In this document: one piece after another, positions 1 to 35,471 of the stretch
Position numbering within the stretch: position 1 is the first letter of the stretch
Layout: the number at the start of each line of letters is the position of its first letter
Assembly: GCA_903856295.1 (NCBI GenBank)
Contig: CAIOBP010000249.1
Span: 1 to 35,471 of the forward strand
Reading direction: 5' to 3'
DNA from: an uncultured Rhodospirillales bacterium
Lineage (GTDB): Bacteria; Pseudomonadota; Alphaproteobacteria; Azospirillales; Azospirillaceae
DNA: 35,471 nucleotides
Notes under the pieces: generated by a model
What the model was told of the DNA's origin: nothing
Database searches by the model: none
Seen by the model: only the letters and a program-made list of their open reading frames with translations
Program-made: the position numbers and the translations under genes

Positions 1-8
1 CCCCCCCT

Positions 9-68
9 CGCCGAAGGCCAGCGCTCCGCCCTGGACCCGCCAAAGGCCGGCGGCTTTTGGAAACCGGG
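9..68 (-). repeat. 60-bp intergenic hairpin element, copy A (behind rsmA)
   Basis: Read on the minus strand, this block begins four bases after the rsmA stop codon. It matches 13169-13228 at all but four of 60 positions, in the same orientation relative to the upstream gene. It contains an imperfect stem (CCAAAAGCC, loop GCC, GGCCTTTGG) and a second imperfect stem around GGGCGGAGCGC. It probably works as an intrinsic terminator or a REP-like dispersed element. There is no clean T-run, so the terminator role is an inference. Confidence 0.65.
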
Positions 69-71
69 ACG

Positions 72-899
72 TTATCGGCACGCCTCGAGATCGCTCAGCG
101 CGCGGGCCAGCGCGGCGAAGCCGGCGACGTCGATTTCCTCGGCGCGGGCGGTCGGGGTGATGCCGGTGATCTCCAGCAAGCGTTCGCCGCAGCCCAGGGA
201 GCGCAGGCTGGCGCGCAGCATCTTGCGGCGCTGGCCGAAGGCGGCGGCGGTCACCCGCTCGAAAGCCGGCCAGGGCGCTGGCTCGGGGGTGGGGCGGGGC
301 GTCAGGCGTACGACCGTGGAGTCGATCTTGGGCGGCGGCGTGAAGGCGCGGGCCGGCAGGTTGAACAGGGGGCGGACATCGGCGCGCCATTGACTGACAA
401 CTGACAGTCTTCCGTATGACTTGGTGCCCGGCCGGGCGGCCAGCCGGTCGGCGACCTCTTTCTGGAACATCAAGGTCAGGCTCTGGAACTCTTCGAGTCG
501 CGCCAGCCAGCCCAGCAGCAGCGCGGTCGAGATATTATAAGGCAGGTTGGCCACGATGGCGCGCGGGGCGGTGGTGAGGGCGACAACGTCGGTGGCCAGG
601 GCGTCGCCCTCGATCACCCGCAACCGGCCGCCGGCGCTCTCCTGCAATTCGGCGAGGGCGGCGATGCAGCGGTGGTCGCGCTCGATGGCCACCACCTCGC
701 GGGCCGGGCCGTCGAGCAGGGCGCGGGTCAGGCCGCCCGGTCCCGGCCCGATTTCGATCACCGTGACTCCGGTCAGATCGCCGGCCGAGCGGGCGATGCG
801 GCCGGTGAGGTTGAGGTCGAGCAGAAAGTGCTGACCCAGCGACTTGCGCGCCCCCAGCTCGTAGCGGGCGATGATTTCGCGGAGCGGCGTCGCGGTCAC
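72..899 (-). CDS. rsmA: 16S rRNA (adenine1518-N6/adenine1519-N6)-dimethyltransferase
   Basis: RsmA (KsgA) uses S-adenosylmethionine to dimethylate two adjacent adenines in the 3'-terminal hairpin of 16S rRNA, a late step of 30S assembly. Of 275 residues, KSLGQHFL (about 19-26) is the family N-terminal motif, EIGPGPGG (49-56) is the SAM-binding loop and NLPYN (118-122) is catalytic motif IV. FTPPPKIDS and FGQRRKMLRASL in the C-terminal half are typical of the family. The GTG start at 899 was chosen because the homologous N-terminus begins there and it overlaps the pdxA stop as GTGA. The frame is open further upstream, but that extension is arginine-rich and lies inside pdxA. It is the last gene of the lptG-surA-pdxA-rsmA run and is probably translationally coupled to pdxA. 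Confidence 0.96.
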   Translation of the reverse strand: MTATPLREIIARYELGARKSLGQHFLLDLNLTGRIARSAGDLTGVTVIEIGPGPGGLTRALLDGPAREVVAIERDHRCIAALAELQESAGGRLRVIEGDALATDVVALTTAPRAIVANLPYNISTALLLGWLARLEEFQSLTLMFQKEVADRLAARPGTKSYGRLSVVSQWRADVRPLFNLPARAFTPPPKIDSTVVRLTPRPTPEPAPWPAFERVTAAAFGQRRKMLRASLRSLGCGERLLEITGITPTARAEEIDVAGFAALARALSDLEACR

Positions 900-1912
900 G
901 GCCGTTGGCCCGTGGCGGCGCGGGCGGCGGCGAGCCGGCCGGCGCTGACCAGCGCCGCGATCAGGCTGTCCGGATTGGCGGTCCCGGTTCCGGCGAGATC
1001 GAAGGCGGTGCCGTGGTCTGGCGAGGTGCGGATGATCGGCAGGCCGAGGGTGATGTTGACGCCGCTGTCGAAGGCCAGGGTTTTCAGCGGAATCAGCGCC
1101 TGATCGTGGAGCATGCACAGGGCGGCGTCGTAGCGCGTCCGCGCTTGGGCGTGAAACAGGGTGTCGGCGGCATGGGGGCCGCTGGCCCTGATTCCCCCGG
1201 CGCGCAGGGCGGCGATCGCCGGAGCGATGATCGTCGCCTCCTCGTCGCCCATGGCGCCGTCTTCGCCGGCATGGGGATTGAGTCCGGCCACCGCCAACCG
1301 GGGCGACTCGATACCGAAATCCTGGGCCAGAGCCGAGGCGGTGATTCGTCCCCAGTGGACGATAGCTTCGGTGGTCAGGCTGGCGATCGCCTGCCGAACC
1401 GAGAGGTGGCAGGTCACTGGCACCACCCTGAGGCCGCCGCCCTCGAGCATCATCACCGGGTGGGCCACTCCGAGCAGGGCGCCGAGATATTCGGTATGGC
1501 CGGGATGGCGGAACCCGGCCTGATAGAGCACGGCCTTGTTGATCGGGTTGGTCACCGTTGCCGCCGTGGCCCCGGCCAGGCTCAGGGCCACGGCGCGGTC
1601 GATGCTGGCGAGCACGGCGTGGCAGTTGCGGGCGTCCGGCCGTCCCGGCGCCACCGGCACCGGCAGCGGCACGGGCAGCACGGGCAACGCGCTGTCGAAG
1701 CGCGCGGCGGCTTCCCCGGCATCGGTCACCGCCACGACCGGGACCGCGACTCCGAGCAGCCTTGCCAGGGCGCGCAAGCGTTCGGGATCGTCGATGGCCA
1801 GAAAGGGCGGCACGGGCCGGGTCTGGCGCGCCATCCAGGACATCAGCGTCAGCTCACCGCCGATGCCGGCGGGTTCGCCCATGGTCAGGGCGAGAACCTT
1901 GCTGGGCGTCAC
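896..1912 (-). CDS. pdxA: 4-hydroxythreonine-4-phosphate dehydrogenase
   Basis: PdxA performs the NAD-dependent oxidation and decarboxylation of 4-phosphohydroxy-L-threonine that supplies the PdxJ substrate in pyridoxal 5'-phosphate synthesis. The 338-residue length is normal. MGEPAGIGGE near residue 11 is the family N-terminal signature. The metal-binding histidines are at about 169 (CHLS), 214 (NPHAGEDG) and 269 (MLHDQ), and TSPDHGTAFD near 297-306 is the C-terminal signature. The start is GTG (1912-1910), overlapping the surA TGA by four bases (GTGA). The 3' end overlaps rsmA in the same way, so surA-pdxA-rsmA is one tightly coupled block. Confidence 0.96.
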   Translation of the reverse strand: MTPSKVLALTMGEPAGIGGELTLMSWMARQTRPVPPFLAIDDPERLRALARLLGVAVPVVAVTDAGEAAARFDSALPVLPVPLPVPVAPGRPDARNCHAVLASIDRAVALSLAGATAATVTNPINKAVLYQAGFRHPGHTEYLGALLGVAHPVMMLEGGGLRVVPVTCHLSVRQAIASLTTEAIVHWGRITASALAQDFGIESPRLAVAGLNPHAGEDGAMGDEEATIIAPAIAALRAGGIRASGPHAADTLFHAQARTRYDAALCMLHDQALIPLKTLAFDSGVNITLGLPIIRTSPDHGTAFDLAGTGTANPDSLIAALVSAGRLAAARAATGQRP

Positions 1913-3207
1913 ATCCGGATGTCCACATAGGCCGCGCGGCGAAGATCGTAGAGATAGCGCCGCTGCAACTGTTCGATTCGCTCGTTGCCGAGGTTGGCGC
2001 GCACGACGTCGCGGCCGGGCAGGCCGGCATCCGCGCTTTTGCGTTCGCAGACCATGAACACGACGATCTGGCGGTCGTTGCCCAGCGGCGGACTCGGCTG
2101 CCCGACGGGAATCGCGGTCACCAGCCGGGCCAGTTCGGGCGGCAACTCGCTGGCCTTGATCGTGCCCAGGTCGGAACCGCCGCGGCTGGACTTGATTTCA
2201 GCCTGGAAGGCGTCGCAGTTCTGGGCGCGGCTGGCGAATTCCTGGGCGCGGACGCCCTGGGCCGCGCGCTCGCCGCCGCTGACCGGGAAGATCATCTGGA
2301 GCAGATGCACGCTGGTCTGGGCCGGGTCGCCGGCGGCGATGCTGCGAACGTCCCGGACCATCAGGATGTGGTAGCCGGAGGCGCTGCGGATCGGTGGGCT
2401 GACCTGACCGGGAACCAGACGCAGCAGGGCCGCGTTGAGATCGTCGGACAATTGTCCGGCCTGAACCCAGCCGAGGTCGCCGCCGGTATTGGCGCCGGCC
2501 GCCTGGGAAAACTGCCGGGCCACGGCGGAGAAGGGCGCGCCCTGGCGCATGATCTCGACCAGATGCTCGCCGGTGCGGTGGACTTCCTCATCCTGGTTCG
2601 GGGAGTCGACGGCCAGAAAGATTTCCGCGGTGAGAAATTCCGGTTTGCCGCTGTTGGCGCGAATCCGCTCGAGAAAGGCGTCGACTTCCTCGTCGCTGAC
2701 GAAAACCTGGGGCTGAAGCCGGCGCTGGACCAGCTTGTTCCAGGACAGGCTGGCCTTGACCTGATTGATGATGGTGCTGGTCGGGACGTTGTGCGTCTTC
2801 AGGTACTTGTCGAAGTCGCCGCGCTGCATCCGGTTTTGATCGGCGATTTTCGAGAGCGCGGAATTGACCTCCTGATCGTTGATCGTAATCTTGAGACGCT
2901 TGGTTTCCTGAAGCTGGAGGCGCTCCTCGATCAGTGAGCGCAGGACCTGGGGCATCAGGCGCTGACGAATCTCCGGAGTGTCGGGCAGGTTGGAGGACAG
3001 CAGCGCCAGCCGGAGCCGGGCCTCGGTGTCAGTGACCGAAATCGCGTCGTCGTTGACCACGGCGGCGATGCGCTCGAGCGACGTCCCGCCGCCATCGGCC
3101 GGGGCTGGCCGTTCCCGCGCCGACGCCGGACCCGGAGCGGCGCCGGCGAGCGCTGCGATCACCCCGGCCCCGATCAGCAGGGAGCGAACGGTTTCAGTCA
3201 TGGTCAT
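1909..3207 (-). CDS. surA: Periplasmic chaperone/peptidyl-prolyl isomerase SurA
   Basis: SurA escorts unfolded outer-membrane proteins through the periplasm. The 432 residues start with a Sec signal peptide (hydrophobic about 9-22, likely cleavage after ASA at 30). A SurA N-terminal chaperone domain follows at about 45-170 (ERIAAVVNDDAISVTD). One clear parvulin domain covers about 187-288, with FSQAAGANTGGDLGW and SGYHILMVRD. A second, degenerate parvulin-like segment runs about 299-400. A second Met lies two codons in, so either may be the start. The gene follows lptG after 94 bases, where alphaproteobacteria usually have lptD, the major SurA client. Confidence 0.93.
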   Translation of the reverse strand: MTMTETVRSLLIGAGVIAALAGAAPGPASARERPAPADGGGTSLERIAAVVNDDAISVTDTEARLRLALLSSNLPDTPEIRQRLMPQVLRSLIEERLQLQETKRLKITINDQEVNSALSKIADQNRMQRGDFDKYLKTHNVPTSTIINQVKASLSWNKLVQRRLQPQVFVSDEEVDAFLERIRANSGKPEFLTAEIFLAVDSPNQDEEVHRTGEHLVEIMRQGAPFSAVARQFSQAAGANTGGDLGWVQAGQLSDDLNAALLRLVPGQVSPPIRSASGYHILMVRDVRSIAAGDPAQTSVHLLQMIFPVSGGERAAQGVRAQEFASRAQNCDAFQAEIKSSRGGSDLGTIKASELPPELARLVTAIPVGQPSPPLGNDRQIVVFMVCERKSADAGLPGRDVVRANLGNERIEQLQRRYLYDLRRAAYVDIRM

Positions 3208-3301
3208 GGGTCAATTCCGTTCCAAAGCCGTTATCCCGAGCGCGTCCGCCGCTGCCCCGATGAAAGTATACCGATTTCGCCGATGCAATCGAGCCGTTCC
3301 G

Positions 3302-4396
3302 TCAGCCATCTTCCTGGTAAAGCAACGCCGTGCTGCCGAGCAACAAGGAGATGAAGGCCGGAGCCCAGGCCGCGAGAAAGGCCGGAATGGTTTCCGAGAT
3401 GCCCAGCGTCAGCGTGACGTCGGTGGCGATGAACAGGGCGAAGCCGGTGCATAAGCCGCCCGAGACCATCCAGAGCGCGCCGCCGCGCCGGGTTTGGCGC
3501 AGGGAAAAGGTCGCGGCGAGCAGGACCATGGCGCAATAGAGGAAGGGATTCGCCAGCAAGGACAGGAAATGCAGCCGGTGGCGGATCGCCGAGAAGCCGG
3601 TGGCCTCCATGATCTGGATGAACCGGCTGAGCGACCAGAAGGAGATCGTTTCCGGAGGCGCGAAGTTTTCCTCGATGCGCTCCAGGGTCAGTTCGGTCGG
3701 AATCTCGGTTACCTCTACCTGGTGGGGCGGCCGGTTCGGCTCGCGCAGCACGCCGTCCCTGATGACCCAGTGACCGGGGGCCAACTGCGCCGACGGAGAA
3801 TCCAGGCGCGAGACGTAGCGGTCGTGCCCGGTGAAGCGGAACACCATCACCCGCCGCAATTCGCCGGTGCCGGGAACCACCCCGTCGGCGTGAATCATGT
3901 ACTTGTCCTCGTCGGAGCCCTGGCGCACCCAGAGACCGGAGTGGGTGACGTCGAACACGCTGCCGTGGCGCTTGAGGTGAACCTCCTCAAGCCGGTTGTA
4001 CTCCGCCAGCAGCATGGAACTCAGGGGGTTGATCGCCATCACCTTGACGGCGCCGATCATGAAGGCCGACAGCAGGACCGGCGCCATGAATTGCCACACC
4101 GAGATGCCGGCCGCCCGGGCGACCACCAGCTCGTTGCTGCGGGTGAAGCGCCAGAAGGTGAACATGGCGCTGAACAGCACCACGAACGGAATCAGCTGCT
4201 GGCCGACTCCCGGCAGTTTGAAGAGTGACATGCGCAGCACGAGTTCGACCGTGACTTCCGGTTTGCCGGCGGCGCGCCGGAGCAGCTCGACGGTGTCGAT
4301 GGCCAGCACGATCAGCAACAGGACCGCGAGAAACACGCAGAACCACGAGACGAACTGGCGCCCGAAATAGCGTGACAGCAGGGAAAATGGTGGCAT
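3302..4396 (-). CDS. lptG: LPS export ABC transporter permease LptG
   Basis: LptG forms, with LptF and LptB2, the inner-membrane transporter that extracts lipopolysaccharide for the Lpt bridge. The 364-residue product starting with MPPFSLLSRYFGRQF has the family length and topology. Membrane segments lie near 15-40, 62-80 and 100-125, then a periplasmic beta-rich region (about 140-265), then three C-terminal membrane segments. The frame stays open upstream to 4855, but the extra residues are proline- and arginine-rich and lack family similarity, so the ATG at 4396 was preferred. lptF is not next to it and lptD does not follow. It could in principle be LptF, but the neighbours and the N-terminus fit LptG. 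Confidence 0.92.
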   Translation of the reverse strand: MPPFSLLSRYFGRQFVSWFCVFLAVLLLIVLAIDTVELLRRAAGKPEVTVELVLRMSLFKLPGVGQQLIPFVVLFSAMFTFWRFTRSNELVVARAAGISVWQFMAPVLLSAFMIGAVKVMAINPLSSMLLAEYNRLEEVHLKRHGSVFDVTHSGLWVRQGSDEDKYMIHADGVVPGTGELRRVMVFRFTGHDRYVSRLDSPSAQLAPGHWVIRDGVLREPNRPPHQVEVTEIPTELTLERIEENFAPPETISFWSLSRFIQIMEATGFSAIRHRLHFLSLLANPFLYCAMVLLAATFSLRQTRRGGALWMVSGGLCTGFALFIATDVTLTLGISETIPAFLAAWAPAFISLLLGSTALLYQEDG

Positions 4397-4886
4397 GACG
4401 TCCACGTTTCGGGCAAACGGCCGGCTGGGGTTCCTTGGGTCCGGACCCGGAGTCGGCCCGGAGTCGGCCGTTTCTTCGGTCCCGAACCGGAGGGAACGGA
4501 TTGTCACTCGGGGTTTCTTAGTCTGTTTGGCCATCTCCGACAAGGCTCGCGCGCCCAGCTCGCCGGGAGGGGAGGCACGTACACCCCGGGACCGGGGGCG
4601 AAATGACATTTTCCGAGGGGGGTGATGGAAGATTTGGCGTATCGGCGTTGCAGAGCACGCCATTTGAGGTATACTCCTCAATTGCGGGTGAAAGGGTCGC
4701 CACGGCACGCATACGCCCCTGTATGTGTCGGATTTGGCCCCGGGCGCCGTTAGGTTTATCGAGTGTGATTCGCGGCGCGTGTAAACGGAAGACGGAAGGC
4801 GAAGAACGATGGCGAAAGGCGTTTCCGGAGCCCTGACCAGATTGGCAAAGGTCACCGTAATGACTCCGCCCCGCGGAGGCTGCGCG
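4397..4886. other. Divergent intergenic region between lptG and the HTH gene
   Basis: These 490 bases hold no convincing gene. They contain a short tandem GGAGTCGGCCC-type duplication near 4450-4470, an inverted repeat with a promoter-like -10 at 4664-4681 (listed separately) and the ribosome-binding site of the downstream HTH gene (GGAGG at 4875-4879). Minus-strand sequence just upstream of lptG is open in the lptG frame but has no recognisable protein content. Confidence 0.5.
4648..4681 (+). promoter_or_regulatory. Sigma-70-like promoter with -10 inside an inverted repeat
   Basis: TTGCAG (4648-4653) and TATACT (4670-4675) are separated by 16 bases. The TATACT hexamer is the exact centre of the inverted repeat TTGAGG-TATACT-CCTCAA (4664-4681). 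A protein bound to this dyad would cover the -10. The site points towards the HTH gene at 4887, so autoregulation is an attractive inference, but lptG on the other strand could equally be the target. Confidence 0.45.
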
Positions 4887-5681
4887 ATGGCCCGGGCAAC
4901 ACCTCGGCAGAAGGCCGCGAATGCGGAGGATGACGAGGGGTATTACTTGCCGGATGATATCGACGACTTTTATGATCGCCGGTATGTCAAGCGTCGTACT
5001 GATGTCAGCCCGGAGCGGCCGGAACCGGTCGCGGTTTCTCCGGAACCGCCCGTCGTGTCTCCGGCGCCGGTCGCGGTGCCGCCGGTGGTGGTCAGCCCGG
5101 CTGTCGCACCCTACGGAGTCGCGGCCCCTGGCGGTGCGCCCCCCGGAGTCTCGGCCGCTGCCGGGGAGGCTTTCGCGGCGGCGGCGCCGGGACATGGCGC
5201 GCGCGCGCGCGTACGTTTCGAAACATTCGACGAGATCGATGAATACGAGGACGTGGTGGACGACGGAATTCCTGTTGGCCGGGGCGGCGGCCGCATCGCC
5301 GAGCGCATTCGCCGGCTCCGCACTTCCCTGGCTGCCCGCTCGGGTCGGGCGTCCGAACCCGAGCCCGCCGCTCCGGCGCGCGGCCGTGGCGAGACCAGAT
5401 CGATGAGCCGTATCAGGTCGTTGGATGAGGATGAGGGCGATGCCGATCTCGAGCGTGGCATACGCACGTCTCTCCGGCCGAAACAGGTGGCGCGAGTGCG
5501 CCGCCGTCTTGGCATGACTCAGGCCGAGTTCGCCCGCTGCTACGGCATCGCCACCGAGGATGTGGTGCGCTGGGAAGCGGGGGCCAAGCCGACTCGCGCC
5601 GAACGGGTGTTGCTCACCCTGATCATGCACGACCCCGAGGAGATGGCGCGTCTGGTCGACGAGGCCTTGTCCTTGAGCTGA
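4887..5681 (+). CDS. HTH (XRE-type) protein with long disordered N-terminus
   Basis: The 264-residue product has an acidic start (EDDEGYYLPDDIDDFYD), then a proline/valine/alanine-rich low-complexity stretch to about residue 110, then a charged region. The only recognisable fold is C-terminal (about 183-250): LRPKQVARVRRRLGMTQAEF followed by a recognition helix and WEAGAKPTRAE, an XRE/HigA-like helix-turn-helix. The start at 4887 was chosen because GGAGG sits seven bases upstream; the frame is open to 4809. It is probably a DNA-binding regulator. Its target and the role of the tail are unknown. An alternating GC tract at about 5197-5212 lies within the gene. No antitoxin partner is visible. 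Confidence 0.8.
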   Translation: MARATPRQKAANAEDDEGYYLPDDIDDFYDRRYVKRRTDVSPERPEPVAVSPEPPVVSPAPVAVPPVVVSPAVAPYGVAAPGGAPPGVSAAAGEAFAAAAPGHGARARVRFETFDEIDEYEDVVDDGIPVGRGGGRIAERIRRLRTSLAARSGRASEPEPAAPARGRGETRSMSRIRSLDEDEGDADLERGIRTSLRPKQVARVRRRLGMTQAEFARCYGIATEDVVRWEAGAKPTRAERVLLTLIMHDPEEMARLVDEALSLS

Positions 5682-5848
5682 AGCGCGGTTTCTGGGCCGA
5701 ACCCGCGTGGCCCGGCGGCGGATGTGGGACATGCGTCGCCGGACGGAAGGCTGGCGGCGTGGTTCGGGCGCGATTCGGAGCGGGTCGAGGCAACCGGTGG
5801 GACGTCCGGGTTTGCCGATCTGTCACAACCGTCCCCCGTTCTTGGAAA

Positions 5849-6826
5849 ATGCCGGTGCGGCCCTTTCGCAAAGCGTCGAAAGCGGCCATAGTCGCGAACG
5901 TCAAGTCAGAACTCCTGCCGTTGGTCGCCATCTTGTCCTATCGCCGCCTCCTTTCGCGAGCTGCCGCCGTCGCGGGTGCCGCCCTTGTTTTATTGTCGGT
6001 CGATTCGGGCCAGGCCGCGGCACCGGGGACGGTGAAGCTGAATGTCGTGCCGCACCGGGCGATCTATCGGCTGTCGCTGCTGACCGCCCGAAACAGCAGC
6101 CCGGTGGTCGACGCCAGCGGGCGCATGATGTTCCAGTGGACCGATGCCTGCGATGCCTGGGCGATCGAGCAGCACTTCAGGCTGAATTTCCTCTACGCCG
6201 AGGGCGATGAGGTCAATATGACCACCAACTATGCGACCTGGGAAGCAAAGTCGGGGGAAAGCTACCACTTCATGGTGCGCAAGACGGTCAACGGGCAGCT
6301 TGACGAAGAGATAAAAGGGGATGCGCGGCCGAGTACCCGCGCCGGCGATACCGTCGTCCGCCTGACCAAGCCCGATGCCGAGGATATGCATTTGCCGTCG
6401 GGCACGCTGTATCCCACCGGCCACACCATCGTACTGTTGCAACAGGCGCTGTCGGGCGGTCAGTTCGTCACGCGCACGGTGTATGACGGCGCGGATGTCG
6501 ACGGGCCATCGGAGATCAGTGCCGTGATCGGCAAGCGCATGATCCTGAAGGGCGGGCTTGCCGCCGGGCTTGGCGCCAAGGACCGGCCGAGCCGGGAGGT
6601 TCTGAAGGTTGACGCCAAGCGGGAAAGCCGGTTGCTGGCCGGTGCGGCGTGGCCGGTGCGGCTCGCCTTTTTTCCGACCAGGAGCGATAGCGAATCTCCC
6701 GAATATGAAATGAGCATGTTGCTGCTGCATAACGGGATCGCCGAGTCGATGCAGATCGATTACGGTGATTTTACCGTCAACGCCGTGCTCGAAACCCTTG
6801 AGCCTCTGCCCAAGCCGCGCTGCTAA
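5849..6826 (+). CDS. EipB-family periplasmic envelope-integrity protein (DUF1849)
   Basis: EipB proteins are alphaproteobacterial periplasmic beta-spiral proteins needed for envelope integrity in Brucella, where a disulfide between two conserved cysteines stabilises the fold. Here the 325-residue precursor has a hydrophobic signal segment (about 37-56, ending SGQAAA) and a mature part starting near VPHRAIYRLSLL, typical of the family. The only two cysteines are at about 101 (TDACDAW) and at the very last residue (PKPRC), matching the family pattern. The start is uncertain: ATG at 5849 is used, but a later TTG just before SYRRLLSRA would give a shorter, more standard signal peptide. The sirtuin gene follows after 16 bases. 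Confidence 0.82.
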   Translation: MPVRPFRKASKAAIVANVKSELLPLVAILSYRRLLSRAAAVAGAALVLLSVDSGQAAAPGTVKLNVVPHRAIYRLSLLTARNSSPVVDASGRMMFQWTDACDAWAIEQHFRLNFLYAEGDEVNMTTNYATWEAKSGESYHFMVRKTVNGQLDEEIKGDARPSTRAGDTVVRLTKPDAEDMHLPSGTLYPTGHTIVLLQQALSGGQFVTRTVYDGADVDGPSEISAVIGKRMILKGGLAAGLGAKDRPSREVLKVDAKRESRLLAGAAWPVRLAFFPTRSDSESPEYEMSMLLLHNGIAESMQIDYGDFTVNAVLETLEPLPKPRC

Positions 6827-6842
6827 AGAGGGACGTCGGAGC

Positions 6843-7556
6843 GTGAAGCTTGCCACCAGTGATTCGATCGTGATCCTGACGGGAGCCGGAATTTCCAAGG
6901 AATCCGGGCTTGACACCTTTCGCGATACCGATGGCGCCTGGGCCAAGGTGCGGATCGAGGATGTCGCGACTCCCGAGGCGTTTTTGCGCAATCCGGCGCG
7001 GGTTCACGAGTTTTACAACGCGCGGCGTCGGCGGCTGGGCGATGCCCGGCCCAATCCGGCCCACGAAGCGCTGGCGAAGCTCGAGGCGGAGTGGCCGGGC
7101 GAGGTGTTGCTGGTCACCCAGAACATCGACGATCTGCACGAGCGGGCGGGATCGCGCACCCTCATTCACATGCATGGCGAATTGTTGAAGGCGCGCTGCG
7201 CCTTTTGCCATACCGAGTCGGCCTGGGACCGCGACATGTCGGTGCAGGATGTGTGCTGGAGTTGCGGCCGGCGGGGCGGCATCCGGCCCCATGTCGTGTG
7301 GTTCGGCGAAGTGCCGCTGGAGATGGAGCGGATTTTCGGTGCCCTCGCCGACTGCGCGCTGTTCGTGTCGATCGGCACTTCGGGGCACGTCTATCCCGCC
7401 GCCGGCTTCGTCGGGGCCGCTAGCAGCGGTGGCGCTCACACCGTCGAGTTGAACCTTGAGCCCTCCGCCGGGGCCAGCCTGTTCGATGAGTGCATCCACG
7501 GTCCGGCCGGCACGGTGGTCCCCGAATTCGTCGCGCGGTTGCTGGCGAAGGTGTGA
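6843..7556 (+). CDS. cobB: NAD-dependent protein deacylase (class III sirtuin, CobB/SIRT5-like)
   Basis: This enzyme removes acyl groups from lysine using NAD+. The 237-residue product has GAGIS (14-18), TQNID (92-96) and the catalytic His in HGEL (about 111). It has four zinc cysteines in two CxxC pairs (about 119/122 and 138/141). The YxxR pair (Y58, R61) in FYNARRRR is the class III feature associated with desuccinylase and demalonylase activity, so negatively charged acyl groups are the likely substrates. The GTG start at 6843 has GAGGG nine bases upstream and gives the family N-terminus. It overlaps hrpB by four bases (GTGA), so the two are cotranslated. Confidence 0.93.
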   Translation: MKLATSDSIVILTGAGISKESGLDTFRDTDGAWAKVRIEDVATPEAFLRNPARVHEFYNARRRRLGDARPNPAHEALAKLEAEWPGEVLLVTQNIDDLHERAGSRTLIHMHGELLKARCAFCHTESAWDRDMSVQDVCWSCGRRGGIRPHVVWFGEVPLEMERIFGALADCALFVSIGTSGHVYPAAGFVGAASSGGAHTVELNLEPSAGASLFDECIHGPAGTVVPEFVARLLAKV

Positions 7557-10042
7557 GCACGGAGTCTCGTCTCGTGCTGCCGATCATCTCCCTTCTTCCC
7601 GAGGTTCAGGCCGCGCTGGCCGGCTCCGGGATCTGCGTGCTTCAGGCGCCGCCGGGCGCCGGCAAGACCACCGGTGTGCCCCCGGCCTTGCTGAACGAAG
7701 CTTGGCTGGGCGGGCGGAAAATCCTGGTGCTGGAGCCTCGGCGGCTGGCGGCGCGGGCGGCGGCCCGGCGCATGGCCGGGGAAATGGGCGAGGAGGTTGG
7801 CGGCACTGTCGGTTACCGGGTGCGCTTCGACAGCAAGGTCGGCGCGCGCACGCGCATCGAGGTGGTGACCGATGGCGTCTTTCTGCGCCAGCTTCAGGAG
7901 GACCCGACCTTGCCCGGGGTCGGTGCCGTGCTGTTCGACGAGTTCCATGAGCGTCGGTTGGACAGCGATCTGGTGCTGGCCTTGTGTCTGGAGGCGCGGT
8001 CGGCGGTGCGCGACGATCTGCGTCTGCTGGTGATGTCGGCGACGCTCGATGGCGCCCCGGTCGCGGCCCTGCTCGGCGGGGCACCGTTGATCACCAGCGA
8101 GGGGCGGAGCTTTCCCGTCGACACCGTGTACCTGCCGCCCGATACCGGTGCCCGGGTCGAAGACGCCGTGGCGGCGGCGGTGCGGCGGGCGCTGGAGGCG
8201 GAGAGCGGCGACATACTGGCCTTTCTGCCCGGCGCCGCGGAAATCAGGCGTACGCTGGTCCGGCTGGAAGACGGCGTCGGGCCGGGGGTGACCCTGGCGC
8301 CGCTGTATGGCGACCTCGCCCTCGAACAGCAGGATCAGGCGATTCGCCCCTCGCCGCCGGGGCGGCGCAAGGTGGTGCTGGCCACCGCGATCGCCGAGAC
8401 CAGCCTGACCATCGAGGGTGTACGTGTGGTGGTCGATGGCGGGCTGATGCGGGTGCCGCGCTTCGATCCCGGCTCGGGCATGAGCCGACTCGTCACCCAG
8501 CGGGTGTCGCGGGCCTCGGCCGATCAGCGCCGCGGCCGGGCCGGACGTACGGAGCCGGGCGTTTGTTACCGCCTGTGGTCCGAGGCCGAGAACCGCGCCT
8601 TGCAACCGTTTTCGGCGCCGGAAATCCTCTCGGCGGATCTGGCGCCCCTGGCGCTCGAACTGGCCGAATGGGGGATTGCCGAGGCCGGGGCGCTGGCGTG
8701 GCTCGATCCGCCTCCGGCGGCGGCGCTGGGGCAGGCGCGTGACCTGCTCCAGCAACTCGGGGCCGTCGACCGGGGCGGCGCGATCACCGCCCATGGCCGC
8801 GAGATGGCGGCGCTGGGCGCCCACCCGCGTTTGGCCCATCTGATGGTCCGGGGGCGGGCGTTGGGGCAGGGGGCGTTGGCCTGCGCCCTGGCGGCGGTCT
8901 TGAGCGAGCGCGACATGGTGCGTGGCGGCGTTCGCGATGCCGATTTGCGCGCCCGCATCGAGATGCTGGCCGGTGGCGGACGCGGCGCGGTTCAACAGGT
9001 ACGGCAGGTGGCGGCACAGTTGCGGCGACAGGTACGGGTCTCCGCCAGCGATGCCCTGGAGCCCGGCCGGACCGGCGCCCTGCTGGCGCTGGCCTATCCC
9101 GACCGCGTTGCCCAGCGCCGGCCGGGTGGCGGCGGGCAGTATCTGCTGGCCAACGGCCGGGGGGCGGTGTTGCCGACGGGTGACCCTCTCGGGGCGGCGG
9201 ACTGGCTGGCCATCGCCGATCTCGACGGTGACAAGCGCGAGGCGCGGGTGTTTCTGGCGGCGCCGCTGACCCTCGCCGACATCGAGGACAATTTCGCCGA
9301 TCTGAGCGAGACCGTTGATTTCGTTTCCTGGAATAGCCGGGATCAGGCAGTGCTGGCGCGGCGGCAGCGGCGTTTCGGGGCGCTGGTGCTGGCCGACGAG
9401 GCGCTGGCCGATCCGGGCCGGCAGCGGGTCGGGGCGGCACTGCTGGAGGGGATTCGCCAGCATGGGCTCGGCTTGCTGCCCTGGAGCGAGGCGGTCCAGA
9501 GTTGGCGCGCCCGCGTCGCCTTTCTGCGCCGTACGCTCGGCGAGGACTGGCCCGATTTCTCGGATGCCGCCCTGCTCGAGGGGCTGGAGGAGTGGTTGCT
9601 TCCGTATGTCGACGGTTGTTCGCGCGCCAGTCACCTCAAGCGCCTGGATGTGATGGCGTGTCTTCAGGCCCGGCTCGACTGGAAGCAGCGGCAGGCCCTC
9701 GATGACCTAGCGCCCAGCCACCTGACGGTTCCCAGCGGCGCGCGCCATGCCCTGGATTATGGCGCCGAGACGCCGGTGCTGGCGGTCAAGCTTCAGGAAA
9801 TGTTCGGCGCCCGCGAGACTCCGAGCGTCGCTGGCGGCCGGGTGCCGGTGGTGCTGCATCTGCTGTCGCCGGCCCAGCGCCCGGTTCAGGTCACCAGCGA
9901 TCTTGCCGGCTTTTGGGCCAGCAGCTACCGCGAGGTCAAGGCCGATCTCAAGGGCCGCTACCCCAAGCACCCCTGGCCCGACGATCCCCTGACCGCCCTC
10001 CCCACCGCCCGCACCAAGCGCGCCCTTGCGGCGGGACGGTGA
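7553..10042 (+). CDS. hrpB: ATP-dependent helicase HrpB
   Basis: HrpB is a DEAH-box (DExH) RNA helicase of largely unknown cellular role in proteobacteria. The 829-residue product has Walker A PPGAGKTT (about 33-40), the DExH box as DEFHER (129-134), motif III SAT (161-164) and motif VI QRRGRAGRTEPG in the second RecA domain. A long C-terminal region contains the typical HrpB domain (LPYVDGCSRASHLKRLD and YRAEVKADLKGRYPKHPWP-like ending). The GTG start at 7553 overlaps the sirtuin stop. The whole frame is intact, with strong third-position GC bias that also opens a long meaningless frame on the other strand. Confidence 0.94.
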   Translation: MSTESRLVLPIISLLPEVQAALAGSGICVLQAPPGAGKTTGVPPALLNEAWLGGRKILVLEPRRLAARAAARRMAGEMGEEVGGTVGYRVRFDSKVGARTRIEVVTDGVFLRQLQEDPTLPGVGAVLFDEFHERRLDSDLVLALCLEARSAVRDDLRLLVMSATLDGAPVAALLGGAPLITSEGRSFPVDTVYLPPDTGARVEDAVAAAVRRALEAESGDILAFLPGAAEIRRTLVRLEDGVGPGVTLAPLYGDLALEQQDQAIRPSPPGRRKVVLATAIAETSLTIEGVRVVVDGGLMRVPRFDPGSGMSRLVTQRVSRASADQRRGRAGRTEPGVCYRLWSEAENRALQPFSAPEILSADLAPLALELAEWGIAEAGALAWLDPPPAAALGQARDLLQQLGAVDRGGAITAHGREMAALGAHPRLAHLMVRGRALGQGALACALAAVLSERDMVRGGVRDADLRARIEMLAGGGRGAVQQVRQVAAQLRRQVRVSASDALEPGRTGALLALAYPDRVAQRRPGGGGQYLLANGRGAVLPTGDPLGAADWLAIADLDGDKREARVFLAAPLTLADIEDNFADLSETVDFVSWNSRDQAVLARRQRRFGALVLADEALADPGRQRVGAALLEGIRQHGLGLLPWSEAVQSWRARVAFLRRTLGEDWPDFSDAALLEGLEEWLLPYVDGCSRASHLKRLDVMACLQARLDWKQRQALDDLAPSHLTVPSGARHALDYGAETPVLAVKLQEMFGARETPSVAGGRVPVVLHLLSPAQRPVQVTSDLAGFWASSYREVKADLKGRYPKHPWPDDPLTALPTARTKRALAAGR

Positions 10043-10082
10043 AGGTGGTTCAATGACAGGGCTTGGCGGGGAGGGGCAGACA

Positions 10083-10448
10083 ATGAGCGGCGTGCCGGCA
10101 TTCCGATTGGTCGAGGCGGGGTTTTCCCAGCCCCAGCCCCAGGTCGAGGCGTTGGCGGAGTTCATGCAGACCGAGGCGGTACGCCGTTCCGACCTGATTG
10201 AAGCCAAGGCCGAGCTGAAAGCGGATATCTCCGGTCTGAGAGTCGAGCTGAAAGCGGAAATATCCGAGTTGAGAACAGAAATCTCTGGTTTAAGAACCGA
10301 GCTGAAGACGGATATTGAAAACGTCGAGCACCGTTTCGAATTGCAGGTCAGTGATGTAAAAGGGACCTTGCGCCTGCATAACTGGATGATTGGTTTTAAT
10401 ATCGCGCTGAGTCTGATCATTCTCGGGAAATTGTTCATCGCTCACTGA
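10083..10448 (+). CDS. Small coiled-coil protein with C-terminal membrane anchor
   Basis: The 121-residue product has a short globular start and a predicted parallel coiled coil (about 40-95) built from near-identical seven-residue units such as ELKADIS, GLRVELK and ELRTEIS. One membrane helix sits at the extreme C-terminus (about 100-118). The layout resembles bacterial DUF1640/CCDC90-like proteins, but no precise function can be given. GGGGAGGGG lies just upstream of the ATG at 10083, which is preferred over an earlier ATG at 10053. Within the coil the codon use is more AT-rich than in neighbouring genes, and the DNA itself is repetitive, suggesting expansion of heptad units. It converges with fliJ with six bases between stops. 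Confidence 0.78.
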   Translation: MSGVPAFRLVEAGFSQPQPQVEALAEFMQTEAVRRSDLIEAKAELKADISGLRVELKAEISELRTEISGLRTELKTDIENVEHRFELQVSDVKGTLRLHNWMIGFNIALSLIILGKLFIAH

Positions 10449-10454
10449 GCCCGA

Positions 10455-10889
10455 CTACTCCGACTCGGCATTCTCTTCCTGCCGCCGCCGATGGCCGATC
10501 TGGGCGGTTTCGTCGAGGGCTTCGTTTTCCTTGTGGCGCTGTTTTTCCTTCTCGCGCTTTACCCGTTCTTCCTGGGCCAGTTCGTAGGTTTTGACCTCCT
10601 TGAACGCCTCGGCCAGTTCGTCGGCGGCCACCGCGATGCGGGCGCGAATCTCGTCCAGTTCCGCCGCCAGGTGCTGGCGCCGGGCGATGGCGGCGCGGGC
10701 GAAGTTGCCGTAGCCGAACGAAACCTCGAAATTGGCGCCGGCGGTGCGCTGTTCGGCCTTGATCTCGTCTTCGAGGCGGGCGGCCTCGGCGATGCTATGG
10801 TCTTCCTGATTGCGCAGGTCGGCGAGCGTCCGCTGTTTTTCGTCGAGACGCCATTTGTGGTAGCGGATCAGCGGGCGCAGATCGGTCAT
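10455..10889 (-). CDS. fliJ: Flagellar export protein FliJ
   Basis: FliJ is the small coiled-coil stalk protein of the flagellar type III export ATPase, sitting in the FliI hexamer and contacting FlhA. The 144-residue product is almost wholly charged and helical, begins with LRPLIRYHKWRLDEKQR-like sequence typical of alphaproteobacterial FliJ, and ends in a Lys/Glu-rich tail. It lies 16 bases after fliI on the same strand, which largely settles the identity because FliJ sequences diverge strongly. Confidence 0.87.
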   Translation of the reverse strand: MTDLRPLIRYHKWRLDEKQRTLADLRNQEDHSIAEAARLEDEIKAEQRTAGANFEVSFGYGNFARAAIARRQHLAAELDEIRARIAVAADELAEAFKEVKTYELAQEERVKREKEKQRHKENEALDETAQIGHRRRQEENAESE

Positions 10890-10905
10890 GACCGGTTACC
10901 GGCGC

Positions 10906-12240
10906 TCATTTCCGGGCTGGCCCGAGAATTTTCGCCAACTCGGCATAGCCGGCGGCCAAGGTGCTTTGTTCTTTTTTGCCCTGTTTGAGAAAAGCTTCCA
11001 GGGCCGGCTGATAATGGATCGCCTCGTCGACCGCCGGGTCGGAGCCGCGCCGGTAGGCGCCGAGGCGAATCATCTCGGCCATGTTGTCGTAGGAGGAGAG
11101 CAGGCGCCGGGCGTGGGCGACCAGCTCGTTTTCCTGGGGCGAGTTGCAACCGGGCATGGTTCGCGACACGCTGCGCAGAATGTTGATCGCCGGATAGCGG
11201 CCGCGTTCGCCGATCGTCCGCTCGAGCACGATGTGGCCGTCGAGAATGCCGCGCACGGCGTCGGAAATCGGCTCGTTGTGATCGTCGCCCTCGACCAGCA
11301 CGGTGAACAGACCGGTGATCGAGCCCGCGCCCACCGGCCCCGGCCCGGCGCGCTCCAGCAGGCGTGGCAACTCGGCGAACACCGTCGGCGGATAGCCCTT
11401 GGTGGTCGGAGGCTCACCCGCCGACAGCCCGATTTCCCGCTGGGCCATGGCGAAGCGGGTGATGCTGTCGATCATGCACAAGACGTCGCGGCCCTGGTCG
11501 CGGAAATACTCGGCGACCGCCAGGGTCATGTAGGCGGCCTGGCGGCGCATCAGCGGCGGTTCGTCGGAGGTGGCCACCACCACCACGCTCTTTTTCAGGC
11601 CGTCGGCACCGAGATCGTCCTCGATGAACTCCTGAACCTCGCGCCCGCGCTCGCCGACCAACCCGATCACCGCGACCTCGGGCGTCGAATAGCGCGCCAG
11701 CATCGACATCAGCGAGGATTTGCCGACTCCGGAGCCGGCGAAGATGCCCATGCGCTGGCCCCGGCAGCAGGTGAGAAAAGTGTTCATCGCCCGCACGCCG
11801 AGATCGATCTTCTTGCCGACCCGCTGGCGGGTGTGGGCAGGCGGCGGATTGTTGCGCACCGGCACCGGGAAGGAGCCGTTGATCAGCGCCCCGTGACCGT
11901 CCACCGGTTCGCCGAGGGCGTTGATCACCCGGCCCAGCCAGCGATCCGAGGGGAAAACCGAGGCGCGGTCCTCGCTGACCTCGGCCTCGCAGCCCAGGCC
12001 GATGCCGTCGAGGGTGCCCAGCGGCATCAGCAGCGCCTTGCCGTTGCGGAAGCCGACCACCTCGCAGGGCACCCGCCGGCCGGCGCGAGCCAGCAGGGTA
12101 CAGCGCCCGCCCACCGAGAGCAGTTTTTCGATGCCGGCAACTTCGACCAGCAATCCCTGGACGCCGGAAACCCGCCCGAAGCGCCGATGATCGGGAACCG
12201 TGGAAATCTGGGTGACGAACTGCTCGACGGCGAGGGACAT
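10906..12240 (-). CDS. fliI: Flagellar-specific ATPase FliI
   Basis: FliI is the hexameric F1-beta-like ATPase that powers unfolding and delivery of flagellar export substrates. Of 444 residues, Walker A is [10 protein letters not shown] (about 167-176), Walker B is in [17 protein letters not shown], and [25 protein letters not shown] is a highly conserved export-ATPase stretch. The frame is open to 12282, but family similarity begins at MSLAVEQF (12240), so that ATG was used. It heads a fliI-fliJ pair and is divergent from ctrA, whose product controls flagellar genes in many alphaproteobacteria. Confidence 0.95.
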
Positions 12241-12294
12241 GGGGACGCACCTGAAGCCGCGGCGCCAGCCGCCCGCGACCATCCCAGAAAAACA

Positions 12295-12349
12295 TTAACG
12301 GATGGTGAAGTTTGCTTGATTTGAGCTAAAATGGAAATTATCGTTAACC
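12295..12349. promoter_or_regulatory. Possible CtrA half-sites between fliI and ctrA
   Basis: Two TTAAC half-sites, TTAACG at 12295 and GTTAACC at 12343-12349, lie in the 200-base divergent region, which is clearly AT-richer than the flanking genes. A degenerate CTAA-N7-ATTA (12326-12340) lies between them. The known CtrA box is TTAA-N7-TTAA, and no perfect copy is present. Autoregulation of ctrA and control of fliI from here are inferences. Confidence 0.35.
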
Positions 12350-12440
12350 TGACAGACGAGAGAGTGCCCGGCGCGCCGTTGGGGGTGGGCTGGTTTGGGG
12401 TTGCTGACGCGCCGTGTGCGCCAAACATCGGGAAGTCACC

Positions 12441-13166
12441 ATGAGGGTTCTGCTGGTCGAAGACGATTCCTCGGTCGCCAAGAGCATCCAGTTGATGCTG
12501 CAATCGGAAGGCTACATCGTCGATTCCACCGACCTTGGAGAGGACGGGCTGGAGATTGGCAAGCTTTATGATTACGACATCATCCTGCTCGACCTCATGC
12601 TGCCCGACATCGATGGCTATGAGGTTTTGCGCCGGTTGCGCGCCGCGCGGGTCACGACTCCGATTCTCATCCTCTCGGGCCTGACAGAGCTTGATCACAA
12701 GATCAAGGGGCTGGGCTTCGGCGCCGACGACTATCTGACCAAGCCCTTCGACAAGCGCGAGTTGGTGGCGCGGATTCAGGCGATCGTCCGGCGTTCGAAG
12801 GGGCACTCCGACAGTGTCATTCGCACCGGCCGCCTGACCATCAATCTCGATACCCGCATGGTCGAGGTCGATGCCCACCCGGTGCATCTCACCGGCAAGG
12901 AATACGGCATCCTTGAGTTGCTGTCCCTGCGCAAGGGCACGACCCTGACCAAGGAGATGTTTCTCAATCATCTCTATGGCGGCATGGACGAACCGGAACT
13001 CAAGATCATCGATGTGTTCGTCTGCAAGCTCCGCAAGAAGCTGGCCAACGCCTCCAAAGGCGAGAATTACATCGAAACCGTCTGGGGCCGGGGCTATGTG
13101 CTGCGCGACCCCCAGGGCGACGACGAACCCCAACCCCAGCCCCAGCGCGCCCAAGCCGGCGGTTGA
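12441..13166 (+). CDS. ctrA: Cell-cycle response regulator CtrA
   Basis: CtrA is an OmpR-type response regulator that controls cell-cycle, flagellar and motility genes in alphaproteobacteria. The 241-residue product has a receiver domain with acidic pocket EDD (7-9), phospho-acceptor D51 (LLDLMLPD) and K near TKPFDK. The C-terminal winged helix carries the almost invariant CtrA stretch [19 protein letters not shown] and [19 protein letters not shown], and ends [10 protein letters not shown]. The tail after that is short and proline/glutamine-rich. The ATG at 12441 is preceded by GGGAAG at a good distance; the frame is open to 12414. A 60-bp hairpin element begins two bases after the stop. Confidence 0.96.
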
Positions 13167-13168
13167 TG

Positions 13169-13240
13169 CCCGGTTTCCAAAGGCCGCCGGCCTTTGGCGG
13201 GTCCTGGGCGAAGCCCTGGCCTTCGGCGCCCCGGGGCGCC
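13169..13240 (+). repeat. 60-bp intergenic hairpin element, copy B, plus perfect palindrome (behind ctrA)
   Basis: Positions 13169-13228 match copy A (9-68) with four mismatches. Here the first stem is perfect: CCAAAGGCC, loop GCC, GGCCTTTGG. A second small stem GGGC-GAA-GCCC follows. The element runs into the perfect 16-base palindrome GGCGCCCCGGGGCGCC (13225-13240). It starts two bases after the ctrA stop, so a terminator or mRNA 3'-end stabiliser role is likely. Confidence 0.65.
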
Positions 13241-13279
13241 GCCCCGGGACCCCACTGGGACCGGCGGCCCCAGACCTCC

Positions 13280-13399
13280 TTACTTGCCCTTGGCCGGGGC
13301 GACGGCGCCCTTGGTCGAGGGGTTGGCGGCGATAGTTTTCGGCTTTTCGGCTTTCGGCTTCTTCTTCTCGCGATTGCCCTTTTGCTCACCCTTGGCCAT
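13280..13399 (-). CDS. Small basic 39-residue protein
   Basis: This short frame encodes a lysine-rich protein beginning MAKGEQKGNREKKKPKAEKP and ending in a small Ala/Pro/Lys tail. It has an excellent ribosome-binding site (GGGAGGA) about seven bases before its ATG at 13399 and a TAA stop at 13282-13280. From memory, proteins of this type (MAKGQ-x-SNRE-x-KKPK start) are widespread and uncharacterised in proteobacteria. The function is unknown; the charge suggests nucleic-acid contact, but nothing proves it. It lies between the ctrA terminator element and the hpnE end, on the hpn strand, after the hpnE repeat array. Confidence 0.72.
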   Translation of the reverse strand: MAKGEQKGNREKKKPKAEKPKTIAANPSTKGAVAPAKGK

Positions 13400-13476
13400 G
13401 ATCGTGTCCTCCCCCGTGATGGATGTCGGAAACCACAATCAGGATAGGGCGGAATCGCACTTTCGGCAACCGGGTT

Positions 13477-13548
13477 TCACGCCTTCGGCAAGCTGTTGCC
13501 TCACGCCTTCGGCATGCTGTTATTTCACGCCTTCGGCATGCTGGACAT
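13477..13548 (-). repeat. 24-bp tandem repeat growing out of the hpnE 3' end (3 units)
   Basis: Three units of exactly 24 bases occupy 13477-13500, 13501-13524 and 13525-13548. On the minus strand each contains AGC(A/T)TGCCGAAGGCGTGA, which is the last five codons of hpnE with its TGA stop. The first unit read is the real gene end; the next two repeat the last codons and stop downstream. The unit-to-unit variation is mostly in the six bases between copies. Confidence 0.85.
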
Positions 13549-14793
13549 CAGCGCTTCGGCGGCGGTATTGCCCGAGCGGACCGCGCCCTCGATGGTGCAG
13601 GGCAGGCCGGTGGCGGTCCAGTCTCCGGCCAGGAAGAGGTTGCTCCAGCGGGTGACGGCGGCTGGGCGGCGGTGCTGATTGGCCGGGGTCTGCACGAAGG
13701 TCGCGCGCTTTTCCTTGATGATGCGGTTTGGCGGCAGCGGCACCCCTTCGAGATCGAGGGCGCGGGTGACGTCGCGCCACAGCCGTTCGGCGATGACTTC
13801 CGAGGGGCGTTCGGCCAGCGTCCCGGCGCCGCTGACGGTGACGGAAATGACATCGCCGCGCAGGAATATCCAATGGGCCTCGCCGCCGACCACACCGATG
13901 AAGGGCGAGCCGTGGGGCAGCGGCGCCGGCGGCCGGTCGAGGCGGTAGTGGGCGTTGACGATCATGTGCCCGTCCTCGGGCACCACCAGATCCGGCAGCA
14001 GGCCGGCGACGATCGAGGGCGGCAGGGCCAGCACCACGGCGTCGTCGGCGGCCACGGTTTCCATGCTGGTGCCGAAATCCAGGCCGGAGATCCGCTGCCC
14101 CTCGATGCGCAGGCCGCGCAACCGCTGGCCGAAGAACGGGCGGACGCCGTTGCGGGCCAGCAGGGCGAGGGCGGGGGCGACCAGGGAGTCGCCGAGCCCG
14201 TCGCGGGCGATCAGGGGCCGGCAGGAATCGGCGCCCTTGGCGAAGGTCTCCAGCAGCACCGCCTTGAGCGGCGCCGCCGCCGCTTCCTCGGGACCGCAAT
14301 TGAGCGCGGCCAGGGTCAGCGGCTCCCAGAAGCCGCGATAGAGCGGGTGGGACGGCGGCACGCACTCGGCGACGGTGGCGTCGGGGCCGGCGGTCAGCAG
14401 CCGCACCCCCGACCAGTAATCGGCAAGGCATGAGCCTGGCACCCGGCGCGAGGGCACCAGCACCCACCAGGGCAGGGGGCCGCGATTGGGCCGCAGCACC
14501 CAGCGCTGGCCGGACTCGATATCGACGAACGGGTAGGCGGCCTCGGCGGGGGCGATCAAGGTGTCGCGGGCACCGATGCGGTCGAGATAGGCCAGCACTG
14601 CCCGGTTGGCGCTCATCATCAGATGATTGCCATTGTCGAGCTGGCGCCCGAGACTGTGGTCGTAGAAGGAGCGGCAGCGTCCCCCGGCCTGGGGCGCCGA
14701 CTCGTATAAGGACAGGTGGCGGCCGCGCCCGAGCAGGGACACGGCGGCGGCGAGACCGGACAGGCCGGTACCGATTATGTGGACGGACGCCAT
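13525..14793 (-). CDS. hpnE: Hydroxysqualene dehydroxylase HpnE
   Basis: HpnE is an FAD-dependent enzyme that reduces hydroxysqualene to squalene in the bacterial HpnCDE route. The 422-residue product begins MASVHIIGTGLSGLAAAVSL, a dinucleotide-binding GxGxxG fold. It continues with an amine-oxidase-like domain and ends with the flavin-contact motif LFLAGDWTATGLPCTIEGAVRSG. The ATG at 14793 lies 19 bases inside hpnD, so the two genes overlap. The open frame reaches back to 15267, but that part is a shadow of hpnD. The gene's last codons are tandemly repeated beyond the stop. Confidence 0.94.
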   Translation of the reverse strand: MASVHIIGTGLSGLAAAVSLLGRGRHLSLYESAPQAGGRCRSFYDHSLGRQLDNGNHLMMSANRAVLAYLDRIGARDTLIAPAEAAYPFVDIESGQRWVLRPNRGPLPWWVLVPSRRVPGSCLADYWSGVRLLTAGPDATVAECVPPSHPLYRGFWEPLTLAALNCGPEEAAAAPLKAVLLETFAKGADSCRPLIARDGLGDSLVAPALALLARNGVRPFFGQRLRGLRIEGQRISGLDFGTSMETVAADDAVVLALPPSIVAGLLPDLVVPEDGHMIVNAHYRLDRPPAPLPHGSPFIGVVGGEAHWIFLRGDVISVTVSGAGTLAERPSEVIAERLWRDVTRALDLEGVPLPPNRIIKEKRATFVQTPANQHRRPAAVTRWSNLFLAGDWTATGLPCTIEGAVRSGNTAAEALMSSMPKA

Positions 14794-15671
14794 GCGGGTC
14801 TCAACAAACCTCGGGTAAGGGCGGCCCAGAGTTTGGCGGCCTTGGAGAGCTTGGGCGGCGGCGCGTCGGGGCGCCAGCCGGCGCGTTCGAGATGGTCGAG
14901 AATCGCCTCGTAGATGGCCATCATCAGCAAAGCCGGACGCAGGCGCTTGCGGTTGCAGCGGGCGAGCGCGCGGTCGGCGTCGGCATAGCGGCGGCGGGCC
15001 TCGCGGGTGAGATCGCCGAACACCCCGGCCAGCGACGGGTGGTACAGCACGGTTTTCGGCGGCAGGTCGGGATCGATGCCGTGCTTCGCCAGCAGGTCGC
15101 GGGGCAGATAGAGCCGGTCGCGCCCGGCATCCTCGGCGATGTCGCGCAGGATGTTGGTCAGTTGCAGGGCATCGGAGAGTGCGATGGCGAATTCGGACGC
15201 CTCGGGCTCGTCGGCGCCGAAGATCGGTAGCGACAGCAACCCGGCGGTGCCCGCGACCCGCCGGCAATAGAGCATCAGGGTGGCCATGTCGGGGGCGCGC
15301 ATGGTCTCGCGGGCATCCATCTCCATGCCGTCGATCAGCGCCAGAAACTCCTCCTTCGGCAGCTTGAAGCGGCGCACCGGCTCCAGCAGCGCGAGGCTGG
15401 TCAGGCGGGTCGGACTGCCGGCATAGAGCCGCTCGACCTCATCCCGCCACAGGTTGAGTTCGGCGAGGCGCTCTTCGGTGGTGCCGCCCTCGTCGGCGAC
15501 GTCATCGACCTCGCGGCAGAAGGCGTAAATCGCGAACATCGCCTGACGTCCGGCCGGCGCCAGACTCTTCATGCCCATGGAGAAGGAAGAGCTGGAGCGC
15601 TCGACCACCGCGACGACATGGGCGTTGGCGGCGGCGAGATCGGAGAGCGGCAGCGGCGCCGGAGCGTTCAT
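14775..15671 (-). CDS. hpnD: Presqualene diphosphate synthase HpnD
   Basis: HpnD condenses two farnesyl diphosphates to presqualene diphosphate. The 298-residue product has both Asp-rich prenyl-diphosphate/Mg motifs of the trans-isoprenyl synthase family: DDVAD (about 56-60) and DIAED (about 177-181, within LQLTNILRDIAED). CREVDDVADE and RLYLP are also typical. It overlaps hpnC by ATGA and hpnE by 19 bases, so hpnC-hpnD-hpnE are translated as a block. Confidence 0.95.
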   Translation of the reverse strand: MNAPAPLPLSDLAAANAHVVAVVERSSSSFSMGMKSLAPAGRQAMFAIYAFCREVDDVADEGGTTEERLAELNLWRDEVERLYAGSPTRLTSLALLEPVRRFKLPKEEFLALIDGMEMDARETMRAPDMATLMLYCRRVAGTAGLLSLPIFGADEPEASEFAIALSDALQLTNILRDIAEDAGRDRLYLPRDLLAKHGIDPDLPPKTVLYHPSLAGVFGDLTREARRRYADADRALARCNRKRLRPALLMMAIYEAILDHLERAGWRPDAPPPKLSKAAKLWAALTRGLLRPAWRPST

Positions 15672-16552
15672 GGGTTTCCCGCCTTGCTGCCGGCGGCCAG
15701 CCAGCCATGGACGATACCTCTAACACCGCAGACGGCGAAATCGGCTTTGGTCAGTTTCACCCGTCCGGCCAGCGGGTCGCCTCGGCGCAGCAGTCCGGCC
15801 AGACGGCGGGCGAGGTGCAGGATCACCGAGGATTCCATGGCCAGATGCCGGCTCTTGAGCCGGGCCGGCAACTCGGCGGCGATGGCCAGCAAATCCCCGG
15901 TTTCGCCGAGGCACATGTCGAGCACGGTGCGCATGGCGCCGCCGGCCTTGCCGGCCTGGAGCAGTTCGACGCTGCCGGACTGGGAGTCGAGCCAGTCCAG
16001 CGGCAGGTAGACCCGGTTCATCTCCCGGTGATCCTCCTGGCAGTCCTGGAGGTGGTTGAGCACCTGGAGGGCGTTGCACAGGGCGTCTGAGGCCGGCCAG
16101 CCGTCGCGGCTTTCGCCGTGAAGGTCGAGCAGGAAGCGCCCGACCGGGGCCGCCGAGAGGTTGCAATAGTCGATCAGCTCGCCCCAGCTGCGGTAGCGGT
16201 TCTTCACCGCGTCCTGCTTGAAGGCTTCGAGCAGATCGAGTCCGTGTTTGGCGGTGACGCCGGTCTGGGCCAGACTGTTTCGCAGTGCATGGGCCTTGGC
16301 GAACAGGGCCGGATCACCCGAGCCGGTGCTCAGCGCCGCGCCGAAGGCGGTGAGGCGGGCGATCTTGTCCTCGGGCGCGAGGGCGGGATTGTCGGCGATG
16401 TCGTCGCCGGCGCGGGCGAAGTCATAGAACGCCGCGACATGGGGACGCAGGGGCGCCGGCAGCAGCCAGGAACCGACCGGGAAATTCTCGGTCTTGGCGT
16501 TTTTCCCCGAGGGCGTTTCCAGCTTGGGCGGCGTGTCGACCGATGATGTCAC
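15668..16552 (-). CDS. hpnC: Hydroxysqualene synthase HpnC
   Basis: HpnC converts presqualene diphosphate to hydroxysqualene. It is a relative of HpnD. The 294-residue product carries the first Asp-rich motif DDIAD (about 50-54) and a second region LQDCQEDHREMNRVYLP that fits HpnC. The characteristic start of the mature fold is KTENFPVGSWLLP. The GTG start at 16552 was chosen because it overlaps the glycosyltransferase stop as GTGA; the frame runs open to 16657, but that part is the Pro/Arg-rich 3' end of the neighbouring gene read in another frame. Confidence 0.93.
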   Translation of the reverse strand: MTSSVDTPPKLETPSGKNAKTENFPVGSWLLPAPLRPHVAAFYDFARAGDDIADNPALAPEDKIARLTAFGAALSTGSGDPALFAKAHALRNSLAQTGVTAKHGLDLLEAFKQDAVKNRYRSWGELIDYCNLSAAPVGRFLLDLHGESRDGWPASDALCNALQVLNHLQDCQEDHREMNRVYLPLDWLDSQSGSVELLQAGKAGGAMRTVLDMCLGETGDLLAIAAELPARLKSRHLAMESSVILHLARRLAGLLRRGDPLAGRVKLTKADFAVCGVRGIVHGWLAAGSKAGNP

Positions 16553-17802
16553 TCGGCTTTTCTCCCTGGTCCCGGCCGCGACTCCGGCCCCGGTTCCGGG
16601 CCGGCGCCCGAGGCGCTGGCGCTCTTGCCGGCGGCCTGATAGGTCCGGCCTTTCCATTGTCCGCCCCGGCCGCGCCAGTGGCGCACCGCCGAGGCCACGG
16701 TCATCAAGCTATACATAAAGCCGACCATCGGCAGCAACAGGGCCGCGGCGGCGGGCTTGCCGTAGAGCCGCAACGTCGGCTGATAGGCGCAGGCGAGCAG
16801 GCCCCAGGTGGCCAGTCCGAGCACCGCCGCCGGCCAGGAGTGATGAAGCGGCAGGGTCAGCACGGCCAGCGGCGCCACCAGATAGGTCAGAACCATGCCG
16901 AGCAGGGCGCCGAGCAGCAGCAGCGGCGAATAATGCAACTGCGTGTAGGCGGTGCGCGCGACCATGTCCCAGATTTCGCCGAAGCGGGTGTAGGGGCGCA
17001 GGCTGACCAGCCGGGTGGTCAGACCGAGCCAGAGCTTGCCCGGCCCGGCCTTGATCACGGCGCCGAGGGTGCAATCGTCGATCAGCGCCCCGCGGATGCG
17101 TTCGATGCCGCCGGCTTTGACCAGGGCGTCGCGGCGCACCAGGATGCAGCCGCCCGCCGCCGCCGCCATCCGGTGGCCGGGAGTGTTGACCCACGGAAAC
17201 GGGTAAAGCTTCTGGAAGAAGAACACGAAGGCCGGAATCAGCAGCCCGGCCCAGAAGCCGCTATGGTCGAGCAGCACCATCAGCGACACCAGATCCAGTT
17301 TTTCCGCTTCGGCCTTGGCCACCAGCCGGCTGATGCTGCCGGAATCGTGGTGGATGTCGGCGTCGGTCAGCAGCAGATAGCGGGCGGCGGGGGAGAGCTT
17401 GGCCGCCTTGGCCACCCCTTCCGAGACCGCCCACAGCTTGCCCGACCAACCGGGCGGCAGCGGCCGGGCGCCGGTGATGGTCAGGCGGCGGGCGGCGCCG
17501 GATTCGTCGGCCACCCGCTCGGCGGTGGCGCGGGTGCCGTCGTCGCTGTGGTCGTCGACCAGCACCACCCGGAACGGGCCGTGATAGTTCTGGCACAGCA
17601 GCGACTTGAGGCTCTGGCCGATCACCGCCGCCTCGTTGCGCGCTGGCACCACCACCACCACCTCGGGCGAGAGGGCCGAGGTCGGGCCGGCATCCTGGTT
17701 CAGCACCTGATCGCACCGCCAGAAGCGGCCGTGCAGCAGCACCAGATACAGCCAGATCACCAGCGACAGCGCCGGGACCGCGATCAGGGCTGCGGTCATC
17801 AC
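16549..17802 (-). CDS. hpnB: Hopanoid-cluster glycosyltransferase (HpnB type)
   Basis: This is a membrane-bound family 2 glycosyltransferase. The 417-residue product has an N-terminal anchor, then VVVPARNEAAVIGQSL and VDDHSDDGT (nucleotide-sugar binding) and the DxD-type TDADIHHD. RGALIDDCTLG lies at the acceptor/catalytic site, and three or more C-terminal membrane helices follow. This matches the hopene-associated glycosyltransferase HpnB, whose exact sugar and acceptor are not established. The Gly/Pro/Glu-rich tail (last about 25 residues) looks disordered. It overlaps the neighbours on both sides by four bases, tying it to the squalene genes. Confidence 0.86.
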   Translation of the reverse strand: MMTAALIAVPALSLVIWLYLVLLHGRFWRCDQVLNQDAGPTSALSPEVVVVVPARNEAAVIGQSLKSLLCQNYHGPFRVVLVDDHSDDGTRATAERVADESGAARRLTITGARPLPPGWSGKLWAVSEGVAKAAKLSPAARYLLLTDADIHHDSGSISRLVAKAEAEKLDLVSLMVLLDHSGFWAGLLIPAFVFFFQKLYPFPWVNTPGHRMAAAAGGCILVRRDALVKAGGIERIRGALIDDCTLGAVIKAGPGKLWLGLTTRLVSLRPYTRFGEIWDMVARTAYTQLHYSPLLLLGALLGMVLTYLVAPLAVLTLPLHHSWPAAVLGLATWGLLACAYQPTLRLYGKPAAAALLLPMVGFMYSLMTVASAVRHWRGRGGQWKGRTYQAAGKSASASGAGPEPGPESRPGPGRKAE

Positions 17803-18161
17803 AGCTCCTTGACCGGCAGGAGCGGGTCGGGGCCGGAGCGCTTCAGCGATTTCAGGTAGTCGCGGACGATCATCACCGTCGGACCGATCAGGAAGCCCAG
17901 CGAGCAGCCGGTGGAGATATAAGGTACCGAGGCGATGACCGAAAATCCCGAGAGGGTCATGACGCCGGTGATGGCGCCGAAGGCGGCGCCGATCATGCAG
18001 CCGCCGACCATGAACTTATCGAGATTGTAATGGTACTCGATGGTGTGAATCTGATCGTCGGTCAGGGGCCGGGTCTGGGCGGCCGCAGGCAGGCTGGTGG
18101 CCAGCAGCAGGGCGAGGGCGGCGATCGCGGCGGTGATGGGTTTCCGGAGGCGGAAGAACAT
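17799..18161 (-). CDS. Small membrane protein of the hopanoid cluster, unknown function
   Basis: The 120-residue product starts MFFRLRKPITAAIAALALLL, a signal peptide ending near AAAQT. A short polar helix (TDDQIHTIEYHYNLDKFMVGG) follows, then two glycine-rich membrane helices with Cys in each (GGCMIGAAFGAITG and STGCSLGFLIGPTVMIV), and a basic tail. I do not recognise the family. The first gene of the hpn block, it overlaps hpnB as ATGA, so a role in hopanoid handling or membrane assembly is a context-based inference. A GTG at 18209 would add 16 residues, but the signal peptide favours the ATG at 18161. Confidence 0.75.
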   Translation of the reverse strand: MFFRLRKPITAAIAALALLLATSLPAAAQTRPLTDDQIHTIEYHYNLDKFMVGGCMIGAAFGAITGVMTLSGFSVIASVPYISTGCSLGFLIGPTVMIVRDYLKSLKRSGPDPLLPVKEL

Positions 18162-18303
18162 CGGGGCACAAGGTCCTGTCGGCGGGAGGTCCTGCTTGAT
18201 TAACACCACTCTAGCACGACTTGGTCCCGTGGGCGAGTGGGGCTGTTGAACGGCCGGCGCGCATCGGCGGCGGACATTATGGTCCGGTGCATCCGGCGCT
18301 TCG

Positions 18304-18334
18304 TATGAAACATTTCATGGTATGAAACATTTCA
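18304..18334 (+). promoter_or_regulatory. Two identical tandem dyads upstream of the epimerase
   Basis: TATGAAACATTTCA occurs twice (18304-18317 and 18321-18334), separated by TGG, a 17-base period. Each copy is itself a dyad, TGAAA-CA-TTTCA. The second abuts a GTG and ends 30 bases before the ATG of the epimerase. Paired identical dyads of this kind are typical operators for a dimeric repressor. The regulator is not encoded in this window; RpiR/MurR-type regulators of cell-wall recycling are one candidate, by inference only. Confidence 0.65.
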
Positions 18335-18364
18335 GTGCCCTCCCGCCATGGAAACCGACCGCCG

Positions 18365-19351
18365 ATGCCGCGTAGCCTGACTATCCGCCGCGACTCCTTT
18401 CCCATTCGCGGCTCGTTCCGGATTTCCCGCGGCGCCAAGACGGCGGCCGAGGTGGTGGTGGCGGAAATTCGCGATGGCGCGGTGCTCGGGCGCGGCGAAT
18501 GCGTGCCCTATGGCCGTTATGGCGAGACTCTGGACGGCGTCGTGGCGGCCCTGGAGGCGATTGCGCCGGCGGTGGCGGCGGGACTCGGGCGCGAGGAGTT
18601 GGAGCGCGCCATGCCGGCCGGCGCCGCCCGCAACGCCCTCGATTGCGCGTTCTGGGACCTGGAGGCCAAGCTGAGCGGTATCCCGGCCTGGCGGCTGGCG
18701 GGACTCGGGGCGGCGCCGGGGCCGGTGATCACGGCCTATACCCTCAGCCTCGATACGCCCGAGGCGATGGCGCGGGCGGCGCGGGCGGCGGCCGAGCGGC
18801 CGCTGCTGAAACTCAAGCTGACCGGCGACGGCGATCTGGAGCGGGTGCGGGCGGTGCGGCGGGCGGTGCCGGCGGCGCGCCTGATCGCCGACGCCAACGA
18901 GGGCTGGAGTCTCGATCAACTTCGGCGCTTCGCGCCCGAAATGGCCGATCTCGGAGTCGAGCTGATCGAACAGCCGCTGCCGGCGGGCGCCGACGGGGCT
19001 TTGGCCGGATTCGCCTGCCCGGTGCCGCTGGGCGCCGACGAATCGTGTCACGGTCGCGAGGGGCTGGAGGCGCTGAAGGGGCGCTATCAGGTGCTCAACA
19101 TCAAGCTCGACAAGACCGGCGGCCTGACCGGAGCCCTCGCCCTGAAACGGGCCGCCGAGGCCGCCGGGTTCGGGGTGATGGTCGGCTGCATGGTGGCTAC
19201 CTCTCTCGCCATGGCTCCGGCGATGCTGGTCGCCCAGGGCGCGCGGCTGGTGGATCTCGATGGTCCGTTGCTGCTCGCGGTCGACCGCGAGCCGGGTTTG
19301 CGCTACGAAGGCGCGGTGGTTCACCCGCCGGAGCCCCCGTTATGGGGATAA
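18365..19351 (+). CDS. L-Ala-D/L-Glu epimerase (dipeptide epimerase, enolase superfamily)
   Basis: The enzyme interconverts L-Ala-D-Glu and L-Ala-L-Glu during recycling of murein peptides. The 328-residue product has the enolase-superfamily capping domain (about 1-115), then a barrel. The barrel carries the KxK catalytic lysine motif LKLKLTGD, metal ligands in DANEGW, IEQPLP and GADES, and the second lysine in NIKLDKTGGL. It ends with GCMVATSLAMAP. These fit the YcjG/YkfB branch rather than muconate-lactonizing enzymes. The ATG at 18365 is used; a GTG ten codons upstream is possible. The tandem dyads just before it suggest specific repression. Confidence 0.9.
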   Translation: MPRSLTIRRDSFPIRGSFRISRGAKTAAEVVVAEIRDGAVLGRGECVPYGRYGETLDGVVAALEAIAPAVAAGLGREELERAMPAGAARNALDCAFWDLEAKLSGIPAWRLAGLGAAPGPVITAYTLSLDTPEAMARAARAAAERPLLKLKLTGDGDLERVRAVRRAVPAARLIADANEGWSLDQLRRFAPEMADLGVELIEQPLPAGADGALAGFACPVPLGADESCHGREGLEALKGRYQVLNIKLDKTGGLTGALALKRAAEAAGFGVMVGCMVATSLAMAPAMLVAQGARLVDLDGPLLLAVDREPGLRYEGAVVHPPEPPLWG

Positions 19352-19470
19352 ATTTGCTTCGGACGCGAATTGGAGGCTCCCACGGCGCTTTCGGTCGGAG
19401 GCGAGCCGGAGTATAAGGCTTTAACGATACGGTGGTGGCGAAGCCGCCGCTGAAGGGGGCGAAGGAACTC

Positions 19471-21459
19471 GTGGCGCGAAAGACGGGGAGCACGACCGGA
19501 CTGGCTGGCTGGCGCGGAGGAGTCCGCGCGGCGGTTGCGCTGGCCGCGCTGATAGTGCTGCTTGCGCTGGTCGCGCCGCCGGCTCCGGCCAGTGAACTCG
19601 CGCCGCTGCCCGACGATCTCGGCGCCACCTTCGCTCAGATGCAACTGGCGGTGATCGACCGGCTCGGCCAGGGTGACGATCATGGCGAGGAGGGCGACGC
19701 CGCCCGGGTTTCCCAGCCCTATCAGCGCCTGGGCGCCCGGCTGGCGGCCTTGGCCGAGCAGCGCGGCGGCGACGAGCGCCAGCGTCTCGACGAGGCCCGT
19801 CAGCGGTTGCAAAGCTACTGGCAGGGCTACAAGCGGGTGCAGGACCTGCGCCGGCAGCGCGATCGCCTCAACGAGAACAGCTTGCAGCCGATCGCCATGG
19901 ATTTGCGCATGCGGTTGCAGCGGATCATGTACGCCAGCAAGCCGGCCGAGGCGGCGGTCGCGGGCGACGCGGTGATCAGTCTGCTGCTGGTTCAGCAATC
20001 GATCGAGCGCTTCATCGCCCGCCACGATCCCCGCGACTCCGAGCGGGCGCGCCAGGACCTTGAGCAGGTGCGCAACCGGCTCGGCGAAGTCGGCAAGCAG
20101 CAACTCGACGCCGGCGTCCGGGCGGCGCTGAGCGAGGTCAATGGGCTGGTGCGCAGCTTCGGTCTGAGCATCGAGCAGTTGGATGCCGTGGTCGTCGACG
20201 AGGCGCGAATCGCCGCCGAGGTGCTCGAGCGCGGCGGTGAGGAGTTGAAAGCGTTGCTGGGATCGCCGGCGGACCGGGCCAATGAGCCGCCCCCGGCTCC
20301 CGAATGGCCGCGCATGGTGGTGGCGGCGCTGGCTTTGCTCGTTATCGGGGTCATCGTCGGTTGGGTGCTGTCGAGCCGCCGCCGGACGCCGCCGCCCCGG
20401 ACCGATTACCGCGCGCTTTACCGCAAGCAGACGCCGAAGCTGGCCCTGGCCCTCGAGTCCAGGTCCGCGGTGCCGGCCGAGGTCGAACCGGAGCCGGCAT
20501 CCGCGCCGGCTGTGGCGCTGGTGGCCGAGGGTCAGCCCCAGCTTTCGCTGGCGCACACTCCGGGCGTCACCGACTGGCTGGCCGGCATGGGGCGGACGGT
20601 GGCGACGCTGCACGCCTCGGGCACCGAATTGGTTCGGGCGCGCGAGGAGGCGGAGAAGGTTCAGGCCGAACTGCGCCGCGCCGTGGAGGCCGCCGAGAGT
20701 CGCAGCCGGGCCATGAGCGGCTTCCTCGGGCACATGGGCGAGCATCTCGAAGGGCCGCTGTCGGCGATCATCCGCTTCGGCGATCAGTTGCTGGGTGAAC
20801 TCGACCGTCACGGCGTCGCGCAGTTGACCGTCGATGTCGAGCGCATTCAGTGGTCGGGCGAGCAGGTGCTGCGCACCGTCGAGGCCCTGCGCACCCTGGC
20901 GCTGATCCAGGCCGGCGCGCTCACCGTCAGCGCCGAGGACTTTCTGGTCGAGCATCTGGTTGCCGAGATGCGGGAGCGGCTGCGCATGCTCACCGGCCTT
21001 TATGGCAACCGCCTCGCCATTCAGGCGGCTCCGGGAATCGGGCGGATGCACAGCGATCTCGGCAAGATTCGCTCGGCGCTGCTGCACCTGATGGAAAACG
21101 CCTGCAAATTCACCGAAAACGGCGACGTCACCCTGACCGTGGTGCGTTTGGACGAGGACGGCCATTCCCGGGTGCGGTTCACGGTTTCGGATACCGGGGT
21201 CGGCATCGCGCCCGAGCATCTGCGGCGCATCTTCGATCCCTTCGTCAGTTTCAGCGGTCCCCGCGCCCCCGGCGCCGGTTTGGGCCTGACCCTGGTGCAC
21301 AATTTCGCCGAGCGCCTGGGCGGCACCGTCGCGGTCGAGAGCACTCTCGGCAGTGGTTCGGTCTTCGTGCTCACCCTGCCGTCCGAACTCCCCGAGGTCG
21401 GCGCCGAATTCTATCCCCCCGAAGCGCCGCTCCAGCAACTGGCCGCGTCGGCCGGGTGA
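19471..21459 (+). CDS. Membrane sensor histidine kinase with reversed H-box (EH instead of HE)
   Basis: The 662-residue product has a signal/first membrane helix (about 15-38) and a helical periplasmic region rich in charged coils (about 45-280). A second membrane helix (about 285-306) and a Pro/Ala-rich linker follow. The dimerisation/H-box is FLGHMGEHLEGPLSAIIRF, and the ATPase domain is complete: N-box ENACKFT, G1 DTGVGIAP, F box IFDPF, G2 GAGLGLTL. In the usual pattern FLANMSHELRTPLNAI the acceptor His aligns with E424 here, and the following Glu with H425. Phosphotransfer may therefore be altered or lost. No response regulator is adjacent. GTG at 19471 has GAAGGAA upstream; GTG at 19432 is the alternative. 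Confidence 0.88.
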   Translation: MARKTGSTTGLAGWRGGVRAAVALAALIVLLALVAPPAPASELAPLPDDLGATFAQMQLAVIDRLGQGDDHGEEGDAARVSQPYQRLGARLAALAEQRGGDERQRLDEARQRLQSYWQGYKRVQDLRRQRDRLNENSLQPIAMDLRMRLQRIMYASKPAEAAVAGDAVISLLLVQQSIERFIARHDPRDSERARQDLEQVRNRLGEVGKQQLDAGVRAALSEVNGLVRSFGLSIEQLDAVVVDEARIAAEVLERGGEELKALLGSPADRANEPPPAPEWPRMVVAALALLVIGVIVGWVLSSRRRTPPPRTDYRALYRKQTPKLALALESRSAVPAEVEPEPASAPAVALVAEGQPQLSLAHTPGVTDWLAGMGRTVATLHASGTELVRAREEAEKVQAELRRAVEAAESRSRAMSGFLGHMGEHLEGPLSAIIRFGDQLLGELDRHGVAQLTVDVERIQWSGEQVLRTVEALRTLALIQAGALTVSAEDFLVEHLVAEMRERLRMLTGLYGNRLAIQAAPGIGRMHSDLGKIRSALLHLMENACKFTENGDVTLTVVRLDEDGHSRVRFTVSDTGVGIAPEHLRRIFDPFVSFSGPRAPGAGLGLTLVHNFAERLGGTVAVESTLGSGSVFVLTLPSELPEVGAEFYPPEAPLQQLAASAG

Positions 21460-21488
21460 GTTCAGGGAAAGCGGGCGGTCGCCTTCGG

Positions 21489-22112
21489 TCACGGTAACTC
21501 GGGCGTGCCCGTATCGGCTTGGGCCTGCTCGATTTTATCGACCGAAAAGCCTTGTGACTGGGCGTACTTCTGTCTGAGCACGAGGAGTGCGAAGGCATTC
21601 GAGTCGGCCCAGACTTCAACGATTTGAGTTTTTGCCCAGGACTCATCATACAATTGATGGGACGTGCCGTTGTTGAGGCATTCCTTAACGTAAACGTTGG
21701 TGACCAAGGCCCGGAAGCACCGGGTGCCTTTGACGGGCTGTCCGATCGTCCTGACCCTGCGGCTTTGCAAGTCCTGGATTTCTTTTCGCTTATTTGTCAT
21801 CTGGCCTTGGACTGTCGAGATTTTTTCAATCTCTTCATCAATCAGTTCGACGTCATTGGTCAGCCTGGCATGCCGTTCACCAAATTTCTTGATAACCGTC
21901 AATCTGCGCTCAAGGATATCCTTGTGGTCACGAAATTCGGTCCGGAGGGATGTTCTGATCTCCCAGAGGTACACCACGATTTCGGAGAAAACGAAGCCGG
22001 TGATACTTGCGCAAACCGCAAGAACAAAAATTTCAAGCATATCGTGGACAGTGGATATGCCCATGATTTCGAGGGTACTCGATGTGGTTGTTACGGTCTC
22101 TTGCAGCGACAT
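21489..22112 (-). CDS. Membrane-anchored coiled-coil protein, unknown function (pair member 2)
   Basis: The 207-residue product has one or two membrane passes near the N-terminus (MLEIFVLAVCASITGFVFSE), a coiled coil (about 65-120, DILERRLTVIKKFGERHARL) and a C-terminal alpha/beta-looking domain with IVEVWADSNAFALLVL and GFSVDKI. I do not recognise the family. GC content is visibly lower than in the flanking genes. The start was set at 22112 because ACAGGA precedes it; a TTG at 22163 would overlap the upstream gene by 11 bases. It shares membrane-coil-domain architecture and C-terminal pattern with the gene before it, suggesting tandem paralogues. Confidence 0.7.
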   Translation of the reverse strand: MSLQETVTTTSSTLEIMGISTVHDMLEIFVLAVCASITGFVFSEIVVYLWEIRTSLRTEFRDHKDILERRLTVIKKFGERHARLTNDVELIDEEIEKISTVQGQMTNKRKEIQDLQSRRVRTIGQPVKGTRCFRALVTNVYVKECLNNGTSHQLYDESWAKTQIVEVWADSNAFALLVLRQKYAQSQGFSVDKIEQAQADTGTPELP

Positions 22113-22152
22113 TATCATTCCTGTGATCAAGCGGGGGGTGTTGCCTTTAATT

Positions 22153-22674
22153 TTATGTGTCAATATTGAGCGAGGCGATGATGAAACCTTTTTCCCGTGG
22201 GTATATGGTGTTTATTTTGTCGACGGCCCGTTGCTGGTCGACGGCCCAGACAATGAAACGGCGGCCGACTCTCCAGTGCAGGTTGTAGTCGTCATTTGCT
22301 TCTGGAAGGATGGTTTCTCGAAAATTGGGGTGGTTGATAACGGCAATCCAACTAATGTCATGCTTTGTTTTGCGGTCATCGAGAACATGAACCCGACAAT
22401 CAATGCTCGTTGCTGTTTTTATCAGAGAACTGATTTCCTCGCATCGAACATAAATCCGGTCTCTTATCGAACGCTTGCTCCGATACAGGCGGTGCAAGTT
22501 GAGAGTTCCACGGGCAAGTCCTCTGATATAGGAAGATTGAGTTTTTACCGCGACGATCGCTTTTTCGAGCCGGCTTTTCAAGCTGTCCGCCACGCCGATT
22601 TTCTTGCGAAAATTGACAACAAAAACAACCGAGAAGATAAGGGTCAGGAATGCGAGGTGAAGCTGATTGGTCAT
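22153..22674 (-). CDS. Membrane-anchored protein, unknown function (pair member 1)
   Basis: The 173-residue product has an N-terminal membrane helix (LHLAFLTLIFSVVFVVNF), a basic helical segment (about 28-85) and a C-terminal domain with DISWIAVINH and RFIVWAVDQQRAVDKI followed by YPREKGF. The pattern W...VWA...A...Y...GF matches that of the next gene, so the two are probably paralogues. No known family was recognised. Codon use and GC are unlike the neighbourhood, consistent with transfer. The ATG at 22674 has only a weak ribosome-binding site. The two genes lie between a kinase and an L,D-transpeptidase that are both typical of the host. Confidence 0.7.
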   Translation of the reverse strand: MTNQLHLAFLTLIFSVVFVVNFRKKIGVADSLKSRLEKAIVAVKTQSSYIRGLARGTLNLHRLYRSKRSIRDRIYVRCEEISSLIKTATSIDCRVHVLDDRKTKHDISWIAVINHPNFRETILPEANDDYNLHWRVGRRFIVWAVDQQRAVDKINTIYPREKGFIIASLNIDT

Positions 22675-22890
22675 GTTGCCATTTTGCTCACAAACATTGC
22701 GCCTTCACGGATCGACAATATGGATTCTCTGACAATAAAGGTGAGATGTTTCTGTCTGATGTTTTGTTGGTGTCATGCGCTCTTCACCGGTCCCCCGAGC
22801 GGGAGACTTGCGATGGTAACAACATTACCGTATCGAAGATCGCTTCGTATTGCAACGACTGAGCATCGGCGGCCCTGCCCAGGGCCCGAG

Positions 22891-22917
22891 GGTGACGGGT
22901 GATGCCAACCCGTCACC
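22891..22917. terminator. Perfect 10-bp stem, 7-base loop
   Basis: GGTGACGGGT (22891-22900) pairs perfectly with ACCCGTCACC (22908-22917) across the loop GATGCCA. There is no T-run on either side, so it may be a terminator or mRNA-end structure behind the L,D-transpeptidase, or a boundary element of the low-GC block. The strand is undecided. Confidence 0.4.
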
Positions 22918-22982
22918 AGCATCAGAGCGTTCGCGAAGTCTCGGCCAAACCAAACTCTTGCCAGTGCAAGCCATTACCCCCG

Positions 22983-23009
22983 CGCCATCGCTCCGACAAA
23001 CCGATGGCG
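22983..23009 (-). terminator. Hairpin behind the L,D-transpeptidase
   Basis: CGCCATCG (22983-22990) and CGATGGCG (23002-23009) form an 8-bp stem, about 12 bases past the stop of the minus-strand gene. On that strand it is followed by CGGGGGTAATGG rather than a T-run, so termination is only suggested by position. Confidence 0.4.
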
Positions 23010-23020
23010 GGAGTTGCCGG

Positions 23021-24445
23021 TCAATACAACCCCCAGCCGCAGCCTTCGGAGCACTGGGCGTGACCAACCTGATCCTGCCGGCCGGAGGCGTCGGATGATG
23101 CCACCTGTTGAGGAGCGGAGGAGCTTGGCATGTAGTCCATCAGGCTGGAGAGCAGGCCTTCGAAGAAGCCGACCTCACGCGCCTTGGGGGCCGGAGCGGC
23201 GACTGAGGGCGGGGCGGCGGATTGGCTGACGAACAGCTGTTTCGGTTGCGCGATCTTGACGGTTTGCATCAGCCGGGGCGCCGAACTCAGCAGCCTCGCG
23301 TTGAGATCGTAAATGTCCTTATTGATACGGACGGCACTGCCATCATCGACGATCGCCTGCCAGTAGACGATGTACACCGGCAGGGGGTGGTGGATGGTGA
23401 CGAACTGGGTTCGCCCGGAATCGAGGGCGCGCTCGATGCGGTCACCGTTCCAGCCTTCGCGGCCGAGCAGGGTGTCGGCGAGCTGGCGCGGCTCGGCCAG
23501 ACGCACGCAGCCCGAACTCAGCGCCCGCCCCTGGCGCAGGAACACCGAGTGATCATTGGTGTCATGCATGTAGATGCTCTGACCGTTGGTCAGATTGAAC
23601 TTGAACCGTCCGAGGGCGTTATTGTCGCCCGGCGACTGCATGATGCGGATGCGGTCGGGAGTGACGGCGGTCCAGTCGACGGTCGCGGGGTCGACCTCGA
23701 CATGATCGAGCCAGATCGTCGCGTTGCTGATGCCGGGATGCCCGGTTTTGCGCAGTGACGGCAGCTTGTCCTGGGCCAGAACCGTGGTCGGCGCGGTCCA
23801 GGTCGGGTTGATCACGACGTCGGTCACCCGGTCGGTCAGCAGCGGAGTCGGGCGCGAGGGCCGCCCAACCGCCGCCCGCATCGACATCGCCACCGTCGAG
23901 CCGCGAATCAGGTAGGCGGTCTGGGAGGGAATGTTGACCAGGAAGAATTCCGAAGGCGCCTCGGCGGCCAGTTTCTGCATGCCGTCGAGCGTGGTCTTGA
24001 GCGCGACCACGGCGCTGGCGGGCGTCCGGTCGAGCGCCTCGATGGTGCTTTCGCCGGCCACGCCGTCGGCCAGAACGCCCACGCTCTGCTGGAAGGCCTC
24101 CACCGCGGTTTCCATCGCGGAATCGTAGACACCGTGATAGCCGTCGGCGGCGAGGAACCCCCGGGCCTTGAGCTGTGCCGCCAACCGGTTGACCCTGTCG
24201 CCCGTTGCCCCGGTCTTGATCGTCGTTCGCCCACCCACCGGCGGCGCGACGGGCGGTGCCGTCAGGTCGATCTGGGTCAATTTCCCGGCGACGGCCTGGG
24301 CCCAGCGCACGAGCACGGGCCGGGTATCCAGCGGGCGCGCCGGTTCAGCACTGGCGGTCTGGGCGGTCAAACCGAGGGCCACGGCGAGAACGCACCCGCA
24401 ATACGCGGGCAGGCCATTGAGTCGAGTCACGGCGGGGAATTTCAT
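23021..24445 (-). CDS. Periplasmic L,D-transpeptidase (YcbB/LdtD type)
   Basis: L,D-transpeptidases make 3-3 cross-links in peptidoglycan. The 474-residue product has a signal peptide (about 10-33) and a peptidoglycan-binding domain (about 78-137, GDRVNRLAAQLKARGFL and DGVAGESTIEAL). The YkuD catalytic domain carries H294, H299 and the nucleophile C313 in SSGCVRL. The order and size match the large YcbB branch, which has its binding domain before the catalytic one. A Cys-containing, Gly-rich tail (AQCSEGCGWGLY) is unusual. The gene stands alone on the minus strand, with gaps of over 300 bases on both sides. Confidence 0.92.
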   Translation of the reverse strand: MKFPAVTRLNGLPAYCGCVLAVALGLTAQTASAEPARPLDTRPVLVRWAQAVAGKLTQIDLTAPPVAPPVGGRTTIKTGATGDRVNRLAAQLKARGFLAADGYHGVYDSAMETAVEAFQQSVGVLADGVAGESTIEALDRTPASAVVALKTTLDGMQKLAAEAPSEFFLVNIPSQTAYLIRGSTVAMSMRAAVGRPSRPTPLLTDRVTDVVINPTWTAPTTVLAQDKLPSLRKTGHPGISNATIWLDHVEVDPATVDWTAVTPDRIRIMQSPGDNNALGRFKFNLTNGQSIYMHDTNDHSVFLRQGRALSSGCVRLAEPRQLADTLLGREGWNGDRIERALDSGRTQFVTIHHPLPVYIVYWQAIVDDGSAVRINKDIYDLNARLLSSAPRLMQTVKIAQPKQLFVSQSAAPPSVAAPAPKAREVGFFEGLLSSLMDYMPSSSAPQQVASSDASGRQDQVGHAQCSEGCGWGLY

Positions 24446-24749
24446 GGTGTCACTTAAAACAGCAGACGGGTCATTACTCTAACTGCAAACCATTGGCAGG
24501 GCTGTCAACGGTTGCTTTAATTTTGCCGGGTTCGCGCCCGGAACTGTGGCAAATCGGCCGGAACGACACCCCGTCCCAAGCAGCGCGCGGTTCGGGTTTT
24601 GTGGCGACGCAGCATGATAAGCCCTTGTCTGGGCGCCGGATTCCGACCAATCGGCCGCGCCGGCCGGGGAGCGGTCCCTCCGGGGCGGGGAGGGGCAAAA
24701 AGCGGGGGGGAGTCGGTACATCTGTCCCGACTCGTTACACCCTGGGAAA
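24446..24749. other. Intergenic region between the L,D-transpeptidase and rnfH
   Basis: No gene was found in these 304 bases; small open frames here have no recognisable content. The right part holds a hairpin behind rnfH (listed separately) and a G-rich run at 24703-24710. The left part, nearest the L,D-transpeptidase start, is AT-richer and should contain its promoter, but no clear -35/-10 pair was identified. Confidence 0.5.
24711..24732 (-). terminator. Possible terminator of the rnf operon
   Basis: On the minus strand AGTCGG and CCGACT form a 6-bp stem with a 10-base loop, starting 18 bases after the rnfH stop. It is followed by a C-run and then GCTTTTTG. The T-run is a little distant, so confidence is limited. 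Confidence 0.4.
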
Positions 24750-25049
24750 TCAACCTTTGGCGGTTGGTTTGGCCACCGGACGACGGGGAACGGTGGCGGG
24801 GTCGACGGTGATCGACCGATAGATTTCAAGGCGCATTCCCTCTTCGACCACGGTGTCGAGAGTGAGAAACTTGCCGTAGGAGCCAACCCTGTTAAGGTTG
24901 TCGAGGTCGATCTCCGGAAACTGCGTGAGCAACCCCGAACGCTTGATGGCGTCGCGCACGGTGCCACCCCCGGAAACCTCCACCGGAACCTGTGTTTGCC
25001 GGCCGTTTTTGGCGGCATATACCACGAGGGTTCTTATCTTTTCGTCCAT
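24750..25049 (-). CDS. rnfH: RnfH family ubiquitin-like protein
   Basis: RnfH is a small beta-grasp (ubiquitin-like) protein of unknown mechanism that accompanies rnf operons. The 99-residue product starts with a beta strand (IRTLVVYAAKNGRQTQVPVEV) and continues with TVRDAIKRSGLLTQFPEIDL. Its second half, VGSYGKFLTLDTVVEEGMRLEIYRSI, is the typical ending, after which comes a short Pro-rich tail. It is the last gene of the rnf run, separated from rnfE by 116 bases that hold a tandem repeat array. Confidence 0.9.
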   Translation of the reverse strand: MDEKIRTLVVYAAKNGRQTQVPVEVSGGGTVRDAIKRSGLLTQFPEIDLDNLNRVGSYGKFLTLDTVVEEGMRLEIYRSITVDPATVPRRPVAKPTAKG

Positions 25050-25093
25050 CTCGCCTCTTCCCTCGCCATCCTGACCGCCACCGGCTCCGCCGC

Positions 25094-25188
25094 CCTAAAC
25101 GCTATGGCTCCGCCAACTCACACGCTATGGGCTCCGCCATCTTAAACACTATGGGCTCCGCCAACTCACACGCTATGGGCTCCGCCCA
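25094..25188 (-). repeat. 24-bp tandem repeat growing out of the rnfE 3' end (about 4 units)
   Basis: Units lie at 25165-25188, 25141-25164, 25117-25140 and 25094-25116 (the last is one base short). On the minus strand each complete unit contains GGCGGAGCCCATAG(C/T) and a stop: GTGTGA, GTTTAA, GTGTGA. The first unit is the true end of rnfE (GGAHSV plus TGA). The others copy it downstream in the same phase. The array fills most of the rnfE-rnfH gap and would lie in the operon mRNA. Confidence 0.85.
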
Positions 25189-25864
25189 TGGATATCGCCT
25201 TGCCGGCGCGCAGGTCGAGAATCCGTTTGCCGGCCAGCAGCAGGCCGGTGGCGAGGAAGCCGCCCGGTGGCAGCACCGCCATCAAAATACCGGTGTCGGC
25301 GGGCATGATCCGCAGTTCCATGACCTTGAACGCCGGCCCGAGCAGCAGCGAGGCATCGGCGAACAGGGTGCCCGAGCCGATGATTTCGCGCACGGCGCCG
25401 ATCAGAGTCAGCGCCAAGGTGAAGCCGATGCCCATGAACAAGCCATCGACCAGCGACGGCAGCACCGGTTCCTTGGCGGCGAAGGCCTCGAGGCGGGCCA
25501 GCGGCAGGCAGTTGGAGACGATCAGCGGAATGAACAGGCCCAGGACTTTGTAAAGCTCGTGCATCCAGGCGTTCATCATCAGGTCGACCAGGGTGACCAT
25601 GGCGGCGACGATCAGGATATAGACCGGAATTCGCACTTCCTGAGTGATCAGGTTGCGGAAGGTCGCGACCAGCAGGCTGGAGGCCGCCATCACCACCGCC
25701 GTGGCCAGCCCCATGCCCAGGCCGTTGGTGGCGCTGGTGGTCATGGCCATGGTCGGGCACATGCCGAGGATCATGCAGAAGACGCTGTTATTGTCCCACA
25801 GCCCGTCCTTCATGATCTGCTTGTAGTCGGTCTTGGTTTCGCTGCTCTCGACTTCGGCCGTCAT
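25166..25864 (-). CDS. rnfE: Rnf complex subunit RnfE
   Basis: RnfE is a six-helix integral subunit of the Rnf ferredoxin:NAD+ oxidoreductase, related to NqrD and RnfA. The 232-residue product has the conserved start DGLWDNNSVFCMILGMCPTMA and the second Cys-containing helix LIVSNCLPLARLEAFA. With RnfA these half-helices hold an intramembrane Fe-S cluster. The ATG at 25864 shares its A with the rnfG stop (TAATG). The frame is open upstream to 26002, but that part overlaps rnfG. The C-terminal codons (GGAHSV) are repeated downstream. Confidence 0.94.
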   Translation of the reverse strand: MTAEVESSETKTDYKQIMKDGLWDNNSVFCMILGMCPTMAMTTSATNGLGMGLATAVVMAASSLLVATFRNLITQEVRIPVYILIVAAMVTLVDLMMNAWMHELYKVLGLFIPLIVSNCLPLARLEAFAAKEPVLPSLVDGLFMGIGFTLALTLIGAVREIIGSGTLFADASLLLGPAFKVMELRIMPADTGILMAVLPPGGFLATGLLLAGKRILDLRAGKAISMGGAHSV

Positions 25865-26481
25865 TACCGTGTCTCCACCAAGCGGGCCTTGTTGGCCGCG
25901 AAAAATTCCAGGCCGCCGCGGATCGCCCCGACCACGCCGCGCGGTGTGATGGTGGCGCCCGAGAACTGGTCGAACTGGCCGCCATCCTTCTTGACCTTCC
26001 ACTTCCCGACCGGCGGGTTGCCGAGGGACAGGCCGGTGAAGCGGCTGATCCAGTCGGTCTTGGCCGGCTCGATCTTGTCGCCAAGGCCGGGGGTTTCCTT
26101 GTGGGCGAGCGGACGCACGCCGAGCACTGTGCCCTCGGCATCGACGCCGAGCATCAGCCGCACCTCTCCGGCATAGCCGCTGCCGATGATCTCGTAGGCG
26201 AGGGCGGTGACCTTGTGGTCGCGGGTCGCCCGGAACACCGTCACCGGCTTGCCCTCGTGACCGGGCAGGGTGAGGGTGTCGGTCAGCGGATTGTTGTCGT
26301 GCAGGCCGGCGGGGATCACCTGATCCAGCGAGGCGCGCTTGTCGTCGTCGCTCCGCTGGCGAATGGCGTCGGCGGTCACGATGTAGGTGACGGCGAGCAC
26401 GACCCCGAAGCCCATGCAGAAGCTGCCCAGGATGGCCGCGTGCTTGAGGGGGCCGTCAGCGAAAATGGCGGGGCCGCTCAT
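25864..26481 (-). CDS. rnfG: Rnf complex flavoprotein subunit RnfG
   Basis: RnfG carries a covalent FMN on the periplasmic side. The 205-residue product has one N-terminal membrane helix (about 13-36) and a periplasmic domain. The flavinylation motif SGATITPRG near residue 175 has the acceptor Thr intact, and HKETPGLGDKIEP is the conserved loop. The ATG at 26481 overlaps the rnfD stop as ATGA. ApbE, encoded upstream in the operon, is the expected FMN transferase. Confidence 0.94.
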   Translation of the reverse strand: MSGPAIFADGPLKHAAILGSFCMGFGVVLAVTYIVTADAIRQRSDDDKRASLDQVIPAGLHDNNPLTDTLTLPGHEGKPVTVFRATRDHKVTALAYEIIGSGYAGEVRLMLGVDAEGTVLGVRPLAHKETPGLGDKIEPAKTDWISRFTGLSLGNPPVGKWKVKKDGGQFDQFSGATITPRGVVGAIRGGLEFFAANKARLVETR

Positions 26482-27566
26482 GGTGATTTCCTCTGCGGCA
26501 GGGGCAACGGCGCGCCGGAGCGGGTCCGGCCGAAGGTGCGCGGGCGGAAGGCGCGGTCGATCAGCGGCGTCAGCGCGTTCATCAGCAGCACCGCGAAGGC
26601 CATGCCTTCGGGATAGCCGGCGAACATGCGGATGATCCAGGTGAAGAAGCCGACGCCGACGCCGTAAACCAGCTGCCCCGAGCGCGAAACCGGCGAGGTC
26701 ACATAGTCGGTGGCGATGAAGAAGGCGCCGAGGAAGGTGGCGCCGGAAATCGCCTGGAACAGGCCGCTGGAGAAGCGCTCCGGGTTGATGCCGTGGAAGA
26801 TGGTGCCGAGCACCAGCAGGGTGCCCATCACCGCCACCGGAATCCGCCAGGTGATGACCTTTTTGTGCAGCAGCCACAGGCCGCCGAGCAGAATCAAAAT
26901 CGCCGAGGTCTCGCCGAAGCTGCCGGGGCGGATGCCGATCAGCATGTGCCAGAGATCGGGGGTCTGGCCCATCGACTGGGAGACCGGAACCCCGCGCGAC
27001 AACTCGGTCTTGATCGTGCCCAGCGCCGAGGCGGCGCTCATGGTGTCGAGCTGAAAGGCGTGGCCGAAGGTGATGGCAAGGCTGTCGAGGAAGCCCGGCG
27101 CATGCTCCGTGAACAACGGCCGGGGCGGCACGAAGCTGGTCATCGGCAGCGGGAACGACACCAGCAGCGCCACGCGGGCGACCATCGCCGGGTTGAAGAC
27201 GTTTTGCCCCAAGCCGCCGAACAGGTGCTTGGCCAGGGCGATGGCGAACACCGCGCCCAGCACCCCGATCCACCACGGCGCCCAGGGCGGCAGGCTCAGG
27301 GCCAGCAGCCAGCCGGTGAGCATGGCCGAACCGTCGCCCAGGGTGGCGCGGACCGGCTTGCCCTGAGTCTTGAGGCAGCCGGCCTCGACGGCGAGACAGG
27401 AGGCGATGGTCACCACGAACAGGTTGACGGCGGGCCAGCCGAACAGCGCGGCGTCGAACAGGGTTGCCGGCACCAGGGCCAGCATCACCGTGGTCATGGT
27501 GGTGCGGACGCTGTTGGGCGCGTGGGTGAACGGTCCGCTCCGGTCGTCGTGGCGGAATTCGGTCAT
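26478..27566 (-). CDS. rnfD: Rnf complex subunit RnfD (Ser at the flavinylation site)
   Basis: RnfD is the large membrane subunit with a covalent FMN. The 362-residue product has about ten membrane helices and the conserved stretch HLFGGLGQNVFNPAMVARV, with further family motifs MLIGIRPGSFGETSA and SGATFLGAFFIATDYVTSPV. At the usual covalent FMN motif, D-x-x-S-A/G-A-T, this protein has DTMSAASALG (codon TCG), a Ser in place of Thr. Ser can in principle be flavinylated by ApbE. The gene overlaps rnfC by ATGA and rnfG by ATGA. Confidence 0.94.
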   Translation of the reverse strand: MTEFRHDDRSGPFTHAPNSVRTTMTTVMLALVPATLFDAALFGWPAVNLFVVTIASCLAVEAGCLKTQGKPVRATLGDGSAMLTGWLLALSLPPWAPWWIGVLGAVFAIALAKHLFGGLGQNVFNPAMVARVALLVSFPLPMTSFVPPRPLFTEHAPGFLDSLAITFGHAFQLDTMSAASALGTIKTELSRGVPVSQSMGQTPDLWHMLIGIRPGSFGETSAILILLGGLWLLHKKVITWRIPVAVMGTLLVLGTIFHGINPERFSSGLFQAISGATFLGAFFIATDYVTSPVSRSGQLVYGVGVGFFTWIIRMFAGYPEGMAFAVLLMNALTPLIDRAFRPRTFGRTRSGAPLPLPQRKSP

Positions 27567-29059
27567 GCGCTGGCCTTCGGTTCTTCAGTGGGAGCGGGGG
27601 TGGGTTTGGCGGCGGCGGCTTTCTTGGCGGCTGCCGCGGCGGCGGCGGCTTCGGCCTTGGCCTTGCGCTGTTTTTCCATGCGCGCCATGCGGGCTTCGAC
27701 CAGCAGCTTGAGGCGATCCTGCTTGCGGCGGTCGCGGTCGTCGGTGTTCAGCCGGCCCTTGGCGTAGTTGAAATACTGGACCAGCGGAATGTGCGAGGGG
27801 CAGATGTAGGAGCAACTGCCGCAGGACACGCAATCCCGGACGCCGGCCTTCTCGGCCTCTTCCAGCTTGTCGTGACGGATGAAGCCGGCCATCTCCAGCG
27901 GCACCAGACCGCAAGGGCAGACGCTGACGCAACTGCCGCAGCGGATGCAGGGTCCGGTCGGCTGCTCGTTGATCTCTTCCTTGGTCAGGGCCAGGATGCC
28001 GCAGGTGCCCTTGACCACCGGCACTTCCAGCGACGGCAGCGGCTGCCCCATCATCGGGCCGCCGGAGACCAGCCGGTGCGGCGCCTTGCCATCCTTGAAG
28101 CCGCCGCAGAACTCGATCAGGTCGACCACCATGGTGCCGAGCGGCACCTCGATATTCATGCCCCGGGTCAGGCCGGCGCCGCTGAGGGTGATCACCCGCG
28201 AGATCAGCGGCCGTCCGAAGCGCACCGCCTCGCGCACCGCGCGCGCGGTGCCGACATTGTGCACCACCACCCCGACATCGGCGGTCAGCTTGCCCGCCGG
28301 GGTTTCCCGGCCGGTGACCGCCTTGGTCAGATGCTTTTCCGAGCCCATCGGGTATTGCACTGGAATCGGCGCCACCGTGACCTCGGAATGGGCCATCGCC
28401 GCCCCGGTCATGGCGGCGATGGCCGCCGGCTTGTTGGTCTCGATGGCGATGATGATCCGCGACACCCCGAGGGCGTGGGCCATGATGCGGGCGCCGTCGA
28501 TCACCTCGCCGGCGCGTTCCTGCATGATGCGGTCGTCGCAGGTCAGGTAGGGTTCGCACTCGGCGCCGTTGAGCACCAGAATGTCCGGCTTCTTGCTCCG
28601 CAGCCCGAATTTGATCGCCGAAGGGAAGGCGGCGCCGCCCAGGCCGACGATGCCCGCCCACTCCACCCGCTCGCCGATCACCGCCGGGTCGGCCGTGAAG
28701 GGGTCTTCGATGGCCGGGGGCAGGTCGCTGCTCCACTCGTCCTTGCGGTCGGGGCGCAGCATGATGGTCGGCTGGGCGATGCCCGAGGGGTGGGGGGAGG
28801 CCATCTCCCGGATGTCGACCACGGTTCCCGAGGTCGGGGCGTGAATCGGTGCCGAAACCCCGCTGGGGGCCTTGGCCAGAAGATCGCCCTTCTTCACCCG
28901 CTTGCCCGAACTGACCACCAGCTCGGCCGGGGCGCCGGCATGCTGCTTCAAGGGCAGGCAGAGGATTCTCGGCATCGGCAGCGAAACGATCGCATGCTCC
29001 TGAGTCCGCTCCTTGCGGTACTCGGGGTGAACGCCGCCCTCGACGTGAAAGAGTTTCAT
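27563..29059 (-). CDS. rnfC: Rnf complex subunit RnfC
   Basis: RnfC is the peripheral NADH-binding subunit with FMN and two 4Fe-4S clusters. The 498-residue product has the N-terminal signature GGVHPEYRKE, the nucleotide/flavin-binding GLGGAAFPSAIKF and NGAECEPYLTCDDRIM. It has two clusters, CIRCGSCVSVCPCGL and CVSCGSCSYICPSHI. A long Ala/Lys coil (about 445-498) forms the tail and is GC-rich, low-complexity DNA. The start at 29059 lies 13 bases beyond the rnfB stop, and the gene overlaps rnfD by ATGA. Confidence 0.95.
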   Translation of the reverse strand: MKLFHVEGGVHPEYRKERTQEHAIVSLPMPRILCLPLKQHAGAPAELVVSSGKRVKKGDLLAKAPSGVSAPIHAPTSGTVVDIREMASPHPSGIAQPTIMLRPDRKDEWSSDLPPAIEDPFTADPAVIGERVEWAGIVGLGGAAFPSAIKFGLRSKKPDILVLNGAECEPYLTCDDRIMQERAGEVIDGARIMAHALGVSRIIIAIETNKPAAIAAMTGAAMAHSEVTVAPIPVQYPMGSEKHLTKAVTGRETPAGKLTADVGVVVHNVGTARAVREAVRFGRPLISRVITLSGAGLTRGMNIEVPLGTMVVDLIEFCGGFKDGKAPHRLVSGGPMMGQPLPSLEVPVVKGTCGILALTKEEINEQPTGPCIRCGSCVSVCPCGLVPLEMAGFIRHDKLEEAEKAGVRDCVSCGSCSYICPSHIPLVQYFNYAKGRLNTDDRDRRKQDRLKLLVEARMARMEKQRKAKAEAAAAAAAAKKAAAAKPTPAPTEEPKASA

Positions 29060-29072
29060 GGCAGGTCCCGCC

Positions 29073-29618
29073 TCAATGCTTGATGCGCTTGGTCTTGAGC
29101 TTGGGCTTCTGCCAATGCCAGTCGTTCAGGTTGACGTTGACCTTCTGCATGCTCACCGCCATGGTCGGGCAGGTGTGGAAGCATTTCATGCAGCCATGGC
29201 AATCGTCGCGGATCACCGAATGAATCTGCTTGGGCGCGCCGATGATGGCGTCGGTGGTGCATTCGTTGGCGCAGCGCAGGCAGCCGATGCACTTGCTCTC
29301 GTCGATCACCGCGAACCGGGGTTCGGCGTCTTCGTGTCCCGAGAGATCGGCGGCGACGCCCAGCCGTTTCGCCAGCTTCTCGGCCACCGCCTTGCCGCCG
29401 GGAACGCACAGCGTCACCGGCGCCGTGCCGTTGGCCAGGGCCTCGGCGGCCGGACCGCAGCCGACATAGCCGCACTGGCCGCACTGGGAGCCGGGCAGCA
29501 GATCGAGCAGGTCCTTCTCCAGCGGATCGGATTCGACGGCGAAATAGCGCGCGGCAACCCCAAGCACCGATCCGAGGGTGACGCCGATCGCGGCGAGGCT
29601 TCCAACGGCGAGCAGCAT
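29073..29618 (-). CDS. rnfB: Rnf complex ferredoxin-binding subunit RnfB
   Basis: RnfB accepts electrons from reduced ferredoxin (or donates to it) through several Fe-S clusters. The 181-residue product has an N-terminal membrane helix (about 2-24) and the Fe-S motif CGQCGYVGCGPAAEA with its fourth Cys in VTLCVPGG. Two ferredoxin-type 4Fe-4S motifs follow, CIGCLRCANECTTDA and CHGCMKCFHTCPTMA. It lies 59 bases after rnfA and 13 before rnfC. The basic tail KPKLKTKRIKH is short. Confidence 0.95.
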   Translation of the reverse strand: MLLAVGSLAAIGVTLGSVLGVAARYFAVESDPLEKDLLDLLPGSQCGQCGYVGCGPAAEALANGTAPVTLCVPGGKAVAEKLAKRLGVAADLSGHEDAEPRFAVIDESKCIGCLRCANECTTDAIIGAPKQIHSVIRDDCHGCMKCFHTCPTMAVSMQKVNVNLNDWHWQKPKLKTKRIKH

Positions 29619-29677
29619 GACGGTTACTCCCTAGACTCCAAACTTGAACACAGACCCTGAACGTACACAAACAGTCC

Positions 29678-30259
29678 TCAGTTCGCGCTCATTCCCGAAA
29701 AGCCCATGAAGGCCAGGGCCAGCAGGCTCGCGGTGATGAAGCCGATCGGCGGACCGGCCATCAGCATCGGCACTTCGGCCAGCGCCAGCCTTTCCCGCAA
29801 TCCCGCGAACACCACCATGACCAGGCTGTAGCCCAGCGAGGAGGCGAAGGCGAACAGGGTGCTGTCGATGAAGCCGTAGCGGCCCTCGACCAGCAGCAGC
29901 GCCACGCCGAGCACGGCGCAATTGGTGGTGATCAGCGGCAGATAAATGCCGAGGGTGCGGAAGAGGGCGGGGGAAACCTTGCGGATCACCATTTCGGTGA
30001 ACTGCACCGCCGCCGCGATCACCAGAATAAAGGTGACGGTGCGCAGATAGGCGAGATCGAACGGCGCCAGCAGGAAGGTTTCCAGCGCCCAGTCGCCCAT
30101 CGCCGAGACGGTGATGACGAAGGTGGTGGCCATGCCCATGCCAACGGCGGTGTCGACCTTGGTGGTCACGCCCATGAACGAGCACAGGCCGAGGAAGCGC
30201 GCCAACACCACGTTGTTGACCAGGGTGGCGCTGACCATCAGCAAAATCACGTCCTTCAT
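29678..30259 (-). CDS. rnfA: Rnf complex subunit RnfA
   Basis: RnfA is the six-helix partner of RnfE, with which it holds the intramembrane iron cluster. The 193-residue product has the conserved start [20 protein letters not shown] and the second Cys in [16 protein letters not shown], both part of the inverted-topology repeats of this family. It ends GFSGM. It follows the rseC gene after 37 bases. Confidence 0.95.
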
Positions 30260-30296
30260 GCCCGTACCCTTTTCCCTGTCCTTAATGTTTCGCGCA

Positions 30297-30782
30297 CTAA
30301 TGTTTCGCGCACGCGCCGTCCGCCGCCACCCGGCGCAGGAAGCGCGGCGTGAGGTCGCCCCGTCCCGAGAGCCGGCCGGCGATCAGGCGGGCGAGCAGCA
30401 GTCCCAGCGCCAGTCCGCCGGCCATCGCCAGCGCGCCGCCGCCGTCTCCGGCGCCATTGGTCTCGGCCACGATGCCGGCGCCGATCATCAGCGCCATCGG
30501 CAGGCCGTAAGCGGTGGCCGCGGCGCGCAGCACCGAGCCTTCCGGCAGTCCGACCACCACCCGGTCGCCGATCCGCAAGGCCGGCGCGTCGGTGAGCGGG
30601 AAGCGCCGCGCCGCCAGGGCGCGCAGGCCGCCGCCCTTGGCGCCGCACGCCGCCAGCGACAGGCAGCCGCTGCACGAGGCCTTGGGTTCCGGCTCCAGCC
30701 AGGGCGTGCCATCTTCCAGCGCGACCACCTTGGCCACGCTTTCCAGCATATACTCAGCCTCGCCAGACCCGTCTGTGGTCAT
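30297..30782 (-). CDS. rseC: SoxR-reducing/RseC family protein
   Basis: RseC proteins are small membrane proteins that, with Rnf (Rsx), keep SoxR reduced in E. coli and accompany rnf operons. The 161-residue product has the cysteine motif C-x2-C-x5-C ([15 protein letters not shown]), which probably coordinates a metal or cluster. A short soluble N-terminal domain and two membrane helices follow. The ATG at 30782 overlaps the apbE stop as ATGA, favouring this start over the longer open frame inside apbE. Confidence 0.9.
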
Positions 30783-31777
30783 GCGTCGATCCGCTCCGTC
30801 ACACCGTCGGGCGTGACATAGAGGGCGGTCAGGCCGCCGGCGGCGCGGAGCAGGGCGAGGCGTTTCTCGGGCGGCGCCAGCAGCATGGCGGTCGACAGCC
30901 CGTCGGCCTTGGTCGCGGTGTCGGCGACCACCGAGACGCCGAGCAGGCGCGGCGCGGTGCGGCCGGTGCGCGGATCGATGATGTGGGTGAAGGTGCCGGC
31001 GTCGTCGAAGAGAGTGCCGTAGCCGCCCGAGGTCGACACGCACTTGTCGATGACGTCGAGTTCGGTCACCGCCCGGGAAGGGTCGGCGGGGTTGGCGATG
31101 CCGATCTTCCAGGCCGAACCGTCGGGCTTGGTCGCGAGGGCGCGGGGCTCGCCCATGTCGACCAGCATGTTCTTGAAGCCGTGGTTGCCTAAAACGGCGG
31201 CAACCTTGTCGGTGATGAACCCTTGGGCACCGCTGTTGAGGGTCAGCCCCATGCCCGGCCGGGCGAAGGCGACGCGGCGGCCGGCGGGGTCGATCTCGAT
31301 GTCGCGCCAGTTGACCAGGGCCAGCGCTCGGGCCAGATCGGCGGCGGCCGGGCCGGCGGGATCGGGGCTGGGGCCGGTGAAATGGCGGAAATAGGTCTGC
31401 CAGACCGGTTGCACGGTGGGATCGTAGACGCCCTCGCTAAGCTCCGCGAGCCTCGCCGCGTGGCTGACCAGGGCGATGAATTCGGTCGGGACGTCGCCGA
31501 CCGCGCCGGTGCGGTTGAGCGCCGAGATCACGGAATCGGCACGGTAGACGCTGAAGATCGCCTCCAGCCGGGCCAGTTCGGCCAATCCGGCATCGATCGC
31601 CGCTTTGGCGGCGGCTTCGTTCTCGTGATAGAGCTTGATGGTCGAGGGCGCGCCAAGGGTGGTGCCCTGCCACTCCAGCAGCCGGGAGCGATTGCCCCCC
31701 ATGGCCGCGAGCAAGGGCAGGCCGGCGGTCGCGGCGATCAGGGTGATGGCTCGGCGGCGGGAAAAGGATACGGTCAT
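30779..31777 (-). CDS. apbE: FAD:protein FMN transferase (ApbE/RnfF)
   Basis: ApbE transfers FMN from FAD to Thr/Ser in periplasmic flavoprotein domains such as RnfG and RnfD. The 332-residue product has a twin-arginine signal, SFSRRRAITLIAA, indicating folded export. The family core shows GVYDPTVQPVWQTYF, LTLNSGAQGFITDKV (usually NGIAQG) and STSGGYGTLFDDAGTFTHII with DPRTGRTA, plus the metal-binding DTATKADGLSTAML. In Rhodobacter capsulatus the equivalent gene is rnfF. It is the first gene of the apbE-rseC-rnfABCDGEH operon, with promoters in the 447 bases upstream. Confidence 0.94.
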   Translation of the reverse strand: MTVSFSRRRAITLIAATAGLPLLAAMGGNRSRLLEWQGTTLGAPSTIKLYHENEAAAKAAIDAGLAELARLEAIFSVYRADSVISALNRTGAVGDVPTEFIALVSHAARLAELSEGVYDPTVQPVWQTYFRHFTGPSPDPAGPAAADLARALALVNWRDIEIDPAGRRVAFARPGMGLTLNSGAQGFITDKVAAVLGNHGFKNMLVDMGEPRALATKPDGSAWKIGIANPADPSRAVTELDVIDKCVSTSGGYGTLFDDAGTFTHIIDPRTGRTAPRLLGVSVVADTATKADGLSTAMLLAPPEKRLALLRAAGGLTALYVTPDGVTERIDA

Positions 31778-31893
31778 CAGTGCCTTGCTCTCTCTCAGTC
31801 TCAGCCTCGAACGGCGATACGCCTCCAGCGGCCCGGAGCCGCAATGCCTTGGTGGCGCAACAGGATTGCGTACATGGCCCTTAAACGGTCACA

Positions 31894-31922
31894 ATCATGT
31901 GTGATGGTTTACAAAGTGTCAA
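31894..31922 (-). promoter_or_regulatory. Sigma-70 promoter of the apbE-rnf operon, -10 inside a dyad
   Basis: On the minus strand a perfect TTGACA (31922-31917) is followed after 17 bases by CATGAT (31899-31894). That hexamer is the exact centre of the inverted repeat TCACA-CATGAT-TGTGA (31889-31904). The start would be about 115 bases before apbE. The dyad would let a repressor cover the -10. Confidence 0.6.
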
Positions 31923-32159
31923 TATGCTGTGTTGCGAAAACCGGCAGAGATGGGAAAAATTCCCGATTTCGTACGTAATTGTACATATTTGTCGTAATGA
32001 TGATGGAACTCCAGCTCCGGAGGCGGGGTGGGCGGCCCATAGTATTTGCGCGTTGCATTAATTAGCCTCAGCTTGCCAGGTTTTTGCTCAGAGACGCTTT
32101 GAAACCATCGCGCGTTTGCTGTCTTTTCGCAACCGCGCGGGTCCCGAACACAAAAGGTC

Positions 32160-32175
32160 AGCAAAAAATGTGCCG
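32160..32175 (-). promoter_or_regulatory. Sigma-54 (-24/-12) promoter upstream of apbE-rnf
   Basis: The minus strand reads CGGCACATTTTTTGCT, with GG and GC separated by exactly 10 bases, as required for sigma-54 (consensus TGGCACG-N4-TTGCT). It lies 50 bases past the stop of an NtrC-family activator and about 380 bases before apbE, reading towards apbE. Confidence 0.6.
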
Positions 32176-32224
32176 GATGCGAGGCGGGACGTTTCCAGGA
32201 GGGGGCGAAGCGGTCTCGCGGGGG

Positions 32225-33640
32225 TCAGAGTTCGGATAATTCCCAGCTTTGCCGTTTGCGGTAGATGGTCGACGGGCTGACATCCAGACGGGCCGCCGCC
32301 CGTGGAATATTGCCATCGCACAGGGCAATCGCCCGTTCGATAATCTCGCGCTCCTGCATCCATAACGGCCGCAAGACATTATCTTTCAAGTCGGGCTCTT
32401 TCAGGCCGGGAGCGCAGGGCGCGGCTGCCGGTTGCGGGGGCGGGGCGGCGGCCGTGGCCGGGAGGGGCTTGAGGCCGGGCAGCGGCGGCAGCATCTCGGG
32501 CCGGACCTCGGGGCCGTCGTGGAGCACCACGATGTTGCGGATGGCGTTCTCCAACTGCCGGACGTTGCCGGGCCAGGGGTAGGAGGCGAGCATCTCGCGG
32601 GCGGCGGCGGAAAACCCGGTGAAGCTCTTCTTTTCCTCCAGGGCATGGCGCTTCAGGAAGGCTTCGGCGAGTTCCAGCGCGTCGCCCTCGCGTTCGCGCA
32701 GCGGCGGCAGGCAGATCGGAATGACGTGCAGGCGATAGAACAGGTCTTCCCGGAACCGTCCGGCGCGCACCTCCGCGTGGGGGTCGCGGTTGGTCGCGGC
32801 GATGAAGCGGACGTCCGCCTCTTCCAGTCTGGTGCCGCCGACCTTCTGAAAGCTCCCGGTTTGGATCAGCCGCAGCAACTTGCTTTGCAGGCTGATGTCC
32901 ATTTCACAAATCTCGTCGAGAAACAGCGTCCCGCCTTTGGCCTGCGCCGCCGCGCCCTGGCGGTCGGCGGTGGCGCCGGTGAACGCCCCCTTCACATGGC
33001 CGAAAATCTCGCTTTCGATCAGGTCGTGCGGAATGGCGGCGCAGTTGAGCGCCACGAACGGCCGGTCGCGCCGCTGCCCCTGGCGGTGAATCGCGTCGGC
33101 GCAGATTTCCTTGCCGGTTCCGGAGTCTCCGGTGATGAAGACCGGGGCTTTGCTGGGGGCGGCGGCGTCGATGATCCGGTAGATCGCCTGCATGGCCAGC
33201 GATGAGCCGATGAAGCCGTGATAGCCGCGGCGGTCGATTTGCTCCCGGTAGGTGGTGACGATTTCCTCGAGACGGCCGCTGTCGAGGGCATTGCGGACGG
33301 TGACCAGCAACCGGTCGGCGGAAATCGGTTTGGCCAGAAAGTCGTGGGCGCCGCAGCGCATGGCGTCGACGGCCACCTGCAAGGATTCCCGGGCGGTCAC
33401 CACCACGACTTTGGTCGGGATTTTCAGGTCGTTGACCCGGCGCAGAACCTCCATGCCGTCGATGTCGGGCAGGCCGAGGTCGAGCACCATCACGTGAGGC
33501 GGTTGCCGCGCGACCGCCTCCAGCGCCGCCCCTCCGGTTTCCACGGTGGTGACCGGCCAGCCGCCGGGACGAAGGAACTGAACGAAGAGACCGGCGAGTG
33601 CCCGGCTGTCCTCGACGATCAGGATGTTCGGCTGGTTCAT
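32225..33640 (-). CDS. NtrC-family sigma-54-dependent response regulator
   Basis: The 471-residue product has three domains. A receiver (about 1-120) has D54 as the phospho-acceptor (VLDLGLPD). An AAA+ sigma-54 interaction domain (about 140-375) has Walker A GDSGTGKE (171-178), the sigma-54-contacting loop GAFTGA (218-223) and Walker B FLDE (240-243). A C-terminal Fis-type helix-turn-helix (about 430-471) reads [16 protein letters not shown]. All key residues are intact, so it should activate sigma-54 promoters. It is not NifA, which has a GAF domain in place of the receiver. No sensor kinase is adjacent. It follows a pentapeptide-repeat gene after 10 bases, and its target may be the apbE-rnf operon just downstream. 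Confidence 0.93.
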
Positions 33641-33650
33641 GGCGCCCTGA

Positions 33651-34970
33651 TCAGGCTGAGGGAAGGCCCTTGCAACCGGCCGCGGTGGCCTCGTGCAGGG
33701 CTCCCTTGGAAAACAGCGTCGTGTCGAGATTCGAGTCGGAAAAATCGGTCAGCCGGAGCTTGGTGCCGATCAGATTGGAATAGGACAGGTCGGCGCCCTG
33801 GAAATTGGCGCGCAGCAGGTCCGCGCCCCGCATGTCCGAGTAGCGGATGCTGGCGCCCTGGAGTTGAGCGGGCAGCAGGCGCTCGGCGGTGAGGATCAGC
33901 GGCCCGAGGTTGGCGTCGCGCAGATCGGTGTTGTTGAGCTTGGCGTTCTTGAGGTTGACCCCGCGCAGATCCGCGCCCACCAGCTTGGCCGCGCGCAGAT
34001 CGGCCCCCTGAAGCTGCGCCCCCTGAAGCTGGATCGCCGGCAGAATCATGCCATACATCACGGCGCCGTTGGCCTTGAGGGCGGTGAGGTTGGCGCTGGA
34101 CAGGTTCTTGAGCGGCCGGAGGTCGACACCCGAAAGATCCAGCGGCTTGCCTCTGGCGCCGCTGCTTTCCACCCAGGTGATGTGCTGCTCTAGCAGGGAC
34201 TCGATGGGCTCGACCAGGGTGTCGAGGCTGATGCCCGCCGGAGCGTCGGTGAGAATGCCGGTCATGTCCGTGCCGTCGGTGACCGCCATGGTCATGTCGG
34301 CGCCGACCAGCACCGCGCCCTGAAGATTGGCGCCCTTGAGGTCCGAGCCCGAAAGGTCGGCGCCTTCGAGGTTGGCGCCCATCATTTTGCATTGCCGCAG
34401 GTTGGCGCGCACCAGCTTGCAGTTGCGCATCACGGCGTCGGTGAAGTCGGCCTGGACCGCGATGACGCCATTGAGGCGCGCCCGCTCCAGGTTGGCGTTG
34501 GCCAGAACCACCGTCTGCATTTCCGAGGGCTTCAACTCGTGGCGCAGGAAGGTGAGGTTGCCCTTCTGGTCTTTTTCGGCGATCACGCCCTCGCGCAGAT
34601 CGGCCTCGAACAGGTCGGCGCCGACCATGAAGGCGCCGCGCAGGCAGGCGCCGCGCAAATCCGCCCGGCGCAGCACCGCCCGCGCCATGTTGGCCCGGCG
34701 CAGATCGGCACAGAAAAACACCGCGCGTTCGAGCTTGGTTCCGGAAAAATTGCAGTCGGCCATCACGGCGCCGGTGAAGTCGGCGTCAGCAAGATTGTAG
34801 CCCGAGAGGTTGAGACCGGTCATGTCGCAGAACGAAAAAACGGCGCGGGCTCCGCCCATGCGGCCCGAGTAAAGCATCTCATGCTTGCGCGCGATCTCTT
34901 GAGCCTGTTCCTGGGACAGGCGGGTGAGATGGTGCCCTCCCTGTCTGGTGGTCCCTGCCTGATCGTTCAT
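33651..34970 (-). CDS. Pentapeptide-repeat protein
   Basis: The 439-residue product consists largely of A(D/N)LxX pentapeptides (for example ADLRRANMARAVLRRADLRG and ADLSGSDLKGANLQGA), which fold into right-handed quadrilateral beta-helices. There are two repeat blocks (about 50-235 and 285-420), split by a non-repeat linker (GISLDTLVEPIESLLEQHIT). The N-terminus (about 14-40, HLTRLSQEQAQEIARKHEML) looks helical and not repeated. No signal peptide, so it is cytosolic. Function unknown; the family includes DNA-mimic gyrase protectors and structural scaffolds, and neither can be assigned. It is probably cotranscribed with the downstream NtrC-type regulator. Confidence 0.92.
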   Translation of the reverse strand: MNDQAGTTRQGGHHLTRLSQEQAQEIARKHEMLYSGRMGGARAVFSFCDMTGLNLSGYNLADADFTGAVMADCNFSGTKLERAVFFCADLRRANMARAVLRRADLRGACLRGAFMVGADLFEADLREGVIAEKDQKGNLTFLRHELKPSEMQTVVLANANLERARLNGVIAVQADFTDAVMRNCKLVRANLRQCKMMGANLEGADLSGSDLKGANLQGAVLVGADMTMAVTDGTDMTGILTDAPAGISLDTLVEPIESLLEQHITWVESSGARGKPLDLSGVDLRPLKNLSSANLTALKANGAVMYGMILPAIQLQGAQLQGADLRAAKLVGADLRGVNLKNAKLNNTDLRDANLGPLILTAERLLPAQLQGASIRYSDMRGADLLRANFQGADLSYSNLIGTKLRLTDFSDSNLDTTLFSKGALHEATAAGCKGLPSA

Positions 34971-35002
34971 GGTCGCCTGCTGCCTGCGGAGCCTTTCTCC
35001 TT

Positions 35003-35031
35003 ATATTAAGAATAATTGGAGCGATGAGCAA
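35003..35031 (-). promoter_or_regulatory. Sigma-70-like promoter of the pentapeptide-repeat/NtrC-type pair
   Basis: On the minus strand TTGCTC (35031-35026) and TAATAT (35008-35003) are 17 bases apart, about 30 bases before the ATG at 34970. The match is moderate (three and four of six positions). TAAGGAGAAAGG follows. Confidence 0.4.
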
Positions 35032-35173
35032 TTTAATGTTTTCGTGTCCGCTGGCTGGTTTGGCGCCGGGACGGGGTGAGGTGTCGCACCGCAAATCAGC
35101 CGGGCAAGTCAGCCGGTTTGTCGTCTCGAGCCGGAGCATCGCGACTCGTAAGAGTGGTGTTGTTTGCAATCAA

Positions 35174-35189
35174 CGACTCGGACGAGTCG
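35174..35189. promoter_or_regulatory. 16-base perfect-arm dyad
   Basis: CGACTCG-GA-CGAGTCG has two perfect 7-base arms. A partial copy, CGACTCG, begins about 35 bases to the left (35138-35146 area), and GTTTG/CAAAC flank it to allow an extended bulged stem. It is probably an operator or a small structured element; no regulator is identified. Confidence 0.45.
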
Positions 35190-35334
35190 CAAACGAATCA
35201 GTCCAGAGGCCAAAAACTATCGGGTTTTCCAGTGACTGCGTTGGTGTGACGGGGCTGTTGTGGCGAAATGGTCACGTAAAGATTTGTCGACCCGGTTATG
35301 AACTGTCTATCTGGCAGTCAACGCTTTTGTTGTA

Positions 35335-35364
35335 TTGCCCTTTCTTCACGGCTCCCCATATAAG
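35335..35364 (+). promoter_or_regulatory. Sigma-70-like promoter reading out of the window
   Basis: TTGCCC (35335-35340) and TATAAG (35359-35364) are 18 bases apart. Transcription would start near 35371 and run into the structured leader at 35421-35471. Confidence 0.4.
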
Positions 35365-35420
35365 TGCCGCGTTTGTGCATACTAGCTTCTGTAAATTAAT
35401 TGCTTGCTGATACTGCGCAG

Positions 35421-35471
35421 CCGGGCCTCCCGGAGTGATGAGGACGCGTAAGCGTCCGAAGAACGGAGGGA
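35421..35471 (+). ncRNA. Structured 5' leader of a gene beyond the edge (candidate)
   Basis: Two hairpins lie in tandem: CCGGG-CCT-CCCGG (35421-35433) and GGACGC-GTAA-GCGTCC (35442-35457), the second capped by a GNRA-type loop. A Shine-Dalgarno-like GGAGGGA (35465-35471) ends the window. CCTCC in the first hairpin (35426-35430) could alternatively pair with that GGAGG, so the structure could switch between hiding and exposing it. The window ends before any start codon. Confidence 0.4.

Follow-up and report, generated by a model that had tools for sequence, protein, structure and literature searches.

Bacterial minisatellites consist of near-identical units of roughly 10–100 bp that are repeated in tandem, head to tail. 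Once a local duplication has formed, slippage can lengthen or shorten it. According to the accessible part of one genome survey (PMC12699852), short tandem repeats are weakly enriched in the sequence flanking bacterial genes on either side and lie preferentially downstream of translation ends. A different class of gene-boundary repeat, the mycobacterial interspersed repetitive units (MIRU), is described in the accessible part of PMC12548453 as mobile elements that insert at start codons and carry a gene-coupled ORF. Our literature search found no paper on stop-codon tandem arrays of ~24-bp units, a result that leaves the absence of such reports unproven.

The array described here lies at the 3′ end of hpnE, in a window of 35,471 nucleotides (the whole stretch of DNA analysed). 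This window is contig C249, one of the 255 contigs of a 4.02-Mb genome. The product of the gene scores 385.7 bits against the HpnE equivalog model TIGR03467, well above the cut-off of 283. At the end of hpnE, Tandem Repeats Finder reports a period of 24, with 2.8 copies, 90% matches and a score of 106, at 13477–13543 (Table 1). The segments 13477–13500, 13501–13524 and 13525–13548 are identical pairwise at 20, 18 and 20 of 24 bases. On the minus strand, a TGA occurs at 13525–13527 (the hpnE stop), at 13501–13503 and at 13477–13479, which places the units in phase; each of them reads ATG or TTG followed by CCG AAG GCG TGA. Consequently, the final codons of hpnE, AGC ATG CCG AAG GCG TGA, lie inside a 24-bp unit that is present three times. 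Across 13477–13548, 67 bases are well matched, and the poor match is confined to 13544–13548, the final five bases of the gene-proximal unit. With that reservation, the sequence and Tandem Repeats Finder both bear out the initial annotation, which had described three in-phase 24-base units at the end of hpnE, each with a TGA.

Table 1. Coordinates of the hpnE and rnfE arrays and of neighbouring features in the window.
Feature	Position	Strand	Remarks
hpnE (hydroxysqualene dehydroxylase)	13525..14793	-	Stop TGA at 13525-13527; NCBIfam TIGR03467; span from custom gene calling
hpnE repeat unit 1	13525..13548	-	Coding 3′ end and stop codon; 13544-13548 poorly matched
hpnE repeat unit 2	13501..13524	-	Downstream of the stop; 20/24 identical to unit 1
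hpnE repeat unit 3	13477..13500	-	20/24 identical to unit 2
Small lysine-rich ORF, 39 aa	13280..13399	-	Downstream of the hpnE array; starts MAKGEQKGNREKKKPKAEKPK
rnfE 3′-end array	25064..25186	-	24/48-bp period; between rnfE and an RnfH-like gene

On the scale of our shuffle test, the hpnE array scores 31, and no non-coding array reached a score of 13 when the four genome samples described below were block-shuffled; these results indicate that the array did not arise by chance. Extra degenerate copies can be read by eye on both sides of it. We do not claim them as units, and at least the distal one appears, again by eye, to be homologous to intergenic DNA of a genus mate.

The genus mate G003 encodes an HpnE with 80% identity to the protein in the window, and the gene order is kept, with a lysine-rich small ORF downstream of hpnE there as well. 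We infer that the corresponding ORF in the window, which is without an NCBIfam match, is a real gene. The intergenic DNA that follows hpnE in G003 does not contain the array. Beyond the conserved IEGAxRSG block, the tails of the HpnE proteins caught by our pattern (13 of 19 examined) vary freely, in sequence as well as in length, so the end of the gene is under little constraint.

The history of the second 24-bp array in the window, at the end of rnfE, can be followed more directly. In G003 and in a further genus mate, G002, rnfE and the next gene are some two dozen bases apart, without an array (the empty state). The unit in the window, GGC GGA GCC CAT AGC GTG TGA, matches the conserved coding end, which in G003 reads GGC GGC GCC CAC AGC GTC GGC TGA, and it corresponds to the conserved codons for GGAHSV. 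Since two genus mates have the empty state and the unit matches the coding end, the rnfE array grew from the 3′ end of its own gene. RnfE was matched in three of the five genus genomes searched, this genome counted, and there was no match in the other two (G001 and G004). The rnfE array also has a 48-bp higher-order period composed of two alternating 24-bp types. A 12-mer of its unit is found at two places in this genome, both within the array. Longer intergenic arrays of its own occur in G003, with ~6 copies of 24 bp at L188 (11393–11546) and six copies of 22–23 bp at L202 (2285–2421); the 12-mer GTTGGCGGAGCC, which is repeated six times in the 22–23 bp array, is common to the rnfE unit of the window.

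Could the two arrays in the window share an origin? The hpnE and rnfE units had been called unrelated, and the comparison agrees: their best rotation is identical at 10 of 24 bases, where shuffled sequence gives a mean of 10.4, and a common origin is thereby ruled out.

The hpnE array is very probably a small minisatellite that was born by local tandem duplication and has survived where it is harmless. Replication slippage, or a similar process, would have duplicated approximately the last 18 bases of hpnE together with a few bases beyond. The first copy would keep the working stop, while later copies would fall in untranslated, non-coding DNA. With the stop codon included in the duplicated segment, the protein would still end in place, and the change would be close to neutral. 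The same should hold for a stop-spanning duplication of any period, the protein being unchanged because the first copy retains the upstream context. In this, hpnE probably followed the course taken by rnfE. Such arrays would arise at many sites, persist between and after genes, where they do little harm, and be purged at gene starts. Two results sit less easily with local duplication, namely a nominal excess of stop overlap in this genome at every threshold and an RNA fold of the hpnE array with a z of −2.4; both are considered below.

To place the locus in context, we scanned 1,277,482 bases of this genome (G000) including the window, that is, 31.8%, together with 400,000 bases of G006, 324,551 of G001 and 209,937 of G003. 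Genes were called with our own simple codon-based ORF scoring, which places stops with more certainty than starts. Sampling was not random: the first contigs were drawn from those already returned by searches, and later ones were taken by number or length. Arrays at stretch ends and arrays in gaps of more than 800 bases were excluded from the counts (5 and 5 of 186 in G000 at the lowest threshold). We tried several array thresholds and give the results for each. Small tandem arrays occur frequently outside coding sequence in each of the four sampled genomes, with 51 in 167 kb of non-coding DNA in G000, 25 in 55 kb in G006, 18 in 41 kb in G001 and 14 in 37 kb in G003. One example is the 28-bp array at L133 (11016–11095), which separates two convergent genes and reaches the stop codon of each. 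Of the seven stronger non-coding arrays in G001 (L167–L186), four, with unrelated sequences, share a 17-bp period, although these are too few to judge.

From the two equal periods in one window, the initial annotation had proposed a recurring mechanism in this genome. We considered the form of this idea in which the lineage has a dedicated process that seeds ~24-bp tandem copies at stop codons; the presence of two 24-bp arrays in a single window speaks for it. However, the periods of non-coding arrays are broadly spread, mostly from 13 to 28, without a maximum at 24 (2 of the 51 arrays of this genome), which rules out a preferred 24-bp period. Applied to our sample, the suggested scan placed 4 of 17 arrays of 24 bp no more than 20 bases from a stop, nominally more than the 8.1% given by random placement (P = 0.044), but two of those four are the hpnE and rnfE arrays themselves, and without them the count is 2 of 15 (P = 0.35). 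Likewise, when wholly coding arrays are set aside, stop overlap at a 24-bp period is confined in the sample to the hpnE and rnfE arrays. The period that these two have in common is probably a coincidence.

The placement of arrays of any period bears on the same question. Among arrays that are not wholly coding, 19 of 44, 13 of 26 and 10 of 16 in G000 overlap a stop at the three thresholds (P = 0.03, 0.04 and 0.025, window arrays included), with 32% expected in the case of 13 of 26. Gene-end arrays do, therefore, recur in this genome, as the initial annotation had supposed; a mechanism specific to 24 bp or to stop codons is the part of the proposal that was not supported. Without the window arrays, the overlap is 16 of 39 (P = 0.07), 11 of 24 (P = 0.11) and 8 of 14 (P = 0.08), so a weak stop preference may be real in this genome. 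In the relatives, 1 of 5 arrays in G006, 1 of 7 in G001 and 4 of 9 in G003 overlap a stop, with no significant excess in any of the three alone, and the four genomes pooled without the window arrays give 28 of 87 against 23.5 expected (P = 0.16) and 18 of 47 against 13.9 (P = 0.13). On this balance of evidence, we regard a dedicated stop-seeded process as improbable. We attach the same low probability to the variant in which tandem duplications are actively seeded at stops in this species, and not clearly in its relatives, for example through collisions where translation or transcription terminates, so as to yield gene-end-specific minisatellites.

The clear placement signal is, instead, the avoidance of start codons. 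In the pooled genomes without the window arrays, only 10 of 87 arrays overlap a start, compared with 23.4 expected (reached in 0 of 2000 simulations), and 4 of 47 compared with 14.5 (1 of 2000). Uncertain start calls may contribute part of this deficit, but the size of the effect makes them unlikely as the full explanation. Arrays inside genes in the sample have periods that are mostly multiples of three. Taken together with the rarity of arrays at starts, this is more readily explained by selection on retention than by a mechanism that targets stops. The stop in the first unit is in itself no evidence for such a mechanism, because any duplication that spans a stop must produce it.

Could the hpnE units instead act in the RNA, as functional hairpins of the 3′ untranslated region that protect or end the transcript? 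Read by eye, the unit can pair as CAUGCC-GAA-GGCGUG, and the array folds better than its shuffles (z = −2.42; 2 of 200), although one A–U pair, also by eye, is broken in the third unit. On the other hand, shuffling does not weaken the fold of the rnfE array (z = +0.86), no terminator-like site is present at 13100–13700, no Rfam match is found within the window, and the array is missing from G003. The hpnE array thus shows neither the stable hairpin with a T run nor the known RNA family by which an intrinsic terminator or structured 3′ RNA element is recognized. Palindromes are also not enriched in the array units of this genome. When best perfect stems were compared with those of random doubled non-coding segments, the means were 3.15 against 2.92 in G000 (26 arrays) and 2.29 against 2.61 in G001 (7 arrays), and hairpins as the general driver of arrays were rejected; stems were above random in G006 (4.80 against 2.80; 5 arrays) and G003 (3.11 against 2.35; 9 arrays), where arrays are few. 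A role as RNA hairpins therefore seems unlikely to us, if marginally less so than seeding at stops.

We also asked whether a mobile or dispersed repeat inserted at the hpnE stop could be the source of the units, as a dispersed element of ~80 bp lies nearby, at 13200–13286. That element differs in sequence from the hpnE unit. The unit core occurs at 15 places in the genome with at most two mismatches, of which three are the array and one other has a single mismatch, and the unit thus lacks the many related genomic copies of a dispersed mobile repeat of MIRU or REP type. Such an origin is the least credible of those considered, and we give it almost no weight. The element itself is GC-rich and palindromic, with at least 42 matches in this genome including itself, 17 in G002, 6 in G001 and 1 each in G003 and G004. 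Within our sample it has 28 matches, of which 25 are mostly non-coding and 23 are closer to a stop than to a start (P = 0.0005 relative to one half), at a median distance of 11 bases. It resembles a REP-type or terminator-like sequence and seems to have proliferated in this species.

Local duplication retained where it does no harm, consequently, remains our preferred account of the hpnE array, and we regard the array, although real, as an ordinary gene-end minisatellite. Units that each carry a stop codon look designed, yet this pattern follows from any duplication that spans a stop. Stop-codon sites would be places where small duplications can build up without harm to the protein; a true preference for stops, if shown, would point to gene ends as a mutational hotspot.

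Compared with described systems, the 24-bp hpnE unit is longer than the repeats in the accessible part of PMC12699852, where units of 5, 7, 8 and 9 are named. Like the MIRU as presented in the accessible part of PMC12548453, the hpnE units are short repeats at a gene boundary with little effect on the gene; unlike them, the hpnE unit is not dispersed and lies at a stop.

In period, copy number and proportion of matches, the hpnE array has the units of a minisatellite, and these units are local and specific to the locus, as is more directly seen for the rnfE array from its empty state in relatives. Bacterial minisatellites of the VNTR type have short units, few near-identical adjacent copies, a locus-specific sequence and a lineage-specific presence, all of which the hpnE array, seen in one strain, resembles.
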